Below, one piece after another: positions 1 through 64,000 of a DNA stretch of 64,000 bases. The DNA is from Anaerolineales bacterium (GTDB taxonomy: Bacteria > Chloroflexota > Anaerolineae > Anaerolineales > UBA11579): positions 352,962 through 416,961 of the forward strand of contig JAJTXV010000002.1 in assembly GCA_021463845.1 (NCBI GenBank), given 5' to 3'. The translations under genes were made by a program, and so were the position numbers. How positions within the stretch are numbered: position 1 is the first letter of the stretch; every line of letters begins with the position of its first letter. The notes below the pieces were generated by a model. The model did no database searches and was not told the origin of the DNA. It was given only the letters and a program-made list of their open reading frames with translations.

Positions 1-434
1 GCCTCGGCGGCGACAACCGCTTGGGCGGCTTTATCGTTGAGCGGCTGCTCCGCTGTGCCGATCAGCGGATAGTGGCGGTAGACCAGGCGCACATCTTCGG
101 GATATTGCGTTTGCAGACGGGTCAGCGTCTCTGCGAAGGCTGCGCAGGTGGGGCACTGGAAGTCGCCATAGACCAGCAGTATGATCGGCGCGTCAGCTTC
201 GCCGCGGGCCCAATCGGCATCACTGAGCGGCGCGAACGGCATGCGGTTGAAGTAGGTCACATCGCGCGGCGCGCTGATGGAGGTGCATTGCATGGCGGGA
301 TAGGCGTCAGCCCCTTGGGCTGACGGCGCTTGAGGCTGCGTACTTTGCGCGGCCTGCGGGGCCGCAGGTGCGCCGCCACAGGCGGCCAACAGCAAGGCGA
401 GGGCGATGGAAGCGAGCGTTAGGCGTGAGCGCAT
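1..434 (-). CDS. Thioredoxin-fold (DsbA/DsbG-like) lipoprotein, C-terminus beyond window
   Basis: The reading frame starts at an ATG at 434 and is open to the left edge, so about 144 residues are visible. A signal peptide ends in the lipobox LAAC with Cys19 as the predicted lipidation site. A Pro/Ala/Gln-rich linker follows, then a thioredoxin-type strand leading into the redox motif CPTC at residues 94-97. The family acts outside the membrane as a thiol-disulfide oxidoreductase or isomerase; membrane anchoring is inferred from the lipobox. The gene faces away from the epimerase and follows the metalloprotease-like gene on the same strand with a 21-base gap. Direction (oxidase or isomerase) and substrate cannot be told. 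Confidence 0.85.
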   Translation of the reverse strand, partial: MRSRLTLASIALALLLAACGGAPAAPQAAQSTQPQAPSAQGADAYPAMQCTSISAPRDVTYFNRMPFAPLSDADWARGEADAPIILLVYGDFQCPTCAAFAETLTRLQTQYPEDVRLVYRHYPLIGTAEQPLNDKAAQAVVAAE

Positions 435-455
435 GGGCGGATTCTACCAGCGGGG

Positions 456-1688
456 TTATTGCAGGCTAGCCAGCAGGCTTTGCAACTGCTCGAACGAGGT
501 CAGGCCCTGCATATGATGAACGAAGACAGTCAAGGTGGGGCTGAGGCGGCGCAGTTCGCGCACGGCCGCGCCCACCGGGTCTTCGCCGGCGGGGCCAATG
601 GGCGTATCGGCATAACTGCCATAGAAAGCAAAGTAGGCTTGGTTGAGCTTGCGGATGGCGTAACCGTTCTCCCAGAACACCAGGCGGCGCGCTTCCATGT
701 ATGCCTCGGCTTCTTCCACTTTGCCTTCGGCCAACAGCGCGTCGACCTCCAGGCGGGTGATGTGCATTTGCTCGCGGAAGTCGAAGACCGGCGGGTCATC
801 TGAGCTGGCGGGCACGCGGCTGGGGCCGGGCGGCGGCGCGTATTCGGGATAGTAGTGGGCGATGACCGCCGCGCCGATCTCTTTGCCGAAGAGGTTGGCG
901 GTGGTCTCGTTCATCGTGGTCAGGTCTTGCGATTTGCTGTAGTTGAGGCCGAGCGGGTGCCAGGCCAGGTAATTGTGCAGCCATTCGTGGGCGATCACCT
1001 CGCTGAGCCAATTGAGCGAGCTGGTCTGGGCCACCATGGTCGGGTAGGTGCCGATCCCGCCCACCGGCACCACCAGGGAGGATACATCCAGCGCGTCGGC
1101 GACGGCATCTTCGATCTCAATGTGCTGCTCAAGGGTCAGCTCGGTCTCGAGCGAGAGATTGGCCAGTTGCCCAATGCTGTCGCGCGGTGAGACCACCAGC
1201 GCCCAGGGCAGCGGCGTGCTGTGATACAGCAGCGGCGGGATGGGTTGGCCGCCGCTGGTGAAGCCGTGCTGCGCCAGAGTCTGGGTCAGTTGCGCTTGCA
1301 ATACGCTCTCCGCCAGCGGCGCCTGCTCGGCGCGTTGGGCGTAGAGGGTGTACAGGAAGGCGCGGGTCTCCTCCAGTTGGGCGGACACATTGCCCGGGTC
1401 GGCGTGCAGCTGGTTGAGCAGCGCCTCTTGGATCTGGATCTGGGCGATGAGGGCCATGAAATCACGCACCAGCTGGGTTTGTGCGTCCTCCGCCAGGTAC
1501 TGGTGGGCGCCGAGGGCGGCTTGCTGCAGTTTCAGGATGGCCGCATCCACGGTCCAGCTCACATAGTCGAACTCGACGGCCCGGGTGAAATAGCGCACTT
1601 GTTCGCGCGAATCAGACAGCGGAGCGGTGGAGGTGACCAGAACGGTGGAATAGCCTGCGAGGAGCAGACACAGCAGGATGCGGCGCAT
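456..1688 (-). CDS. Secreted or membrane-anchored HExxH metalloprotease-like protein
   Basis: A 410-residue protein with a hydrophobic N-terminal segment (residues 3-20) that could be a signal peptide or anchor. The zinc-protease motif HEWLH is at residues 234-238, and a downstream NETTANLFGKE segment could supply the third zinc ligand (the Glu of an ETxAN pattern). The N-terminal half is helical and Gln/Leu-rich. This pattern of HExxH followed by a Glu-containing motif occurs in gluzincin peptidases, but I do not recognise the exact family. The ATG at 1688 gives the signal-like start. It lies head to head with the epimerase (81-base gap) and upstream of the thioredoxin-fold lipoprotein, suggesting extracytoplasmic function. 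Confidence 0.65.
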   Translation of the reverse strand: MRRILLCLLLAGYSTVLVTSTAPLSDSREQVRYFTRAVEFDYVSWTVDAAILKLQQAALGAHQYLAEDAQTQLVRDFMALIAQIQIQEALLNQLHADPGNVSAQLEETRAFLYTLYAQRAEQAPLAESVLQAQLTQTLAQHGFTSGGQPIPPLLYHSTPLPWALVVSPRDSIGQLANLSLETELTLEQHIEIEDAVADALDVSSLVVPVGGIGTYPTMVAQTSSLNWLSEVIAHEWLHNYLAWHPLGLNYSKSQDLTTMNETTANLFGKEIGAAVIAHYYPEYAPPPGPSRVPASSDDPPVFDFREQMHITRLEVDALLAEGKVEEAEAYMEARRLVFWENGYAIRKLNQAYFAFYGSYADTPIGPAGEDPVGAAVRELRRLSPTLTVFVHHMQGLTSFEQLQSLLASLQ

Positions 1689-1769
1689 TTCGGCATGATA
1701 CTGCCCTTTGAACGGGCGCAGATGAGGGGCGGTTTAATGCGTAGGTGTTATTAGCTATAATCCCAAGCC

Positions 1770-2699
1770 ATGAATTTTCTTATCACCGGCGCGGCGGGCT
1801 TCCTCGGCTCGGCGCTGGCCAATCAGCTAGCGCGTGAAGGCCACCTGGTGCGCGGCATTGACAACCTTTCCAGCGGTGAACCGCAGGTGCTGTTTGACGA
1901 TGTCCATTTCACCCGCGGCGATGTCAACGATCGCCCCAAGCTGTGGACCCTGCTGCAGGATATTGACTGCGTGTACCACCTGGCCGCCCGCGTGCTGGTG
2001 GCCGAATCTCTGCTGTACCCGCGCGAATACACTGACGCCAATGTAGGCGGCACGGTGAGCCTGATGGAAGCCATGCGGGATGTGGGCGTGCGCCGGGTAG
2101 TGTTCGCTTCCTCCGGCGCGGTGTATGGGGACCAGCAGGAGCAGCCGCTGCGCGAGGATGCCTCGCCGTTCCCCCATTCTCCCTATGCGGTCTCCAAGCT
2201 GGCCGCCGAATACTATGTGCGCACCATCGGCGCCCTGTGGGGTATCGAGACGGTGTGTTTGCGTATCTTCAATGCCTATGGGCCGGGCCAGCACCTGCCG
2301 CCTTCGCACCCGCCGGTGGTGGCCAACTGGCTGCGGCAAGCGGTGCGCGGCGGCTCGCTGGTGGTGCATGGCGACGGCAACCAGACCCGTGATTTCATCC
2401 ATGTCAGTGATGTAGTGCGGGCGCTGGTGGCGGCCGCCACCGCGCCGGATGTGGATCAGCGCGTGATCAACGTGGGCAGCGGGCAGGAAACCCGCATGCG
2501 TGACCTGGCTGAGATGGTCTTGGAGATCACTGGCCGCCGCGGCGAGATCCTGTACACGCCGCACAACGCCGCCGGAGTCTCACGCATGTGCGCGGATACC
2601 CAGCTGGCTGCCAAGCTGCTGGGTTTCACGGCGCGCATGCCGCTGGAAAAGGGCCTCAAGCAAACCCTAAAAGAAGACGCCCGGTTTAAGGGCGCCTAG
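1770..2699 (+). CDS. NAD-dependent epimerase/dehydratase (UDP-glucose 4-epimerase-like)
   Basis: A 309-residue extended short-chain dehydrogenase. The Rossmann motif TGAAGFLG is at residues 6-13; the catalytic Tyr139-x3-Lys143 (YAVSK) and the Ser-Ser-Gly segment at 114-116 are intact. The family epimerises or dehydrates nucleotide sugars such as UDP-glucose or UDP-glucuronate in the cytoplasm; the exact substrate is not decidable. Length is normal for the family. A TATAAT hexamer at 1756-1761 ends 8 bases before the ATG, and no Shine-Dalgarno sequence is visible, so the mRNA is probably leaderless. It stands alone on this strand and may feed envelope glycan synthesis. Confidence 0.85.
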   Translation: MNFLITGAAGFLGSALANQLAREGHLVRGIDNLSSGEPQVLFDDVHFTRGDVNDRPKLWTLLQDIDCVYHLAARVLVAESLLYPREYTDANVGGTVSLMEAMRDVGVRRVVFASSGAVYGDQQEQPLREDASPFPHSPYAVSKLAAEYYVRTIGALWGIETVCLRIFNAYGPGQHLPPSHPPVVANWLRQAVRGGSLVVHGDGNQTRDFIHVSDVVRALVAAATAPDVDQRVINVGSGQETRMRDLAEMVLEITGRRGEILYTPHNAAGVSRMCADTQLAAKLLGFTARMPLEKGLKQTLKEDARFKGA

Positions 2700-2729
2700 T
2701 CTTTTTTATTCTGTTGCAGCTCGCTGGAA

Positions 2730-3275
2730 CTATTCCACTTTGAAGCGCTGGATAATATCGGCGTACTGAGCCAGGCGCTCAGGCGAAGGATCCTTGCCGC
2801 CGAAGGTCAGGAAGACCTTGAAGGCGGCGTTGCCCTGTGGGTCAAAGAACTGCACGCTCAGCGCGTCCTTGCCGTCGGTGTGGCTGGGCTTGGTGACGGC
2901 GAAGATGCTGGCCAGGCCGGCGATGCGGATGTGCATATCCAGCGAGGGGGTCTGCACATTGAAGAAGCCGTGAGCAGTGCTGAACTTGCCGAAGCTGCCG
3001 ACCGCTTCCAGGGTGGCGCCGCCGTTGGAGACGACCACATGCACATCCCCCAGTGACTCAAAGGAGCGGATGACCGCTTCCCACTGCTGGGCATCAAGCT
3101 CAATGGCCAACTCGGCGGGCATGGCACGCACGACTTCCAACTCGGCAACGCCGAGCTGGCGGGCCAGCACCAGCACCATCTGCTTGCGATCGCTGTCGTA
3201 GGCCTTGCGAATGGCCTCGGCGCGCTCGATCTCGTTCAGTCCGTCTAACTTCGGCAGGCTGTTTTCCAATACCAT
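2730..3275 (-). CDS. hutX: HutX/ChuX-like haem utilisation carrier protein
   Basis: A 181-residue cytoplasmic protein without membrane segments. The N-terminal half carries the helix LARQLGVAELEVVRAMP seen in HutX/ChuX proteins. The C-terminal half has the family-like run LSVQFFDPQGNAAFKVFLTF (around residues 140-160). Such proteins bind haem in the cytoplasm and help move or degrade it. It is the last gene after the YkoEDC-type transporter (46-base gap), in a neighbourhood that also holds an iron permease, so a role in iron or haem handling is plausible. No haem oxygenase or haem ABC transporter is seen nearby. Assignment is by motif memory only. Confidence 0.7.
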   Translation of the reverse strand: MVLENSLPKLDGLNEIERAEAIRKAYDSDRKQMVLVLARQLGVAELEVVRAMPAELAIELDAQQWEAVIRSFESLGDVHVVVSNGGATLEAVGSFGKFSTAHGFFNVQTPSLDMHIRIAGLASIFAVTKPSHTDGKDALSVQFFDPQGNAAFKVFLTFGGKDPSPERLAQYADIIQRFKVE

Positions 3276-3321
3276 GTCTATTTCCTTAACTTAGGCGAAT
3301 GTATCTATTCTACATCACGCG

Positions 3322-4140
3322 CTACAGAATCTGCAGCACGTGCAGCGGCCCCAGCAAGCCCAATGAGCGCAGGCCGAGCAGGATCAGGGCGCCCAGCGCC
3401 CAATAGACCAGCACATAGGCCCAATCCCGCCCGGTGAAGCGCATGCGGCGGAAATAGGTGCGCTGGCTGTGGGCGCCAAAGGCGCGTGCATCCATGGCCA
3501 GGGCGGTGCGCTCAGCCTGGCGGATGGCGGTGGTGAGCAGCGGCACCGCTGAGCGGCGCAGCTGCTCCAGCCGGCCGCGCCAGCCGGGCTGGCTGTCCAC
3601 GCCGCGCACGCGGTGGGCGGCCTGCACCACGGACATCTCGCTTTGCAGCATGGGGATGAAGCGGAAGGCGGCCAGCGTGCTGTAGCCGATCCTATACGGC
3701 AGGCGGGCCTGCTGCACCAGGGCGCGCACAAAATCAGCGGAATCGGTGGTGATCGAAAAGGGCAGCGAGCTGATCAGCAGGCCCAGGATGCGCAGGCCGG
3801 TGACGAGGGCAATATATAAGCCGCCCTGATACAGCTTGATGGGGCCAAGGGCGAACAGCAGTGAGGTGTGATCGACCAGGCTTTGGCGCACCAGAAAGGG
3901 ATACAGCGCGGTGAACAGCAGCACGATCATCAGCAGCGGCCCCAGCAGGCGCAGGAAGCGACCCAGGCTGACGTGCCCGAGGGTGAGCAAAGTCAGGCTG
4001 ATGAGCACCGCAAACGCCAACGGAGTCCACGGCTCGCTGACCAACAGCATCAGCGCCATTTGCGGCAACGCCACCAGCAGCTTGCTGAGCGGGTTCAGCC
4101 GGTGCAATACCGAATCATGGGGTTGGTAGAGCGTCTGCAT
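3322..4140 (-). CDS. ykoC: ECF transporter transmembrane T component (YkoC-like)
   Basis: A 272-residue membrane protein with about five or six hydrophobic helices. It carries the paired Ala/Val-Arg motifs of EcfT proteins in a cytoplasmic region (HRVRGVDS around residue 180 and DARAFGAHS around residue 215) that couple to the ATPases. The T component is the energising scaffold of an ECF importer, joining the ATP-binding subunits to the substrate-binding S subunit. It starts 2 bases after the fused ATPase gene ends, so they are co-translated. Gene order S, small membrane protein, fused ATPase, T resembles Bacillus ykoEDC, a thiamine-precursor importer. Confidence 0.85.
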   Translation of the reverse strand: MQTLYQPHDSVLHRLNPLSKLLVALPQMALMLLVSEPWTPLAFAVLISLTLLTLGHVSLGRFLRLLGPLLMIVLLFTALYPFLVRQSLVDHTSLLFALGPIKLYQGGLYIALVTGLRILGLLISSLPFSITTDSADFVRALVQQARLPYRIGYSTLAAFRFIPMLQSEMSVVQAAHRVRGVDSQPGWRGRLEQLRRSAVPLLTTAIRQAERTALAMDARAFGAHSQRTYFRRMRFTGRDWAYVLVYWALGALILLGLRSLGLLGPLHVLQIL

Positions 4141-4142
4141 GG

Positions 4143-5843
4143 TTAATGGCTCAACGCTACATAATCTGCCATGGTGAGCACGTTGCGCAAATGGGGATGC
4201 TCGGTAGCCAGTAGGGCCGAGAGGCGCGCCAGCGGTGGCAGAGTGAGGCGCGCGTCCGAGAGCAGCTGCGGCATGCCTGCCAGCTCGCCGGGCGCGCCGT
4301 CGAAGAGCACTTTGCCGGCGCTCATAGCGACGACGCGATTGGCATTCTCCAGCACCAGGCGCATGTCGTGCGTGATGACGATGACGGTCTTGCCCTGCTG
4401 GTTGAGGCCGCGCAGGATGCTTAGCAGCGCCGTGGCGTTGCGCTCGTCCTGCCCGAAGGTGGGCTCATCCAGGATCAGCACGTCTTGCCCCAGCGCCAGC
4501 ATGCTGGCCACGCTGAGGCGGCGTTTTTCCCCATAACTTAGCGTGAAGGGATTGGCCTTGGCATAACGCCACAGGCCAAAGGTCTCCAATAGTTCTTGGG
4601 TCTTGCTTGTGATCGTGTCTTCGGGTTCGTGCATGACGCGCAGGCCATAGGCCACTTCATCCCACACTGTTTCGGTGACGAACTGGTGCTCCGGGTTTTG
4701 GAAGACGTAGCCGATGCGGCGGGCCAGCTGTTTGGCGGGGATGCTGGTGAACTCCTCACCGTGCAGGGCGATGCTGCCCGCCGGCGGGCGCAGGATGCCC
4801 ATCAGGTGCTTGGCCAGGGTGGTCTTGCCGGCGCCGTTGGCGCCGACGATCGCCAGAAAGTCGCCTTTGTTGATGTTGAGCGATACATCATGCAGCGCTT
4901 CCACGTGACCATAAGCGAACGAGAGATTCTTTACTTCAAGTGCAGGTGCGTCCTGGCTGGGTCGGGCCGGCGCGGCCGTAGCTGGCGTGGCTTTGGCTAC
5001 CCAGCCGCGGAAGGCGCGCACCGCTTCGCCGAGCGTGATGGGGAAGAGCGGTAGCTCTAGCCCGCGGCGGCGCAGCTCATGCGCCAGCACGGCCACCTGC
5101 GGCATCCACACGCCCATCGCTTGCAGGGCCGGGCCGTGCGCATCGAATACCTGGCGCGGCGGGCCATCCGCCAGGATGCCGCCCTGCGCGTTCAGCACCA
5201 CGACCCGGTCGATCAGGTGCATCAGTTCATCGAGCTTGTGCTCGATCAGCACCAGCGTATGTTTGCCGCGTGATTTCAACTCAGCCAGCAGGGCGAAGAC
5301 CTGCTGGGTGCCCATCGAGTCAAGATTGGCGGTGGGCTCGTCGAAGACCAGGATCTCCGGCTGCATCGCCAGCAGCGAAGCCAGCGCTACGCGCTGCTTC
5401 TCGCCGCCGGAGAGAGCCGAAACCGGACGGTCGCGCAAGGCCAGCACGCCCACATCCGTGAGCACTTGCTGGATACGGGCTTCCATACTGCTTGGGTCGT
5501 GCCCTAAATTCTCCAGCCCAAAGACGATCTCATCTTCCACTTTGAGGGTGGCGAACTGGGCGTCGGGGTCCTGGAACAGAATGCCGACCTGTTGAGCCAG
5601 GTCGGCCACGCTGTGCTCCTGCGTATCCAGGCCCACGACGCGCACCTGACCCTCGCGCAGCTCACCAACGGCCTGCGGCAGCAGGCCGTTGAGGGTCAGC
5701 GCCAAGGTGCTCTTGCCGGATCCGGAGGGGCCAAGCAGCAGCAGGGTTTCACCCTGCTGCACATCAAGACTGAGTTGGTTAATGGCCGCGAGTTTGCGCC
5801 GCGCGTACTTTACGGTCAGCGCGCGGATCTCAATAATCGACAT
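4143..5843 (-). CDS. ykoD: ECF transporter ATP-binding protein, two fused ABC domains (YkoD-like)
   Basis: A 566-residue protein with two complete ABC ATPase domains. Domain 1 has Walker A GPSGSGKS at residues 38-45, signature LSGGE and Walker B VFDEPTANLD. Domain 2 (from about residue 300) has Walker A GANGAGKT, the variant signature LSYGE and Walker B ILDEPTFGQD. A Pro/Ala-rich linker joins them. In group I ECF importers this dimer-in-one-chain powers uptake; YkoD of Bacillus has the same architecture. It ends 2 bases before the T component. Substrate choice comes from the S component upstream, which suggests hydroxymethylpyrimidine or another thiamine precursor. Confidence 0.9.
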   Translation of the reverse strand: MSIIEIRALTVKYARRKLAAINQLSLDVQQGETLLLLGPSGSGKSTLALTLNGLLPQAVGELREGQVRVVGLDTQEHSVADLAQQVGILFQDPDAQFATLKVEDEIVFGLENLGHDPSSMEARIQQVLTDVGVLALRDRPVSALSGGEKQRVALASLLAMQPEILVFDEPTANLDSMGTQQVFALLAELKSRGKHTLVLIEHKLDELMHLIDRVVVLNAQGGILADGPPRQVFDAHGPALQAMGVWMPQVAVLAHELRRRGLELPLFPITLGEAVRAFRGWVAKATPATAAPARPSQDAPALEVKNLSFAYGHVEALHDVSLNINKGDFLAIVGANGAGKTTLAKHLMGILRPPAGSIALHGEEFTSIPAKQLARRIGYVFQNPEHQFVTETVWDEVAYGLRVMHEPEDTITSKTQELLETFGLWRYAKANPFTLSYGEKRRLSVASMLALGQDVLILDEPTFGQDERNATALLSILRGLNQQGKTVIVITHDMRLVLENANRVVAMSAGKVLFDGAPGELAGMPQLLSDARLTLPPLARLSALLATEHPHLRNVLTMADYVALSH

Positions 5844-5850
5844 CTACAGC

Positions 5851-6204
5851 TTAAGCCAGGAACAGACGAATATCTTGCGCCATGAAGACCGCCAGGATGC
5901 CTATCATCAGCACACTCAGGGCAATATAGCGCCAGCGCCATGAGGTGTTCCATAGGCGGTAGATGTTGTACAGGATGACGCTGAGGGCGACAACATCAAT
6001 GATGACGCTGATGATGAGCGAAACCGAGCCGCTGAGACCCACAAAGGGCAGCACAAAAGGCAAGACGATGTATTGCAACGTGCAGCGGATGGCAACAAAT
6101 ACCAGGTAGCCGGCCATGCTGCGGTCGCTGCCTTTGACCTGTTCTGCTGTAGGGTTGGCGAGCCCGCTTTTACTCTGGCTGGACTGCATCGGTTCAGATT
6201 TCAT
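5851..6204 (-). CDS. Small three-helix membrane protein in the thiamine-type ECF operon
   Basis: A 117-residue protein of unknown function. Residues 1-30 are polar; three hydrophobic segments follow (about 32-55, 58-80 and 92-113). It overlaps the end of the S-component gene by 11 bases and ends 7 bases before the fused ATPase gene, so it is embedded in the transporter operon and probably co-translated. No recognised motif. It could be an accessory subunit of the transporter or an unrelated small membrane protein carried in the operon. Confidence 0.7.
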   Translation of the reverse strand: MKSEPMQSSQSKSGLANPTAEQVKGSDRSMAGYLVFVAIRCTLQYIVLPFVLPFVGLSGSVSLIISVIIDVVALSVILYNIYRLWNTSWRWRYIALSVLMIGILAVFMAQDIRLFLA

Positions 6205-6781
6205 CCGCGGTGGTTTCTCCCAGGGCGGTATTGGCCAGCACGCCGGTCTTCACAACCGAGTTGGCCAGGTAACGGGCCACCAACGAGCAGGCCGCGAAGA
6301 CGGCCGCCGACACGACGGCTGCGATGAGCAGAATGCTGGGCTCAAAGGCGGTCGTGCGCAGCATGGAGCCGAGGATCAGCAGGTAGACCGTGATGCCGGA
6401 GGCCATGCCCAGCCACAGCATGCGCGCCGTGGTGAAGTTCTTGTAACGGGTCAGTAGCCAGACGAACAGCTCGCCCACCAGGCCGATCAGGGCGCCGATC
6501 ATGAGCACGATCAGGCTGTAGGGGCCAAGCATGGAGGGCAGCGCGCTGAGCACGCTGGCGAGGATGGTGGCGCCCGGTTTGCGCATTACGTAGGCGGCAA
6601 AGGCCGCCGGCAGGAAGTACAGGCCGCCCAGGATGGCGCGGGTGAAGATGCCGCCCGCGCTCAGCAGGCCGGCATAGGCCCAGGTGACCGGGATCAGCAG
6701 CACGCCGAAAGCCAGACCGATCACGATGGTGACCAGCAGGTCGCGAGTGCTCCACTTCCCCTTGGGTGAATTTTTAGCCAT
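6194..6781 (-). CDS. ykoE: ECF transporter S component, YkoE-like (HMP/thiamine precursor)
   Basis: A 195-residue protein with five or six hydrophobic helices and the N-terminal pattern of YkoE proteins (LVTIVIGLAFGVLLIPVTW, then AGLLSAGGIFTRAILGGLYF). S components bind the vitamin or precursor and toggle in the membrane for import. The identification rests on the helix pattern, the operon order (S, small protein, fused A1A2, T) and a TPP-riboswitch-like sequence in the leader. It is the first gene of the unit. No promoter was confidently placed on the minus strand because the preceding iron permease gene reads in the same direction. Confidence 0.75.
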   Translation of the reverse strand: MAKNSPKGKWSTRDLLVTIVIGLAFGVLLIPVTWAYAGLLSAGGIFTRAILGGLYFLPAAFAAYVMRKPGATILASVLSALPSMLGPYSLIVLMIGALIGLVGELFVWLLTRYKNFTTARMLWLGMASGITVYLLILGSMLRTTAFEPSILLIAAVVSAAVFAACSLVARYLANSVVKTGVLANTALGETTADEI

Positions 6782-6834
6782 TTACCAACTACCTTTCCCT
6801 TGCTACAGGCAAGTTGTACCACTTTCCAGCCGCG

Positions 6835-6864
6835 TTGACGGGGCTTACAGAAAGCGCGTAGAAT
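6835..6864 (+). promoter_or_regulatory. Candidate plus-strand promoter opposite the ykoE leader
   Basis: TTGACG at 6835-6840 and TAGAAT at 6859-6864 with an 18-base spacer form a good sigma-70-type promoter on the plus strand. No plus-strand gene follows until dnaA. A transcript from about 6871 would run antisense through the structured ykoE leader and into the iron permease gene. It may make an antisense RNA, or be a chance match. Confidence 0.3.
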
Positions 6865-6902
6865 GAACTGCTTGGTGTCCCTGCAGGGGCAATCAGGCAT
6901 TT

Positions 6903-6928
6903 GCAGGCCGGGCTTCCCCCCGGCCTGC
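6903..6928 (-). other. Strong hairpin in the ykoE leader, possible expression platform
   Basis: GCAGGCCGGG at 6903-6912 pairs perfectly with CCCGGCCTGC at 6919-6928 around a 6-base loop. Neither strand has a T run after it, so it is not a classical intrinsic terminator. It lies between the riboswitch-like aptamer and the ykoE start and may be the switching or RNA-stability element. A smaller hairpin, GCAACC-TAGC-GGTTGC at 6941-6956, sits just before it on the transcript. Confidence 0.5.
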
Positions 6929-6969
6929 AGCGTTGAATAAGCAACCTAGCGGTTGCTATAGGCAAAACT

Positions 6970-7085
6970 ATAGTCCCGCGCCAGGCGCGAATCTAGACAC
7001 CATGATCAAAATGGGGTTCATACGGGTTGATACTCAGGCAGGGCCAGGGCTGGGCGACTTGCGGTTCTGCTTCTTCAAACCCTCG
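6970..7085 (-). promoter_or_regulatory. Probable TPP riboswitch upstream of ykoE-like gene
   Basis: Read on the minus strand from about 7037 to 6974, the leader contains, in order, CTGAG, ACCCGTATGAACC, TTGATCATGG and CCTGGCGCGGGA. These match the order of the conserved CUGAGA, ACCC..GAACCUGAUC and CCAGCGxAGGGA blocks of thiamine pyrophosphate aptamers. A 5' partner strand GGGTTTG near 7080 can pair with CAACCC to form P2, and GCAG with CTGC to form P3. This 5' half lies inside the last codons of the FTR1 gene. Placement before an HMP/thiamine-type importer supports the call. The 5' half is only a weak match. Confidence 0.55.
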
Positions 7086-9358
7086 GCCAGCAGGTAGCTG
7101 CCGATCACGATCAGGGCCGCTAGGCACTGCAGCGCAAAACCCTCCCAAGTGGCGTAGAGGCCAAACCACATGCCCGCCCAATAGGGCAACGCAAAGCCCA
7201 TGGTGTGGGCCGGCAGCCAGCCCAGCAGCTGCAGAACATAGGTGGTCTTGCCTACCATCACCAGTAGCACCGCCCCGATCATGATGCCGGTCACGATCAG
7301 CATCTTCTTGTGCGGCAGGCGGCTCTGGAAGCGGAAGGTCAGAAAGCCGATGATGAGCGTAAGCACCAGGCCGATGGCCACGCCAGCCAGCACCACCTGG
7401 TTGCCGCCATCCAGCACCAGGGCTTGCAGGAATAGCACCGTCTCGAAACCTTCACGGTAGACGCTGGTGAAGCCCAGCGAGATAAGGCCCAGCCATACGC
7501 CGGTCTCCCCGGTGAGCAGGCGCCGCTTGCGGCCATGGAAGCTGGCCAGCCAGTTATCCCAGTAACTCTTGTGAAAGAACCAGTTGGTGATCAGCAGCAG
7601 CACCACGATCGCGATCAGCGAGACGATCGCTTCCAGCTTTTCGCCGTAGCGGGCCAGCGAGAGCAGCACGCTGCGCGCCAGACCCCAGGTCAGCACCGTG
7701 GCCAGCAAGGCCAGGCCGGTGCCCACCCACAGCGGCCGGCGGTATTGCTGGTTCTGCAGTTTCAAGCTGCCCATCAACGAGGCGAGGATCAGCACGGCCT
7801 CCAGCCCTTCACGGAAAACGATCACGGCCGCATTGGTGGCGATGGCGCCCGGCGCGCTCTGTACTGAGAGCAGGGTCTGCACCTGGCGCAGCTGCTCGTT
7901 GAGCGCTACGCGGGCCGTGCGGATCGGCTGCAGGCCGGCTTGCTGTGCGATCAGCATACTCAGGCCGCTGTGGTTCGCGTCGCCGTTCCAGAACAGCGCT
8001 TCGACCCGCAGCTTGAGCTCAGGGTCGAGTGAGGTGAGGCGCGCTTCGGGGCCGCTTTCCATCACGGCATAGGCTTCCAGCCGCGCCGATTCGGCCATGG
8101 CATAGTCGCCGGCGCGTACTGCATTCTCCATCTGATCGAGCATAGAGGTGATGACGTCAAAGTCGCCGGCTACGCTCTGCTGCTTCCATTCCTTAGGCAT
8201 CAGGTCGTCAAGGGTCGACATGACTTCTTCGGCCTGCTGGTTGAGCAGGCGCGGTTCGGCCACCGCGCCACCGCTGTTGGCGGCCAGCAGGTGGGCGCCC
8301 ATGCTTTGCAGCGTGGCGGCGGTGCTGGCCGTGGCGGCCGGGTCGATGAGGGCGAGTACATCGCGCAGATCCTCGAAGGCGGCCACGGCGGCCTCATGGA
8401 AGGTGACCGCTTCCTGGATCTCGAATTGCAGCGTCACCTGGCCGTTGCTCACGCCGCGGCCATATTCCAGCGGCACCAGATAGATGTAGCGCAGCAGTTG
8501 CCCGGCCCGGCGGGCCTGCTCCTCCGGGCTCAGGGGCGCGGCGCGGAAACTTTCCAGCGCGCCGTGAACGGCCGCGCTGGAAGCCTGCATGTCGTCGCCA
8601 GCCAGCGCATCTTGTAGCAGTTCGCTGAAGGCGGCCTGCGCATCCACCAGCTCGGCTTCGCCGCGCTGCTCGGCATAGGCGGGCGCCAGAATGGCAAAGT
8701 ACCCGCCCGCCAGACCGGCCAGCTCGGCGCGGCGCGTGGCAAAGCCGCTGGCATCCGCCAGGGCCAGCTCGCGCAGCGCCTCGTTGAGGCGGGCCTGATA
8801 GGTGTCGTACAGATCGGCGCGCAGGAATTGTTGAACAGTCTCGCCATCCACTTCTCCGTTGGCAAAGCCCACCACCGCTACCGTGGCATCGCCATTGGGG
8901 CGCGCAAAGCGCGAAGCGGTGCGGAATTCGCGCACCAGCAGCCAGGCTTGCGCTGTGGCCGCGTCACCGGCTTGCACGGCCTGCTCTACGATGCGGTAGC
9001 TGGCCGCCAGCACCGCAGTCCAAGCCTGCGCGCGGGCCGCCGCAAACGCGGGGGCATCGCCCGCCGTCACAGCCTGCGTCATGGCATCCAGTGCCGCGTG
9101 GAGGCGGGCAGCGGCCTCAGGATCGGCGGCTGCCAGTCTGCGCCCGAACTCGCCATCAATGACGGCTTCAGCGGCAGCCAGATGCTCGCTGGCAGCCGTA
9201 TCGCCTGCCAGCAGGGAGCGCTGGGCGTTGAACAAGGCCGTGCGCAAACCTTCGGCCTGCGCCGCCGGGCTTTCAGCCGACGCGCGGGCAGGGCTGGCCA
9301 CGCTTAGCGTGGCCAGCCCTGTAAGAACCAGCAGTATGACAAGCTTGTCCAGCTTCAA
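7034..9358 (-). CDS. FTR1-family iron permease with large N-terminal extracytoplasmic domain
   Basis: A 774-residue protein. A signal peptide ends near residue 26; residues 27-490 are an Ala-rich helical domain with no membrane segment; the C-terminal part has about seven helices. Two REGxE iron-permease motifs are visible: FREGLEAVL near residue 515 and YREGFETVL near residue 632. These Glu/Arg motifs carry iron in FTR1/EfeU proteins. The N-terminal domain probably binds or presents iron outside the membrane, as in other long bacterial FTR1 proteins. It starts 6 bases after the EfeO-like gene, so the two form a transport unit. Its last codons overlap the probable TPP aptamer of the next operon. 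Confidence 0.9.
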   Translation of the reverse strand: MKLDKLVILLVLTGLATLSVASPARASAESPAAQAEGLRTALFNAQRSLLAGDTAASEHLAAAEAVIDGEFGRRLAAADPEAAARLHAALDAMTQAVTAGDAPAFAAARAQAWTAVLAASYRIVEQAVQAGDAATAQAWLLVREFRTASRFARPNGDATVAVVGFANGEVDGETVQQFLRADLYDTYQARLNEALRELALADASGFATRRAELAGLAGGYFAILAPAYAEQRGEAELVDAQAAFSELLQDALAGDDMQASSAAVHGALESFRAAPLSPEEQARRAGQLLRYIYLVPLEYGRGVSNGQVTLQFEIQEAVTFHEAAVAAFEDLRDVLALIDPAATASTAATLQSMGAHLLAANSGGAVAEPRLLNQQAEEVMSTLDDLMPKEWKQQSVAGDFDVITSMLDQMENAVRAGDYAMAESARLEAYAVMESGPEARLTSLDPELKLRVEALFWNGDANHSGLSMLIAQQAGLQPIRTARVALNEQLRQVQTLLSVQSAPGAIATNAAVIVFREGLEAVLILASLMGSLKLQNQQYRRPLWVGTGLALLATVLTWGLARSVLLSLARYGEKLEAIVSLIAIVVLLLITNWFFHKSYWDNWLASFHGRKRRLLTGETGVWLGLISLGFTSVYREGFETVLFLQALVLDGGNQVVLAGVAIGLVLTLIIGFLTFRFQSRLPHKKMLIVTGIMIGAVLLVMVGKTTYVLQLLGWLPAHTMGFALPYWAGMWFGLYATWEGFALQCLAALIVIGSYLLAEGLKKQNRKSPSPGPA

Positions 9359-9364
9359 GCCGCG

Positions 9365-10432
9365 TTACTCGGCGATCTCGATGTTCAGAGCCGCCGCTAC
9401 CTGGGCCACCTGGCCGGCTACGGCCGTGGCGCGGTCCTGGGCTTCCTGGCCCAGCACATCGGCTTCCTCGGCGGTGAATACCTTGCCAGCCTGCTCTTCG
9501 GCATATACGCCAGCCACAAAGGCCTTCAGGTCAGCCAACCCCTGCTCGATCTGCTCAGCCTGGGCGGCGTCATAAGCGGTGACTTGCGGCTTGATCTCGG
9601 TGTAGACCACCTGCAGACTGCTCAGGATGTCCTGAATGTCGGCCAGGCGGGAGATGACCACGAAATCACGCTGGGTGGAGGCATCGCCAGCCACGAAGCG
9701 CGAATTCTTCCACGATTCGAAGTATTCACTCATCGTCGGCACCATCACCACCAGGGCGGTGTAAGCGTCCGATTCGGTGGGGGTCCAGGCGGCGGTAGCT
9801 TCCTTCAGCTCCACGATGTAGCTGTGGGTGAGGTCAGCGGCGCCCTTCAGGACGTTGGCATCCGGCAGCAGGTCAGAGAAGGTGTCGCCGTTGCCATCCA
9901 CATCCGCGGCTACGCCGCTGCTGTACTCCGGCTCGGTGCCCCACAGGGTGCTTTCCAGCACACCGAACAGGTTGCCGGGCTGGGGCAGCACGCGGCCATC
10001 CGGCAGCTCGATGTCAAAGGGCACCGCGCCTTCCGGGTCCTCGGCGCCAGAGGCGCCGGCATCCAGAATGACGTCATAGTCAGCCAGGGTGGGCACACCG
10101 GCCACAATGCCTTCGGTCTGCTCGTACAAAGGGCTGACCTCCAGCCAGGCCGAGCGGGCGCTGGTGATAGCGGCAGACGCCTCGGCGGCGTGCTCGGCCC
10201 ATACGGCTTCGTAATCGAAGCCGGCTGCTTCGGCCAGAGCGTAGTACTCGTCTGACGCGGCCACCAGATCCTCACTGGCGGCTTCCAACTCGTCGATCTT
10301 GGCGGTCAAATAATCCTTGATGCCGCTCAGATCCGTACCGGCGGACTCCGCCGGGCCGGCGGGCGTAGCGGCGGGCTGGCAGGCAGCCAACAGCACCGCC
10401 AGCAAAACGAAAACAAACATAACTCTCTTCAT
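9365..10432 (-). CDS. EfeO/imelysin-like iron-uptake lipoprotein
   Basis: A 355-residue lipoprotein: signal peptide with lipobox LLAAC (Cys18), a short Pro/Ala linker, then an acidic helical domain. The segment LFGVLESTLWG (around residues 154-164) lines up with the metal-site helix of EfeO/imelysin proteins, in which a His normally precedes the Glu by three residues. Here that His appears to be absent (Gly), while the Glu is kept. EfeO-type proteins deliver iron to the FTR1 permease, which is the next gene 6 bases downstream. A GGAGAAGG ribosome site precedes the ATG at 10432. No EfeB peroxidase is present here. Family assignment is by motif and context. Confidence 0.7.
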   Translation of the reverse strand: MKRVMFVFVLLAVLLAACQPAATPAGPAESAGTDLSGIKDYLTAKIDELEAASEDLVAASDEYYALAEAAGFDYEAVWAEHAAEASAAITSARSAWLEVSPLYEQTEGIVAGVPTLADYDVILDAGASGAEDPEGAVPFDIELPDGRVLPQPGNLFGVLESTLWGTEPEYSSGVAADVDGNGDTFSDLLPDANVLKGAADLTHSYIVELKEATAAWTPTESDAYTALVVMVPTMSEYFESWKNSRFVAGDASTQRDFVVISRLADIQDILSSLQVVYTEIKPQVTAYDAAQAEQIEQGLADLKAFVAGVYAEEQAGKVFTAEEADVLGQEAQDRATAVAGQVAQVAAALNIEIAE

Positions 10433-10618
10433 GTGACGTTCCTTCTCCTTTGTCGCGCAAAGGTTTGCTAAGGCGAAAGCCAGAGCATCACTGCCTTACG
10501 GCAGACGTGGATTTTTTGCAGGGGGATTGGCGTTGGCCCCGACAGAACGCCGAGGTGCGTCAAAGCGCGCCTACGCTGATGACTATAGTGAGATGTGCAC
10601 CAATAATCTATACACCAT

Positions 10619-10648
10619 GCTCAACACCTATATCGCCTGGTGTTGAGC
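10619..10648. repeat. Perfect inverted repeat, 10-base arms, in the dnaA upstream region
   Basis: GCTCAACACC at 10619-10628 and GGTGTTGAGC at 10639-10648 are exact reverse complements around a 10-base spacer. There is no adjoining T run, so an operator or DNA-binding site is more likely than a terminator. It lies about 185 bases upstream of the EfeO-like start and 530 upstream of dnaA. Confidence 0.7.
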
Positions 10649-10936
10649 CGTTTGCACAACTACGTTGAAACAATTAGCATGATTTTTGCCGAAATGAGGC
10701 GCGTTGAGCCGCAAATTTCCATGATTCAGAAACCTGCAAGTTGACTTATGGTTGCAGACGCGAACTTTTCACAAGAAACTTTAAGGTGTTGGCGAATACC
10801 GAGCTGTTCTTGCTGTGCTGCGTATGATTCGCACCACGCCTTGGGGCGCGGATGACCAGGCCCCCATGTGTGGGTATCGGATACATAGACAGTGATATAG
10901 GCAGAAATCAGAAACGCGAGCGAAATTTTAAAAAGC

Positions 10937-10973
10937 GAGTGAATCAATTCACTCTTAAAGAATATGATTCTTT
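10937..10973. repeat. Two adjacent inverted repeats near the dnaA promoter
   Basis: GAGTGAAT-CA-ATTCACTC occupies 10937-10954 and AAAGAAT-ATG-ATTCTTT occupies 10957-10973. Both have perfect arms of 8 and 7 bases and short centres typical of dimeric repressor operators. They lie 35-71 bases upstream of the -35 element of the dnaA promoter in a locally AT-rich stretch. Confidence 0.65.
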
Positions 10974-11007
10974 TAGGTTTTTGTAGGTGATTCAACGGCA
11001 AAAATCC

Positions 11008-11035
11008 TTGACCGCAAGGGGGCTTTTGTTACAAT
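11008..11035 (+). promoter_or_regulatory. dnaA promoter (sigma-70 type)
   Basis: TTGACC at 11008-11013 and TACAAT at 11030-11035 are separated by 16 bases. Transcription would begin near 11042, giving a leader of about 137 bases before the GTG start of dnaA. This is the best promoter match in the upstream region. Confidence 0.7.
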
Positions 11036-11178
11036 GCCGCCCCTCAGCGCATCTCACGCGCGGGACAGCAATCATCTTTACCATGTATAGCTGAACAATC
11101 CCACCCAGAACGCTCTGGAAACACTTGCAGAGCCTTCTTTTCGTCTAACTATGAGACGAGCTGAGAGAGAGGAGAGCC

Positions 11179-12582
11179 GTGAACGCAAGCCACGCCTGGC
11201 AAGCTGCCTTGGGGCAGTTGCAAGTTGAAATGCCGAAGAGCACCTTTGACACCTGGGTGCGCGAGGCGGAATTCGTGGCGTATGAAGACGGCTCTTTTGT
11301 AGTAGGGGTAAATAATGCATACGCGCGTGACTGGCTCGAGAGCCGCCTCAAGAGCACGGTGACCCGCATGCTGACCGGCATCATGAACCGCAGCGTGGAA
11401 GTGCGCTTCGTGGTGTGGCTCAAGGATCAGGTTCAGCCGCCCGCCCAGCCTGCGATGCGGACCGCCACGGAGGATATTGCGCCTGCCGCCAGCAGCCAGC
11501 CGGAGGCGGCGCCCGTAGCTGCTAGCGAAGATGAACCGCTGGCTGGGCCACAGTTTGGCATCAACTCCCGCTATACCTTTGAAAACTTCGTGGTGGGTTC
11601 CGGCAACCGTCTGGCCCACGCCGCGTCTATGTCAGTGGCCGAGAACCCTGGCAAGTCCTACAACCCCTTGTTTCTCTACGGCCGTGTGGGGCTGGGAAAA
11701 ACCCACCTGTTGCGCGCCATTGGTTATGCCGCCCAGCAGCGCGGCCTGCGCGTGCTGTACGTGTCGTCTGAGGAGTTCACCAATGACCTCATCAGCGCCA
11801 TTCGCAGCCAGACCACGCCCGCCTTCCGTGACAAATACCGCTCGGCCGACGTGCTGCTGATTGATGACATTCAATTCATCGCCGGCAAAGAATCTACCCA
11901 GGAAGAGTTCTTCCATACGTTCAATACCCTGCACGGGCAGAACAAGCAGATCGTGGTCACCTCAGACCGCTCGCCCAAGGGCTTTTTGACCCTGGAGGAG
12001 CGCCTGCGCTCGCGCTTTGAGTGGGGGCTGTTGGCCGATATCCAGCCGCCCGATTACGAGACCCGCCTGGCCATCCTGCGCTCCAATGCGGAGAAGCTAG
12101 GCCGCCCGGTGCCTGCCGAGGTGCTGGAACTGATCGCGGAGCGCATGCAGTCCAACATCCGCGAGCTGGAAGGCGCGCTTAACCGGATTGTGGCCTACGC
12201 CTATCTGCGGGATGTGCCCCTGACCGCCGACCTGGTGGATGGGGCCCTGGCTGACATGCTGCCTGAGCCGCAAAGCCTCTCCCCCGAGAATATTGTGGAA
12301 GCAGTGGCCAAAACCTTCAACCAGCCGCTGGATAAACTCCTCTCGCGCGACCGCTCGGCCCCGGTGGCCCTGGCCCGCCAGGTGGCGATGTACCTTCTGC
12401 GCGAAGAAGCGCGGCTCTCGCTACCCACCATCGGCGAGGTGCTCGGCGGCCGCGATCACACTACGGTCATGCACGGGTACGAAAAGATCAGCGAATTGCT
12501 GGAGACCGACGAGCGCCTGCGCCGCCAGGTCAGTGACCTGCGCGAGCAGCTCTATGGCGAACGCACCGCGGTGCGAGCCTAG
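11179..12582 (+). CDS. dnaA: Chromosomal replication initiator DnaA
   Basis: A 467-residue protein of normal length and domain order. Domain I is at about 1-90, a Pro/Ala-rich linker follows to 120, the AAA+ domain III runs from about 130 to 340 and DNA-binding domain IV is C-terminal. Walker A reads GRVGLGKTH where most DnaA have GGVGLGKTH; the Lys and Thr are intact. Walker B is LLIDDIQF. SNIRELEGALNRI is typical of domain III, and GRDHTTVMHGYEKI is the DnaA-box recognition signature. The start is a GTG with a strong AGAGAGGAGAG ribosome site 4 bases upstream. No dnaN follows; a terminator and a convergent kinase gene do. Confidence 0.97.
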   Translation: MNASHAWQAALGQLQVEMPKSTFDTWVREAEFVAYEDGSFVVGVNNAYARDWLESRLKSTVTRMLTGIMNRSVEVRFVVWLKDQVQPPAQPAMRTATEDIAPAASSQPEAAPVAASEDEPLAGPQFGINSRYTFENFVVGSGNRLAHAASMSVAENPGKSYNPLFLYGRVGLGKTHLLRAIGYAAQQRGLRVLYVSSEEFTNDLISAIRSQTTPAFRDKYRSADVLLIDDIQFIAGKESTQEEFFHTFNTLHGQNKQIVVTSDRSPKGFLTLEERLRSRFEWGLLADIQPPDYETRLAILRSNAEKLGRPVPAEVLELIAERMQSNIRELEGALNRIVAYAYLRDVPLTADLVDGALADMLPEPQSLSPENIVEAVAKTFNQPLDKLLSRDRSAPVALARQVAMYLLREEARLSLPTIGEVLGGRDHTTVMHGYEKISELLETDERLRRQVSDLREQLYGERTAVRA

Positions 12583-12586
12583 AAAT

Positions 12587-12614
12587 AAAAACGCCGCTTC
12601 AGCGGCGTTTTTTT
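12587..12614. terminator. Bidirectional terminator between dnaA and the PfkB-type kinase
   Basis: AAAAACGCCGCT at 12587-12598 pairs with AGCGGCGTTTTT at 12601-12612 over a 2-base loop, with a T run on the plus strand and the matching A run giving a T run on the minus strand. It can end both convergent transcripts. Confidence 0.9.
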
Positions 12615-12616
12615 GT

Positions 12617-13570
12617 TTAAGTCTGGGGCAAATGTGCGGCCGGGTCAGCGCCGTTGTGCTGCATCACCACCGCGATCTGCTGCAGGGTGGGCATGTTGTG
12701 CCCGGTGCCGATGTTCTGCACCTTGGCCGCGCCGGTGGCGTTGCCAAGCATGGCCAGCGTCTCCAGCGGCAGGCCGTGCAGCACGCCATAGATCATGGCG
12801 CCGGCCACGCTGTCGCCTGCGCCCGTGGCGTCCTTGGCTTCCACGTCCAGACCAGGGGCCTGGACGCGCTCATCGTCGCGGGCGGCCAATAGGCCTTGCT
12901 CGCCGCGTTTGAGCAGGATCAGCTCTGCGCCAATTTTCTGCAGCGCCTGCACCACCGCCTCGTCATCTTCCAGCCCGGTCAGGCGCAGCGCTTCACGGCG
13001 GTTCATCAGCACCACATTGCTCATGGCGATCGCTTCCAGATGCCAGCTGTTATCCATCTCAGGGTTGCCGGGGCCGGGGTCAAAAAAGGTGGTCACACCC
13101 GCGGCGCGGGCCGCTTCGAAGCCAGCCAGCGCCAGCGCCGGGCTCTCCGGGTACTCGGCCCAGCCATCCGCAAAGAACGCGTCGCCACTTTGGATGGCGC
13201 TGTGCCACTGCGGCAACAGGCTGCGGTGCTGCAGCGAGCCTGGGTAGCCAAGGTAGCCGGGTTCGCTGGCCTCATCTACGATGACGCCAGCCACCGGAGT
13301 GTGCGCATCCGGGCTCACCAGGAAATTTTCCACATTGACGCCTTCGCGGCGCAGTCCTTCGCGCACCACCAGGCCGAAGCCATCATCGCCCACTTCGCCC
13401 AGCGCGCCTACCTCCACGCCGAAGCGGGCCGCCATGATGGCCACGTTGCAGGCGCCGCCCGGGCCGACCTCCATATAGGATAGGCGGTGAATATCACGCG
13501 CTTGCACCGGGAACTTTTGCAGGCGCATACCAATATCAGCGATCAAGTCGCCAAGAATATGAAGCTTCAC
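12617..13570 (-). CDS. PfkB/ribokinase-family carbohydrate or nucleoside kinase
   Basis: A 317-residue kinase of the ribokinase fold. The anion-hole and catalytic-base motif DATGAGDSVAGA is near the C-terminus, and the N-terminal Gly-rich substrate region GPGGACNVAIMAARFG is present. The family phosphorylates sugars, nucleosides or HMP-like alcohols with ATP. I chose the GTG at 13570 because GTGA overlaps the stop of the upstream ATPase by 4 bases, the coupling used elsewhere in this operon; an ATG at 13591 in the same frame is the alternative. It is the last gene of a complete ECF transporter operon, so it probably phosphorylates the imported substrate. Confidence 0.85.
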   Translation of the reverse strand: MKLHILGDLIADIGMRLQKFPVQARDIHRLSYMEVGPGGACNVAIMAARFGVEVGALGEVGDDGFGLVVREGLRREGVNVENFLVSPDAHTPVAGVIVDEASEPGYLGYPGSLQHRSLLPQWHSAIQSGDAFFADGWAEYPESPALALAGFEAARAAGVTTFFDPGPGNPEMDNSWHLEAIAMSNVVLMNRREALRLTGLEDDEAVVQALQKIGAELILLKRGEQGLLAARDDERVQAPGLDVEAKDATGAGDSVAGAMIYGVLHGLPLETLAMLGNATGAAKVQNIGTGHNMPTLQQIAVVMQHNGADPAAHLPQT

Positions 13571-14385
13571 TTGTTTTTCTTCTTTCGCCATTGTTTGTAC
13601 TCGTCCACGAATTCATCCACGGTCAGCGGCGTGGCGCGCATTTTCAATGCCTGTGCCAGGCGCACCAGTTGTGGCGGGGCTACCTCGGCCTCGTCCAGTT
13701 TTTTGGTCTGGCTCAGCACCTCAGCGGGCGAACCGTCCAGGTGGATTTTGCCATTAAGCATCACCACCAGGCGCTCGGCATGCTCAGCGCAGAAATCCAT
13801 ATCATGCGAGATCATCATCAAGGTGCGCCCCATTGCGTGCAGATCGGTCAGTATACGACTGATGGCGCGGCATCCCAGTTCGTCCTGCCCGATGGTGGGC
13901 TCGTCCAGCACCAGGATCGGCGTGTCCATGGCGATCGTGGCGGCCAACGCCAGCAGCTTGCGTTGCGGGGCCGGCAGGTCGTATGGGTGCGCATCGGCCA
14001 TGTCTTGCAAGCCCACCAGCTTCAGGGCGCGGCTGACGCGGTGCGCCACTTCGGCCTCGCTGGCCCCCAGGTTGCGCGGTCCGTACGCCACTTCGCGGGC
14101 CAGCGTGCGTTCGAACAGCTGGTCGTCTGGGTTCTGGAACAGGAACCCAACCCGGCTGGCCAGGGCCGCTGGGCTGTGCTGGGCCGTATCCCAATCGCCG
14201 ATGTGTACTGACCCTTGTGCAGGGCGCAGCAAGCCATTGAACAGCTTGACCAGAGTGGTTTTGCCAGCTCCATTCTCGCCGAGGATCGCCAGCAACTGGC
14301 CGGATGGGATGTCTAGGCTGACACCATCCAGCGCCAATACGCCCGATGGGTAGCGAAAGCTGACGCCTTCAGCGCGCAGGTTCAT
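13567..14385 (-). CDS. ecfA: ECF transporter ATP-binding protein (second ATPase)
   Basis: A 272-residue ABC ATPase: Walker A GENGAGKTT near residue 37, Q-loop FLFQNPDDQLFE, Walker B ILVLDEPTIGQDE and switch His in MMISHDMDF. The usual LSGGQ is replaced by a divergent segment (YDLPAPQRKLLALAA), which is odd. The partner ATPase upstream has a normal signature motif, so the pair may hydrolyse ATP asymmetrically. The ATG overlaps the previous stop by 4 bases (ATGA), and the kinase gene overlaps its own end in the same way, so translation is coupled along the operon. Confidence 0.88.
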   Translation of the reverse strand: MNLRAEGVSFRYPSGVLALDGVSLDIPSGQLLAILGENGAGKTTLVKLFNGLLRPAQGSVHIGDWDTAQHSPAALASRVGFLFQNPDDQLFERTLAREVAYGPRNLGASEAEVAHRVSRALKLVGLQDMADAHPYDLPAPQRKLLALAATIAMDTPILVLDEPTIGQDELGCRAISRILTDLHAMGRTLMMISHDMDFCAEHAERLVVMLNGKIHLDGSPAEVLSQTKKLDEAEVAPPQLVRLAQALKMRATPLTVDEFVDEYKQWRKKKNK

Positions 14386-15200
14386 TTCAGCGCCTTCTTG
14401 GCCTGTTCCAATGTGACTGGCAATTTCTTGGTGCGCAGGAGGCGGGCGGCTGCCTCACTATATTGTGTGCGGCCAATGCCGAGGCGCAGCATCTGCTCGG
14501 AGCTAAGCACCTCTTGGGGAGTGCCCTCGGCGCGCAGCTTGCCGCCGCCCAGCGCGATCACGCGGTCACAAAAGGTCGCCAGCCACTCCAGCTTGTGCTC
14601 GGCCAGGATAACGGTAATTTTGCGCGTGCTCACCAGTTTGCTCAGCGCGGTGAAGACATCCCGCGTGCCGTCAGGGTCCAGTTGGGAAGTCGGCTCGTCC
14701 AGCACCAGCACGCGCGGCTGCATGGCCAGGATCGACGCGATCGCAATACGCTGCTGCTGCCCGCCGGAGACCGAGAACGGCGAACGATCGGCCAGGTCTT
14801 GAATATTGACCAGGTCAAGCGCTTCGTCGATGCGGGCGTGCATCTCGCTGCGCGGCAGGCCCAGGTTCTCCAGCCCGAAGGCGATCTCTTCGCGCACTGT
14901 GAAGCGCGCCCCGCTGATCTGATTGAACGGGTTTTGAAACACCAACCCCACCTGGCCGGCCAGCTGGCCCAGGTCCAGCGCGGCCATGTCCTGCCCGTTG
15001 AAAGTGAGCTGGCCCTCGCTTTCTCCATTGTAGAAATGCGGCACAAAGCCGCTCAGCGCGTAACACAGCGTGCTTTTGCCTGCGCCGTTGGCGCCGACGA
15101 TGCCCACGAACTCGCCTTCGGAAATGTCGAGCGAGATGCGTTGCAGAGCCGGCTCCTCTGTGCCCGGGTACCAGTAGCTGAACTTCTTGAGTTCGATCAT
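14382..15200 (-). CDS. ecfA: ECF transporter ATP-binding protein (first ATPase)
   Basis: A 272-residue ABC ATPase with all canonical motifs: Walker A GANGAGKST near residue 36, Q-loop VFQNPFNQI, signature VSGGQQQR, Walker B VLVLDEPTSQLD and switch His in ILAEHKLEW. ECF ATPases drive import with the T and S subunits. An upstream in-frame ATG at 15215 exists, but the start at 15200 forms an ATGA overlap with the T-component stop, matching the 4-base overlap at the gene's other end, so 15200 is preferred. Confidence 0.9.
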   Translation of the reverse strand: MIELKKFSYWYPGTEEPALQRISLDISEGEFVGIVGANGAGKSTLCYALSGFVPHFYNGESEGQLTFNGQDMAALDLGQLAGQVGLVFQNPFNQISGARFTVREEIAFGLENLGLPRSEMHARIDEALDLVNIQDLADRSPFSVSGGQQQRIAIASILAMQPRVLVLDEPTSQLDPDGTRDVFTALSKLVSTRKITVILAEHKLEWLATFCDRVIALGGGKLRAEGTPQEVLSSEQMLRLGIGRTQYSEAAARLLRTKKLPVTLEQAKKALK

Positions 15201-15976
15201 TGCAGGGCGCTCCACAGCCGCCAGGCCAGCAAGGCGGCCGCCGCCAGCACCAGCAGCCAGCGCAGAATGCGCTGGCTTGGGCTGTCAGCCAGGCTGTGCA
15301 GGCTGGTCTTGGGCGCCGGGCTGCTGAAGGCGCGTGCCTCCAGCGCCATGGCGCGCTCGCTGACGTCCATCACGCTGCCCAGGATCAGGGGGCCGACCAT
15401 CGGCAGCAGCAGGCGCACGCGGCTGAGCAAGCCGCTTTGCAGCTCCAGGCCGCGAGCTTGCTGCGCGTCGATGATCACCTGGGCGCGGTCTTGAAAGCTG
15501 GGGAAGATCTGGATGGCGGTCAGCACTACGTAGGCCAGGCGCGGTGGGAAGCCGCGCTCGGTCAGCGCCTGCATCAGCTGGGCTTGCGGCGTGCTCTGCA
15601 TCAGCAGCAGCGTGCCCCCTAATGCCACCAGCAAGCGGGCCGCAAAGGTGAGGCCAGCCAGCAGCCCCTCCTGTGTGAAGGCAAAGCGCCCGAGCCGGAA
15701 TAGCACCGTCTCGCCGCCGCTGAAGAAGCCCTGGATGATGGTGAGTGAGATAACGAAAGGCCCGACCACCAACAGGCAAGACTTTAGAAATGCCGCTGTG
15801 AGGCGGCCCCAGATCGCCAGCGGCAGCAGCAGGCCCACGAAAAGCGCCAGCAGCCAAGCCAGGCTGGGCAGCGCTGCCGCGCTGGCAAAACACAGCGCAG
15901 TAAGCGCTACTTTGGTGAGCGGGTGCAGCCGGTGCAGGCCGCTGGTGCGCTCGATATATATGCTGCCGCCACGCAT
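15197..15976 (-). CDS. ecfT: ECF transporter transmembrane T component (second system)
   Basis: A 259-residue membrane protein with about five hydrophobic helices and the EcfT coupling motifs (DAQQARGLEL near the middle and MALEARAFSSP further on). The frame can be extended to a TTG at 16003, but that codon lies inside the stem of a perfect hairpin. The ATG at 15976 follows AAGGTGG at a 12-base distance, so 15976 is used. The gene overlaps the first ATPase by 4 bases. It couples the ATPases to the S component encoded just upstream beyond the hairpin. Confidence 0.83.
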   Translation of the reverse strand: MRGGSIYIERTSGLHRLHPLTKVALTALCFASAAALPSLAWLLALFVGLLLPLAIWGRLTAAFLKSCLLVVGPFVISLTIIQGFFSGGETVLFRLGRFAFTQEGLLAGLTFAARLLVALGGTLLLMQSTPQAQLMQALTERGFPPRLAYVVLTAIQIFPSFQDRAQVIIDAQQARGLELQSGLLSRVRLLLPMVGPLILGSVMDVSERAMALEARAFSSPAPKTSLHSLADSPSQRILRWLLVLAAAALLAWRLWSALQ

Positions 15977-15996
15977 GCGTCGATTAAACCACCTTA

Positions 15997-16030
15997 AAAA
16001 CAATAGCCCGCTTATGCGGGCTATTGTTTT
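15997..16030 (-). terminator. Perfect hairpin between ECF S and T genes (terminator or attenuator)
   Basis: AAAACAATAGCCCGC at 15997-16011 pairs with GCGGGCTATTGTTTT at 16016-16030, a 15-base perfect stem with a 4-base loop. On the minus strand it is followed by a short TTTTT run. It stands inside the operon, after the S-component gene and before T, so it probably causes partial termination and a higher S-to-energising-module ratio. Confidence 0.75.
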
Positions 16031-16042
16031 GAGTGCGAGTAC

Positions 16043-16717
16043 TTATCTGCGGCGAGTGGACTTCTTGGCGGCTTTCTTGGCCGCCGTTTTCTTGCCAGCC
16101 GGGCGGCGGGTCTTGCCCTGCAGCGGGCGGCCAGCCGCGACCGGCAGGTTGCCGAAGCGAGCCTTCTCACGGGCCGGCAGCGCCAGCAGCAGCGACCAGA
16201 CGATAAGGAAGGTCACCAGCTTGTCGAGCGGGTCAGAGAAGGTGCCCTGAGCCACGTTGGAGAGCAGCGCGTCCAGGCCAGCGGCGCGGAACGCAGCCAC
16301 CAGCGCATCCGTGCCGGCGCCAACCACGCCACCGAACACATAGGTGGCGATGGGGGCGGAGAGCACCGCAGACAGGATGCCCGTGATGATGCCAGCCAGA
16401 GCGGCCTTACCGACGGTATTGAACCAGCCGGAGCGGGCGAACACGCCCGCCAGGGCGCCGATGATGGCGGCCACGCCGGCCCAGGCGAACGCCTGCGGGA
16501 ACAGACCCGTCAGCGTCCACACCAGGTTGGAGAGGAAGCCGGTTGCCGCGCCAGCCCATGGGCCAACCAGAGCGCCCACCAGCACGGTGCCGATGGAGTC
16601 GAGGTACAGCGGCAGGCCGAGGCGCAGCACGATGGTGCCGACCGCCAGGTTGATGCCGATGCCGATCGCCATCAGCGTGATGCTAAGGGTTGTAAATTCC
16701 TTGCGCAAATTCATCAT
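16043..16717 (-). CDS. ECF transporter S component, substrate unknown, basic C-terminal tail
   Basis: A 224-residue protein with six predicted helices. The loop LGLPLYLDSIGTVLVGALVG (about residues 33-52) is of the kind seen in a large family of S components with ill-defined substrates. After the last helix (ending near residue 185) comes an Arg/Lys/Ala-rich tail containing KKTAAKKAAKKSTRRR, unusual for an S component and reminiscent of nucleic-acid-binding or ribosome-targeting tails. The start is one of two adjacent ATGs (16717/16714) behind AAGGAG. A TATAAT on the minus strand lies near 16768. First gene of the ECF-kinase operon, divergent from rnhA. Confidence 0.78.
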   Translation of the reverse strand: MMNLRKEFTTLSITLMAIGIGINLAVGTIVLRLGLPLYLDSIGTVLVGALVGPWAGAATGFLSNLVWTLTGLFPQAFAWAGVAAIIGALAGVFARSGWFNTVGKAALAGIITGILSAVLSAPIATYVFGGVVGAGTDALVAAFRAAGLDALLSNVAQGTFSDPLDKLVTFLIVWSLLLALPAREKARFGNLPVAAGRPLQGKTRRPAGKKTAAKKAAKKSTRRR

Positions 16718-16807
16718 TCGTTTTTCATCTCCTTGATTTTAGAAACACGAATTGCGCGTCATTATACGAGAAGGCGCAAAGCCTCACTGTTAGAATGCTG
16801 TCTGAGT

Positions 16808-17239
16808 ATGCAGACACTTGTGGAAATTTTCTCAGACGGGTCATGCGAGGGCAACCCGGGCCGCGGCGGCTGGGCCGCACTGGTGCGCACAGACGGCGCT
16901 GAGCGTGAGCTCAGCGGCAGCGAAGCGCACACCACCAACAACCGCATGGAGCTGACCGCCGCCTTGCGCGCCTTGGAGTCGCTGCCTGCGAACAGCCGCG
17001 TGCGTTTCTATACCGACTCGGAATATTTGCGCAAAGGCATCACCGAATGGCTGCCAGGCTGGGTGGCGCGCGGCTGGAAGCGCAAAGGCGGCGCGCTGGC
17101 CAATGTGGACCTGTGGCAAGCGCTCGCCAAGGTCATCCGCCTGCATGAGATTGAGTGGCGCTGGGTGCGCGGCCACGCCGGCCACACCGAGAACGAGCGG
17201 GTGGACCGGCTGGCACGTAGCGCAATGCTGCGTGCGTAG
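16808..17239 (+). CDS. rnhA: Ribonuclease HI
   Basis: A 143-residue type 1 RNase H that cleaves RNA in RNA-DNA hybrids. All key parts are visible: FSDGSCEGNPGRGGW with the first Asp, TTNNRMEL with the Glu, FYTDSEYLRKGI with the second Asp, and WVRGHAGHTENERVD with the His and last Asp. Length is typical. The ATG at 16808 is chosen because the family begins a few residues before the first catalytic strand. A TAGAAT hexamer at 16791-16796 lies 11 bases upstream and there is no Shine-Dalgarno sequence, so a leaderless or near-leaderless mRNA is likely. Confidence 0.95.
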   Translation: MQTLVEIFSDGSCEGNPGRGGWAALVRTDGAERELSGSEAHTTNNRMELTAALRALESLPANSRVRFYTDSEYLRKGITEWLPGWVARGWKRKGGALANVDLWQALAKVIRLHEIEWRWVRGHAGHTENERVDRLARSAMLRA

Positions 17240-17247
17240 AAAAAGCA

Positions 17248-17275
17248 AAAACGGCTGGCAGATGCCAGCCGTTTT
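17248..17275. terminator. Terminator between rnhA and tRNA-Cys
   Basis: AAAACGGCTGGCA at 17248-17260 pairs with TGCCAGCCGTTTT at 17263-17275 over a 2-base loop. T runs are present for both directions, so it can end rnhA and the minus-strand tRNA-Cys transcript. Confidence 0.88.
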
Positions 17276-17280
17276 CTGTG

Positions 17281-17351
17281 AGGCGACGACGGGATTCGAA
17301 CCCGTGGTCAGGGTTTTGCAGACCCTTGCCTTGCCACTTGGCCACGTCGCC
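17281..17351 (-). tRNA. tRNA-Cys (GCA)
   Basis: Read on the minus strand, the acceptor strands GGCGACG and CGTCGCC pair, the anticodon loop is CTGCAAA with anticodon GCA, and the T arm contains GGTTCGAATCC. CCA is not encoded. A TATAAT on the minus strand at 17361-17366 lies just upstream, so the gene can have its own promoter. Confidence 0.95.
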
Positions 17352-17384
17352 GGAACGGGCATTATACCTAGCGTAGTTGCCCGT

Positions 17385-17420
17385 AAAGAAAAACAGGCCA
17401 GCGGCCTGTTTTTCTTTTTT
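17385..17420. terminator. Terminator between tRNA-Gly and tRNA-Cys
   Basis: GAAAAACAGGCC at 17388-17399 pairs with GGCCTGTTTTTC at 17403-17414 around AGC. Long T-rich runs flank it on both strands. It separates the two tRNA genes into independent units. Confidence 0.85.
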
Positions 17421-17424
17421 TCTG

Positions 17425-17497
17425 AGCGGGCGACGAGACTCGAACTCGTGACCTTCTCCTTGGCAAGGAGATGCTCTACCAACTGAGCCACGCCCGC
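17425..17497 (-). tRNA. tRNA-Gly (GCC)
   Basis: Read on the minus strand: acceptor GCGGGCG paired with CGCCCGC, D arm with GGCTCAGTTGGTAGAGC, anticodon stem TCTCC/GGAGA enclosing TTGCCAA with anticodon GCC, T arm with GAGTTCGAGTC. CCA is not encoded. A minus-strand TATAAT at 17506-17511, with TTCACA 18 bases further upstream, is a likely promoter. Confidence 0.96.
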
Positions 17498-17547
17498 AGT
17501 GTAACAATTATAGCCGGATTCATGAACAACTGTGAACCCGAGCCCTG

Positions 17548-17609
17548 GAGAAACGTCGCTCGGCGTTAGCCGAGCAGTTTCTCTATTAGCAGGGGCGCTA
17601 GCCCCTGCG
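17548..17609. repeat. Pair of palindromes between tRNA-Gly and tRNA-Phe (REP-like)
   Basis: Two hairpins stand side by side: an outer GAGAAAC/GTTTCTC stem with an inner GCTCGGC-GTTA-GCCGAGC, and GCAGGGGC-GCTA-GCCCCTGC at 17590-17609. No long T run adjoins. The GC-rich second stem resembles the short palindromic repeats seen at 21.1 kb and 52.3 kb. Confidence 0.55.
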
Positions 17610-17613
17610 TAAG

Positions 17614-17686
17614 TGCCGAGGGCCGGGATCGAACCGGCGACACCGCGATTTTCAGTCGCGTGCTCTACCAACTGAGCTACCTCGGC
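17614..17686 (-). tRNA. tRNA-Phe (GAA)
   Basis: Read on the minus strand: acceptor GCCGAGG paired with CCTCGGC, D arm with AGCTCAGTTGGTAGAGC, anticodon stem CGCGA/TCGCG around CTGAAAA with anticodon GAA, T arm with GGTTCGATCC. CCA is not encoded. A near-consensus promoter precedes it. Confidence 0.96.
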
Positions 17687-17713
17687 GAATGCCCATTCGT
17701 GGGGCGAGGGCAG

Positions 17714-17742
17714 ATTGTACAGGGGGGTAGGTGGCCTGTCAA
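17714..17742 (-). promoter_or_regulatory. Promoter of tRNA-Phe
   Basis: On the minus strand TTGACA (17742-17737) and TACAAT (17719-17714) are separated by exactly 17 bases. This is the closest match to the sigma-70 consensus in the window. The tRNA begins about 27 bases downstream of the -10 element. Confidence 0.85.
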
Positions 17743-17762
17743 GAAGCGTACGTCGCAGGCGT

Positions 17763-17803
17763 TCGGGATTGTGCGCAGCAAAGCTGCGCGGCAATGACGA
17801 TCA
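17763..17803. repeat. REP-like palindrome near the acyltransferase 3' end
   Basis: A GTGCGCAGC-AAA-GCTGCGCGG palindrome is framed by GGATTG and CAATGACG. It resembles the common dispersed element whose consensus is GGATTnC-palindrome-GGnAATGAC. A related copy with standard ends is at 21102-21127. Confidence 0.5.
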
Positions 17804-18247
17804 GGCGCTCCAGCCTTCACGCGTGCCGACCCGCTTGGCGGGCAGGCCCGCCCAGGTCTCGCCTTCACCGGTGGATTGCAGCAGCACCGCGTTGGCGCCA
17901 AGTACCGTGCCGCGGCCCACTTTCAGCACGCCCTGCTTGCACAGCACCTTACTGCCGGGGGCCAGGATCACCTCGTCTTCGATATGGATGCCGGCGAACT
18001 TGGACTGTGTGGCGGGCAGGTGCACATCGGCGCGGCCGAGGGTGACGCCTGGGTAGATCTTCACATTGGCGCCGATGACGCTGCGCGGGTGGATCACGAC
18101 ACCCACTCCGCCGTGGACAAGGTCAAAGCCGGGGCCGATCTGCACCGAGCGCGGGATCTCGACCCCGAGCAGCTTGAGCGCGTAATAGGCCAGCACGCCC
18201 AGAACAGGGATGCGACGGGCTGAGACGAGCAGGTTAGGAAAGGACAT
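17801..18247 (-). CDS. Hexapeptide-repeat acyltransferase (serine acetyltransferase-like)
   Basis: A 148-residue protein with a short helical N-terminus (residues 1-30) and a left-handed beta-helix built of hexapeptide repeats such as IGPGFDLVHGG, VIGANVKIYPG and VLGANAVLLQS. The VHGGVGVVIHP stretch with its His is typical of CysE-type serine acetyltransferases. It is much shorter than CysE because the N-terminal helical domain is missing. Such short forms acetylate serine, sugars or other small molecules; the substrate here is unknown. It follows Elp3 on the same strand with about 80 bases between, but a shared function is not evident. Confidence 0.75.
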   Translation of the reverse strand: MSFPNLLVSARRIPVLGVLAYYALKLLGVEIPRSVQIGPGFDLVHGGVGVVIHPRSVIGANVKIYPGVTLGRADVHLPATQSKFAGIHIEDEVILAPGSKVLCKQGVLKVGRGTVLGANAVLLQSTGEGETWAGLPAKRVGTREGWSA

Positions 18248-18326
18248 AGTAGCCCAGTACGATGACAGAGGTATAGAGAAAGAAGTGCAGCATGTGGAGC
18301 GAGGGCAGCGCGGGCAGGTGCAGCAT
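18234..18326 (-). CDS. Possible 30-residue hydrophobic peptide between elp3 and the acyltransferase
   Basis: An ATG at 18326, 1 base after the elp3 stop, opens a 30-codon frame ending in a hydrophobic stretch (FFLYTSVIVLGYYVL). It overlaps the first 14 bases of the acyltransferase gene. It could be a small membrane peptide or just a coupling frame that carries ribosomes between the two genes. Evidence is position and hydrophobicity only. Confidence 0.2.
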   Translation of the reverse strand: MLHLPALPSLHMLHFFLYTSVIVLGYYVLS

Positions 18327-18327
18327 G

Positions 18328-19965
18328 CTACAGCTCCTTGACCATGTAGGTGCCCTGGAGCTGATAGCCGCGGCCAGCATAGTAGCGGCGCGTGCCCACC
18401 GCAGCGATGATCGCCATGCGCACATAGCCTGCAGTGCGCGCCAGCTCCTCGGCGTGGGTGAGGAGCTGCGTGCCGAGGCCAATGTGCTGGGCCGCGCCGC
18501 TCTGCTCGGCGCCGACCTCGAGCGATTGCCCATACACATGCACTTCGCGCACCAGGGCCGCGCCGGCCAGCTCGGTCAGGCCGGTGTGCGGCGGCTGTGC
18601 CGCCGCGGGCGCATCGGCGACCGGCAGCGAGAGGCGCAGGAAGCCGGCCAGCTTGTCCTCCGGCGTGACATAGGACAAAAAGTGCTCCTGCGCGTGCGGA
18701 GTGGTGTAGGGCACATCGCGCAGTTCCAGTTCAGCCGGGTCTACGGCGCGGCCGCGCACCTCGCGGCAGCGGATGCAGCGGCAACGTTGGCCGCGTTCGT
18801 GCATGCGGGCGTGCACATCCATGCGCAGGCTGGTGCGCTTGTTGCCCTCGACCACATTGGTGGAAGGGATGTCTCGGATGACGCGGTTGACGCGGCAATA
18901 TTCCGGAATACTGCTCTTGAGCTCGGCCAGCAGCTCAACCAACTCTTCAGTGGTGTAGGGTTGGTACTCGCCGCGCTGCCAGTGCAGATACAGCTCGGCA
19001 TTCTCCAGCAACTGGGTGGGATAGATCTTGAGCTCGTCCGGGTTGTGGCCGGCCCATAGTTTGACGAAGTCTTCCCGGTCGGTCTGCGGGGTGGCGCCGA
19101 GCAGGTTGGGCATGAGGTGCAGCACGATCTTGAAGCCGGCGGCGCGCAGCTGGTCCACGGCGCGCTGGGTTTCGGCGGCGCTGTGGCCGCGCTTGTTGAG
19201 CTCCAGCACGCGATCGTCAAAGCTCTGCGCTCCGAGCTGGACTTTGGTGACCCCCAGGCGGCGCAGCCAGGCGATCTCGCCGGCATCCACATGGTCAGGG
19301 CGGGTTTCGATGGCCAGGCCCACATTGCGGTGGGCGGCGGTCTCGTTGTAGGCGTGAGCCTCTTCCAGGCTGTCAAACGCCGCGCCATTCAGCGCCTCGA
19401 ACATGCGCAGAATAAATTCTTCTTGATAGGCGCGGGTGTATGAGCTCCAGGTGCCACCTAGGATGAGGAACTCGATCTTGTCGGTGGGGTGGCCCACAGC
19501 CTCGAGCGCATCCAGGCGCGAGCGCACTTGCGCATACGGATCGAACTGGTGCTGGAGGGCACGCATGGCGCCCGGCTCGTCTGGCAGGTAGCTCTTGGGC
19601 ATACGCACATCGGTGGGGCAGAAGACGCACTTGCCCGGGCAGGGATAGGGCTTGGTGAGCACGGTGACCACGCTGACGCCGGAGAGCGAGCGCATGGGCT
19701 TGAGGCGGATGCGCCGCAGCAAGGCCGGGTCTTCGGCCATTTCACCGGCCGCCACCAACTGGCGGTAGGCGGCTACTAAAAATTGCTTGCCGATGTAACC
19801 GCCGCCTTCGCCATCCAGCGGGTAGCGGCGCAAGGCCTCATGCGGGCTGGCGCCGGCGCGCACCTCTTCCAGGATCAGGCGGGCGCGTTGCATGCGCTCG
19901 TGGGTGGGGAGCTTGGACTCCTCCCAGGCGTGGATGCGGGGTTCCTGCGGCGTGAGTAAGGTCAT
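18328..19965 (-). CDS. elp3: Elp3-family tRNA wobble-uridine carboxymethyl transferase (radical SAM plus GNAT)
   Basis: A 545-residue protein with the two-domain layout of Elp3. The radical-SAM cluster motif is CPGKCVFC (near residue 100), preceded by LSGVSVVTVLTKP, a hallmark of the family. The C-terminal GNAT domain ends with AIIAAVGTRRYYAGRGYQ. Elp3 uses SAM and acetyl-CoA to make cm5U at position 34 of tRNAs; bacterial and archaeal homologues act without the eukaryotic Elongator partners. The frame is open far upstream, but that part is antisense to the methyltransferase and is rejected; the ATG at 19965 gives family length. Only 9 bases separate this start from the divergent methyltransferase. 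Confidence 0.9.
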   Translation of the reverse strand: MTLLTPQEPRIHAWEESKLPTHERMQRARLILEEVRAGASPHEALRRYPLDGEGGGYIGKQFLVAAYRQLVAAGEMAEDPALLRRIRLKPMRSLSGVSVVTVLTKPYPCPGKCVFCPTDVRMPKSYLPDEPGAMRALQHQFDPYAQVRSRLDALEAVGHPTDKIEFLILGGTWSSYTRAYQEEFILRMFEALNGAAFDSLEEAHAYNETAAHRNVGLAIETRPDHVDAGEIAWLRRLGVTKVQLGAQSFDDRVLELNKRGHSAAETQRAVDQLRAAGFKIVLHLMPNLLGATPQTDREDFVKLWAGHNPDELKIYPTQLLENAELYLHWQRGEYQPYTTEELVELLAELKSSIPEYCRVNRVIRDIPSTNVVEGNKRTSLRMDVHARMHERGQRCRCIRCREVRGRAVDPAELELRDVPYTTPHAQEHFLSYVTPEDKLAGFLRLSLPVADAPAAAQPPHTGLTELAGAALVREVHVYGQSLEVGAEQSGAAQHIGLGTQLLTHAEELARTAGYVRMAIIAAVGTRRYYAGRGYQLQGTYMVKEL

Positions 19966-19974
19966 AATGGGGGC

Positions 19975-20766
19975 ATGGACGCCGCGACTGCGCAGCGACT
20001 CGTTGCCCTGAACAAGGAATTCTATCAAACGCATGCTGAAGCGTTTTCGGCCACGCGCGGCCGCCTGCAACCTGGCACAGTGCGAGTGCTGCGAACGCTG
20101 TTTGGCCTGCCCTCCGATAGCGATGGTGAAAACAGCGTTCGCGGGCGAATGCTGGAAAATGCATTCGCCACTCTTCGGGTCCTGGACCTGGGCTGCGGCA
20201 ACGGCGGCGTGGCGGCCCAGTTGGCCGCCAGCAGGCACCGGGGCAGCTACGTGGGCGTGGACTTTAGCGAAGGCTTGCTGCAGGCCGCCCGCCAGCGGCT
20301 GGCGGCGCACGCTGGCTACCCGGTGGAGTTCATACAGGCCGACCTGAGCGGGGATTGGACCGCGGGCCTGGACGGCCAGTTTGATGTGGCGCTGGCGATG
20401 GCGGTGCTGCACCACATCCCCGGCCGCGAGCTGCGGCTGGCGTTCTTGCAGCGGGTGCGCGCCCTTTTGGGAACGGGCGGGCGCTTTGTGCACTCCAACT
20501 GGCAGTTCATGCGCAGCCCCAAGCTGGCGGCCCGGGTGCAACCCTGGAGCGCTATCCAGCTTGATGAAGCTCAGCTGGATAAAGGCGACTATTTGCTGGA
20601 TTGGCGCAGCGGGGGGACGGGTCTGCGCTATGTGCACCAGTTCAGCGAGGACGAGCTGGCCGAGCTGGCTGCTGAGGCGGGTTTCGAGGTGGGCGAGGTG
20701 TTTTACTCGGACGGCAGCACGGGGGATCTGAGCCTGTATTCTTCTTGGCAGGTGCACCAACGCTGA
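19975..20766 (+). CDS. SAM-dependent methyltransferase, Trm9/ALKBH8-like
   Basis: A 263-residue class I methyltransferase. SAM motif I is VLDLGCGNGG (near residue 69), and an acidic strand end GVDFS follows. The N-terminal pattern LNKEFYQTHAEAFSATR resembles the start of Trm9-type tRNA methyltransferases (N..FY...A..FS.TR). Trm9 methylates the carboxymethyl group of cm5U34 made by Elp3. The gene begins 9 bases from the Elp3 start on the opposite strand, which fits a shared wobble-modification pathway. This link is inferred; a general small-molecule methyltransferase is the alternative. Confidence 0.7.
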   Translation: MDAATAQRLVALNKEFYQTHAEAFSATRGRLQPGTVRVLRTLFGLPSDSDGENSVRGRMLENAFATLRVLDLGCGNGGVAAQLAASRHRGSYVGVDFSEGLLQAARQRLAAHAGYPVEFIQADLSGDWTAGLDGQFDVALAMAVLHHIPGRELRLAFLQRVRALLGTGGRFVHSNWQFMRSPKLAARVQPWSAIQLDEAQLDKGDYLLDWRSGGTGLRYVHQFSEDELAELAAEAGFEVGEVFYSDGSTGDLSLYSSWQVHQR

Positions 20767-21196
20767 ATTATGAGAATGACCTGGCGGTTGGGGACCGCTT
20801 TGGTTATTCTCATCAAGGCGCTGGACATGGCCCTCGCCCCTCGGGACAATACGCCGTAGGCGCACAACTCCAAGCAGCGAAAAGATATTGTTCGTTTTTG
20901 GTGTGGGGGTAGAGGGTGCAACTAAAAAGATATCTGGAAGTGAGTGCATTCAGAGATCCTCCCTAAATGCATTATGTGCGAAAGGGCAGGTTGTGGGGAA
21001 TTCCTGGGGAGTTATCAAGGTGTTGCTCTTTGTGGGCTGTGACCCACGAACAACTTGCACTGCTTACTCAGATATGTTGGGCATGGCTACATGACCAATA
21101 CGGATTCCTAGCTGCGCTCGGAATGAGAAACAATGGCCGTTGGGGCGCACCGCAGTGCGCCCTTACGCGAGTGTGAAAGCCCCGCAGACTAGCAGA
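20767..21196. other. 430-base gap with REP-like palindromes, no gene
   Basis: The gap between the convergent methyltransferase and GyrI-like genes contains no frame with a ribosome site or familiar sequence. At 21102-21127 is a standard dispersed palindrome (GGATTCC-tAGC-TGC-GCTc-GGAATGA), and at about 21144-21163 a second hairpin, GGGGCGCAC-CGCA-GTGCGCCC. The segment 20880-21060 is relatively AT-rich with no recognisable feature. Confidence 0.55.
21102..21127. repeat. Dispersed palindromic element (REP-like)
   Basis: GGATTCC and GGAATGA frame the short stem AGC-TGC-GCT. The same element appears, in reverse orientation, at 52384-52408, and a variant at 17763-17803. Elements of this type are scattered through many bacterial genomes, usually between convergent genes as here. 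Confidence 0.65.
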
Positions 21197-21826
21197 TTAC
21201 TTGACAGGGTGGCGTAGCACCGTCTTGAGTTTGGCCGGCGCAGTGCGGCGTGGGTCGCCTAGGTAGATCTCGTGGTGCTTGCCGTTAGGCTGGAAGCCGT
21301 GCTCGTCGCTGAAGGCCACCATGCGGGCGATGGTGGCCGGCTCGTCGGCATACGGCCCGAGGTGCATGACCTGCACGGCTTTGCCCTCGGCAAAGGCTTC
21401 AAAGCGGGCAGAGTCCAGCATGGCTGGGTGTTTCTTGGCGCGTACGGCCTCCACGCCCTCGGCGAAGATGGCTTTCGTGACCGGGCTGGGCTGCATGATC
21501 ATGGCGGTGAAGTACCAGGCCTCTTTGCGGCTGGGGGTGAATTCCTTATTGCTGCTCTTGCTCCACCACAGCCCTTCGAGCGGCATGACCGCATAGTCGA
21601 CTGGATCCGTCTTGCGCTTCTTGCACATGAATTTGATTGTGTAGGACAGGCTGTAGAGTGCCTCGACCGCGTTCTGGTAATCCGGCGCGTCGTCTACTTT
21701 GATATTGGGCGGGACAGTCCCGTCGATCATGATGAAGTTGAAGCGCGGCACAGTGACCAGCGCAACCTGCTTTGCGCTGGGGTTATAGAGGTGCTTGTAT
21801 TCTTTTTTGAGGTCGAGTTTTTCCAT
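21197..21826 (-). CDS. GyrI-like small-molecule-binding domain protein
   Basis: A 209-residue soluble protein of the GyrI-like/SOUL-type fold. Family-like segments include the N-terminal VPRFNFIMIDG, the central VDYAVMPLEGLWW and the C-terminal HHEIYLGDPRRTAPAKLKTVLRHPV. Such domains bind hydrophobic compounds, often as ligand sensors beside regulators or as hydrolases of cyclopropanes. It lies 42 bases downstream of a PadR-type repressor gene and is likely co-transcribed. The palindrome GCACT-GATT-AGTGC at 21839-21852 sits in the gap. It probably handles or senses the ligand that relieves PadR repression. Confidence 0.8.
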   Translation of the reverse strand: MEKLDLKKEYKHLYNPSAKQVALVTVPRFNFIMIDGTVPPNIKVDDAPDYQNAVEALYSLSYTIKFMCKKRKTDPVDYAVMPLEGLWWSKSSNKEFTPSRKEAWYFTAMIMQPSPVTKAIFAEGVEAVRAKKHPAMLDSARFEAFAEGKAVQVMHLGPYADEPATIARMVAFSDEHGFQPNGKHHEIYLGDPRRTAPAKLKTVLRHPVK

Positions 21827-21868
21827 TTTGTTTTCTCTGCACTGATTAGTGCCTACGGCACAAAAAAG

Positions 21869-22426
21869 TTACATGTCTTCATCATCGTCCTGCTCGGTGA
21901 TCTGGCTTTCGAAACGCGGGATGTAACGGTCGAGCCAGTCGAGCTCAGTTTGCAGGCTGTTGGCGCTGTACTCGAACATACCCTGCAGAAAGGGCGGCAG
22001 GTTTTCGGCGCCCTTCCAGGCCTGGTCGACTTCCTGAATGCGCTCCAGGACATGGCGGCGGTATTGGCGCAAGGCGGCCACTGCATCCTGCGGGCGGATG
22101 CCAGGCAGCCCAGCCAGACCAACCAGGAAGGCGGTGTTGGCCTGCCCCGGGCCGCCGAGGGCGGCCAGGGTGGCCTGGTACCATGCATCCTGCCCGGCCG
22201 GCAGGATGCGGTAGACCCGGCGGGCCGGGCCTTTGCCTTGGGCCGGCTGCATGCGGCTGCTGATCCAGCCCTTCTTCTCCAGCTTACTGAGCAGATAGTA
22301 GATGGAGGAAAAACCAATATCGGCCCAGCGGCGCATGTTGCGCTGCTCAAGCACCTGTTCGATCTCGTAACCGTGCCGTGGGGTTTCGGCGATCAGGCCA
22401 AGGATGGCGAGTTCTGCGTTCGTCAT
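21869..22426 (-). CDS. PadR-family transcriptional regulator
   Basis: A 185-residue repressor. The N-terminal winged helix (residues 1-85) has the PadR pattern LAILGLIAETPRHGYEIEQVL and SIYYLLSKLEKKGWI. The C-terminal region is a helical dimerisation domain of the Vir family type. The PadR family represses efflux or detoxification genes and usually its own promoter, and releases DNA on ligand binding. The start codon lies 13 bases after a minus-strand TATAAT (22445-22440), with an inverted repeat overlapping, so autoregulation is likely. It heads a two-gene unit with the GyrI-like protein. Confidence 0.88.
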   Translation of the reverse strand: MTNAELAILGLIAETPRHGYEIEQVLEQRNMRRWADIGFSSIYYLLSKLEKKGWISSRMQPAQGKGPARRVYRILPAGQDAWYQATLAALGGPGQANTAFLVGLAGLPGIRPQDAVAALRQYRRHVLERIQEVDQAWKGAENLPPFLQGMFEYSANSLQTELDWLDRYIPRFESQITEQDDDEDM

Positions 22427-22432
22427 ATACTC

Positions 22433-22453
22433 TAGTGCTATTATATTACACTA
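22433..22453. promoter_or_regulatory. Candidate PadR operator in the padR promoter
   Basis: TAGTG at 22433-22437 and CACTA at 22449-22453 form an inverted repeat with an 11-base AT-rich spacer. It covers the minus-strand -10 element TATAAT (22440-22445) and the expected start point of padR transcription. It is a good site for autorepression and could also affect the divergent glycosyltransferase promoter (TATAAT at 22491-22496). Confidence 0.5.
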
Positions 22454-22511
22454 TTGGCATATTTTGCACAAGAACATTCGCCGATGGATATATAATCACC
22501 CTGGGACTTCT

Positions 22512-23423
22512 ATGGCTGACGATAAGCATCCAGATCTGAGCGTGGTTCTGCCCGCTTACAACGAGGCCGGCTCAGTGGCTAGCCTGCTGACCGAGCTTCT
22601 CAAACACCTGAGGGAAAGCAAGCTCAGCTTCGAAGCCATTCTGGTGGACGATGGTTCACAAGACAATACGGCCGAAAAGGCCGGCGCGCTGAAGGCCGAG
22701 TTCCCCGAACTGACCGTTATCCGGCACCCGTACAACAAGGGCAATGGCAGCGCCATCAAGACCGGCCTGCGGGCAGCGCGCGGCCGGGCGGTGGTTTGTA
22801 TGGATTCTGATGGGCAGCATAACTTTCGAGAACTGCTGCGCCTGTACGAGCATATAGGCGAATATGACCTGGTGGTGGGGGCGCGCACGCAGAGCTACAA
22901 GAGCCAGCCAGTGCGCAAATTTGGGAACTGGGTCTTTAACCAGTTGGCCCGCACCCTGACTCAGTTCCCCATCCAGGACCTTACGTCCGGGTTCCGTGCC
23001 TTCCGGCGCGAGGCGATCGCCCCGTATATTGACCTGTTGCCAGCCCGCTTTTCGTATCCGACCACCAGCACACTGATCTTTCTCAAGGCGGGCTACAACG
23101 TCAAGTATGTTCCGGTGGATATGCTGCCGAGGAGCCAGGGGAGCAGCAAGATCAAGGTTGTGAGAGACGGCTGGCGCTTCTTTGTGATCATTCTCAAGAT
23201 CGCGGTGCTTTTTGAGCCGCTGCAAATATTCCTGCCCGTAGCGCTGCTGTTCCTGTTGATGGCGCTGGCCTCGACTGCGTATGCGTCGTTGGCGGTGGAC
23301 AGGCTGTTCATTCCAAATTCAGGCTCATTGTTCTTTTCGATCTCTGTACTTGTGTTCCTGCTGGGGTTGGTGGCCGAGCAGATCACGAATCTCCAGATAG
23401 CGTCAAGCAAAAATGGCCGCTAA
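22512..23423 (+). CDS. Family 2 glycosyltransferase, polyprenyl-phosphate sugar synthase-like
   Basis: A 303-residue GT-A enzyme. The catalytic domain has VVLPAYNEAGSV at the N-terminus, DDGSQDNT near residue 45 and the metal-binding DSDGQHN near residue 95. Two C-terminal membrane helices (about 230-260 and 270-295) follow, as in DPM1-like enzymes that load a sugar onto a lipid carrier at the inner membrane face. The ATG at 22512 is chosen because the sequence upstream is promoter (TATAAT at 22491-22496). It starts a four-gene cluster whose neighbours overlap by 11 bases, so this lipid-linked sugar probably feeds the later steps. Confidence 0.88.
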   Translation: MADDKHPDLSVVLPAYNEAGSVASLLTELLKHLRESKLSFEAILVDDGSQDNTAEKAGALKAEFPELTVIRHPYNKGNGSAIKTGLRAARGRAVVCMDSDGQHNFRELLRLYEHIGEYDLVVGARTQSYKSQPVRKFGNWVFNQLARTLTQFPIQDLTSGFRAFRREAIAPYIDLLPARFSYPTTSTLIFLKAGYNVKYVPVDMLPRSQGSSKIKVVRDGWRFFVIILKIAVLFEPLQIFLPVALLFLLMALASTAYASLAVDRLFIPNSGSLFFSISVLVFLLGLVAEQITNLQIASSKNGR

Positions 23424-24294
23424 CCCGCGGCCGTGCAACTTATGCGGCGAAGAGCGCCAGATCAGTTTCCTGTACACGCGCAATGGCTATTCGATCCATA
23501 AGTGCCAGCGCTGCGGGCTGGTCTATGTCGGCGTCCTGCCAACCGCGGGCGAACTGACCGAGCTTTACGGCGACAGTTTCTTTGAAGCATCATCCAAGTT
23601 CGACGCCTCTGCCAACAGCCCCAGCCTGGTGAATGCGCGTGACCGCGTGGCGCAGATCCTGCGGCTGCCCGGGATCGGGCGGACGCGCTGGCTGGATGTA
23701 GGCTGCGCCACTGGCGAATTCCTGCTGGCGGGCTCGGAAGTCGCCGGGGAGCTGCATGGCACCGACATCTCCGCCTATGCGATCAGCGAAGGCCGCCGCC
23801 GCGGGCTGCAGAATTTGCGCGACGGCAACTTTACTGACCTTGACTACAGCCCAGAGTATTTTGACTTGATCACCATGTGGGACCTGATCGAGCATGTGGA
23901 AGACCCGGCCCGGGTTCTACACAAGGCCTTCGCCTATCTGCGGCCGGGCGGATACCTGGTTTTGAGCACTGGCGATGTAGACAGCCTGGCCAGCAAAGTT
24001 ATGGGCCGCTTCTGGCATCTGATGATCCCTCCGATGCATACCTACTTCTTTTCACGCAGCACCATTACGCGTTACTTGCAGGAGGCGGGTTTTACTGACT
24101 TGCGCATCACCTACACCGGCAAGATCGTGCCGCTTGATTTCATGGTGGAGAAGGCCGCCCGCTTGGCCAGCCCCCGGCTGAGCCAGGCGGTGCAGCCAGT
24201 GCTACGAAAGCTGGGGCTGGGGCGTGTGCGCTTTTCGATCAATCTGTTTGACATCATGACCGTGGTTGCAAGAAAGCCGGCCCATGCCAGTTGA
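23413..24294 (+). CDS. SAM-dependent methyltransferase with N-terminal zinc-ribbon-like motif
   Basis: A 293-residue protein. The N-terminus carries CNLC and CQRC (residues 8-36), a zinc-ribbon-like pair common in sugar C-methyltransferase-type enzymes. The class I SAM domain begins with WLDVGCATGEFL near residue 97 and continues with LITMWDLIEHV. These enzymes often modify sugars or lipids of surface glycans. The ATG overlaps the glycosyltransferase stop by 11 bases and the next gene overlaps its own stop by 11, so the three are translationally coupled. Substrate unknown. Confidence 0.85.
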   Translation: MAANPRPCNLCGEERQISFLYTRNGYSIHKCQRCGLVYVGVLPTAGELTELYGDSFFEASSKFDASANSPSLVNARDRVAQILRLPGIGRTRWLDVGCATGEFLLAGSEVAGELHGTDISAYAISEGRRRGLQNLRDGNFTDLDYSPEYFDLITMWDLIEHVEDPARVLHKAFAYLRPGGYLVLSTGDVDSLASKVMGRFWHLMIPPMHTYFFSRSTITRYLQEAGFTDLRITYTGKIVPLDFMVEKAARLASPRLSQAVQPVLRKLGLGRVRFSINLFDIMTVVARKPAHAS

Positions 24295-25906
24295 CAAGCG
24301 CTGGTCCGCGCGCCTTCAGGTGCTGTTCGGCCTGGTGATCCTCGGCTTCGTCATATATGGCGCAGCGCAGCAGTGGTCGCAGGTGCAGCCTGTGTTGGCA
24401 GGTTTGCGCTGGGGCTGGATGGCCGCCGCCGTGCTGGTTCAAATGCTTTGCTTCTTTGTGCTGCCCCTGCCGCTTTGGCTGTGGCTGCACAGGTACTCGA
24501 AGAACTTTCCTTTCTGGGAGGCCGTGAGGGTGTTCTTTCTCTCGCAGCTGGCCAAGTACCTGCCCGGGAGCATCTGGGCCTTCCCGGCTAAGGGCCTGCT
24601 GCTCAGGCAGCAAGGCTTCTCCATAAAAGTGGTGGGCGGCGCCATCCTTTACGAGACCCTGGCCCTGTGCACAGGCGCCTTGGCGCTGGGCTGCCTAGGC
24701 GCCAGCCAGCTGCCAAGCTTCGAAATGGGCACGCTAGGCGCCGGCCAGCTGCCCGCCCTGAGCCTCGGCTGGATGATCGCCGCCGGCGTGGTGGCTGGCT
24801 GGGTAGGCCTGGTTTTGCTGCTACGGCCACCCGCGCTCCTGGGCCGGTTACTGGCCCGCTGGCAGTTCCAGAACACTGAGCCGCTCGCGTTCGGGGCTGC
24901 GCTGCGGATATCCACGCTCGCAATTGCGGCAGCTACTGCGGCCTGGGTGCTGGCCGGTTTGAGCTTCTACCTGATCTTGCTGGCCCTGAGGACGGCGCCT
25001 GGCGCCGGGGTGGCCTTGGCGGCGATGGCGGCCTTCTCGATCTCATGGCTGCTGGGTTTTGTGGTCTTTCTGTCGCCCGGTGGCATAGGCGTGCGCGAGG
25101 CCAGCCTGGTCTTCCTGGCTGGGCATGCGCTGGCCGCGCCGGTTTTGTACCCGGCGGCGATACTTTCGCGGCTCGCATGGTCGCTGGGGGAGCTTATGTT
25201 ATATTTTCTTTTTTCTGGGCCTGGCAAAGGCCGCCTCACAATGTTTGACAGCAAAATCACTTACGACGCTGAGCGTCTTAAGAGCCTGTACGCAAAATCT
25301 CAAGAAACCCTGCTTGAGATGGCTGCCCCTTCCTACCTTCATTCAAATCCGTTGATCCGCTGGATCGTTGGCAGGCGGATGCGGGAAGCGATCAGCTTCC
25401 TGAACCTGGCGCCCGGCGCCAGCTTGCTTGATTTTGGGTGCGGGGCCGGCATCCTGTTCCTGCAATTGCCGCAGGATGGGCGCGCCTACATCGGGGTGGA
25501 TCTGGAGCTTTGGCCCGCGGAGGGGATGCTGGCCCACCACAAGCGTGCGGATGTGAAGTTGTACGACAGCCAGACCTGGACGAGCCAGGTTGAAGACCAG
25601 AGCCTGGATAACATCACCGCGCTGGAAGTGCTGGAGCATGTTTCCGATCTCCCATCCCTGCTGACCTTGTTTCGTCAGAAGCTGGCACCCAACGGCAGGC
25701 TGGTAGTCTCCGGCCCCACCGAGAACAAAGTGTACAAGCTGGCTCGCAGGGTGTCTGGTTTTTCCGGGGACTATCACGTGCGTGACATCTTCGAGATTCG
25801 CAAGGCGATCGAGGCGGCGGGATTCGTGCTCGAACAGCGTTCGCAGCTGCCTTTGCCCGGGCCATTGTGCCTGTTCTCCGTAGAGCGCTACAGGCCGCAG
25901 GATTAA
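24284..25906 (+). CDS. Fusion: flippase-like membrane domain plus SAM methyltransferase domain
   Basis: A 540-residue protein. Residues 1-315 form about eight membrane helices with features of the lysylphosphatidylglycerol synthase/flippase-like family (LAKYLPGSIWAFPAKGLLLR, then VVFLSPGGIGVREASLVF). After residue 320 the protein becomes soluble, with a class I methyltransferase domain: LLDFGCGAGILFLQ near residue 385 and ITALEVLEHVSDL. Members of the membrane family are usually separate proteins, so the fusion ties lipid or glycolipid translocation to methylation. The ATG at 24284 follows the same 11-base overlap as the preceding junction; a TTG at 24266 is a poorer start. Confidence 0.8.
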   Translation: MPVDKRWSARLQVLFGLVILGFVIYGAAQQWSQVQPVLAGLRWGWMAAAVLVQMLCFFVLPLPLWLWLHRYSKNFPFWEAVRVFFLSQLAKYLPGSIWAFPAKGLLLRQQGFSIKVVGGAILYETLALCTGALALGCLGASQLPSFEMGTLGAGQLPALSLGWMIAAGVVAGWVGLVLLLRPPALLGRLLARWQFQNTEPLAFGAALRISTLAIAAATAAWVLAGLSFYLILLALRTAPGAGVALAAMAAFSISWLLGFVVFLSPGGIGVREASLVFLAGHALAAPVLYPAAILSRLAWSLGELMLYFLFSGPGKGRLTMFDSKITYDAERLKSLYAKSQETLLEMAAPSYLHSNPLIRWIVGRRMREAISFLNLAPGASLLDFGCGAGILFLQLPQDGRAYIGVDLELWPAEGMLAHHKRADVKLYDSQTWTSQVEDQSLDNITALEVLEHVSDLPSLLTLFRQKLAPNGRLVVSGPTENKVYKLARRVSGFSGDYHVRDIFEIRKAIEAAGFVLEQRSQLPLPGPLCLFSVERYRPQD

Positions 25907-25910
25907 CGGC

Positions 25911-27563
25911 ATGGCTAGCTTTTTAAAAAAGCGAGTCTTTGGCAATCTTTTCTGGGGGGAGCTGCTGCTCCTGAGCCTGGGGGCGATAGTAGCCGGGGTC
26001 TGGGCGTATGGCCAGGCCGAATTTAACGGCAATGAGTTTGACACCCTGCTGTACCTGAATGTGGCGATGTTTCCGCGTGCCGCGGGGGCGATCCTGAATC
26101 GCTATGCGCACGTGTATTTGCAAAAGCTGTTCCTGTTTCTCTTCCCGGACCCGATCAGCGCGGTCAAAGGGTTGTGGGTCTTTGAATTCGTTGCCACGGC
26201 TGTGCTTGTTTACCTGTGTGCCAAGCTACTGAACACGAAGAACAAGGCCAGCACGCCGATCTTGGCGCTGTTCTTGTTTCTGGCGCAAAGAAAGCTGTAT
26301 GCCACAGCCGGGGCGCCTTTGATCGAATTCACCCTGGTGCTTTTTCTTTGCCTTGGTGTTTTTATTTACCTGCTTTACTTGAACTCACCCAAGCGCTCGC
26401 CGTGGAGCTTGTTCGCGCTTGGCCTGGTGCAACTGCTGCTGTTCAAAACCAAGGAATCGGGCCTGATCTTCGCTCCAATTGTGTTGGCGGCCGCGTACGT
26501 GTACAGCGATGCATGGCGCCAGCGGGTGACCGGATTGTTGTGGGCCGCGGCCGGGTTCGTGGCGGGCTGGGCCACGCTGATGCTGTTGGATGCGTGGTTG
26601 CTGGGGGATGCGGTGTTCAGCCTGCGCCCGGACAGCTGGAGGGAGCTGATCCGCTTCAATCTGACCATCGTCTATCCGGAACGCTCTCCGTTGAGCTGGT
26701 ACGACGTGATGCTGGCCACCGCTTTGGCCAGCCCGATCCTGCTGTCCATACTCGCTCTGTGGGATGACAAGACCCAGCATGATTGGACGCGCCGGGTGAT
26801 CTGGCTGCTGCCGATCCTTTTGGTGCTCTTCTTGAGCGTGACCGCCTACCGGGCCGCGTTCCCTCAAAACTTCCGCTACGTATATCCCAGCTTCGCCCTG
26901 TTTGCGATTACCGGCGCGCAGTTCTTCGGCGGCGGCAGGAACGAGGCGCGCTATCTCAAGCTGATTCTGGTGTCGCTGATAGTTGGACTCACGCTCTACT
27001 ATTTGGTTGTGCCGGCCATGATCAATGAAGCCCTTCGCTGGACCCAAGCAACGCTCGTTAGCAATATTTTGCCGAGCTTCTTGATGTCTTTTGTTTTGCT
27101 GGCCTTGCTCATACCCAAAATGTTCGGCGTTTCAAGAAGACTGCTTGTCGTTCCGCCGCTTGTGGTGCTGATCCTCTTGCCGGCGTTGCACGCTCCGGTC
27201 GAGTTCGCAACCGCGCGTGGGTATGCCGAGAATTTCTATGCGCCCTACGCTATCTTTGGTTCGAGGATCACTGCTCCGAAGGACGCGAGTATTTTTGTGA
27301 CCCAGGGTGTGTACCGCGAATATGCAATGCTTGGCAGGGATTCGGGCAGCGTAGAGAATTACTTTGAGGCCTACTTTGATACCCATGTTGGCCAGGTTGG
27401 CTACAGCGACAATATAGAGGATTTCCTGCTGGCGGCCTATGACTATGGGTTCGTGCTGCGCTCTGAGGTTGAAGCCAGCAGTTTTGAAGACGATCTGCTT
27501 TTGGGCGGGTATAGCATTTACGAGGATGCGCGGACCGAGGTCTTGCTCTTAAGTCGAGAATAA
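25911..27563 (+). CDS. Multi-pass membrane protein, GT-C glycosyltransferase-like
   Basis: A 550-residue protein with about ten hydrophobic helices and a soluble C-terminal tail of roughly 120 residues. The early loop contains GNEFDTLLYLN, with acidic residues placed as in GT-C enzymes of the ArnT/PMT type that use polyprenyl-linked sugars. No firm family motif was recognised. It starts 4 bases after the fusion gene and is followed by a strong terminator, so it ends the cluster. It may transfer the lipid-linked sugar made by the first gene. Confidence 0.7.
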   Translation: MASFLKKRVFGNLFWGELLLLSLGAIVAGVWAYGQAEFNGNEFDTLLYLNVAMFPRAAGAILNRYAHVYLQKLFLFLFPDPISAVKGLWVFEFVATAVLVYLCAKLLNTKNKASTPILALFLFLAQRKLYATAGAPLIEFTLVLFLCLGVFIYLLYLNSPKRSPWSLFALGLVQLLLFKTKESGLIFAPIVLAAAYVYSDAWRQRVTGLLWAAAGFVAGWATLMLLDAWLLGDAVFSLRPDSWRELIRFNLTIVYPERSPLSWYDVMLATALASPILLSILALWDDKTQHDWTRRVIWLLPILLVLFLSVTAYRAAFPQNFRYVYPSFALFAITGAQFFGGGRNEARYLKLILVSLIVGLTLYYLVVPAMINEALRWTQATLVSNILPSFLMSFVLLALLIPKMFGVSRRLLVVPPLVVLILLPALHAPVEFATARGYAENFYAPYAIFGSRITAPKDASIFVTQGVYREYAMLGRDSGSVENYFEAYFDTHVGQVGYSDNIEDFLLAAYDYGFVLRSEVEASSFEDDLLLGGYSIYEDARTEVLLLSRE

Positions 27564-27574
27564 AAAGCGCCAAA

Positions 27575-27606
27575 ACAAAAACTCTCGCTCAAGCGAGAGT
27601 TTTTGT
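27575..27606. terminator. Bidirectional terminator after the glycan cluster
   Basis: CAAAAACTCTCGCT (ending at 27589) pairs with AGCGAGAGTTTTTG (from 27592) over a 2-base loop, with T-rich ends for both strands. It separates the glycan cluster from the convergent VOC gene. Confidence 0.88.
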
Positions 27607-27610
27607 TTTA

Positions 27611-27985
27611 CTAGCGATGCTGGTCGATCAGAATGGTGTTGCCATCCGGGTCGACCAATACAAGGTGGCCGGGGCCGCTGGGTTTCTCAGGGTCCACTTC
27701 GGTTTGAAGCTGCAAGCCAGCTTGCTTCAAGCGGCTTTGGATCTCACGCACGTCCGTGAACTCATCCAAATCTTTGGCGTTCTGGTCCCAGCCGGGGTTG
27801 AAGGTGATGAGATTGGCCTCGAACATGCCTTGAAACAGGCCAATCAAAGTGTCACCGCTCTTCATAATCAGCCAGTTGTCCTCCTGCTTGCCGCCAAAGA
27901 TGCTGAAGCCCAGCTTTTCATAGAACTCACGCGAGGCCTGGATGTCCTTAACCGCCAGGCTGATGGAAAATGCACCTAGATGCAT
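27611..27985 (-). CDS. VOC-superfamily (glyoxalase/bleomycin-resistance-like) protein
   Basis: A 124-residue single-domain VOC protein with the usual repeated beta-alpha-beta-beta-beta layout: SISLAVKDIQASREFYEKLGF at the start and GHLVLVDPDGNTILIDQH at the end. The family includes metal-dependent lyases, dioxygenases and antibiotic-binding proteins; the function here cannot be fixed. The frame is open upstream, but AAGGAG stands 6 bases before the ATG at 27985, which decides the start. It is divergent from recO with about 60 bases between. Confidence 0.85.
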   Translation of the reverse strand: MHLGAFSISLAVKDIQASREFYEKLGFSIFGGKQEDNWLIMKSGDTLIGLFQGMFEANLITFNPGWDQNAKDLDEFTDVREIQSRLKQAGLQLQTEVDPEKPSGPGHLVLVDPDGNTILIDQHR

Positions 27986-28045
27986 AGCTTGCTCCTTCAT
28001 GTAGTTAATCGATGCTGAGTATAGCGGGTAGCGTAGAATGCTTGC

Positions 28046-28807
28046 ATGCCACGCGAATCCCGCACCCAACGCGTAGAAGCCATTGTGCTCAAGCATGCCG
28101 ACTTTGGCGAGGCCGACCGCCTGGTGACGTTGTTCACGCGGGAAGAGGGCAAGCTGCGCGCCTTGGCCAAAGGGGCGCGCAAGCCCGGCTCACGCAAAGG
28201 CGGGCACCTGGAGCCGTTCACACAGGTCAGCTTGCTGTTGGGCAAGGGCCGCGAGATTCCCGTGGTGGAGCAGGCCGAGGCGGTCGAGCTCAACACGGCG
28301 CTGGGCAGCAACCTGGTGGCGCTGGGCTACGCCGCCTATGTGGTCGAACTGATCGATAAATTCAGCGCCGACCACGACGAAAACCGCGGTGTCTACCGCC
28401 TGACTCGCGACACACTGCAGCGCCTGGCCAGCGGCGAAGACCTGCAGCTGGCAGTGCGCTTTTTTGAGGTGAGGCTGTTGGAGCAAATGGGCTTCCGCCC
28501 GCAACTGCAGCAGTGCGCCAACTGCGGGCAGGAGATCCAGCCCGAAGACCAGTATTTCTCGTTTGAGCTTGGCGGCGTGCTGTGCCCGCGCTGCGGGCGG
28601 CAGCGCGCCGGCGCGGCCCAGCGGATCAGCCTGGGGGCGCTGAAGGTGCTGCGCCACCTGCAGCGCAGCGACTATGCCACGGCGCGGCGGGTGCAGCCCA
28701 GCCCGCCGGCGCAATCTGAACTAGAATCGCTGATGAACCTGTATGTTTCGTACCTGCTGGAGCGCAATCTCAATACGCCCAAATTTTTGCGCCGTGTGCG
28801 CAAATAA
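28046..28807 (+). CDS. recO: DNA repair protein RecO
   Basis: A 253-residue protein. The N-terminal OB-fold shows VEAIVLKHADFGEADRLVTL and the basic LRALAKGARKP typical of RecO. A C-terminal zinc motif CANC...CPRC (from about residue 153) is present. RecO works with RecR and RecF to load RecA on gapped DNA. TAGAAT at 28034-28039 ends 6 bases before the ATG and no ribosome site is visible, pointing to leaderless translation. A VOC gene follows after 9 bases and may be co-transcribed. Confidence 0.93.
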   Translation: MPRESRTQRVEAIVLKHADFGEADRLVTLFTREEGKLRALAKGARKPGSRKGGHLEPFTQVSLLLGKGREIPVVEQAEAVELNTALGSNLVALGYAAYVVELIDKFSADHDENRGVYRLTRDTLQRLASGEDLQLAVRFFEVRLLEQMGFRPQLQQCANCGQEIQPEDQYFSFELGGVLCPRCGRQRAGAAQRISLGALKVLRHLQRSDYATARRVQPSPPAQSELESLMNLYVSYLLERNLNTPKFLRRVRK

Positions 28808-28816
28808 GGAGTGATC

Positions 28817-29200
28817 ATGGAGCTGACCCACACCCGCCTGCTGGTCAATGACACCGAAGCCTGCCGCCGTTTCTATGCCGAGACGCTCGGCCTGGGTGAC
28901 CCGGTTGTCGAAGTGGAAGGCATCTACTACGAATTTGTGGCCGGCCCCGGCCGGCTCGGCTTGTACAAGCGCGAGCTGATGCAAGACGTGGCGGGCGTGA
29001 CGCAATCTGCCCGGAGCGGCGACCAGGCTGTATTGACATTCCAGGTTGCCGATGTCGACGCGGCCTATGCAGAGATAAAGGCTCGCGGCGCAGCCTTTGT
29101 GACTGAGCCGCACAATCAGGATGCCTGGGTGCTGCGCGTGGCCCATCTGCGTGACCCCGAGGGCAACTTGATCGAGCTCAATGCCTCACTGAGCAGCTGA
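28817..29200 (+). CDS. VOC-superfamily protein
   Basis: A 127-residue glyoxalase-fold protein: ELTHTRLLVNDTEACRRFY at the start and RVAHLRDPEGNLIELNASL at the end, where the metal-binding Glu is usually found. AAGGAG at 28806-28811 sets the ATG at 28817 rather than the GTG at 28811. It stands between recO and a membrane protein gene (4-base gap) in one direction, so these form a loose operon. It is a different subgroup from the VOC protein at 27.6 kb. Substrate unknown. Confidence 0.85.
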   Translation: MELTHTRLLVNDTEACRRFYAETLGLGDPVVEVEGIYYEFVAGPGRLGLYKRELMQDVAGVTQSARSGDQAVLTFQVADVDAAYAEIKARGAAFVTEPHNQDAWVLRVAHLRDPEGNLIELNASLSS

Positions 29201-29204
29201 GCCC

Positions 29205-29969
29205 ATGAAACGCACCTTAGCCACCGCACTTTTATTTGCTGTTGCGATGGCAGGCTTGTTCAGCCTGCTGCGCGAATGGTTCCATACGGATGCTTTTTTC
29301 CCGGAGGCCAGCGCGCTGAGCGGCTTCCTGACCGTGTTTGGTTCGCTCTACAGCATCCTGACCGCCTTCGTGATCCTGGAGGTGTGGAAGCAGTACAACA
29401 ACATTGCTGAACTGATCGATCAGGAGGCCCAGGGGCTGGAGCAGCTGTATGGGCTGACGGTCTATTTCCGCGATGACAAACTGACCGCGCAGACCAAAGA
29501 AGCCATCAAGGAATATGCCTCGTTGATCATTGAGGGTCAATTTCGCAAGCTGGGCGGGCGTGACCGCACCACCCGCAGCAGCAAGGCCTTCGAGCGCATT
29601 GCTGAGATCCTTAGCCATGTGCACTTCAATGACGACCACGATTCAGTGGTGTTCAACCAGGTGCTGGAACACTACCGCCAGATGGCCCGCACCCGCACCG
29701 AGCGCATCAACAAGAGCGTGCGCCGTTTGCCGGTGTTGCTGAAATCATTTATTTACGTTGCTTCGTTCTTTACGTTGCTGACTTTCTCGTTTATGCCGTT
29801 CTCGACCTCACACTACGGCGCGCTGGCCATGCTGGTGATCAGTTTTCAGCAGATCATGATCTTCTTCATCATTGAGGGCTTGGATAACCCCTTTGTGGGC
29901 CATTGGCGCCTGACGCCCGAGCCGTTTGAACGTCTGCTGCATCACCTGGAAGAGGTCGAGGCAGGTTGA
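29205..29969 (+). CDS. DUF4239/bestrophin-like membrane protein
   Basis: A 254-residue protein with four hydrophobic helices: two near the N-terminus (about 6-20 and 42-60) and two after residue 180. A long soluble helical region lies between. The pattern FGSLYSILTAFVILEVWKQY and the final EGLDNPFVGHWRL resemble DUF4239 proteins, which are related to bestrophin channels. Ion transport is possible but unproven. It is followed by a strong terminator. Confidence 0.75.
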   Translation: MKRTLATALLFAVAMAGLFSLLREWFHTDAFFPEASALSGFLTVFGSLYSILTAFVILEVWKQYNNIAELIDQEAQGLEQLYGLTVYFRDDKLTAQTKEAIKEYASLIIEGQFRKLGGRDRTTRSSKAFERIAEILSHVHFNDDHDSVVFNQVLEHYRQMARTRTERINKSVRRLPVLLKSFIYVASFFTLLTFSFMPFSTSHYGALAMLVISFQQIMIFFIIEGLDNPFVGHWRLTPEPFERLLHHLEEVEAG

Positions 29970-29988
29970 TTTGCTTGGCATGTGAAAG

Positions 29989-30023
29989 AAAAAGAGGCGT
30001 GGATGAAATCCACGCCTCTTTTT
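29989..30023. terminator. Bidirectional terminator between DUF4239-like and ABC exporter genes
   Basis: AAAAAGAGGCGTGGAT at 29989-30004 pairs with ATCCACGCCTCTTTTT at 30008-30023 over GAA, with T runs on both strands. Confidence 0.92.
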
Positions 30024-30037
30024 TTGCGTTGCTAGCA

Positions 30038-31966
30038 CTACTTGCCGGCAGCCAGCTGCCCTGTACTTTCCAGCGCGTGGCGGAACTGGGTCTCGTACAG
30101 CTCAGCGTACAGACCGTCCAGCGCCAGCAGTTCCTTGTGGGTGCCCTGCTCCACCAACTTGCCGGCCTGCAGCACCAGAATGATGTCGGCGGCCAAGATG
30201 GTGGAGAGGCGATGGGCGATGACCAGCGAGGTACGGCCCTTCATCAGCGGCAGCAGGGCGGCCTGGATCAGCGCCTCGGACTGCGAGTCGAGCGAAGACG
30301 TAGCTTCGTCCAGTATCAAAATGCGTGGATCCTTGAGCACCACCCGGGCGATGGAGAGGCGCTGCTTTTCGCCGCCGCTCATACGGTAGCCGCGCTCGCC
30401 CACCACGGTGTCGTAGCCCTGGGGAAGCGCCGCGATCATGTCGTGGATGTTGGCTGCCCGGGCGGCGGTTTCCATCTCGGCCTGGGTCGCGTCCGGCTTG
30501 GCGTACAGCAGGTTGGCGCGCACCGTATCGTGGAACAGGTAGCTCTCCTGCGTCACCATGCCCAGCTGTTCAGCCAGCGATTCCTGCGCCAGATCGCGCA
30601 GGTCGTGCCCATCCAGCAGGATGCGACCTTGAGTGGGGTCATACAAGCGCGGCAGCAGGTAGGTGGCGGTGGTCTTGCCTGAGCCGCTGGGGCCAACCAG
30701 GGCGGCCAGCTGGCCGGGCTGGATCTCGAAACTCACATCCTCCAGCGCGTAGCGGCGGGTGGGCACAATTTGCTGCACCTCACCGTCTTCGCCGTGGCGC
30801 GGCGGGGCCTTCAACATTGGCTGTTCATTCTCTTCGATGTAGCTGAAGGACACATTCTCGAACTTGATGTGGCCCTCGGCACGCTTGATGCGTTTGGCGT
30901 TGGGCTTGTCCTGGATGTCGACGGGCAGGTCGAGGAATTCAAAGACGCGCTCAAAGCTCACCATCGAAGTGGCGAACTCCACCTGGACATTGGAGAGGGC
31001 CGAGATGGGGCCGTACAGACCGAAGATGTAGGCGACGAAGGCCACGATGCTGCCGGAGCTGATGCTGCCCTGCAGCACGAAGTAGCCGCCGCCCCAGAAG
31101 ATCAGCACCATGCCGATCGAGCCGGCCAGCTCGAGCCACAAAGAGAACCAGCGGGCGATCATGGCGCGGCGCAGACCGATGTCACGCACGTTCTGGTTGA
31201 TGCCGCGGTACTTCTCGCGCTCCTGCGGCTGGCGGCCAAAGGTCTTGGCCAGCAGGGCGCCGCTGATGCTGAGCGTCTCGCCGACGATGACGGACATGTC
31301 GGCGTTGTAGTTCATCGCCTGGCGGCGCACATCGCGCAGCAGGCGGCCCACGCGGCGGGCCGGCAGCAGGAACAGCGGCACGACCGCCAGCGCCATCAGG
31401 GTCAGGCGCCACTCGATGGCGAGCATGATGCCCAGCGTGCTGAGCAGGCGCACCGCGTTGGTGAGGATGCTGGGCACGGTACTGGTGATGGCGTTCTGGG
31501 CGCCGACTACGTCTTCCTCAAAGCGCGAGATGATCAGGCCGGACTTGGTGCGCGTGAAGAAGTGCAAACCCATGCGCTGCAAGTGCTCATACATGCTTTG
31601 GCGCAGGTCGTAAATGATGCCTTCGCCGATGCTGGCGTTGAGGTAGCGCTGGCCCACACCGATCAGGCCGCTGACCAGTGGCACGGCCAGCATGAGCAAA
31701 CCCAGGATCATCAGGCGGTGATAGTCCTGATTGGGCAGCACGTTGTCAAACAGATCGCGATACAGCAGTGGGGGCAGCAGGTCCACGGCTGAAGTGATGA
31801 CAATCGCCACCAGCATCAGCGCCAGGCGCTTGAAGTAGGGGCGGGCGTAGGCCCAGACGCGGCGCAAGAGCTCGCGGTCGATCGGCGCTTTGCCGATCTC
31901 ATCGTCATAGGAAAGGAAGGTGCGCCAGCCGCGGCCGCCACCCCCGCCTCCACCACCGCCGCGCAT
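30038..31966 (-). CDS. ABC exporter, fused membrane and ATPase domains
   Basis: A 642-residue half-transporter. After a Gly-rich N-terminus (nine consecutive Gly among residues 3-12) comes a six-helix type IV exporter domain (about 45-345) and an ATPase domain with Walker A GPSGSGKTT, signature MSGGEKQRLS, Walker B ILILDEATSSLD and switch His in VIAHRLS. An insertion of some 25 residues (PPRHGEDGEVQQIVPTRR) interrupts the start of the ATPase domain. Such proteins export lipids, peptides or drugs as dimers. Its ATG directly follows the stop of the DDN gene, so it is the last gene of a four-gene operon. Confidence 0.92.
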   Translation of the reverse strand: MRGGGGGGGGGRGWRTFLSYDDEIGKAPIDRELLRRVWAYARPYFKRLALMLVAIVITSAVDLLPPLLYRDLFDNVLPNQDYHRLMILGLLMLAVPLVSGLIGVGQRYLNASIGEGIIYDLRQSMYEHLQRMGLHFFTRTKSGLIISRFEEDVVGAQNAITSTVPSILTNAVRLLSTLGIMLAIEWRLTLMALAVVPLFLLPARRVGRLLRDVRRQAMNYNADMSVIVGETLSISGALLAKTFGRQPQEREKYRGINQNVRDIGLRRAMIARWFSLWLELAGSIGMVLIFWGGGYFVLQGSISSGSIVAFVAYIFGLYGPISALSNVQVEFATSMVSFERVFEFLDLPVDIQDKPNAKRIKRAEGHIKFENVSFSYIEENEQPMLKAPPRHGEDGEVQQIVPTRRYALEDVSFEIQPGQLAALVGPSGSGKTTATYLLPRLYDPTQGRILLDGHDLRDLAQESLAEQLGMVTQESYLFHDTVRANLLYAKPDATQAEMETAARAANIHDMIAALPQGYDTVVGERGYRMSGGEKQRLSIARVVLKDPRILILDEATSSLDSQSEALIQAALLPLMKGRTSLVIAHRLSTILAADIILVLQAGKLVEQGTHKELLALDGLYAELYETQFRHALESTGQLAAGK

Positions 31967-32311
31967 CTAGGCGGCCTCGCGGTGCAGCACCACCATGGGG
32001 ATGGTGCGCTGGGTCTTGCGTTGGAAGCCCTCGTAGTGGGAATTGAGCTGGCTCAGCTCATCCCACAATGTGGCGCGCAGCTTTGGCCCGGCAATTTTGG
32101 CGGTGGCGTTGTAGCTGTCCTTGCCGATCTTGACGTGCACGGCCGGGTTGGCCTTAAGATTGAGGAACCACTGGGGGTGCTCATCCTTGCCGCCGTAGGA
32201 AGCAATGATGACGGGCTTGTCCTTGTGAAAGAAGCAGTACAGCTCCACCCAGTGGGGTTTGCCGGTGACCCGGCCGACGGTTGTAAGGTGAATGATCTTC
32301 ATCCCGCGCAT
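31967..32311 (-). CDS. DDN-like deazaflavin (F420)-dependent nitroreductase-family protein
   Basis: A 114-residue split-barrel protein. It has the DDN family pattern LTTVGRVTGKPHWVELYCF, then PVIIASYGGKDEHPQWFLNL and NPAVHVKIG, where F420 or flavin usually binds. The family reduces quinones or nitro-compounds with F420H2. The ATG at 32311 is preferred; a second ATG at 32302 is also possible. It lies between the LuxR-type regulator (10-base gap) and the ABC exporter (0 gap), suggesting a redox or detoxification role linked to export. Confidence 0.8.
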   Translation of the reverse strand: MRGMKIIHLTTVGRVTGKPHWVELYCFFHKDKPVIIASYGGKDEHPQWFLNLKANPAVHVKIGKDSYNATAKIAGPKLRATLWDELSQLNSHYEGFQRKTQRTIPMVVLHREAA

Positions 32312-32321
32312 GATTTCTATT

Positions 32322-32999
32322 CTATAGCACCAGCAAGCCCAGGCGGGCTGCACGGCGCACGGCCTCCGTTCGGTTGGTGACGCCTAGTTTGGCGTAGATG
32401 GCAGAGCTGTGGAACTTGACGGTGTGCTCGCTAATAGCCAGTTGCAGCGCGATCTGTTTGTTCGCCAAGCCTTCGGCCAGCAGCTGGAGCACGTCCAGCT
32501 CGCGCTCGGTGAGCTCCTCGGCCAGCGGCTCGTCCGCGCTGGGCGCGGCCGCCAGGGCGGCAGGCAGCAAAGCCGGCGTGCTGGTGATAAGCCCGGCCGC
32601 CAGGGCGGTGATCGCGGCAGCCAGCTCGTCCTCGCTGCAGTCGGGCGGCAGCCAGCCCCAGGCGCGAGCCGGCAGGCCAGGCAGCCTGCGGGCCGCGTCC
32701 TGCTGCTCGCTGAGCAGCAGGATCGCCGGGGGGAGCTCGGCCTCTGCCAGAGCCTGAGAAAGCTCAGGCTCTGGCAGTTCATCGGCGGCGATGAGCAGCA
32801 CGTCAATGCGCTCGGTCGCTTCTTCGATCAGGGTTTGCAGGGCGGCGGCTTCAGCGGCGACGCCGATGTGCGGCGCACTGCTCAGCAACGCCCGCAGGCC
32901 GCTGCGCAGTGCGGGCGCAGCGGCCAGGATGGCGATGTACAGCGTGGGCTCGAGCTGCCGAGCTATCGGCGCCCCCAGCCGCGGGTGCGGCGGCCCCAC
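32322..32999 (-). CDS. LuxR/NarL-type regulator with degenerate receiver domain
   Basis: A protein of about 225 residues. The C-terminal LuxR-type helix-turn-helix is clear: LTERELDVLQLLAEGLANKQIA and SEHTVKFHSSAIYAKLGV. The N-terminal half has the length and strand pattern of a receiver (LYIAILAAAPALRSGLRALL) but lacks the acidic pair after strand 1, and the expected phospho-Asp position reads LLIAADELPE, so normal phosphorylation is doubtful. The start is uncertain: a GTG at 32999 overlaps the protease gene by 37 bases, and an ATG at 33062 is also in frame. It probably regulates its own operon. Confidence 0.75.
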   Translation of the reverse strand: MGPPHPRLGAPIARQLEPTLYIAILAAAPALRSGLRALLSSAPHIGVAAEAAALQTLIEEATERIDVLLIAADELPEPELSQALAEAELPPAILLLSEQQDAARRLPGLPARAWGWLPPDCSEDELAAAITALAAGLITSTPALLPAALAAAPSADEPLAEELTERELDVLQLLAEGLANKQIALQLAISEHTVKFHSSAIYAKLGVTNRTEAVRRAARLGLLVL

Positions 33000-33970
33000 G
33001 CGATGTGATGCATACCATGCCGTCCGAACGGGCGCTTGCCGCCGCGGCCATGGCGGCCCCAACCGGGGCGGCCGCGGTGCGGGGCTTCGGCGCGTTCGCT
33101 CAATGTGACTTGCGCGGTTTGGGGTGTACCCCCGCGCAGATAGTCCAGCGCGGTGGGCGTGCCCACCACGCCGCTGTTGAGCTGCACCATCAGGTCATCA
33201 TGGTCACGCACGGGCTGGCCGGCGAAACCAGTGATGATGTCGCCCACCATCAGGCCCGCCGCCGCGGCCGGGCTATCCGGCTCAATGCCGGCCACCAGCA
33301 GGCCGGAGGCCTGCTCGCCGGGCACTTCGACCCATTGGCTGCGCACGCCCAGGTAGCCGCGCTTGATGCCGCCATGCTCCTGGATCGACTTGGCGATCTT
33401 CCAGGCCTGCTTGGCCGGGATGGCCAGCAGGCTGCCCCAGCCGAGCCCGGAGGTGTTGATGCCGAGCACGCGGCCTTCGGCGTCAACCAGCGGGCCGCCG
33501 GAGAAGCCGGGGTAGGCGGTCGCGTCGGTGCGCAGGTAGCTTTCGATCAGGCCGCCGCCGTGCGTGCGCAGCGGGCCGCCAACCGCGCTGAGGATGCCGA
33601 AACTGGCTTCGACCTCGCTGCCCGGGCGCCCAAGCGCCAGGGCAAGCTGGCCGACCTGCGGCTGCTCGTTGACTTCGGCGGGCGTGCCGGCCGCGTCAAC
33701 CAGCTTGAGCACGGCCAGATCGCTGTTGGGGTCGCGCCCCAGCAGCTCGGCGCCGAGGGTGGTGCCGTCCGCCAGGGTCACCTGGATGTCGGCCTCCTCG
33801 CGCACGGTGTGGCTGGCGGTGAGCACCAGCCCGGGTTCCACCACTACGCCAGTCGAAGGCATGCGGCGGCGGGCATGCACCGTAACGATGGATGCCGCCG
33901 CGGTCTGGGTGGCCTGGACCAGCGAGTTGGAGAGAGCCGTAAGGCTCTGGTTGTTGTTTGCGTCTTTCAT
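32963..33970 (-). CDS. HtrA/DegP-like trypsin-fold serine protease with PDZ domain, no signal peptide
   Basis: A 335-residue S1C-type protease. The catalytic triad is visible: His54 in TASHTV, Asp84 in NSDLAV and Ser157 in GFSGGP. One PDZ domain follows (about 215-300, RGYLGVRSQ to VRDHDDLMVQLN). The last 35 residues are rich in Gly, Arg and His. There is no signal peptide or membrane anchor, so it should act in the cytoplasm, unlike most HtrA. AAAGGAG five bases before the ATG at 33970 fixes the start; the frame is open upstream but not coding-like. It heads an operon with a regulator, DDN protein and exporter. Confidence 0.88.
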   Translation of the reverse strand: MKDANNNQSLTALSNSLVQATQTAAASIVTVHARRRMPSTGVVVEPGLVLTASHTVREEADIQVTLADGTTLGAELLGRDPNSDLAVLKLVDAAGTPAEVNEQPQVGQLALALGRPGSEVEASFGILSAVGGPLRTHGGGLIESYLRTDATAYPGFSGGPLVDAEGRVLGINTSGLGWGSLLAIPAKQAWKIAKSIQEHGGIKRGYLGVRSQWVEVPGEQASGLLVAGIEPDSPAAAAGLMVGDIITGFAGQPVRDHDDLMVQLNSGVVGTPTALDYLRGGTPQTAQVTLSERAEAPHRGRPGWGRHGRGGKRPFGRHGMHHIAWGRRTRGWGRR

Positions 33971-34005
33971 AAGACTCCTTTCATCATAGCGGAACATTGA
34001 TAAGG

Positions 34006-34032
34006 CTGTCAGCCAACCGGTATGGCTGACAG
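34006..34032. promoter_or_regulatory. CIRCE-like inverted repeat upstream of the HtrA-like operon
   Basis: CTGTCAGCC at 34006-34014 and GGCTGACAG at 34024-34032 are perfect reverse complements separated by 9 bases. This is the 9-N9-9 geometry of the heat-shock operator CIRCE (TTAGCACTC-N9-GAGTGCTAA), but with different bases. It lies 35-62 bases upstream of the protease start, a natural operator position. Confidence 0.55.
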
Positions 34033-34195
34033 AAGTGTTGTGTCCCAGCAATGTAGAGTCTATAGAATTAGCCGCCAGGCCACATCCGCCGTTTGGGTAG
34101 GTGGCAGCTAGACGAGCGGGCAGGCTGATTTTTGCGCATGTTAGAATCATTTCATAGTCGGCGCTTTTCCGGCTGTGCATAATCAAGGAGACAAA

Positions 34196-34693
34196 ATGAG
34201 CGAACCGACTGTTGTAGCCAAAGACGTTGTTGTAAGCCTGGCGTACAAGCTGACTGTGGATGGCGAAGTACTCGACGAGGCTGGCAAGGATGATGCCATC
34301 CAGTTCTTGCATGGCCACCGCAACATCATTCCGGGCTTGGAGAATGAACTGACTGGCTTGAAGCTGGGTGACAGCAAAAAAGTGAGTGTGCAGCCTGAGG
34401 AAGGCTATGGTCTGACCGACAGCGAGGAGATCGAGGAGATCTCACTCGAAGATTTCCCCGAAGGCATCGTGCCGGAAATTGGCATGGAGCTTGAGGTGAA
34501 GGACGAAGACGGCAATGATCTGTATGGCCGCGTGCTGGCGATCACCGAGGACACAGTGACGATGGACTTCAATCATCCGCTGGCCGGCAAGACCCTGGAC
34601 TTTGAAGTGACTGTGGTGGGCTTGCGCAATGCCACCGAAGACGAGCTGTCCCACGGGCATGTGCACGGCCCGGATGGTCACCACCATCACTAG
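34196..34693 (+). CDS. slyD: FKBP-type peptidyl-prolyl isomerase, SlyD-like
   Basis: A 165-residue protein with the SlyD layout: split FKBP domain (YKLTVDGEVLDEAG, then PLAGKTLDFEVTVVGLRNAT) interrupted by the insert-in-flap chaperone domain (about 75-125). The His-rich tail (HGHVHGPDGHHHH) resembles the metal-binding tail of SlyD. The family speeds proline isomerisation, acts as a chaperone and can deliver nickel. AAGGAG five bases before the ATG sets the start. TAGAAT near 34143 is a possible -10. The next gene begins 23 bases after its stop. Confidence 0.93.
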   Translation: MSEPTVVAKDVVVSLAYKLTVDGEVLDEAGKDDAIQFLHGHRNIIPGLENELTGLKLGDSKKVSVQPEEGYGLTDSEEIEEISLEDFPEGIVPEIGMELEVKDEDGNDLYGRVLAITEDTVTMDFNHPLAGKTLDFEVTVVGLRNATEDELSHGHVHGPDGHHHH

Positions 34694-34716
34694 TTGAATG
34701 GGCTAACCAGCCACTT

Positions 34717-35448
34717 ATGAGCAACGAGATTAAAGTTCGTCAGTACGAAAACCGCAAAGAATATATTGATATTCAGGTTGAGCGCAGCCGAAAGAAATTC
34801 GGCATGTGCAAAGTTTTCATGCGTGACATTCTGCGCTATCGTGAATTACTGGCTTGGGACTATTCGCGTGAAGCTGGAAACCAACGGTTGCGCTCAGCTT
34901 GGAAGCCACGACGTATCCTGTGCCTAGGTGTACGCTCGGGCGCCGAGAATGATCTGTTCCGGGCTGGATTCTTTGGCCCGCTCTTGCGAAGTCAGACCAT
35001 TGCGCGCCTGGCGGCTGCGCAGGACAATACAAAATACGCCCACGACAAACTAAAGCTGGCCAGGCGTTACAGCCTGGGCGCCGGCCATTATGCGGATGGA
35101 CGAGTTATGGGCGTTGAGATCAATCCGGATGCCGAACGCCCTGACATTTTTATTGGGAGTTTTGATGAGCTACCGGCTGATTGGAGTGGTCAGTTCGATC
35201 TGATATTCACGAATTCCTTTGACCACAGCATGGACCCCGCCAAGACCGTAGCGGAGTGGAAGCGCGTGGCTGCGCCTGGCGCCTATGTGATCGTAGGATT
35301 TGCGATGGATCAGGAGCAATCTGACCATGACCCCACCACTGGCCTGACCTTTGAAGGGCTTTCTGAGTTGTGGCAGGCGCCCGTAGTGTTTGCCAGTGAA
35401 ACCTTCAACCGAAACGGGTATCACGAAGTTTGTTTCCGGTTGCCCTAA
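34717..35448 (+). CDS. Methyltransferase-like protein, SAM-binding fold
   Basis: A 243-residue protein. The central part looks like a divergent class I methyltransferase: RILCLGVRSGAEN (motif I-like, residues 66-78), VMGVEINPDAERP and DLIFTNSFDHSMDP, which is the methyltransferase 11 pattern. The N-terminal 60 residues are basic and helical. Codon use is slightly less GC-rich than the neighbours. It follows slyD by 23 bases and is ended by a strong terminator. Substrate unknown; it may act on a sugar or lipid. Confidence 0.7.
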   Translation: MSNEIKVRQYENRKEYIDIQVERSRKKFGMCKVFMRDILRYRELLAWDYSREAGNQRLRSAWKPRRILCLGVRSGAENDLFRAGFFGPLLRSQTIARLAAAQDNTKYAHDKLKLARRYSLGAGHYADGRVMGVEINPDAERPDIFIGSFDELPADWSGQFDLIFTNSFDHSMDPAKTVAEWKRVAAPGAYVIVGFAMDQEQSDHDPTTGLTFEGLSELWQAPVVFASETFNRNGYHEVCFRLP

Positions 35449-35461
35449 GCCCACTAAAAAG

Positions 35462-35493
35462 AAAAGAACTCGCTGAAAGCGAGTTCTTTTTTT
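35462..35493. terminator. Bidirectional terminator between the methyltransferase and FHA genes
   Basis: AAAAGAACTCGCT at 35462-35474 pairs with AGCGAGTTCTTTT at 35478-35490 over GAA, followed by T residues on the plus strand and with an A run on the other side. Confidence 0.9.
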
Positions 35494-35498
35494 GTTTG

Positions 35499-36260
35499 CT
35501 AGGGGGCGACGCAGGCTGGGATCAGCCCGCCGAAGACATCACACCAGAGGAAATTGGCGTCTACATACCAGAGGAATGCCGTGGTGCCGCAGGCGCCGAG
35601 CAACAGGATGGCGAGGCAGCCCAGGATCATGTTGTTGCTGAGGCGCAGGCCTTTGCGGCGCTGGCGGCGCGGCGTGGCGGCGGGTGGAGCCTCTTCGGCC
35701 GCGTCATATTGCAGCGGGTCCACAAAGTTGCGCGCAGCCGCCATGCGCACCGCGACCGGCTCGTCTGGGCGCGAAGGCGGCGGCAGCGGAGCTTGGCTGG
35801 CGGGCGCGGCTGGGCGTGCTTGCGGCGGGGCCGCGCGGCGTTCCGGCGCGGGGGCAGCCGGGCGCTCCTCCAGATGGGGCAGGCTGGCGGTGGGCGGCGG
35901 GGGCACGACGCTGCGCCGTTGAGGCGCGGGTGTGGGTGGCGTGGTTTCCAGAGTGTTGAGGTCAAGCTCGTAGCGCAAGGTGACGATCTCGCCGAGGCGG
36001 ATCTCGTCACCGGGGCGCAGGACGGTGATGGTGCGCACGCGCTCGCCGTTGACGAAGGTGCCGTTGGTGGAGCCGAGGTCTTCGAGCACGAAGCCGCCGC
36101 TCTGCGCGATCAGGCGGGCGTGGCGGCGCGAGACTTCAATATCCTGAATGTGCAGATCGCTGCCGGGGTCACGGCCGATGATGAAGCTGTCTTTGGCCAG
36201 CCCTGTGCGCAGGCCAGGGTTTGGCCCGGCCTGAATGACCAGACTGAAATTTGTCGCCAT
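35499..36260 (-). CDS. FHA-domain membrane protein
   Basis: A 253-residue protein. An FHA domain occupies residues 5-95, with the phosphothreonine-binding motifs FIIGRDPGSD, SRRHARL and STNGTFVNG intact. A long Pro/Ala/Arg-rich low-complexity linker (about 105-205) leads to one membrane helix near residue 215 and a short Cys-containing C-terminus that would face outside. FHA domains read phosphothreonine marks from Ser/Thr kinases; no kinase gene is in the window. CTGTCAA-N9-TTGACAG lies just upstream (36291-36313). Confidence 0.88.
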   Translation of the reverse strand: MATNFSLVIQAGPNPGLRTGLAKDSFIIGRDPGSDLHIQDIEVSRRHARLIAQSGGFVLEDLGSTNGTFVNGERVRTITVLRPGDEIRLGEIVTLRYELDLNTLETTPPTPAPQRRSVVPPPPTASLPHLEERPAAPAPERRAAPPQARPAAPASQAPLPPPSRPDEPVAVRMAAARNFVDPLQYDAAEEAPPAATPRRQRRKGLRLSNNMILGCLAILLLGACGTTAFLWYVDANFLWCDVFGGLIPACVAP

Positions 36261-36337
36261 GCGCGTGAGTGTATAGGAAATTTGTTTGGGCTGTCAAATC
36301 AAACCATTGACAGATTTGTTGACTGGATGCAGACGGG

Positions 36338-37096
36338 CTAGATCACCAGTGCGCCTTCGTTGACCTGCAGCTCGTAGCCGAAGACCTGGCTGAAGGCAGC
36401 CATGACCTCTTGAACCACACGCTCCATATCGGGCTTGTCATTGAGCAGGTATTCGAGGCTGATCTGGTTCTGATTCTCCAACCCGCAGGCGATGATGCCC
36501 TGCCAATAGCTCATGTCTGGCATGACGTTGAGGGCGAAGCCGTGGCGCGAGATGCCCTTGGCGTCGACTTTGACACCGATCGAGGCGATCTTGCTGGGCG
36601 CCTGCAGAAGGTGCGGTGGGCAGTGTACACAGCGCGAGGCGACATCCGGCTGGACCCATACGCCGGTCTGGCCTTCCACCTGGCCGGAGGGGATTCCCAG
36701 CTGGGCCAGGGCCTTGATGAGCGTCTTCTCGAGGTTGCGCAGGTAAGCGATGTAATCCACTTTGGGGATGCGCGGGTTGCCGCTGGCCGGATCAGCCGTC
36801 ACATCACCCAGCTGCAGCAACGGGTAGCCGACTAGCTGGCCGGGGCCATGGTAGGTCACATCGCCGCCGCGGTCCACCCAGTGCACATCCACTTGCTGTT
36901 CCTGTAGGCGGGCTTGCTCCCACAACAGGTTCTCGGCCTGGCCGCGACGGCCAAACGTGTACACATGCGGATGCTCGAGCAGCAGCAGGGTTGGCGGGTG
37001 CTCGCGGCGGGCGATCTGCTCGGCGAGCTGGTTTTGTAGGTTCCAGGCCTTTTGATATTCCACGAGGCCCAGACGATAGACCTGGCAAATTGTCAT
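36338..37096 (-). CDS. lipB: Octanoyltransferase LipB
   Basis: A 252-residue enzyme that moves octanoate from acyl carrier protein to lipoyl domains. Family motifs are visible: RGGDVTYHGPGQLVGYP at residues 77-93, the catalytic Lys169 in KIASIGVK and the acyl-carrying Cys204 in IIACG. Between GVWV and KIASIG there is an insertion of about 20 residues with RCVHCPPH; many LipB proteins have only a few residues there. The frame is open far upstream, but the ATG at 37096 matches the family start. It is divergent from the MFS gene. LipA is not in the window. Confidence 0.92.
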   Translation of the reverse strand: MTICQVYRLGLVEYQKAWNLQNQLAEQIARREHPPTLLLLEHPHVYTFGRRGQAENLLWEQARLQEQQVDVHWVDRGGDVTYHGPGQLVGYPLLQLGDVTADPASGNPRIPKVDYIAYLRNLEKTLIKALAQLGIPSGQVEGQTGVWVQPDVASRCVHCPPHLLQAPSKIASIGVKVDAKGISRHGFALNVMPDMSYWQGIIACGLENQNQISLEYLLNDKPDMERVVQEVMAAFSQVFGYELQVNEGALVI

Positions 37097-37127
37097 AGAC
37101 AGACTTGGATGATACCATTCGGGTGTT

Positions 37128-37153
37128 GGGGCGTGCGTACGCCCCGTTTTCTT
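37128..37153 (+). terminator. Terminator-like hairpin just upstream of the MFS permease
   Basis: GGGGCGT at 37128-37134 pairs with ACGCCCC at 37139-37145 over GCGT and is followed by GTTTTCTTT. No plus-strand gene ends here, so it may attenuate transcription of the permease gene. This supports placing that gene's start after the hairpin. Confidence 0.55.
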
Positions 37154-37168
37154 TGCAGAAAGACACTT

Positions 37169-38479
37169 GTGCAAGCACTTGCAGACACCACACTTCCAAA
37201 ACTGAATATCAAACAACGTCTGGCTGACTTCAATAAGCTGTGGTTCGCTACCACCATCAGTGTGTTTGGCGGGCAGGTGACCAACCTGGCGATCCCGCTG
37301 GCGGCGGTGACCCTGTTGGGCGCCAATGCCATGCAAATGGGCTTGCTGCGCACCTTCAGCAACCTCCCGTTCCCGCTGTTCAGTTTGCTGGCCGGGGTGT
37401 GGCTGGACCGCGTGCGGCGCAAGCCGGTGATGATCACGGCCAGCCTGGTGCGCGCCGTGCTGCTGTTCTCCGTTCCGCTGGCTGCGGCCCTCTCGCTGCT
37501 GACCCTGCAGCAGCTCTATGTCGTGGTGTTTGGCGTGGGCACGCTGACGGTCATCCATGATGTGGCCCACTTTGCCTATGTGCCGGCGCTGGTCACACGG
37601 CGGCACTTGATCCAATCCAATAGCAAGCTGCACGCCAGCCATTCGCTGGCTGAGTTGGGCGGCCCCGGCCTGGGTGGCCTGCTGGTGCAGTGGCTGGGCG
37701 CACCCTTCACGGTGCTGATGGATGGCATCGCCAACCTGGGCTCGGCGCTGGCCGTTTCGCGCATCAGCACGCCCGAGACTGCCAAGCCGCGGGCAGCCCA
37801 GCCTCATACAGTCTGGCAAGACATTGTGGCGGGGCTGCATGCGTTGTTCGATACACCTGCCTTACGCGCCATTATTGTGTCTTCGATGCTGCTGGTGCTG
37901 TTCAATTCGGCGGGCATGTCCATTTATCTGCTCTACTTGGCGCAGGACCTGCAGCTTTCCGCCGCGACGATCGGGCTGATCTTTGCGGCCAGCGGCGGGG
38001 CGGCCATGTTGGGCGCGGCGCTGGCCGCCCCGGCCGCAGCGCGCATCGGCGTGGGGCCGGCGATCATTCTGGGCTGGTTCATGCAGACCCTGGGCCGCCT
38101 CATCATTCCTTTTGCGGGCGGCGTGGCCCTGCTGCCGATGCTGTTTGGCGCGCACGTGCTGATGGGCGTGTTCAGCACCATCGCCAACATTCACCAATGG
38201 ACCTTTCGCCAGAACACGGTGAGTGATGATTTTCTGGCTCGGGTGACGGCCGGCCACCGCTTCGCGGTGTACGGCACAGCTACGGTAGGCTCGCTGCTGG
38301 GCGGCATTCTGGGTACGCGCATGGGCCTGCATCCGGCGCTGGTATTGTGCGGCGCATTGGCGTTTGTGGGGCCGCTGTACGCGCTGCTGTCACCCCTGCG
38401 CACGGTGCGCGTGCAGCCCGGCGCGGAGATCGTGCAGACCGAAGAGGCCGCCCTGCCGCCGGATGGCGAACTTAGTTAG
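37169..38479 (+). CDS. Major facilitator superfamily transporter
   Basis: A 436-residue membrane protein with about twelve hydrophobic helices, arranged as two six-helix halves with a central loop near residues 205-220. The loop after helix 2 has LAGVWLDRVRRKPVM, the MFS signature for the H+-coupled group. Its type resembles small drug or enterobactin-exporter-like MFS proteins; substrate unknown. The GTG at 37169 is preferred because an ATG at 37109 in the same frame lies before a terminator-like hairpin. It overlaps the convergent oxidase gene by 8 bases. Confidence 0.85.
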   Translation: MQALADTTLPKLNIKQRLADFNKLWFATTISVFGGQVTNLAIPLAAVTLLGANAMQMGLLRTFSNLPFPLFSLLAGVWLDRVRRKPVMITASLVRAVLLFSVPLAAALSLLTLQQLYVVVFGVGTLTVIHDVAHFAYVPALVTRRHLIQSNSKLHASHSLAELGGPGLGGLLVQWLGAPFTVLMDGIANLGSALAVSRISTPETAKPRAAQPHTVWQDIVAGLHALFDTPALRAIIVSSMLLVLFNSAGMSIYLLYLAQDLQLSAATIGLIFAASGGAAMLGAALAAPAAARIGVGPAIILGWFMQTLGRLIIPFAGGVALLPMLFGAHVLMGVFSTIANIHQWTFRQNTVSDDFLARVTAGHRFAVYGTATVGSLLGGILGTRMGLHPALVLCGALAFVGPLYALLSPLRTVRVQPGAEIVQTEEAALPPDGELS

Positions 38480-39869
38480 CCAGGCAGCGCCGATACAGAT
38501 CGTTCTGCAGGATGTTGTCGGGGTCGGTCTGGGCTTTGAGGGCTTGCAGCGAAGCTAAGGCCTCGGCCCCCAAATAGGCGCGGGCGCGCTCCGCGTTCAG
38601 CGTGCCGTCTTTGGCGAAGTAGAAGCGCCCGCCGTTGGCGAGCACGATGGCGTCCATTTCTTCGGCCAGCGAGACCAGGCGGGCGGGCTGGCTGGGCACG
38701 CGGAAGTCGAGCGCCAGCGAAAAACCATCCACCGCATGCGAGAGCAGGAACTTATCCGGACGGTGGCGCTTGAGCACCGCCAAATAGGGCGGCAGGCCGC
38801 GGCGCTGGGCGAGCTTGAGAATTTCGCGGAAGGTTGACTCAGCCGCCGCGGCTGGCACAAAACTCTGGTGCTGCACCAGCCCGTTGCGGCCATAGATGCG
38901 CTCCCAGCCGGGGATGTAATCCAGCAGGAAATTGAATTCCACTAGCGATTGCAAATAGGTCTTGTTGTTGTGCAGCCAGCGGTCCGCTGTGTATTTGGCC
39001 ATATTGACCAGGCCCGCGCCAAAGTTGTTGACGAACGGGGCCATCAGCGGGGGTAGCACACCCTTGGGGATGCCCAGAATGCTGGCGGGCAAGTCCAGCG
39101 TGGTTTGCTGCGGCGCATTGTCTTCCGCGTGCAGGTACGTGGCGCGGTGCAGTTGGCCGCGGCCGAGTGAACGGCCGCGGGCGGCTGCATCCAGCCAGCC
39201 CACAATGTAGTCTTCGTCTTTGTTGGCGTCAACTGCGGCCAGCATGCCAGCCATATCTGGCTGGGTCCAGGCGGTGACGCGCACATGGCTGGAATGCACC
39301 TTTTTGAGTTGCAATGTGATCGAAGTGAAGATGCCCAGCAAGCCCATGCCGCTGATCATGGCGTAGAAAAGTTGGCTGTTTTCCTGCGGGCTGCAGGTGA
39401 CCTGCTGGCCGTTGGGCAGCAAGGCGGTGAATTGCACGACATGTTCGCCGATCGGGCCGGCCTGCCAGTTGTTCTTGCCGTGGATGTTGGCGGCCAGGCA
39501 TCCGCCCAGCGTGGGGAACATGGTGCCGGGCACCACCGGCGGCCACCAGCCGTGCGGCAGGGCGTGACGCCAGAGCTGCTCGATGGTGACGCCGGGCTCA
39601 GCGGTGATGACGCCGGTCTCTGCGTTCCAATCCAGGATGCGGGTCAGGGCGCCGAGCTCCAGCACGATGTGGCCGGTGTTCAGGGCCGCGTCGCCATAGC
39701 TGCGCCCGGAGCCGCGCAGGCCGATGGTGAGGCCCGCGGCGCGGGCCTGCTCAAACAGGGCAGGCAGCTCGTCAGTGCGCTGGGGGCGAAAAACATAGGC
39801 CACACGCTTGAGCGAGTGGCCGAAGTTTTCCAAGCCCACAGCATTTTGCAGCAGGGGTGCAGAACTCAA
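38472..39869 (-). CDS. FAD-linked oxidoreductase, DprE1-like
   Basis: A 465-residue flavoprotein. The N-terminal FAD-binding (PCMH) domain shows GLRGSGRSYGDAALN, PGTMFPTLGGCLAANIHGKN and ISGMGLLGIFTSITLQ. The C-terminal region ends with LNAERARAYLG and DPDNILQNDLYRR. These features fit decaprenylphosphoryl-ribose 2-oxidase (DprE1), which with DprE2 epimerises lipid-linked ribose to arabinose; D-arabinono-lactone oxidases are more distant relatives. A TTG at 39869 is used because TTGA overlaps the stop of the upstream reductase by 4 bases and AGGAGA lies 8-9 bases before it. The reductase neighbour supports the pair. Confidence 0.8.
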   Translation of the reverse strand: MSSAPLLQNAVGLENFGHSLKRVAYVFRPQRTDELPALFEQARAAGLTIGLRGSGRSYGDAALNTGHIVLELGALTRILDWNAETGVITAEPGVTIEQLWRHALPHGWWPPVVPGTMFPTLGGCLAANIHGKNNWQAGPIGEHVVQFTALLPNGQQVTCSPQENSQLFYAMISGMGLLGIFTSITLQLKKVHSSHVRVTAWTQPDMAGMLAAVDANKDEDYIVGWLDAAARGRSLGRGQLHRATYLHAEDNAPQQTTLDLPASILGIPKGVLPPLMAPFVNNFGAGLVNMAKYTADRWLHNNKTYLQSLVEFNFLLDYIPGWERIYGRNGLVQHQSFVPAAAAESTFREILKLAQRRGLPPYLAVLKRHRPDKFLLSHAVDGFSLALDFRVPSQPARLVSLAEEMDAIVLANGGRFYFAKDGTLNAERARAYLGAEALASLQALKAQTDPDNILQNDLYRRCLAN

Positions 39870-40648
39870 AAGGAGAGTCTCCTGAAAATAAAGGAGGGCA
39901 CGTTGCGCACGGCCAGCATTAGCCAGCGCCACCACCACGGCACATACACTACCTGCTTCCCGCTCTTGATCGCCTTCCATACCCCGTCAGCGCACTGCTG
40001 CGGGCTGATGACGCCAAAGCTGCGCGGCGCATTGGCCAGGATCTGGGTATCGACGAAGCCAGGCCGCACGGTGAGCACATGCACGCCGTGGCGGCTGAGC
40101 CGGTTGCGCAGCGCTTCGAGATAGGTGTCGAGGCCGGCCTTGGAGGCGTTGTAGGCCGGGTTGAGCACGCGGCCGCGGTCACCCGCCACCGAGGAGATGC
40201 CAACCAGGTGGCCGCTGTGCTGCTTTTGGAACAGCGCGCCCACCTGGCCCAGCCAGGCGACCGCCCCGGCGAGGTTGACCGACAGCATGTGCTGGTCCTT
40301 TTCGAGATCAAACTCGTTGATGTCCACTTTGGGCATGACGCCCGCACAGTAGATGAACACATCCACGCCGCCAAGCTCGGTCACCAGGCGCTGCAGCATG
40401 GCCGGGATCTCCTCAAGTTTGGTGACGTCTTGCGCGTAGGGAATGGCGCGGGTCTGGCCGCCGGTATTGAGCTCGTTGGCAAGGGCTTGCAACGGCTCCG
40501 GGCTGCGCGAGAGCGCCGCGACCACGAAGTCTTCGGCGGCCAGGCGGCGCACGAGGGCTGCGCCGATGCCAGAGGAGGCGCCGACCACGACGGCGCGCTT
40601 GCGCCGCGTGAGCGGTGCCTCAGAGGGAAGGGATGTTTGAGCAGTCAT
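39866..40648 (-). CDS. Short-chain dehydrogenase/reductase, DprE2-like
   Basis: A 260-residue SDR with the cofactor motif GASSGIG at residues 23-29 and the catalytic Ser152/Ser153, Tyr166 and Lys170. The stretch SVAGDRGRVLNPAYNASKAG resembles DprE2, which reduces the 2-keto sugar made by DprE1. The gene overlaps the oxidase gene by 4 bases (TTGA), so the two are made together. In actinobacteria the pair makes the arabinose donor for the cell wall; in this organism the product and its use are unknown. Confidence 0.8.
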   Translation of the reverse strand: MTAQTSLPSEAPLTRRKRAVVVGASSGIGAALVRRLAAEDFVVAALSRSPEPLQALANELNTGGQTRAIPYAQDVTKLEEIPAMLQRLVTELGGVDVFIYCAGVMPKVDINEFDLEKDQHMLSVNLAGAVAWLGQVGALFQKQHSGHLVGISSVAGDRGRVLNPAYNASKAGLDTYLEALRNRLSRHGVHVLTVRPGFVDTQILANAPRSFGVISPQQCADGVWKAIKSGKQVVYVPWWWRWLMLAVRNVPSFIFRRLSF

Positions 40649-40684
40649 GACGCGTGAATTATGCCACTATGCCTGCGCCGTGAG

Positions 40685-40720
40685 GCAAAGAGAGGAGCGA
40701 TACTCGCTCCTCTCTTTTGC
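40685..40720. terminator. Terminator upstream of the SDR gene, after the anti-sigma gene
   Basis: GCAAAGAGAGGAGCGA at 40685-40700 pairs with TCGCTCCTCTCTTTTGC at 40704-40720 around TAC with one bulge. On the minus strand it ends the sigma/anti-sigma transcript before the SDR-oxidase unit. Confidence 0.82.
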
Positions 40721-40742
40721 TTGCTGCCCATCGCTTCGAGAA

Positions 40743-41240
40743 CTACTTTTTTGTGAAGGTACCGAACAGGTCAGAAAGCAAATTCCAAATGATCTCCAGA
40801 AAGAACGCCAGGACCCATAGCAAAACGGCTGCCAGGGCGAGGTTGCGCACAACCGTGGGGAACAGCTGCAGCAGCATGGTGACCGAGTTGCCATCCACCC
40901 AGAAGGTGAAGATGGACAGGGTCACGAAGATAGCCGCCCCGATCAGCGCGCTGCGCAAGCCATTGAGCAGGCGGGTGCGCGAGAAGCTGCGCTTCTCGAG
41001 TTCAGCGGGGTCACTGCCGGGCAAACTAATGTCCAGCAGCGTATCGAGCTCGCGGTCCAATGCTTTCAATCCAGTATCCATGTGAGGTTCTCCATTCGTG
41101 GTTTTCAGCGCTTCAGCCAGGCGGCGCAGAGACGCGTCGTGGGCCAGATGCTCCTCCACCAGGCGGCGGCTTTGTGGGCTCAGTTCGCCGGCCGCGTAGA
41201 GCGGCAGCAAGTCAACAATGACTTCGCGTTCAACGTTCAT
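40743..41240 (-). CDS. Putative membrane anti-sigma factor lacking zinc ligands
   Basis: A 165-residue protein. Residues 5-40 look like an anti-sigma domain (IVDLLPLYAAGELSPQSRRLVEEHL), the usual zf-HC2 layout, but the Cys and His zinc ligands are missing. Two membrane helices (about 92-112 and 130-150) follow. It overlaps the end of the ECF sigma gene by 11 bases, the standard arrangement for a cognate anti-sigma factor that holds the sigma factor at the membrane. The signal and target genes are unknown. Confidence 0.78.
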   Translation of the reverse strand: MNVEREVIVDLLPLYAAGELSPQSRRLVEEHLAHDASLRRLAEALKTTNGEPHMDTGLKALDRELDTLLDISLPGSDPAELEKRSFSRTRLLNGLRSALIGAAIFVTLSIFTFWVDGNSVTMLLQLFPTVVRNLALAAVLLWVLAFFLEIIWNLLSDLFGTFTKK

Positions 41241-41718
41241 GATTCTCCTGTTCGGCGCGGGCCATCAATAGTTTGAGGCGCGCCCGGTGCACAGTGACTT
41301 TGGCCGCCGACAAGCTGATCTTGAGCGTGGCGGCGATCTCGGCGTAGCTCAGCTCCTCCCGTGAGCGCAGCAGCAAAGCGCTGCGCTCACGTTCGCTCAG
41401 GCGGCCGAGGGCCTGCTGCAGCCAGGCCAGGTGCTCAGCCGTCTCGGCGGTGGTTTGCGGCGCAGGCTGAGTGGCGGCCAGGCTGTCGGGCAGGTCCACC
41501 TCGCGGCGGTGGCGGCGACGGTCGGCCAGGTAGAGGTTACGCGTGATGGCGAAGAGGTAGGAGCGCAGCGTGGGCTCGCGTAAGCGGTCGAGCCGCAGCC
41601 AGGCACGCGTGAACGTCTCGCTGGTCAGATCCTGAGCCAACTGCTCGTCCCGGCACAGCCAGTACGCAAAGCGCTGCACCGGGGCAGCGTAGCGAGCATA
41701 CACCTCGTGAAAATTCAT
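41230..41718 (-). CDS. ECF-family RNA polymerase sigma factor
   Basis: A 162-residue sigma factor. Region 2 is at residues 5-70 (YARYAAPVQRFAYWL, DLTSETFTRAWLRLDRL and RSYLFAITRNLYLADRRR). Region 4 is at about 100-155 (ALGRLSERERSALLLRSREELSYAEIAATL and SLSAAKVTVHRARLKL). The ATG at 41718 matches the family start; the open frame upstream is not sigma-like. The anti-sigma gene overlaps its end. It is divergent from the beta-propeller-like gene, whose start is only 84 bases away and which could be a target. Confidence 0.92.
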   Translation of the reverse strand: MNFHEVYARYAAPVQRFAYWLCRDEQLAQDLTSETFTRAWLRLDRLREPTLRSYLFAITRNLYLADRRRHRREVDLPDSLAATQPAPQTTAETAEHLAWLQQALGRLSERERSALLLRSREELSYAEIAATLKISLSAAKVTVHRARLKLLMARAEQENHER

Positions 41719-41802
41719 CGGCCGTCCTGGAGTATATGCACAGGGGTGATGAAAGTTACATGGAACCTGAGCGCCCAGCGCGGGGTAGTACTGGTGAGGT
41801 GC

Positions 41803-43035
41803 ATGATGACGAAACCTATGCGTATGTTCCTGGGGGCGGCGGTGTTGGTGGCCGCCGTACTCTCGACGCCCTTTTGGCTGCCTGCCGCCCTGGCCAGCAA
41901 TGCAGGCAGCAGGCCGCTGGAGGCGGGCGAAGCTACCGTGCTGCTGTGGAGCAATGAGTGGCAGCCTAACGGCGAGACGATCATGCACAACGGCCCGCGC
42001 CTAGTGGCCTGGCAGCCCGGCAGCGGAGAGCTGGCTTGGCTGCTGGATACGGGCTACGCCTACGGCGGCGTGGTGGATGGCGAGCGCGCCTACTTGGTGG
42101 AGGACCCGGTGAGGAAGGCGTATGAGCCACAGGCTCTGCTGCAATTGAGCATCGTTGACCTGCGCACTGGGGAGCGGGTGAGCCAGACTGAGCTGCACGG
42201 CGAATTCCTGGCGAATTTGAGCAGCGGCGCGCCAGTCCCGGTGCTGGCGCTGGGCGATACGCTGTATTTCACCAATCATCGTCAGGGCAACAACCTGGCG
42301 GCCTACGACCTTGCTACCCACACATTGGATGAGGCGCGCTATCGCTTGTGCGAACGCGGTTACCCGGTGGAGTTTGAATACATTGCCAGCCAGCACGCCA
42401 TGCTGAGCCTGTGCATTGAATTCAACAGTGAGATGGAGGCGTCCTTGACGCGAGTGTCGCTGGCTGACGGCCAGCAGCACAGCCTGCTGGCTCTCGGCCT
42501 CACGGTAGAGGATCACTACCCGGCCAATGGGTTAGTGGTCACCCCGGATGAGCGCGTTTTTGTATTGAACAGCGGCAGCTACACGATCATGGAGATCGAT
42601 GCTGAGACTATGCAGGCCGTGCGCCAGGCCAACTATGCTGAGGCCAAGCCCCAGCAGGGCAGCCTGTGGGAGCGTGCGGTGACCTGGCTGCTGGAGCTGG
42701 CCGCCCGCCCGACGCAGGCCAAGATGCTGTTCGCGGTCACCGCCCTCTCGCCGGATGGCAGCCAGCTGGCCGTAGCCGGCAGCCCGCTGCACGGCAATCA
42801 GCGCGAGCTGTATGTGGTGGACTTGGATAGCTTGCAAGCCGTACAGCGCGTGCGCATGCCCGGCTTGGCCAGCCAGCTGGCTTACCTGGATGCCAGCACC
42901 CTGCTGCAAGTCTACGGCGACAATTCGCCCTGGTATCAGGTGGCCGCGCTGGACCTGGCCAGCGGCGAGCACAATCTACTGGCCGCGCCGGCCTTCGGTT
43001 ACTTGCGTGAACTGTTTGTGCTGACTGGGCAATAA
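41803..43035 (+). CDS. Secreted beta-propeller-like protein of unknown function
   Basis: A protein of about 410 residues with a signal peptide (MFLGAAVLVAAVLSTPFW, cleavage after an Ala-rich stretch near residue 31). The rest is a series of beta strands with propeller-like repeats such as GVVDGERAYLVED, LALGDTLYFTN and ALSPDGSQLAVAGSPL, suggesting a YVTN/WD-type fold. Two adjacent ATGs (41803, 41806) follow GAGGTG; the second has better spacing. It lies back to back with an ECF sigma factor gene and may be in its regulon. Function unknown. Confidence 0.7.
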   Translation: MMTKPMRMFLGAAVLVAAVLSTPFWLPAALASNAGSRPLEAGEATVLLWSNEWQPNGETIMHNGPRLVAWQPGSGELAWLLDTGYAYGGVVDGERAYLVEDPVRKAYEPQALLQLSIVDLRTGERVSQTELHGEFLANLSSGAPVPVLALGDTLYFTNHRQGNNLAAYDLATHTLDEARYRLCERGYPVEFEYIASQHAMLSLCIEFNSEMEASLTRVSLADGQQHSLLALGLTVEDHYPANGLVVTPDERVFVLNSGSYTIMEIDAETMQAVRQANYAEAKPQQGSLWERAVTWLLELAARPTQAKMLFAVTALSPDGSQLAVAGSPLHGNQRELYVVDLDSLQAVQRVRMPGLASQLAYLDASTLLQVYGDNSPWYQVAALDLASGEHNLLAAPAFGYLRELFVLTGQ

Positions 43036-43092
43036 GGCCCAGAGGCGCGGGTTTGTAAGTACAATCGCCTCTGATATCAAATCGGAGGACGG

Positions 43093-44166
43093 ATGGGCCA
43101 TTTATTCATTCCCGGGCCTGTGGATGTAGACCCGGAGATCGCTGCAGAACAAACCCGCGCTATGCTGCCGCACCGCAGCGCGCAATTTGAAGAGATCTTT
43201 CGCCGCGCCAGTGAGAACGCGCAGAAGGTGTTCTTCACCAAGCACCGCGTGTTCATCAGCGCGTCCTCCGGCACCGGCTTCCACGAAGCGGCCGTGCGCA
43301 ACTTCGTGAACCAGGATGTGCTGAGCTGTGTGAACGGGGCCTTCGCCGAGCGCTGGAAGCAGGTGGCCGAGAGCAACGGCAAGCAGACCGATGTGCTCAG
43401 CGCCGACTGGAAAGAACCCATCACGCCAGAGCGCGTCAAGGACGCGCTGGGCAAAAAGAAGTACGAAGCCATTCTGGTGGTGCACAACGAGACGTCGACT
43501 GGGCTGGTCAACCCCGTCAAGCAAATTGCCGAAGTGGTGCGCGCCACCAGTCCCGATACACTGATCTGTGTGGACGCGGTGTCTTCGCTGGGCGGCGACA
43601 AGATCGATATGGACGGCTGGGGGCTGGACATGGTCCTGACCTCGGCCCAGAAGGCGCTGGCCCTGCCGCCAGGCATCGCCCTGGCGGCAGTCAGCGACCG
43701 GGCCATGGCCAAAGCCGAGACCGTCGCCAACCGCGGCTGGTACTTTGACCTGGTGCGTATGGAAAAGCACCGCCTCAAGGACAGTACGCCGGCCACGCCG
43801 GCCATCGGCCTTGTGTACGCGCTGGACAAGCAGCTGCAACGTATGCTGGCTGAGGGCCTGGAGGCGCGCTTTGCCCGCCACGCCGCCATGGCCGAGCTGA
43901 CCCAGGCCTGGGCCACCAGCCGCGGCCTCGAGCTATACGCGCCCGAAGGTTACCGCTCGCAAACCGTCACCACCATCGATAACAAGCTGGGAATTGACGT
44001 CAGCAAGCTGAATGCCTTTTTGGGCGAGCGCGGCATGCGCATCGCCAATGGCTACGGCCAGTTGAAGGGCCTCACTTTCCGCATCGGTCACATGGGCGAG
44101 CTGGGGCTCACCGATGTTGAAGAGCTGCTAGCTGCCATGGACGACTACCTGACGCAGAGCAAATAA
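43093..44166 (+). CDS. Class V PLP-dependent aminotransferase (alanine-glyoxylate/serine-pyruvate type)
   Basis: A 357-residue fold-type I enzyme. The start LFIPGPVDVDPEIAAEQ and the substrate-loop HRSAQFEEI match the alanine-glyoxylate and serine-glyoxylate aminotransferase group. The PLP Lys is Lys187 in TSAQKALALPPG, and the ring-binding Asp is in CVDAVSSLGG. The product may serve glycine/serine or glyoxylate metabolism. GGAGG five bases before the ATG gives a clear start. A strong terminator follows. The exact amino donor cannot be read from sequence. Confidence 0.88.
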   Translation: MGHLFIPGPVDVDPEIAAEQTRAMLPHRSAQFEEIFRRASENAQKVFFTKHRVFISASSGTGFHEAAVRNFVNQDVLSCVNGAFAERWKQVAESNGKQTDVLSADWKEPITPERVKDALGKKKYEAILVVHNETSTGLVNPVKQIAEVVRATSPDTLICVDAVSSLGGDKIDMDGWGLDMVLTSAQKALALPPGIALAAVSDRAMAKAETVANRGWYFDLVRMEKHRLKDSTPATPAIGLVYALDKQLQRMLAEGLEARFARHAAMAELTQAWATSRGLELYAPEGYRSQTVTTIDNKLGIDVSKLNAFLGERGMRIANGYGQLKGLTFRIGHMGELGLTDVEELLAAMDDYLTQSK

Positions 44167-44197
44167 AAAAAGCCCCGCAACTGCGGGGCTTTTTTTG
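44165..44197. terminator. Bidirectional terminator after the aminotransferase
   Basis: AAAAAAGCCCCGCA pairs with TGCGGGGCTTTTTT over a 2-base loop, with long A and T flanks, giving termination for the aminotransferase and the convergent YvlD-like gene. Confidence 0.93.
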
Positions 44198-44210
44198 TGC
44201 ATGAACTGGG

Positions 44211-44606
44211 TTAGTTGGGCTTCTTGGCGTGCACGCGCGGGCGGTCTTCGGGCAGCACCGCGAACAGCACCATCTGCACCAGGCTGACGATCAGCGCACC
44301 CAGGAAGGCCGCGCCAAAGTCCTGAATGTTGAGCTGAACGCCGAACAGGCCGCTCAGCCAGCCGGTCGCCATGAACAGCAGGGTGTTGACCACCAGGCTG
44401 AACAGACCCAGGGTGAAGACATAGATGGGGCAGGTCAGCAGCTTCAGCAGCGGGGCCAGGAAAGCGTTGATGATGCCGAAGAACAGCGCCAGCAGCAGGT
44501 AGGTGCTCCAGCTCTCGTCAGCAACAGACAGGCCCGGCACGATGGCAATGGCGGCATACAACGCCACGGCGTTGACGATAAAGCGAATGATCCATGAATT
44601 CTTCAT
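44211..44606 (-). CDS. YvlD/phage-holin-4-like small membrane protein
   Basis: A 131-residue protein with four hydrophobic helices (about 7-25, 35-60, 65-85 and 95-118). The sequence LFFGIINAFLAPLLKLLTCPI is typical of the YvlD/DUF360 family, known as the phage holin family 4 fold although most members are chromosomal. It may respond to envelope stress. It lies 17 bases downstream of the response regulator gene on the same strand, so it may be co-transcribed with it. Confidence 0.82.
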   Translation of the reverse strand: MKNSWIIRFIVNAVALYAAIAIVPGLSVADESWSTYLLLALFFGIINAFLAPLLKLLTCPIYVFTLGLFSLVVNTLLFMATGWLSGLFGVQLNIQDFGAAFLGALIVSLVQMVLFAVLPEDRPRVHAKKPN

Positions 44607-44623
44607 ACGTATTGGTAATCTCC

Positions 44624-45283
44624 TTACTTGTCTAATGTAACATAATTGTCAATGCGATGTTTTACCGCATACGCGGCGGCCTCAGCCCGGGTGGAGAGGG
44701 CCAGCTTGCTCAGTATCGAACTGACGTAGTTACGCACGGTTTTCTCACTTAAGAAAACTTGTTCGGCGATCTCTTTGTTACGCTTGCCCTGGGCCACCAG
44801 CGCCAATACTTTGAGCTCCTGCTCGCTCAGCGGAGCGAACGCTTCCGACTCAGCCTTGCGGGTGGTCTCACGCATGCGCTTGAACACCTGCTGGGTCACG
44901 GCGGGGTCCAGCAGCGATTCGCCCCGGCCGATCCGCTCCAGAGCGGTGATCAGCTCGCGGCTGTCGATCTGCTTGAGCACATAGCCCGATGCGCCCGCCG
45001 AGATGGCGTCGAAGAGCAGCTCGTCGTCGGCAAAGGTGGTGAGCATCACCACCTTGGTTTCCGGCCGGGCGGCCATGATCTCGCGCGTGGCTTCGATGCC
45101 GTTCTTGCCCGGCAGGCGGATGTCCATCACCACCACATCCGGCTGGAACTCGGTCGCCTGGCGCACGGCCTCATCGGCCGTGCCGGCTTCGGCGACAACT
45201 TCGAATTGGGGGTAGTGGCTGAGCAGGGATTTGATGCCCAGGCGCACCACCTCATGGTCATCCACAAGAAGAACTTTGAGCAT
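44624..45283 (-). CDS. NarL/LuxR-family response regulator
   Basis: A 219-residue protein. The receiver domain has the acidic pair VDDH at 8-10, phospho-acceptor Asp54 in VVMDIRLPG and the conserved Lys in GYVLKQI. The C-terminal LuxR-type domain shows [22 protein letters not shown] and [13 protein letters not shown]. It is divergent from a histidine kinase of the matching HisKA_3 class (75-base gap), so they form a two-component system. The minus-strand TATAAT (45313-45308) lies only 24 bases before the ATG and there is no ribosome site. Confidence 0.93.
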
Positions 45284-45291
45284 GGGCTTTG

Positions 45292-45313
45292 TATAATTCC
45301 TTTAAGGATTATA
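45292..45313. promoter_or_regulatory. Overlapping divergent -10 elements of the two-component genes
   Basis: TATAAT at 45292-45297 (plus strand, toward the kinase) and its reverse complement ATTATA at 45308-45313 (minus strand, toward the regulator) are 10 bases apart and form a near-palindrome centred on TCCTTTAAGG. The two predicted start points fall within the same few bases, so polymerases could not occupy both promoters at once. Confidence 0.5.
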
Positions 45314-45357
45314 GCATTGCCGTATTTTTGCGCCCCAACCCCCGGAGTGTTTACGCC

Positions 45358-46746
45358 ATGAGCACGCGTACTCTGCGCTGGATGGCGATCGTGCTGCCAT
45401 TGTTCTTTATGGTGGGCGTGATCTATCTGCGCGTCACCTTTGTGCCGCCCGAGCGCAGCCTGGAAGGCAACATCGTCACCGTCGTGGCGGTCGCGCTGGG
45501 CGCCAGCCTGTTCTCGATCTTCTTTTTCCGCATCATTGACCGGCGCGAGGAAGAGATCACCCAGCGCGGCCGCCAGCTGGAGGCGCTGCACGAGGCCGCC
45601 GTGGCGCTGACGGTGGAGATGGACCTGCAAGTCGTACTGCAGAAGATCGTGGACATCAGCCGCACACTGCTGAGCGCCAAGTATGGCGCGCTGGGTGTGG
45701 TGGAGAAAGGCACCACCCAGATCCAGCAATTCATCACTTCGGGCATTGAGCCAGAGGTGCGCGCCCACATTGGCGCGCCGCCGGTGGGTCTGGGCCTGCT
45801 GGGCATGGTCGCGCCGCGGGATGGGGCCTTGATCATTGACGACATTCAAAAGGACCCCCGCTCGGTCGGTTTCCCGCCCCACCACCCGCCCATGCGCTGC
45901 CTGCTGGTAGTGCCGATCACCTCCAAGGGCGAAATATTTGGCAATTTGTATGTGGCCGATAAAGTGCTGAGCCTGCGGCCGGATGGGCGCGAAGATGTCC
46001 TCAGCTTTGTGCGCGCCGATGCGGAGCTGCTGCAGAAGTTTGCCACCCAGGCGGCGATCGCCATCGAGAACGCCCAGCTGCTGCGCAAGACCCAGGAGAT
46101 CACCGTGATGCAGGAGCGTGAGCGCTTCGGCATGGCGCTCCACGACGGCATCATGCAGTCGGTCTACGCCGCCGGCTTATCCTTGCAGGAGGCCAAGTAC
46201 GAGATCGGCACGAACACACAGCACGCCGGCCGGCGCATCGATCAGGCGGTCGACAGCCTGGGGCAGGTGCTGCGTGACCTGCGCAACTACATCATGGGCC
46301 TGCGCACTGGCCGTTTTCAGGGGCAGGATGTGGCCACAAGCCTGGGCCAACTGGCCGCCGAACTGCGCGCCAATACGCTGATGAACGTGGTGTACGAGGC
46401 GCCCACCAAACTGAGCGTCATCCGCTTGGACGAGGCCCGCACCGAGGAGCTGTTGTTGATCGCCCAAGAGGCGCTCAACAATATTCGCAAACATGCCCAG
46501 GCGCGCAATGTGCTGGTGAGCCTGAAGGGCGAGGGCGAGCTGGTGGTGCTGCGCATCATGGACGATGGCATAGGCTTTGACTTTGAGGCCGCCGCCGGCG
46601 GCGACGGCAATGGGTTGCGCAACATGCGCGAGCGCGCCCGCAAACTGGGCGGCGACTTGGAAATTGACAGCCTGCCCACCCGCGGCACCAACTTACGGGT
46701 GCAGATGCCGCTGCAGCCTGCCCCTACCAGCCCTGCTGGCGCATAA
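45358..46746 (+). CDS. Sensor histidine kinase (GAF, HisKA_3, HATPase)
   Basis: A 462-residue membrane kinase. Two helices near the N-terminus (about 8-28 and 40-60) frame a very short outside loop. A coiled coil and a GAF domain (about 85-240) follow. The phospho-acceptor is His262 in MALHDGIMQS, then an ATPase domain with AQEALNNIRKHAQA, DDGIGFD and GNGLRNMRERA. It should phosphorylate the divergent NarL-type regulator. With almost no extracytoplasmic part, the signal is likely read by the membrane or GAF domain. Its end overlaps the convergent CoA-transferase gene by 23 bases. Confidence 0.92.
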   Translation: MSTRTLRWMAIVLPLFFMVGVIYLRVTFVPPERSLEGNIVTVVAVALGASLFSIFFFRIIDRREEEITQRGRQLEALHEAAVALTVEMDLQVVLQKIVDISRTLLSAKYGALGVVEKGTTQIQQFITSGIEPEVRAHIGAPPVGLGLLGMVAPRDGALIIDDIQKDPRSVGFPPHHPPMRCLLVVPITSKGEIFGNLYVADKVLSLRPDGREDVLSFVRADAELLQKFATQAAIAIENAQLLRKTQEITVMQERERFGMALHDGIMQSVYAAGLSLQEAKYEIGTNTQHAGRRIDQAVDSLGQVLRDLRNYIMGLRTGRFQGQDVATSLGQLAAELRANTLMNVVYEAPTKLSVIRLDEARTEELLLIAQEALNNIRKHAQARNVLVSLKGEGELVVLRIMDDGIGFDFEAAAGGDGNGLRNMRERARKLGGDLEIDSLPTRGTNLRVQMPLQPAPTSPAGA

Positions 46747-48016
46747 AGTAACGCAACTCCTCGCGGTGCTCCGGGTGGGCCACGTTGATCAGCTCGCTGG
46801 CGCGTTCACGCACGCTTTTGCCGTGCAGGGATGCGATGCCGTATTCCGTGGCCACGTAGTGCACATCCCCGCGCGATGTCACCACGCCTGCGCCTTCGCG
46901 CAGGCGTGGCACGATGCGCGAGATGCTGCCGCGCGCCAGCGCCGGCAAGGCCACGATGGCCTTGCCGCCCTTGGAGCGCACCGCCCCGCGAATGAAATCC
47001 AGCTGCCCGCCGATGCCACTATAGAAATAGCCGCCCATGGAGTCAGCGCAGACCTGGCCGCTGAGATCCACCTCAATGGCCGAGTTGATCGAGGTCATCT
47101 TGTGGTTCTGGGCAATGACGAAGGGGTCGTTGACATAGTCGGTGGGGTGCAGCTCGATCATTGCATTGTCTTCGACAAATTTGTACAGCCGCTGCGAACC
47201 GAACAGAAATCCCGCCACGATCTTGCCAGGGTGCAGGGTCTTGGCGCTGTTGGTCACCACCCCCTGTTCCACCAGATCCACCACGCCGTCTGAGAACAGC
47301 TCACTGTGGATGCCCAGGTTGCGCTTGTTGCCCAGTTTGGCCAGTACCGCGTTGGGCAACGCGCCGATGCCCAATTGCAAGGTGGCTTCATCCGGCACCA
47401 GGTCAGCCACCAGCTCGCCAATCGTGTCCTGCTCGGTGGTGATCTCCTTGTGGGCAGGCTCGGGCAGCGGATAGTCCACCGGCACCAGATAATCAATGTC
47501 GCTGACATGAATGAACGAGTCGCCCAATACGCGCGGCATCTGGGTGTTGACCTCCGCGATCACCATGGTGGCCGCTTCGGCGGCCGGCTTGGTGACGCCC
47601 ACCTCCACACCGTAGGAACAGAAGCCGTGCTGGTCAGGCGGGGATACCTGGATGAAAGCAATATCCAGCGGCAGCGAACCGTCTCGGAAGAGGGCCGGCA
47701 CCTCGGAGAGGAAGATGGGGATGTAATCGGCGCGGCCTTCGTTCACCGCCTTGCGGGCCGGCGCGCCGATGAACAAGGCGCGGTGGCGGAAGCTGCGCGC
47801 GAAGCGCGGTTCGAGATACTGCCCGCCTGCGAATGTGAGTACATGCACGACTTCCACATTCTCCAGCGCGCCAGCGCGGGCCACCAGGGCGCGCTCGATC
47901 TCCTGTGGGAAACCCGCGCCGCCGCCCATGTAGATGCGGGCGCCGGATGGGATGTGGCGGACAGCTTCGGCAGGCGTAATGGTCTTTTGGGCGAAAGCAC
48001 TATTGGAAGCGTTCAT
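46724..48016 (-). CDS. Acetyl-CoA hydrolase/CoA-transferase family protein (4-hydroxybutyrate CoA-transferase-like)
   Basis: A 430-residue enzyme of the family I CoA-transferase type. The catalytic Glu is Glu239 in NLGIHSELFSDG; GIGALPNAVLAKLG and the C-terminal YGIASLHGKSVRERA also match the family. It transfers CoA between acetyl-CoA and carboxylates such as 4-hydroxybutyrate, butyrate or succinate; which one cannot be told. The first 15 residues before TPAEAVRHIPSGARI are variable. It is convergent with the kinase gene (23-base overlap). The gene stands alone. Confidence 0.88.
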   Translation of the reverse strand: MNASNSAFAQKTITPAEAVRHIPSGARIYMGGGAGFPQEIERALVARAGALENVEVVHVLTFAGGQYLEPRFARSFRHRALFIGAPARKAVNEGRADYIPIFLSEVPALFRDGSLPLDIAFIQVSPPDQHGFCSYGVEVGVTKPAAEAATMVIAEVNTQMPRVLGDSFIHVSDIDYLVPVDYPLPEPAHKEITTEQDTIGELVADLVPDEATLQLGIGALPNAVLAKLGNKRNLGIHSELFSDGVVDLVEQGVVTNSAKTLHPGKIVAGFLFGSQRLYKFVEDNAMIELHPTDYVNDPFVIAQNHKMTSINSAIEVDLSGQVCADSMGGYFYSGIGGQLDFIRGAVRSKGGKAIVALPALARGSISRIVPRLREGAGVVTSRGDVHYVATEYGIASLHGKSVRERASELINVAHPEHREELRYFMRQQGW

Positions 48017-48231
48017 GCTGGAATGATACAGAAAGCTGGCGTCTTTACCAGATGACGAATGTTGCTGAATCCTGTAAATTGTCCTTTACTGAAGCTGTCA
48101 GTCAGCCTGAAATCCCAGAGAATTTGGGACACTACTGGTGGTATATGTCCCTAGTGTATGCGCCGCGGCCAGCGTAAAGTGTTGGCAACTTTTTATTCAC
48201 GGTTTGCTGGAACGCAAACCAGGAGGAAGAC

Positions 48232-48798
48232 ATGAGCTCTGTTGTACAGCGGGGTCGCCTGATCCAAGACCCCCCAATCGCTAAGTTTTTATTCAATGAT
48301 TTCCGGATGGCATGGGTGTGGCTGGCTGTGCGTGTGTGGCTGGGCTACGAATGGCTGCAGTCTGGCCTGGGCAAGATCAGCAACCCGGCCTGGACCCAGA
48401 CCGGCGATGCCCTGAAGGGCTACTGGACCAACGCCGTGGCCATTCCGGAGACGGGCCGCCCGCCGATCTCGTTCGACTGGTACCGTGATTTCCTGCAGTT
48501 CATGCTGGACACCGAGGCCTACACCTGGTTTGCCAAGCTGATCTCGTTCGGTGAAGTGCTGGTGGGCATTGCCCTGATCCTGGGCGCCTTCACGGGCATC
48601 GCCGCCTTCTTCGGTGGCTTCATGAACTTCAACTTCATGCTGGCAGGTTCGGCCAGCACCAACCCGCTGCTGTTCGTGGCGGCGCTGGGCCTCATCATGG
48701 GCTGGAAGATCGCCGGATACCTCGGCCTGGACTACTTCCTGCTCCCCTGGATCGGAACGCCCTGGGGTAGGGAAGACGCAAAATCTCGAAAGAAATGA
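48232..48798 (+). CDS. DoxX-family membrane protein
   Basis: A 188-residue protein with four predicted helices. The first helix region has RVWLGYEWLQSGLGKI and a later one GEVLVGIALILGAFTGIAAF, both DoxX hallmarks. DoxX proteins are quinone-linked subunits or partners in oxidation of thiosulfate or in redox-stress complexes. The start follows CAGGAGGAAGAC, the strongest ribosome site in the region. It is monocistronic, bounded by a terminator. The specific electron donor is unknown. Confidence 0.85.
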   Translation: MSSVVQRGRLIQDPPIAKFLFNDFRMAWVWLAVRVWLGYEWLQSGLGKISNPAWTQTGDALKGYWTNAVAIPETGRPPISFDWYRDFLQFMLDTEAYTWFAKLISFGEVLVGIALILGAFTGIAAFFGGFMNFNFMLAGSASTNPLLFVAALGLIMGWKIAGYLGLDYFLLPWIGTPWGREDAKSRKK

Positions 48799-48811
48799 CG
48801 ACGTAGTAGAT

Positions 48812-48840
48812 AAAAAGAGGCCCGCAAGGGCCTCTTTTTT
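48812..48840. terminator. Bidirectional terminator after the DoxX gene
   Basis: AAAAAGAGGCCC at 48812-48823 pairs with GGGCCTCTTTTT at 48828-48839 over GCAA, with T runs in both directions. Confidence 0.92.
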
Positions 48841-48841
48841 G

Positions 48842-49252
48842 TTAAGCGATCAGGCTGCGGTGATCCACCATGATGCAGCGGTCCATCACCATTGGCAGGC
48901 CGGCCGCCTGTGCCGCCGCCGCGGCGGTGGCATCCTCAACCCCCACCTGGGCCCATACGGCTTTGGCCCCCGCAGCGATCGCCTCCTGCACTACATCGTG
49001 CAAGTGCTCCGAGCGGCGGAAGACGTTGACGATGTCGATCGGCGCCGGCACTGAAGCCAGGTCCGCATAGACGGCCTGGCCGTCTATGCTGGTGAGCAGC
49101 GGGTTGACCGGGTAGACCTCGTAGCCCGCTTGCCGCAGGTAGCTGGCAATGCGGTAGCTGGTGCGATAGGGCTTGTCGGAATGGCCGACCACCGCGATGG
49201 TGCGGGCCGATTGCAGAAGAGTGCGCAGTTCGTCTTGCGTGTGCAGGGTCAA
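48842..49252 (-). CDS. CoA-binding-domain protein (YccU-like)
   Basis: A 136-residue Rossmann-fold protein. It matches the CoA-binding family: RTIAVVGHSDKPYRTSYRIA, then VYPVNPLL and VNVFRRSEHLHDVVQEA, ending with MVMDRCIMVDHR. The role is unknown; relatives are single-domain homologues of succinyl-CoA ligase. GGGAGG lies 7 bases before a TTG at 49252, and that TTGA overlaps the upstream acetyltransferase stop by 4 bases, so TTG is chosen over the ATG at 49267. It is co-transcribed with the GNAT gene. Confidence 0.86.
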   Translation of the reverse strand: MTLHTQDELRTLLQSARTIAVVGHSDKPYRTSYRIASYLRQAGYEVYPVNPLLTSIDGQAVYADLASVPAPIDIVNVFRRSEHLHDVVQEAIAAGAKAVWAQVGVEDATAAAAAQAAGLPMVMDRCIMVDHRSLIA

Positions 49253-50229
49253 GCAGAAACCTCCCATGGGTAGCGCATCCAGATCAGGGTGCGCAAGGCG
49301 GAGAAGCCGGCCGCCTGGATCGCCTCGGCGGCCAGGCCGGCCGGATAGTTGAGCGCCAACTTGCGCTCACGGCGCAGCTGGCGGCTGGCCGCCGCCAGCA
49401 AGTCTGCCAGAGGCGGCTGCGCATCGTGCGGGTCCGCCGCCAGCCAAAGGCGGTCCGCCTCCAGCGTGGAGCTTTGCCAGCTGAGCACGGCGCGCAGGTG
49501 TTTGTCCTGGGTCGCGCTCCAGTGCATGCTGCGCGGGTCGCCAAACAGGCGCTGCAAGCTGGCTTGCCAGCCGGGGCGCAGCGTGCTGGTCTTGAGCGGC
49601 AGGTGCCAACGCACATCGGCGGGGTACATGGCATCCAGCCAGGCTTTTTGCATAGCCCAGTCGGCGTCCACGCGCTTGCGGATGCGTAGCGAGGGGGCCA
49701 GCGCTTCGGCGGCCGTTTGCGGCCAGCCGCGCCAGCTGGTGCGGCGCACCTTTTCCACGAAGCCCAGGCGGGTATAGAGCTCGATGGCGGTCGCGTTGGT
49801 CTGGTCAACCTGCAGCCAGGTCTCAGCGCGGCCGCGGTTGCGCACATCCTCCAGCGCGGCGCGGGTCAGCTGGCTGGCGATCCCATGCCCGCGGTAGTCG
49901 GGATGCACGGCTACGTTGGCGATCAGATAGCGTGTGCGGCTACCCAGATATTGCGGGATCAGGCTCAGGTTGCCCACCAGCACGCCGTCTTCGACCCACA
50001 CCATGCCCATCAGCGGCGCTTCCAGGCTTGCCGGCGGGGAAGCCAGCCAGTGCCCGGCGCGGGCCGCCTGGCGCATCTGGCGGATGTACTGGTAGCCGTC
50101 TGAATCCAGGGTGGGCGCAAAGCACAGCTCCACCAGATCGGCCACGGCCAACAGGTCTCGGCGAACATCAAAGGGGCGTAGATTGGTGGGGCGGGTGAAG
50201 GCGGGCAGGTGGGTTGCGCTGGCGCTCAT
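49249..50229 (-). CDS. GNAT-family N-acetyltransferase
   Basis: A 326-residue protein. The GNAT domain (about 15-165) has the acetyl-CoA-binding motif HPDYRGHGIASQLTRAAL and the following YTRLGFVEKV. The C-terminal 150 residues, with repeated LRPGWQASLQ-like and Trp-rich segments, are not recognised and may form a second, degenerate acetyltransferase domain. The family acetylates amines on proteins, polyamines or antibiotics; no substrate can be named. It overlaps the CoA-binding gene by 4 bases. Confidence 0.82.
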   Translation of the reverse strand: MSASATHLPAFTRPTNLRPFDVRRDLLAVADLVELCFAPTLDSDGYQYIRQMRQAARAGHWLASPPASLEAPLMGMVWVEDGVLVGNLSLIPQYLGSRTRYLIANVAVHPDYRGHGIASQLTRAALEDVRNRGRAETWLQVDQTNATAIELYTRLGFVEKVRRTSWRGWPQTAAEALAPSLRIRKRVDADWAMQKAWLDAMYPADVRWHLPLKTSTLRPGWQASLQRLFGDPRSMHWSATQDKHLRAVLSWQSSTLEADRLWLAADPHDAQPPLADLLAAASRQLRRERKLALNYPAGLAAEAIQAAGFSALRTLIWMRYPWEVSA

Positions 50230-50274
50230 GGGACGCTCAATTCAATTATAGTGCCGCGTTGATATAATCCTTTT

Positions 50275-51114
50275 ATGCGCATAGATAAAGAGCTTTTGAA
50301 GAAGCTGCCCTTGCTCCTGATGCTGGCCAGCCTGCTGGCCGTCGTGGCGCTTTCGGCCTGGCCCAGCCAGGCGGCAGCTTCTCCATTGTTTCAATCCACG
50401 CCTCAGCCTATGCCTGAGCCCGGCCCGGATGGGCGCATTCTGTACACCGCCCTCCCCGGCGATTCGCCGTGGCTGATCGCCGGCAAGTTCAACATTCCGA
50501 TCGAGCAGCTGCGCATCCTGAATGGCTGGGGGCCGGACAAGGTGCTGCAGGAAGGCGAAACCGTAGTGCTGGCCACTGCGGCACAAACCACGCCTACGGC
50601 TCCGGAGGCAACCTCAGAAGTGGTTGCCACCACCACACCGGAAGGCACTCCGGGCACCGGCACGATCTGTGTGCTGCTCTTCGATGATGTCAACGGCGAC
50701 GCCACTCGGCAGGATGCTGAACTGGGCATCCCCGGCGGGGCGGCGAGCGTAAGCGAGCGCACCGGCCTGGCCTCGCGCCAGGGTGACACCCTGGCGCAGC
50801 TCGATGCCACCACTGGCCTGCCGCAGGCCGTCTGCTTCGCAGACCTGCCGGGTGGCGAATACACCGTGAGTGTGGCGGCCCCGCAGGGCTTCAACCCCAC
50901 CACGGCCCAAAGCGCAACCATTCAACTGAGCCCGGGCGATGAGACCAGCCTGAACTTCGGCGCCCAAGCAGGTTCCTCTGGCGGGTTCAATATTCTGACC
51001 CCGGAGGAAGGCGGCCCGCCGTCTCCGCTGATGGGTCTGTTGGGCGTTGTGTTGGTGGTGGCTGGTGGCGGCCTGGGCTTCTACAGCTGGCAGCTTTCGC
51101 GCCGCCGCTTCTAG
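50275..51114 (+). CDS. Secreted, membrane-anchored LysM plus SdrD-B-like protein
   Basis: A 279-residue surface protein. A signal peptide (about 1-33) is followed by a LysM-like domain (YTALPGDSPWLIAGKFNI, then LRILNGWGPDKVLQEGETVVL), a Thr/Pro/Glu linker, and an SdrD B-like domain starting at ICVLLFDDVNGDATRQDAEL. One C-terminal helix (about 250-270) and an RRR tail anchor it. LysM binds peptidoglycan or related glycan, so it probably links wall material to the membrane. TATAAT at 50263-50268 ends 6 bases before the ATG, a leaderless arrangement. Confidence 0.84.
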   Translation: MRIDKELLKKLPLLLMLASLLAVVALSAWPSQAAASPLFQSTPQPMPEPGPDGRILYTALPGDSPWLIAGKFNIPIEQLRILNGWGPDKVLQEGETVVLATAAQTTPTAPEATSEVVATTTPEGTPGTGTICVLLFDDVNGDATRQDAELGIPGGAASVSERTGLASRQGDTLAQLDATTGLPQAVCFADLPGGEYTVSVAAPQGFNPTTAQSATIQLSPGDETSLNFGAQAGSSGGFNILTPEEGGPPSPLMGLLGVVLVVAGGGLGFYSWQLSRRRF

Positions 51115-52127
51115 GCCAATTCCAAGTAAACAGCTTTTAGTGCTGCTTCAAAAGCGCCAGCGTCCCAGCTGGCGCTTTTTTGTGCGGCCTGCTGCTCCAA
51201 CCCGGCGCGCACGCCTTCTTCTACCACCACCGTGAGTATGGCCGCACCCAGGCTGCGCGTGTCGCCGGCTGCCGCCAGGTAGGCGGCCGACCCAACCATC
51301 GCTTCGGTCAGCGGCTCTTGCAGCGCCACCACGGCTTTGCCGCAGGCCAGCGCCTGGCGCAGGCTGCTGCCCCAGGCGGGCGGCGGCTCGGGGTGCACCA
51401 GGGCCGTGCAATTTTGGATGAGCGCGTGCAGCTCGGTCGGTGTGGGGTGGACGACCTGCACATCGTCTTGCAGGTCAAAGATGGGCAATTGCGCCTGCAG
51501 CCAGGCGTCTTGCTGCGGATCCAAGCCGGCGATCAGCAGCGGGTACAGCTCGCCGATCGAGCCCGCTGCCCAGGTCCAGGCTTTGAGCAGCGGCAGCAGC
51601 GCTTCCGGCTGGCCTGAGCCGTGGTACAGCACATACTCCGCAGGAGTATGTGCTGGCAGCACCGCCTGCGCATCCAGTGATACGCAGGGCGGCAGTGTGG
51701 TCAGCGCGCCCGAGTGGGCTGGCGCCGGTAGATCGCTGGGCCACAGCAGGCGGGCACGCGCCAGGCCGCCGTGCGCCTGGGCCGCGGCCATCCGGCTGCG
51801 CCCCGCATCGTTGTACTCTGCTGGGCTCACCAACGTAGGAACTTTGCCCAGCAGCGAGGCAGCGCGCGCCGTGGTGTGGATGGCGGCCGCGCTGTGCTCG
51901 GCCGCCAGGGCCTGCAGGCGGTTTTGCTCCCAGTCGCCGCGGTCACGCCCGGTCGCCTGGTGCGCCTGGACGCGGGCCGGCAGCTCTTCGCTGACGGCCG
52001 CCGGCAGGGCCAGCAGCAGCTCAACATCGGCCGGCGCGGCCGCCAGCAGCTGGCGCAGGTGGTTCGCGGCGGGGCTGAGCGGCGCGTGAGCCAGCGGCCA
52101 GCCGTCGTACAGGATGCGGGTGGGCAT
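51111..52127 (-). CDS. Glycosyltransferase (GT4-type, RfaB-like)
   Basis: A 338-residue GT-B-type protein. The C-terminal half has the GT4 pattern LIAGLDPQQDAWLQAQL, VVHPTPTELHALIQNCTALVHPEP and GSSLRQALACGKAVVALQEP, where the usual E-x7-E acidic pair is replaced (PPPAWGSSLRQAL), so activity may be altered. The N-terminal half is Ala-rich and lacks clear motifs. The ATG at 52127 is chosen for the fold; the extension upstream is not coding-like. It overlaps the convergent LysM gene by 4 bases. Confidence 0.72.
   Translation of the reverse strand: MPTRILYDGWPLAHAPLSPAANHLRQLLAAAPADVELLLALPAAVSEELPARVQAHQATGRDRGDWEQNRLQALAAEHSAAAIHTTARAASLLGKVPTLVSPAEYNDAGRSRMAAAQAHGGLARARLLWPSDLPAPAHSGALTTLPPCVSLDAQAVLPAHTPAEYVLYHGSGQPEALLPLLKAWTWAAGSIGELYPLLIAGLDPQQDAWLQAQLPIFDLQDDVQVVHPTPTELHALIQNCTALVHPEPPPAWGSSLRQALACGKAVVALQEPLTEAMVGSAAYLAAAGDTRSLGAAILTVVVEEGVRAGLEQQAAQKSASWDAGAFEAALKAVYLELA
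51150..51183. terminator. Bidirectional terminator inside the convergent glycosyltransferase gene
   Basis: AAAAGCGCCAGC at 51150-51161 pairs with GCTGGCGCTTTT (from 51168) over GTCCCA and is followed by TTTTTTG. It ends the LysM transcript but lies within the last codons of the glycosyltransferase gene on the other strand, so the coding sequence doubles as a terminator. Confidence 0.75.
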
Positions 52128-52472
52128 ATGGAGATGGTAATTCGTAATTTGTGATTGAGGGGCTGTTCTCACCTGCTTGACAAATAACCCAACTCGCAGC
52201 CAAGCGATAATTCTCTGCTATAAGCCTGGCATCGCCTGCTGCAGGCTTAGGAAGCCAAAAAGTTGTTAGTAATATATTTTGACCCCCACCCCCATGCGCG
52301 CAATAATAACTTTTACGCAGATGTGTAGTTTCGTTGCCGGGCTTGCCCGGCAGAAACTACAACGCGTGGCGCAGCCACGCAACCATTCCGAGCGAAGCGA
52401 GGAATCCTTTAGGGCACTTCAAGTCCGGCTTGTCTTTGGGGCAGCTAGCCGCCGTTTATAATTAGCGCTCAC
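52128..52472. other. 345-base gap upstream of glyQS with palindromes
   Basis: The gap holds no gene. It contains a cluster of palindromes at 52325-52410 and, near its end, TATAAT at 52457-52462, ten bases before the glyQS start and a likely -10 element. No T-box leader is recognisable: no specifier-loop pattern or T-box sequence was found. Confidence 0.55.
52325..52410. repeat. Cluster of three palindromes (REP-like)
   Basis: In order: GTAGTTTC-gt-TGCCGGGC-TT-GCCCGGCA-GAAACTAC (52325-52361), GCGTGGC-GCA-GCCACGC (about 52364-52380) and CATTCCGAGCGAAGCGAGGAAT (52384-52405). The third is the reverse of the element at 21102-21127 and belongs to a widely dispersed palindromic family. The cluster sits upstream of glyQS. 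Confidence 0.65.
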
Positions 52473-55562
<3,090 letters not shown>

Positions 55563-55564
55563 CT

Positions 55565-56194
55565 GTGTTCATCACCCTCGAAGGCCCGGAAGGCAGCGGC
55601 AAGACCTCGCAAATTCCGCGCCTGGCGGATGCTTTGCGCGCCGCAGGCTACAAAGTGCTGACCACGCGGGAGCCGGGTGGCACCCTCATCGGTGACCAGA
55701 TTCGCAAAGTCTTGTTTGACCTGGGCAACAAAGCCATGCAGCCGCGCAGCGAGATCCTGCTCTTCCAGGCTTCGCGCGCCCAGCTGGTGGATGAAGTCAT
55801 CCGTCCGGCATTGGCGGCGGGCGAGGTGGTGCTGTGTGACCGCTATGCTGACAGCACTATGGCCTATCAGGGGCATGGGCATGGCGTCGATCTGGCACAG
55901 CTGGCCGAATTGGTGCGCTTTGCCACCGGCGGCCTGAAGCCGGATCTGACCCTGTTTCTGGACATCAAACCAAAAGATGGCCTGCGCCGCCGTGACGCCG
56001 ATGGCAACTGGAACCGCTTGGATGATTACGACGCCGAATTTCACGAGCGAGTCTATGGCGGCTATCAGAAGTTGATCGCCGCCGAGTCACAGCGTTGGGA
56101 AGTCGTGGACGCTACGCGTACGCCGGATGAAGTGGCTGCGGATCTGGCGCGCAAAACACTGGCCCGCTTACAAAGCAAGGAGCGCCTTGTATAA
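55565..56194 (+). CDS. tmk: Thymidylate kinase
   Basis: A 209-residue kinase that phosphorylates dTMP to dTDP. The P-loop is EGPEGSGKT at residues 6-14, the dTMP-binding DRYADSTMAYQ is near residue 95, and the LID region RRRDADGNWNRLDDY is near 140. The start is a GTG 2 bases after the glyQS stop, so translation is coupled. The gene is followed by gmk, also a nucleotide kinase, in the same operon; TATAAT at 56190-56195 inside its last codons may start a separate gmk transcript. Confidence 0.94.
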   Translation: MFITLEGPEGSGKTSQIPRLADALRAAGYKVLTTREPGGTLIGDQIRKVLFDLGNKAMQPRSEILLFQASRAQLVDEVIRPALAAGEVVLCDRYADSTMAYQGHGHGVDLAQLAELVRFATGGLKPDLTLFLDIKPKDGLRRRDADGNWNRLDDYDAEFHERVYGGYQKLIAAESQRWEVVDATRTPDEVAADLARKTLARLQSKERLV

Positions 56195-56204
56195 TCAGGC
56201 GCAC

Positions 56205-56828
56205 ATGAGCAACCAAAGCCCAGAATTTGGCCCTGTAACCGAACCCCTGTTGATCGTACTCTCCGGCCCATCGGGTGTCGGCAAAGATAGCGTGCTCGAG
56301 CTGATGAAACAGCGCGGCCTGCCCTTCCACTTTGTGGTCACGGCTACCACGCGCCCCCCGCGGCCAGAAGAGCGCGACGGCATTGATTACCTGTTCGTCA
56401 GCCGGGAAGAATTTGCCGGGCTGATCGAAAAAGAAGAGCTGCTCGAATACGCCATCGTCTATAACGATTACAAAGGCATCCCCAAGGAGCAAGTGCGCAA
56501 AGCGCTCTCCACCGGCAAGGACGTTGTGATGCGCGTGGATGTACAGGGCGCTGCCACCGTGCGCAAGATCTCACCCAGCGCGATCCTGGTGTTCATCACC
56601 ACTTCCAGCGAGGAAGAGCTGGTCGAGCGCCTGGAGCGGCGCAAGACCGAGACGCCCGAGAACTTGAAGCTGCGCATTGCCACCGCCCGCCAGGAGTTCA
56701 AGCGCGTGGGTGAATTTGACTATGTGGTGGTTAACCGCGATGGCGAGCTGGAAGAAACAGTTGACCGCATCGAAGACATCATCTCGGCGGAACACCACCG
56801 CGTGAGCCCACGGCGCGTGCAACTGTGA
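56205..56828 (+). CDS. gmk: Guanylate kinase
   Basis: A 207-residue enzyme making GDP from GMP. The P-loop LSGPSGVGKDS is at residues 19-29, and the GMP-binding TTRPPRPEERDGIDY and the acidic loop EYAIVYNDYKG are intact. Gmk usually has GKGT or GKST; here the last position is Asp (GKDS), an uncommon substitution. The ATG at 56205 is 9 bases downstream of TATAAT and has no ribosome site, so a leaderless mRNA is likely. Its stop overlaps the rhomboid start by 4 bases. Confidence 0.94.
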   Translation: MSNQSPEFGPVTEPLLIVLSGPSGVGKDSVLELMKQRGLPFHFVVTATTRPPRPEERDGIDYLFVSREEFAGLIEKEELLEYAIVYNDYKGIPKEQVRKALSTGKDVVMRVDVQGAATVRKISPSAILVFITTSSEEELVERLERRKTETPENLKLRIATARQEFKRVGEFDYVVVNRDGELEETVDRIEDIISAEHHRVSPRRVQL

Positions 56829-57634
56829 GCGACCGCCCGGAACCCAACCCCCAGCCCGGAGACGACGCGCCCCAAGTGCTTGGGCGCATTTCCCCTGCCC
56901 GCAAACCCGTACGCCTGCCTAAAAACAGGCCGGTGGTTGTGTATGTGATCCTGGCGATCACCGCACTGGTGTACGCTCTGCAGTCGCTGACATCGATCGG
57001 CTTGCTGGATCTTGGGCCTTGTCCGTACTTTATCAGCGCGGATATCCCCGCCTGCTATGGCATGAAGGTCAACCCGCTGATTATGGCCGGCCAGTGGTGG
57101 CGGCTGATCACGCCCGTGCTGCTGCATGCCGGGTTGCTGCACATTGCCTTCAACATGTATGCGTTGTACGCGCTCGGTCCTGAGCTGGAGCGCATGTTTG
57201 GGCACTTCTCGTTTTTGAGCCTGTACCTGGTCAGCGGTTTTGCCGGCGGGGTCATGTCGTTCTTGATGAGCGCTGCGCCCTCGCTGGGGGCTTCCACGGC
57301 GGTGTTCGGTCTGCTGGGTGCGCATGCCGTGTTTGCCTACCGCAACCAGCGTGTGTTCGGGCGGCGCGCCCAGGCTGTGATGCGCAGCATCCTGCAGATC
57401 GCCGCCATCAACTTCCTGATCGGTCTTTCCCCGGGCATTGATAACTGGGGTCACTTTGGCGGCCTGCTGGGCGGCCTGGTGTTCACCTATTTGAGCGGCC
57501 CATTGTTTGAGCTGCGCGAAAGCGGCGAAGAACTCGAACTGGTGGATACGAATGCGCCCAACCAGGTATGGCTGGGCGCATTGGCTGTCTTGCTGATCTT
57601 TGGCGCGGCCGCCGCCGGCAAACTGCTGGCCTAG
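56825..57634 (+). CDS. Rhomboid-family intramembrane serine protease
   Basis: A 269-residue protein with six to seven helices after a Pro-rich cytoplasmic N-terminus. The catalytic Ser is in GASTAVFG (about residue 158), the His in NWGHFGG (about residue 206), and the loop WWRLITPVLLHAGLLHIAFNM is a rhomboid signature. The family cuts membrane proteins within the bilayer; targets unknown. A GTG start overlaps the gmk stop by 4 bases (GTGA). It ends exactly where the convergent crotonase gene ends. Confidence 0.93.
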   Translation: MSDRPEPNPQPGDDAPQVLGRISPARKPVRLPKNRPVVVYVILAITALVYALQSLTSIGLLDLGPCPYFISADIPACYGMKVNPLIMAGQWWRLITPVLLHAGLLHIAFNMYALYALGPELERMFGHFSFLSLYLVSGFAGGVMSFLMSAAPSLGASTAVFGLLGAHAVFAYRNQRVFGRRAQAVMRSILQIAAINFLIGLSPGIDNWGHFGGLLGGLVFTYLSGPLFELRESGEELELVDTNAPNQVWLGALAVLLIFGAAAAGKLLA

Positions 57635-58426
57635 TTATTTGCCGGCGTTGGCCTTGGCGTAATCCGGGGCGCGCTTTTCTACAAAGGCCGCCAGACCTTC
57701 TTTGTGGTCGCTGCCCTCGCCCGCAATTTCCTGATTGTGGGCTTCGTAATCCAATATTTCTTCCAAGTTTGATAACAGAGCTTTGTTGAAGGCGCGCTTG
57801 GTCAGACCCATGGCGTTGGTGGGGCCTTGCGCCAGGCGCAGCGCCCAATCCCACGCGGTTTGTTGCAGCTCGTCAGCCGGCACGACCGCGTTGAGCAAGC
57901 CCCAGGCCAGCGCCTGATCGGCGGTGATGGGGTCGTTATAAAAAGCCACTTGAGATGCGCGGCCCAGGCCGATGATGGCGGGCAGCATCAGCGAGACGGC
58001 TGAGTCGGGCGCCAGGCCGATGCCGCTAAAGCCGATGACGAAGCGCGTCTCGGGCGAGCCGATGCGCAGGTCGCAGGCCAGCGCCAGGCCCAGGGCGGCG
58101 CCGGCCGCCGCACCCTGGATGGAAGCCAGGATCGGCTTCTCAAGCTGGCGCATCTGCAGCACCAGCGGATTGTAGGTCTTTTGCAAATGCTGGCGGAAGG
58201 ACACATGGCCCTCACCGCCGAATTCAGTAACGTCTTGCCCGGCGCTGAACAGCTTGCCGTTGGCTTGCAGCAGCACGCTGCGCACGGCGCGGTCCTTCTT
58301 GGCGTCCTTGAAGGCATTTTGCAGCTCAATGGCCATGGGCGTATTGAAGGCATTCGCCTTTGGGCGGTCCAGGGTCAGGGTCAGTACGCCTTCTTTGAGC
58401 TCGCGCGCGATCATTGCATCAGACAT
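57635..58426 (-). CDS. Enoyl-CoA hydratase/isomerase family protein (PaaG-like)
   Basis: A 263-residue crotonase. The oxyanion-hole segments LFSAGQDVTEFG and AAGAALGLALACDLRIG are present. At the usual first catalytic Glu position the sequence has Gly/Leu (GAALGLAL), and the second site reads GFSGIGLAPDSAVS with Asp, a pattern seen in PaaG-type isomerases rather than hydratases. It could shift double bonds in CoA-linked intermediates of aromatic breakdown. No other pathway genes surround it. It is convergent with the rhomboid gene without spacing. Confidence 0.85.
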   Translation of the reverse strand: MSDAMIARELKEGVLTLTLDRPKANAFNTPMAIELQNAFKDAKKDRAVRSVLLQANGKLFSAGQDVTEFGGEGHVSFRQHLQKTYNPLVLQMRQLEKPILASIQGAAAGAALGLALACDLRIGSPETRFVIGFSGIGLAPDSAVSLMLPAIIGLGRASQVAFYNDPITADQALAWGLLNAVVPADELQQTAWDWALRLAQGPTNAMGLTKRAFNKALLSNLEEILDYEAHNQEIAGEGSDHKEGLAAFVEKRAPDYAKANAGK

Positions 58427-58475
58427 GACGCCTCCAGTAGTGGATTATTCAGTTGAATTGTAATGGAGTGGCAGG

Positions 58476-58856
58476 CTACGACAGCGGCTCGAAATCTTCG
58501 CCGTCAATGTCTTCGCTGTCATCGTCATCGAAGTCGATCGCCAGCTCGATCTCTTCGTCGGGCAGGCGCACCCACAGCATCAGCATCTCGCCTTCATCGG
58601 TGTTGGCGCTGCGCGCTGCCAGGATGGGGGCGGTCTTGTTGTTGCCGTCCTCGTCGCGGTATTCCAGATTGATGGCCTGGCGCTTCTTCCAGGCGCGGTA
58701 GCAGCGCTCAACCAACTCGCCGCCGTTGAAGGTGCGTAAATGGGTGAGTGCTACGCCGTACAGGGTTGGGCCTTCGAGTACCCCCGTAGACCAGCCGTCG
58801 TCCACAACTTCAAAGGTGGGCGGCGGGCCTTCAATGATGGTTATCTTGTCATCCAT
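58476..58856 (-). CDS. Acidic conserved-looking protein of unknown function
   Basis: A 126-residue soluble protein not recognised. The core (residues 10-105) has a mixed pattern of strands with FEVVDDGWSTGVLEGPTLYG and NLEYRDEDGNNKTAPI. The last 25 residues are strongly acidic (FDDDDSEDIDGEDFE). Two starts are possible, an ATG at 58856 and a GTG at 58865. Codon use matches the neighbours, so it is probably real. It lies alone between the crotonase gene and the divergent EthD-like gene. Confidence 0.6.
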   Translation of the reverse strand: MDDKITIIEGPPPTFEVVDDGWSTGVLEGPTLYGVALTHLRTFNGGELVERCYRAWKKRQAINLEYRDEDGNNKTAPILAARSANTDEGEMLMLWVRLPDEEIELAIDFDDDDSEDIDGEDFEPLS

Positions 58857-58963
58857 ATTTTCCACTTGCGCGCGTAGTTTACCATACGCGAAATTTGGTT
58901 GCAGGCTGGCTTTCTGACCGATATTTTAGCGGCCAGAAAGCCGAAGGTTATAATGCCGCGCCT

Positions 58964-59317
58964 ATGTATAAATTGGTAATTCTGGTTGAGCCGCAAGATG
59001 ATGCGGCTCATTTTGACAGCCGCTGGCCTCTGTTTTTGGCCGAGGCCGAGAAAATGCCCGGCCTGCGCCGCGAGGTGACCAGCCGCGTGGACCGGGTGCT
59101 GCACGGCAATTACCCTGTCCACCTGGTGCACGAGCTGTTCTTTGACTCGCTGAGTGCGGTAGCGGATGCAATGGGCTCCCCCCAGGGACAGAAGGCCGGC
59201 GAAGTGCTGCAGGAGATCAGCGGCGGCAAGGTGACCTTGCTGTTCGCCGACCACCTGCAGGACGATCTCGCCCACTTTCGCCGCAGCGATGATGCCCCGC
59301 CCGGAGACCGGGCGTGA
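58964..59317 (+). CDS. EthD-like dimeric alpha-beta-barrel protein
   Basis: A 117-residue small protein with the ferredoxin-like pattern of the EthD family: YKLVILVEPQDDAAHFDSRW at the start and a central HLVHELFFDSLSAVADAM. EthD domains occur in monooxygenase or decarboxylase-type small enzymes, or with no known activity. TATAAT at 58949-58954 ends 9 bases before the ATG, so leaderless. It is the first of a four-gene string with overlapping stops (GTGA to the peptidase). Confidence 0.75.
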   Translation: MYKLVILVEPQDDAAHFDSRWPLFLAEAEKMPGLRREVTSRVDRVLHGNYPVHLVHELFFDSLSAVADAMGSPQGQKAGEVLQEISGGKVTLLFADHLQDDLAHFRRSDDAPPGDRA

Positions 59318-60066
59318 CCCGCAAGCGCTGGCTGATCCTCGGTGCGCTGGCGGCGGTCGCGGCGGCCAGCGTACTGGGCGTCTACCTGTATAACCGCTAT
59401 GGACCGGCGCCTGGCCGCTGGGCGCTGTTCCGCGAACTCCACACTGACCGCGCCTTGTTTGAACAGTACGCCATCCGCCCCGGGGCGCGTTGCGACGATG
59501 CGCCGTTCGCCTTCCCTACCCATGGCGTAATTCTGGGCCTGTGGGACCAGTCGTACCGTTTTGGGCACACCCACACTGGGCTGGACATCTTCTCGGGTAC
59601 CGAGCCGGGCATCACACCCGTTTATGCCGCCTATCCCGGCTATCTGACGCGCCTGGATGATTGGCAATCCACAGTCATTATTCGCATCCCCAGCGACCCG
59701 CTCGAGCCGAGCCGCCAGATCTGGACCTATTACACCCACATGGCCAATGTGGATGGCGAAAGCTTTGTCTCGGAGCAGTTTCCGCCAGGCACTCATGAAG
59801 TCTACGTTGAGGCGGGCACTTTCTTGGGGTACATGGGCAACTATTCCGGAGACCCAGGTGCGCCGACTGGCTTGCACCTGCACTTTTCTGTCGTCAAGGA
59901 TGATGGCGAAGGCGACTTTCTGAACGAGACCCGCATTGGCAACACCTACGACCCCACGCCGTATTTCAATATGAATGTAAACCATCGAAACAATCGCAAT
60001 GACGTACCCCTGTGTGAAGGGGCCGTGACATTTGAAGATTGGGATCTGGTTGGTGAGAATGAGTGA
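59314..60066 (+). CDS. M23-family (LytM-like) metallopeptidase, membrane-anchored
   Basis: A 250-residue protein with an N-terminal membrane anchor (about 5-25). The zinc-site motifs of M23 peptidases are visible: GHTHTGLDIFS (His and Asp) and GLHLHFSV (His-x-His), spaced as in LytM domains. Such enzymes cut peptidoglycan cross-links, or act as regulators if the site is defective; here the ligands look complete. The GTG start overlaps the EthD stop by 4 bases. The C-terminus overlaps the SDR-like gene by 8 bases. Confidence 0.82.
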   Translation: MTRKRWLILGALAAVAAASVLGVYLYNRYGPAPGRWALFRELHTDRALFEQYAIRPGARCDDAPFAFPTHGVILGLWDQSYRFGHTHTGLDIFSGTEPGITPVYAAYPGYLTRLDDWQSTVIIRIPSDPLEPSRQIWTYYTHMANVDGESFVSEQFPPGTHEVYVEAGTFLGYMGNYSGDPGAPTGLHLHFSVVKDDGEGDFLNETRIGNTYDPTPYFNMNVNHRNNRNDVPLCEGAVTFEDWDLVGENE

Positions 60067-60625
60067 GCGTGTAGTTTTGCTGGTGGGCGCCGGCACTGAG
60101 CTGGGCCAGGAACTGGCCCAACACCTGGCCGGCGAAGGCTGGCGCGTGGCGTTGAACGACCTGCTGCCCACGCGCATCGAACCGCTGGCCGAGCAGCTGG
60201 CCGCGGCCGGCGGCCAGGCCGGCGCCTACGCGGCCGACCTGACCCGCAAGCTGGCCTTGCAGACCATGCTGCAGGCTTTGCTGGAGCGCTGGGGCCGCGT
60301 GGACGCGCTGGTGTTCATCCCCAGTGTGCGCCCGGATGGTGTGGTGCTGGATATGGACGAGTGGGATTGGCACCGCGGCATTGACGCCACGCTGACGGCA
60401 GGCTTCCTGATCACGCAATCCGTTGGCCGCGTCATGCGCGAGCTGGGCCGCGGCGTGATCGTGTACGCCGGAGCGGGCCAAGCTAGCTCGGCGGTGTATG
60501 CCGCCGCCGCGGCCGGGCTGCAGGCGCTGGCGCACAGCGCCGCGCCGGAGCTGGTCGGGCACGGCATTCGCCTTGCCTGGCTGCCCGGCAGCCAGGCCGC
60601 GGATGTGCTGGCTGAACTCAAGTAG
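60059..60625 (+). CDS. Degenerate short-chain dehydrogenase-like protein
   Basis: A 188-residue Rossmann-type protein with a dinucleotide motif GAGTELG at residues 10-16 and a second strand ending in ND. The catalytic Tyr is kept (Tyr147) but the Lys four residues later is Ala (YAAAA), and the chain is some 60 residues shorter than a typical SDR. It is therefore unlikely to work as an ordinary dehydrogenase. It overlaps the M23 peptidase by 8 bases and precedes the crotonase by 41 bases. It may bind a cofactor or partner. Confidence 0.75.
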   Translation: MSERVVLLVGAGTELGQELAQHLAGEGWRVALNDLLPTRIEPLAEQLAAAGGQAGAYAADLTRKLALQTMLQALLERWGRVDALVFIPSVRPDGVVLDMDEWDWHRGIDATLTAGFLITQSVGRVMRELGRGVIVYAGAGQASSAVYAAAAAGLQALAHSAAPELVGHGIRLAWLPGSQAADVLAELK

Positions 60626-60666
60626 CCAACCCCCTTACAATGGGTGATGTAGATAAGGAGCATGCC

Positions 60667-61446
60667 ATGGCGGAGACGAAAGAAATGATCCTGGTTGAAG
60701 TAAAAGACCGCGTGGCCTTGCTGCGCCTGAACCGGCCTGAAGCCATGAACGCGCTCAACAGTGCTTTGATGATCGAGCTGATGGACAAGCTGGAGCAGTT
60801 GGATGCCGATGACAGCGTGGGCGCCTTTGTGATCACAGGTGACGAGCGCGCCTTTGCCGCCGGGGCGGACATCAAAGAGATGGCCGAGTCTTCGTCGGTG
60901 GAGCTGATGCTGAAGGGCCACATCTCGCCGTTCGATCGCATCAAGAAGATCACCAAGCCCATCATCGCCGCAGTGTCCGGCTGGTGTTTGGGCGGTGGCA
61001 ATGAGCTGGCCATGTCGTGCGACATGATCGTGGCCTCGGAGAGCGCCCGCTTTGGCCAGCCAGAGATCAACCTGGGCGTCATTCCGGGTGCGGGCGGCAC
61101 GCAGCGCCTGACCCGGGCGGTGGGGAAGGCGCTGGCGATGGAGATGGTGCTCAACAACCGCAGCCTGAGCGCCGATGAGGCGCTGCGCCGCGGCCTGGTG
61201 AACCGGGTGGTGCCGGTGGAGCGATACCTGACGGAAGCCATGCAGCTGGCGGCCGAGATCGCCGCCCGCGCCCCGCTGGCCGTGCGCCTGGGCAAAGAGG
61301 CGGTCAACCGCGCTTTTGAAACCCACCTGGCCGACGGCATCTCGGAAGAACGCCAGTCTTTCTACTTCTTGTTTGCTTCAGAAGACCAGAAGGAGGGCAT
61401 GCGCGCCTTTGGCGAGAAGCGCAAGCCCAACTGGAAGGGCAAGTAG
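60667..61446 (+). CDS. Enoyl-CoA hydratase (crotonase)
   Basis: A 259-residue crotonase with both catalytic Glu residues: GGGNELAMSCDM and GQPEINLGVIPGAGGTQRL. The oxyanion-hole region AFAAGADIKEM is typical. It hydrates trans-2-enoyl-CoA in fatty-acid or amino-acid breakdown. AAGGAG 6 bases before the ATG fixes the start; a TACAAT near 60636 is a probable -10. It is the last high-GC gene before the AT-rich island that starts at about 61450. Confidence 0.92.
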   Translation: MAETKEMILVEVKDRVALLRLNRPEAMNALNSALMIELMDKLEQLDADDSVGAFVITGDERAFAAGADIKEMAESSSVELMLKGHISPFDRIKKITKPIIAAVSGWCLGGGNELAMSCDMIVASESARFGQPEINLGVIPGAGGTQRLTRAVGKALAMEMVLNNRSLSADEALRRGLVNRVVPVERYLTEAMQLAAEIAARAPLAVRLGKEAVNRAFETHLADGISEERQSFYFLFASEDQKEGMRAFGEKRKPNWKGK

Positions 61447-61472
61447 ATATAGTAATCTTGTATAATAGATTT

Positions 61473-61685
61473 ATGCGTAAGGTATCTAAAAGAGCCAACG
61501 AACGTCGAACTTCAGTTGCTCGCAAGGTTGTGACCAGCCGTAGCCAGGCTTTTTATGCAGTTCCCAAGCTTTCTAGACGAATTCATGTTGTAGCGCCTCT
61601 CTCTGCAGACGAAATTCGTGAAGTTTTAAATATTTCAAAAGCAGATTTGGACGCAGCCCGACGAGCGATCAAAGCTACAGAGTAG
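61473..61685 (+). CDS. Small basic protein, first gene of the island pair
   Basis: A 70-residue basic protein. The N-terminal 25 residues are Arg/Lys-rich (RKVSKRANERRTSVARKVV), and the C-terminal part (about 42-68) resembles a helix-turn-helix or antitoxin-like motif with LSADEIREVLNISKADLDAA. TATAAT at 61461-61466 ends 6 bases before the ATG with no ribosome site. It stands 20 bases before the NDT/TIR-like gene, so the two are co-transcribed. Size and order fit a DNA-binding or antitoxin partner, but no family was recognised. Composition is clearly AT-richer than the genes to the left. Confidence 0.6.
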   Translation: MRKVSKRANERRTSVARKVVTSRSQAFYAVPKLSRRIHVVAPLSADEIREVLNISKADLDAARRAIKATE

Positions 61686-61705
61686 TTGAGGGCGAGTAGG
61701 GGAAC

Positions 61706-62308
61706 ATGGCAACTCGCCAGCCGTACGACCATTCCGTTTTTCTTAATATTCCTTTTGATGTGACATATGAGCCAGTGTTCTTAGCAATAATTGTCTCACT
61801 TGTTGCTATTGGCCGTGCTCCTCGTTGTGTTCTGGAAATCCCATCCCAGGGAAGAAATAGACTGGACCGCATACTTCAGTTGATGATGGATTGTAAAGTC
61901 TCTGTTCACGACTTGAGTCGAATTGGAACTCCAGCTCGTTTCAATATGCCCTTCGAGTTAGGCATTGCTTATGCTTTACGGACACTGAAACCTGAATCGG
62001 AGCATCTCTTCGTAATCTTAGAGAACAAGCCTCATTCGCTAGCTAGCGTAATCAGTGATATGCGTGCCTACGATCCAATTGCTCATGAGAACAAGCCATT
62101 GCGAGCCATTAGTGCGGTTCTCGATTCACTTGGCCCAAGCAAGGGCTTCTCTGCACAAGAAGTGCATTCCCTTTGGAAGAGGCTTGGGCGGGCATCCCGG
62201 AAACTTAAGAGGGAAGCGGGAGCTAAGTCCGTGTTTACTCGAACCGTCTTCAACAAGGTGGTGGCTGCAGCAACGGAAGTAGTGCGTAGCGCCAATACCA
62301 GTCTTTGA
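61706..62308 (+). CDS. Conserved protein with NDT/TIR-like fold features
   Basis: A 200-residue soluble protein. The N-terminal stretch SVFLNIPFDVTYEPVFLAII and the later CKVSVHDLSRIG, then RFNMPFELGIAYAL, resemble nucleoside 2-deoxyribosyltransferase/TIR-like folds, in which a Glu (here in PFELG, about residue 89) acts on a glycosidic bond. A similar uncharacterised family seems widespread in bacteria. With the small gene just upstream it looks like a two-gene cassette, possibly toxin-antitoxin or anti-phage; this is inference. It lies 37 bases before tRNA-Arg. Confidence 0.65.
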   Translation: MATRQPYDHSVFLNIPFDVTYEPVFLAIIVSLVAIGRAPRCVLEIPSQGRNRLDRILQLMMDCKVSVHDLSRIGTPARFNMPFELGIAYALRTLKPESEHLFVILENKPHSLASVISDMRAYDPIAHENKPLRAISAVLDSLGPSKGFSAQEVHSLWKRLGRASRKLKREAGAKSVFTRTVFNKVVAAATEVVRSANTSL

Positions 62309-62345
62309 GTAAACTAGTAGCACTTGTAGGCCTAGAGCGCGTCAC

Positions 62346-62419
62346 GCCCCGGTAGCTCAAATGGATAGAGCAGAGCACTCCTAAGGCTAAGGTTGTGGGT
62401 TCGAGTCCCGCCTGGGGCA
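62346..62419 (+). tRNA. tRNA-Arg (CCT)
   Basis: Acceptor strands GCCCCGG and CTGGGGC pair, the D arm has GCTC and GAGC, and the T arm has GTGGG-TTCGAGT-CCCGC. The anticodon loop is CTCCTAA with anticodon CCT, preceded by the required T33. The anticodon stem GAGCA/GGCTA has two mismatches (first and last pairs), which is unusual. CCA is not encoded (CCT follows). It sits inside the AT-rich island. Confidence 0.88.
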
Positions 62420-62541
62420 CCTTACAAGACCCAACACGAACCATCTAGCAAGGAAGATAGCTTACTGCTAGCGTTTCAATTTAAGCAACGAGAAAAGGTT
62501 GCCGAGTTATCTTCTAAGGACAGAAAACAACGGGCTGGAAC

Positions 62542-63144
62542 TTGAATAAACCAGACAGCAAAGAAATTCTTGAAACTATAGTAGAAAAGTATAAGGTCCT
62601 GAAAAGTTTCGGTTTTTTTGAACATGTTGTTGCAGTGGGGCTTGGTTTCAGAACGACCAAAGAACAAGATGCAGAAACATTTACAGTCGAGTTTGATTTA
62701 CCAGAGGAAGAAAAGGTACATGCCTTTGTTAACACCCTGCGAATTTTTACTCTTGAAAAACAACCTGTTTCAATACCCGCCCTCAGGCATTTACTTTTGG
62801 ATGAATCGATTTCAAAAGAATGGAGAAACAAAGCCAGCGACCTCAGAACTCAATATATTGCATTCATGGAAGCGTTTCCGCCTTCTGTTAACGATCTTTG
62901 GGGGAAGCGACCAACACATCAAGAAATATTTGACGTCATGGTATATGGCAATCTAGTGAAGGTGAACAACCCTGATAAGAGAGCTAAATATAAAGAGTGG
63001 ACAAAAGATGATATTCGTAAGTTTGTACTTCAGCAGGAATTCACAAAGGTAATGCTGGCAATTTACGCATTTGTTGCCGATTTAGCAGATATTACAGTTC
63101 TAGAATTATCAAAGCCTAACAAGGATTCAGCATCTCTTGCATAA
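62542..63144 (+). CDS. Unrecognised island protein
   Basis: A 200-residue protein without membrane segments; mostly helical, Lys- and Glu-rich. The only start in the frame is a TTG at 62542, with a weak CTGGA ribosome site; a stop lies 9 codons upstream. The base composition is far more AT-rich than the chromosomal genes. I recognise no motif. It stands just downstream of tRNA-Arg, where integrated elements often place cargo genes, and is followed by about 100 bases with no clear coding potential. Confidence 0.55.
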   Translation: MNKPDSKEILETIVEKYKVLKSFGFFEHVVAVGLGFRTTKEQDAETFTVEFDLPEEEKVHAFVNTLRIFTLEKQPVSIPALRHLLLDESISKEWRNKASDLRTQYIAFMEAFPPSVNDLWGKRPTHQEIFDVMVYGNLVKVNNPDKRAKYKEWTKDDIRKFVLQQEFTKVMLAIYAFVADLADITVLELSKPNKDSASLA

Positions 63145-63246
63145 AGACCAAGGGCTTATGAGTTCGACCCACGCTCTAAAATTTTATGGGAAATCCAGTT
63201 TTTAGGAAAAATAGGGGAAAAATTGCGTTTATAGAGTATAAGGTTT
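63145..63246. other. AT-rich spacer in the island
   Basis: No open reading frame of note. The stretch is rich in A runs and holds no clear promoter or hairpin. It separates the unrecognised plus-strand gene from the broken minus-strand frames. Confidence 0.4.
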
Positions 63247-63381
63247 CTATCTCATCCAAGCTGGTTGCACCCGCGTTGCACCCGAAATGGAGCTAGGAAA
63301 AGACGACCCTATTTTTAAGACCGAGGTTGACCTATTTAAGTAACCTTTACAGTGAGGCGAGTTGAGCACTCCGATTTTCAT
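63247..63381 (-). pseudogene. Truncated start of a thioredoxin-like gene
   Basis: An ATG at 63381 overlaps the stop of the preceding fragment by 4 bases (ATGA), a real-operon junction. The frame begins KIGVLNSPHC, like the first strand and Cys of a thioredoxin-fold protein, but loses family resemblance after ten residues and stops at residue 44. The tandem GTTGCACCC-GC-GTTGCACCC at 63264-63283 lies near its end. It looks like a gene cut by insertion or deletion. Confidence 0.4.
63264..63283. repeat. Tandem 9-base direct repeat
   Basis: GTTGCACCC occurs twice, separated by GC, in a segment where coding resemblance breaks down. It may mark a recombination junction of the island or be a binding site. 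Confidence 0.45.
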
Positions 63382-63569
63382 CTTTCGACCGCCGCCGTTG
63401 CCTGGTCAAGTTCGGGAACGCCTCGGAACGCAATCTGATTATTTATCAAGGTGACGGGAGTAGAGAAGATATTATTCTCATTTGCTAATTGACGCCCCTC
63501 ACGGCTATTGAGATCTCGCAAAACTTTCTGGATGAGTATATTGCGACGGAGTAATCTGGCTAATTTAGG
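63378..63569 (-). pseudogene. Thioredoxin-fold C-terminal fragment downstream of merA
   Basis: A 63-codon frame, open from just inside the merA stop to a TGA at 63378. It reads like the second half of a thioredoxin-fold protein: VLRDLNSREGRQLANENNIF, the cis-proline strand FSTPVTLINNQIAF and RGVPELDQATAAVER. The redox CxxC half and a proper start codon are missing; a TTG in the middle is the only start. It is best read as a truncated redox or mercury-related gene. Confidence 0.5.
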
Positions 63570-64000
63570 CTACGCAGCAAGAAAGCATAGCAACATCTTT
63601 TTCAAAAGCAATTGCTGCTAGTTTTAGCCCCTCAACCTGGGTTAAGTACGGGAATAGGGTATCTGTTAAGTCATCGACTTTGAGACCAAACTTGATCGCC
63701 AAGGTTGCGGATTGAATGACCTCGCCCGCTTCAGCGGCAAGAATATGCGCGCCTAGAAGCCGGTTGGTTGTTTCATCTGCTACTAGCTTGATAAAACCGC
63801 GTGTATCGCGGGCTGCCTGCGCCCGAGCTACATACTCAAGACTGACAGTACTGGTTTTGACTTTGATTCCCTCAATTTTGGCCTGGGCCTCCGTCAATCC
63901 AACGGTTGCAATTTGTGGGTCGGTAAAAATAACGCCTGGTACAGTTGACAAATCAAGGGGCTTTTTTGTGTCCGTGAGAGCATTTTGGGCCGCTATCGAT
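63565..64000 (-). CDS. merA: Mercuric reductase MerA, C-terminal part (N-terminus beyond window)
   Basis: The frame is open at the right edge and ends at TAA at 63565, giving 144 residues of the dimerisation domain: VPGVIFTDPQIATVGLTEAQA, then ARDTRGFIKLVADE, LGAHILAAEAGEVIQSA and the C-terminal MLSCCVA. The vicinal Cys pair near the end is the mercury-binding site of MerA, absent from most other flavin disulfide reductases. MerA reduces Hg(II) to volatile Hg(0) with NADPH. The upstream mer genes, if any, are outside the window. Composition is AT-richer than the core genes. Confidence 0.88.
   Translation of the reverse strand, partial: SIAAQNALTDTKKPLDLSTVPGVIFTDPQIATVGLTEAQAKIEGIKVKTSTVSLEYVARAQAARDTRGFIKLVADETTNRLLGAHILAAEAGEVIQSATLAIKFGLKVDDLTDTLFPYLTQVEGLKLAAIAFEKDVAMLSCCVA

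Follow-up and report, generated by a model that had tools for sequence, protein, structure and literature searches.

A gene for an Elp3 protein and a gene for a class I methyltransferase lie back to back in a 64,000-nucleotide stretch of Anaerolineales DNA (the window), raising the question of whether the two products form a minimal bacterial pathway for wobble-uridine modification. The elp3 gene (18328..19965, minus strand, 545 aa) starts at an ATG at 19965, and the methyltransferase gene (19975..20766, plus strand, 263 aa) at an ATG at 19975. A gap of 9 bp (19966..19974), read from the sequence, separates the divergent start codons. Both open reading frames, which the earlier note had described as starting 9 bp apart on opposite strands, were found at these coordinates. 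A scan for sigma-70-type promoters gave no candidate within or close to the 9-bp gap. The source genome (G000) is 2.33 Mb in size and 96% complete, and its named relatives are nearly all Anaerolineae/Anaerolineales of the Chloroflexota.

The 545-residue protein is a radical SAM/GNAT tRNA wobble-uridine carboxymethylating enzyme, scoring 473 bits against the TIGR01211 ELP3 model (curated cut-off 350). Both the radical-SAM cysteines (CPGKCVFC) and the GNAT acetyl-CoA motif (QHIGLG) are retained. Residues 90-545 align with a solved bacterial Elp3, including the Fe-S cysteines and the acetyl-CoA-site motifs. That archaeal Elp3 forms cm5U34 is established (PMC13315578), and tRNA triggers acetyl-CoA hydrolysis by bacterial Elp3 (PMC6367351).

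Conservation of the pair was examined in the source genome and 60 relatives. Of these genomes, 55 carry the methyltransferase family and 56 carry Elp3; 54 have both. The two genes are at most 1.3 kb apart in 44 of the 54, mostly with less than 300 bp between them; across most relatives the gap ranges from 9 to about 370 bp. In the remaining 10 they are mostly on separate contigs. One genome (G060) carries them 641 kb apart on its single contig, and the two genes thus co-occur also without linkage. The only one of these genomes with the methyltransferase but without Elp3 (G025) has the methyltransferase gene at a contig edge. In a separate collection of 80 named loci, elp3 is divergent from and adjacent to the methyltransferase gene in 70, and the other 10 are mostly truncated by a contig end. 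Every other neighbour family is limited to at most 24 of these 80 loci, and the pair is thus more persistent than its surroundings. The divergent arrangement is far beyond chance. The earlier note would have given up its proposal had the pairing been unconserved in related genomes; this survey of elp3 neighbourhoods in Chloroflexota found it kept across an order, with the methyltransferase occurring essentially only alongside Elp3.

No conserved third gene was identified in the 80 named loci beyond an insertion in one Anaerolineae group, where a CysH-like gene (PAPS-reductase-like, by reading) lies between elp3 and the methyltransferase gene (L099:1581-2408, minus strand); about 13 similar loci have gaps of ~800 bp. 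One relative (G022) has two separate adjacent pairs, on contigs C40 and C123, reflecting either a duplication or a mixed bin. The pair also occurs on a Bacteroidetes-labelled contig (L072), whose methyltransferase is 51% identical to that of the window and which is probably a misbinned Chloroflexota contig. A tblastn search of plasmids returned no match.

The dependence of the methyltransferase on Elp3 extends to the phylum. Across a single sample of 251 Chloroflexota genomes, with the methyltransferase counted at E <= 1e-30 and MnmE by its cut-off, the methyltransferase was present in 24, Elp3 in 45 and MnmE in 97. All 24 methyltransferase genomes also have Elp3 (Fisher p 2e-21), and none of the 251 has Elp3 together with MnmE above cut-off (Fisher p 2e-11), p-values that are descriptive only since they ignore relatedness and the counts are not phylogenetically independent. 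Elp3 without the methyltransferase was found in 20 genomes outside Anaerolineae and in one inside (G246). In an Elp3 tree with an unpaired set from 10 of these 20 genomes, a long, fully supported branch separates methyltransferase-paired from unpaired proteins. Chloroflexota Elp3 proteins fall into two deep clades (L033-L062 and L154-L163), one paired with the methyltransferase and the other, Dehalococcoidia-like, unpaired. The window's Elp3 belongs to the paired clade. Dehalococcoides Elp3 is of the same phylum and enzyme family, but the Elp3 of methyltransferase-free genomes forms a separate deep clade.

Other wobble-uridine enzymes were searched for as well. MnmE had no match in the source genome. 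None of 41 genomes gave an MnmG or CmoB match above cut-off; the weak MnmG matches span only about 100 positions and probably represent TrmFO-type proteins. MnmA, the bacterial s2U34 thiolase, is above cut-off in 34 of the 41, including the source genome. Because MnmE, MnmG and CmoB stay below cut-off and MnmA is present, Elp3, not MnmEG, most likely modifies C5 of U34, with thiolation of the bacterial type. The MnmE–MnmG pathway (cmnm5U/mnm5U) has the same role at U34 C5 but uses other enzymes and another side chain; it is missing here, and in the sample it and Elp3 exclude each other. A search for Trm112p homologues identified a single Trm112-like zinc-knuckle protein elsewhere in the source genome (L143:1405-1725, minus strand, contig C1), possibly an activator of the methyltransferase. 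The neighbouring ORF reads like a UDP-GlcNAc carboxyvinyltransferase.

We then asked what type of methyltransferase accompanies Elp3. Pfam and NCBIfam returned broad methyltransferase families only and did not resolve the type; the best NCBIfam model, CpaM, scored 51 bits against a cut-off of 180. The family profile (A3) matched ScTrm9 with 56.6 and YlTrm9 with 51.0 bits, ahead of UbiG (39.3), Tam (36.3), CmoM (27.1), BioC (20.6) and UbiE (15.4). Trm9 outscored all nine members of a limited control set (UbiG, Tam, CmoM, CmoA, BioC, UbiE, CmoB and two other source-genome methyltransferases; at most 39 bits). In a PDB search with the profile, Trm9 was the ninth match and had the longest coverage among the matches listed (25-221 of 241); a sub-profile of the C-terminal third gave no credible PDB match and did not recover Trm9.

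For the converse search we used a sequence taken to be yeast Trm9, an identity that two checks support: it has R, H, R, Y and N at positions 29, 115, 241, 243 and 271, in agreement with the published mutants (PMC5372719), and its match to the solved Yarrowia Trm9 scores 243 bits. The best match to this query was the methyltransferase family in 41 of the 55 genomes carrying the family (hand count); in the source genome alone, another methyltransferase scored narrowly above the family member. Family matches often begin near Trm9 residue 16, so that R29 is covered, and those of other methyltransferases mostly begin at about residue 40. The earlier note had tied its Trm9 relation to the best matches not being UbiE- or sugar-type enzymes, and the family profile indeed favours Trm9 among the methyltransferases compared.

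Residue comparisons also point to Trm9. The N-FY-A-FS-TR motif, previously taken as a Trm9/ALKBH8 pattern, is present, but its FY..A..FS parts are common among class I methyltransferases; what carries information is the FS-TR arginine, the counterpart of Trm9 R29 in the alignment. None of N13, F16, Y17, F24 and R28 varies among 75 family members, and the same holds for H146, W176 and R218. In the profile alignment, R28, H146, W176 and R218 correspond to Trm9 R29, H115, W145 and R241. Three of the five published Trm9 tRNA-contact residues (R29, H115 and R241) thus match invariant residues, and in Trm9 the R29A, H115A and R241A mutants have lost affinity for tRNA as well as activity (PMC5372719). 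Of the other two, Y243 aligns with V220, a variable position adjacent to Y219, which is invariant; N271 is matched by no identical residue in the alignment, the last strand having no Asn and the loop being different. Because two contact residues differ and archaeal Trm9 was compared by description only, we call the methyltransferase Trm9-like and do not class it as a Trm9 orthologue. R218 and the invariant Y255 further correspond to CmoM R209 and Y247; in the CmoM–tRNA structure (PMC10516636), these two CmoM residues touch the U34 base and the carboxylate. The family thus has contacts to the wobble uridine in common with two carboxyl methyltransferases whose substrates differ. A separate feature of the window's protein is an insertion at about residues 44-66 (20104-20172), shared with a few close relatives and lacking in nearly all other family members.

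The AlphaFold2 model of the methyltransferase (mean pLDDT 93) has a class I fold with many near-equal structural neighbours. METTL6 leads the VIA-align comparison (Z 22.2), CmoM (8joz) has Z 19.8, and Trm9 is not among the best 50 VIA-align entries; in Foldseek, Trm9 (5cm2_Z) ranks 35th with a target-normalised TM of 0.75. As judged from the model, the shared class I fold dominates such comparisons and does not decide the substrate. METTL6 makes m3C32. Its leading position, a fold that by itself leaves the substrate unfixed, and the two differing Trm9 contact residues of five would suit an enzyme with another product, working at the tRNA anticodon loop or at a different point of the Elp3 pathway, for example one that modifies a different base or makes a further cm5U derivative. 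We regard this as unlikely: METTL6 is absent from the best 60 PDB sequence matches of the family profile, among which Trm9 is present, and the Elp3 dependence suggests that the Elp3 product is the methyltransferase substrate.

E. coli CmoM performs the same chemistry, methyl-esterifying the U34 side-chain carboxylate, and its aligned Arg and Tyr contacts and structural similarity would fit a CmoM-like enzyme that methylates cmo5U34 to mcmo5U and is unrelated to the Elp3 product. This is very unlikely because the substrate route was not found: CmoM acts on cmo5U from CmoA/CmoB, and the lack of CmoB above cut-off in all 41 genomes makes cmo5U via that route improbable. Moreover, the key CmoM residue W124 aligns with a histidine (H147), K22 rather than R26 of the CmoM carboxylate site aligns with R28, the profile gives CmoM 27 bits vs 57 for Trm9, and the strict Elp3 dependence would be left unexplained. 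A small-molecule or protein methyltransferase that only shares a conserved neighbourhood with elp3, as the broad families returned by general libraries might allow, is scarcely credible given that co-occurrence holds for unlinked genes, the remaining neighbourhood is unconserved and the Trm9-type residues are invariant.

We therefore favour a Trm9-like role for the methyltransferase, a proposed cm5U34 carboxyl O-methyltransferase on the basis of the profile, residue, genome-context and co-occurrence tests. It is likely that elp3 and the methyltransferase constitute a minimal wobble-uridine pathway, from cm5U34 to mcm5U34 and, with MnmA, to mcm5s2U34, that replaces MnmEG. The substrate, product and order of steps that we infer are as follows. 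Elp3 would carboxymethylate U34 C5 to cm5U by SAM radical chemistry with acetyl-CoA; the methyltransferase, possibly assisted by the Trm112-like protein, would then methylate the side-chain carboxylate of cm5U34 to mcm5U34 like yeast Trm9; and MnmA would thiolate a subset to mcm5s2U34. The Elp3 route would thereby take the place of the missing MnmE–MnmG (cmnm5U) system. The two-protein mcm5U-type system envisaged in the earlier note gains support from the pairing, the Elp3 dependence and the Trm9 profile match, with mcm5U as the presumed product. With somewhat less confidence, we lean towards a broader view in which three proteins (Elp3, the Trm9-like methyltransferase and MnmA) produce mcm5s2U after loss of MnmE/MnmG, a hybrid of eukaryotic/archaeal C5 chemistry and bacterial thiolation.

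Comparison with known systems defines what would be new. Yeast Trm9 (with Trm112) and the ALKBH8 methyltransferase domain are likewise Elp3-tied class I methyltransferases and the best profile match among those compared, with the R29, H115, R241 and W145 positions kept in the bacterial protein. In contrast, Y243 and N271 are not kept, a long insertion of the yeast protein is missing, and the partner is a lone Elp3 instead of the six-subunit Elongator. Eukaryotes are known to have the Elp3–Trm9 pair, and it has been predicted for Haloferax and Sulfolobus; in S. solfataricus the genes are clustered (PMC2584109, PMC5372719). By description, the archaeal systems (Sulfolobus solfataricus, Haloferax) also combine a single-subunit Elp3 with a Trm9 homologue (PMC2584109, PMC5372719), but with a Tuc1/Ncs6-type thiolase in place of the source genome's MnmA. 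The literature places mcm5(s2)U among the eukaryal and possibly archaeal, but not the bacterial, nucleosides (PMC7694415, PMC2584109, PMC5400242), and a review from 2020 credits bacteria with cmnm5U, mnm5U and nm5U but not with cm5U or mcm5U, and excludes mcm5s2U (PMC7694415). Our literature search turned up neither a bacterial Trm9 nor yeast-type wobble-base completion in bacteria, and no report of mcm5U or Trm9 in Chloroflexota; it covered subscription papers and preprints little, so that absence there is weak evidence. With the pair known in eukaryotes and predicted in archaea and no bacterial Trm9 report found, the system is most reasonably taken as a bacterial version of an already known pathway that uses a bacterial thiolase and lacks MnmEG. 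Anaerolineae that have the pair probably complete their tRNA wobble base in the yeast manner. If so, a two-protein bacterial version would bear on the origin of the eukaryotic pathway, would allow the chemistry of Elp3 and Trm9 to be studied in a simple system that lacks the six-subunit Elongator, and would indicate that the widespread bacterial MnmEG route is replaceable.

Two further features lie beside the locus in the window. A cluster of tRNA-Cys, tRNA-Gly and tRNA-Phe genes (17280-17686, minus strand), none with a U34 anticodon, is located ~650 bp from the elp3 end. Beyond it, four overlapping or adjacent genes (13567-16717, minus strand) read as an ECF vitamin transporter-like set with two ATPases and T and S components.
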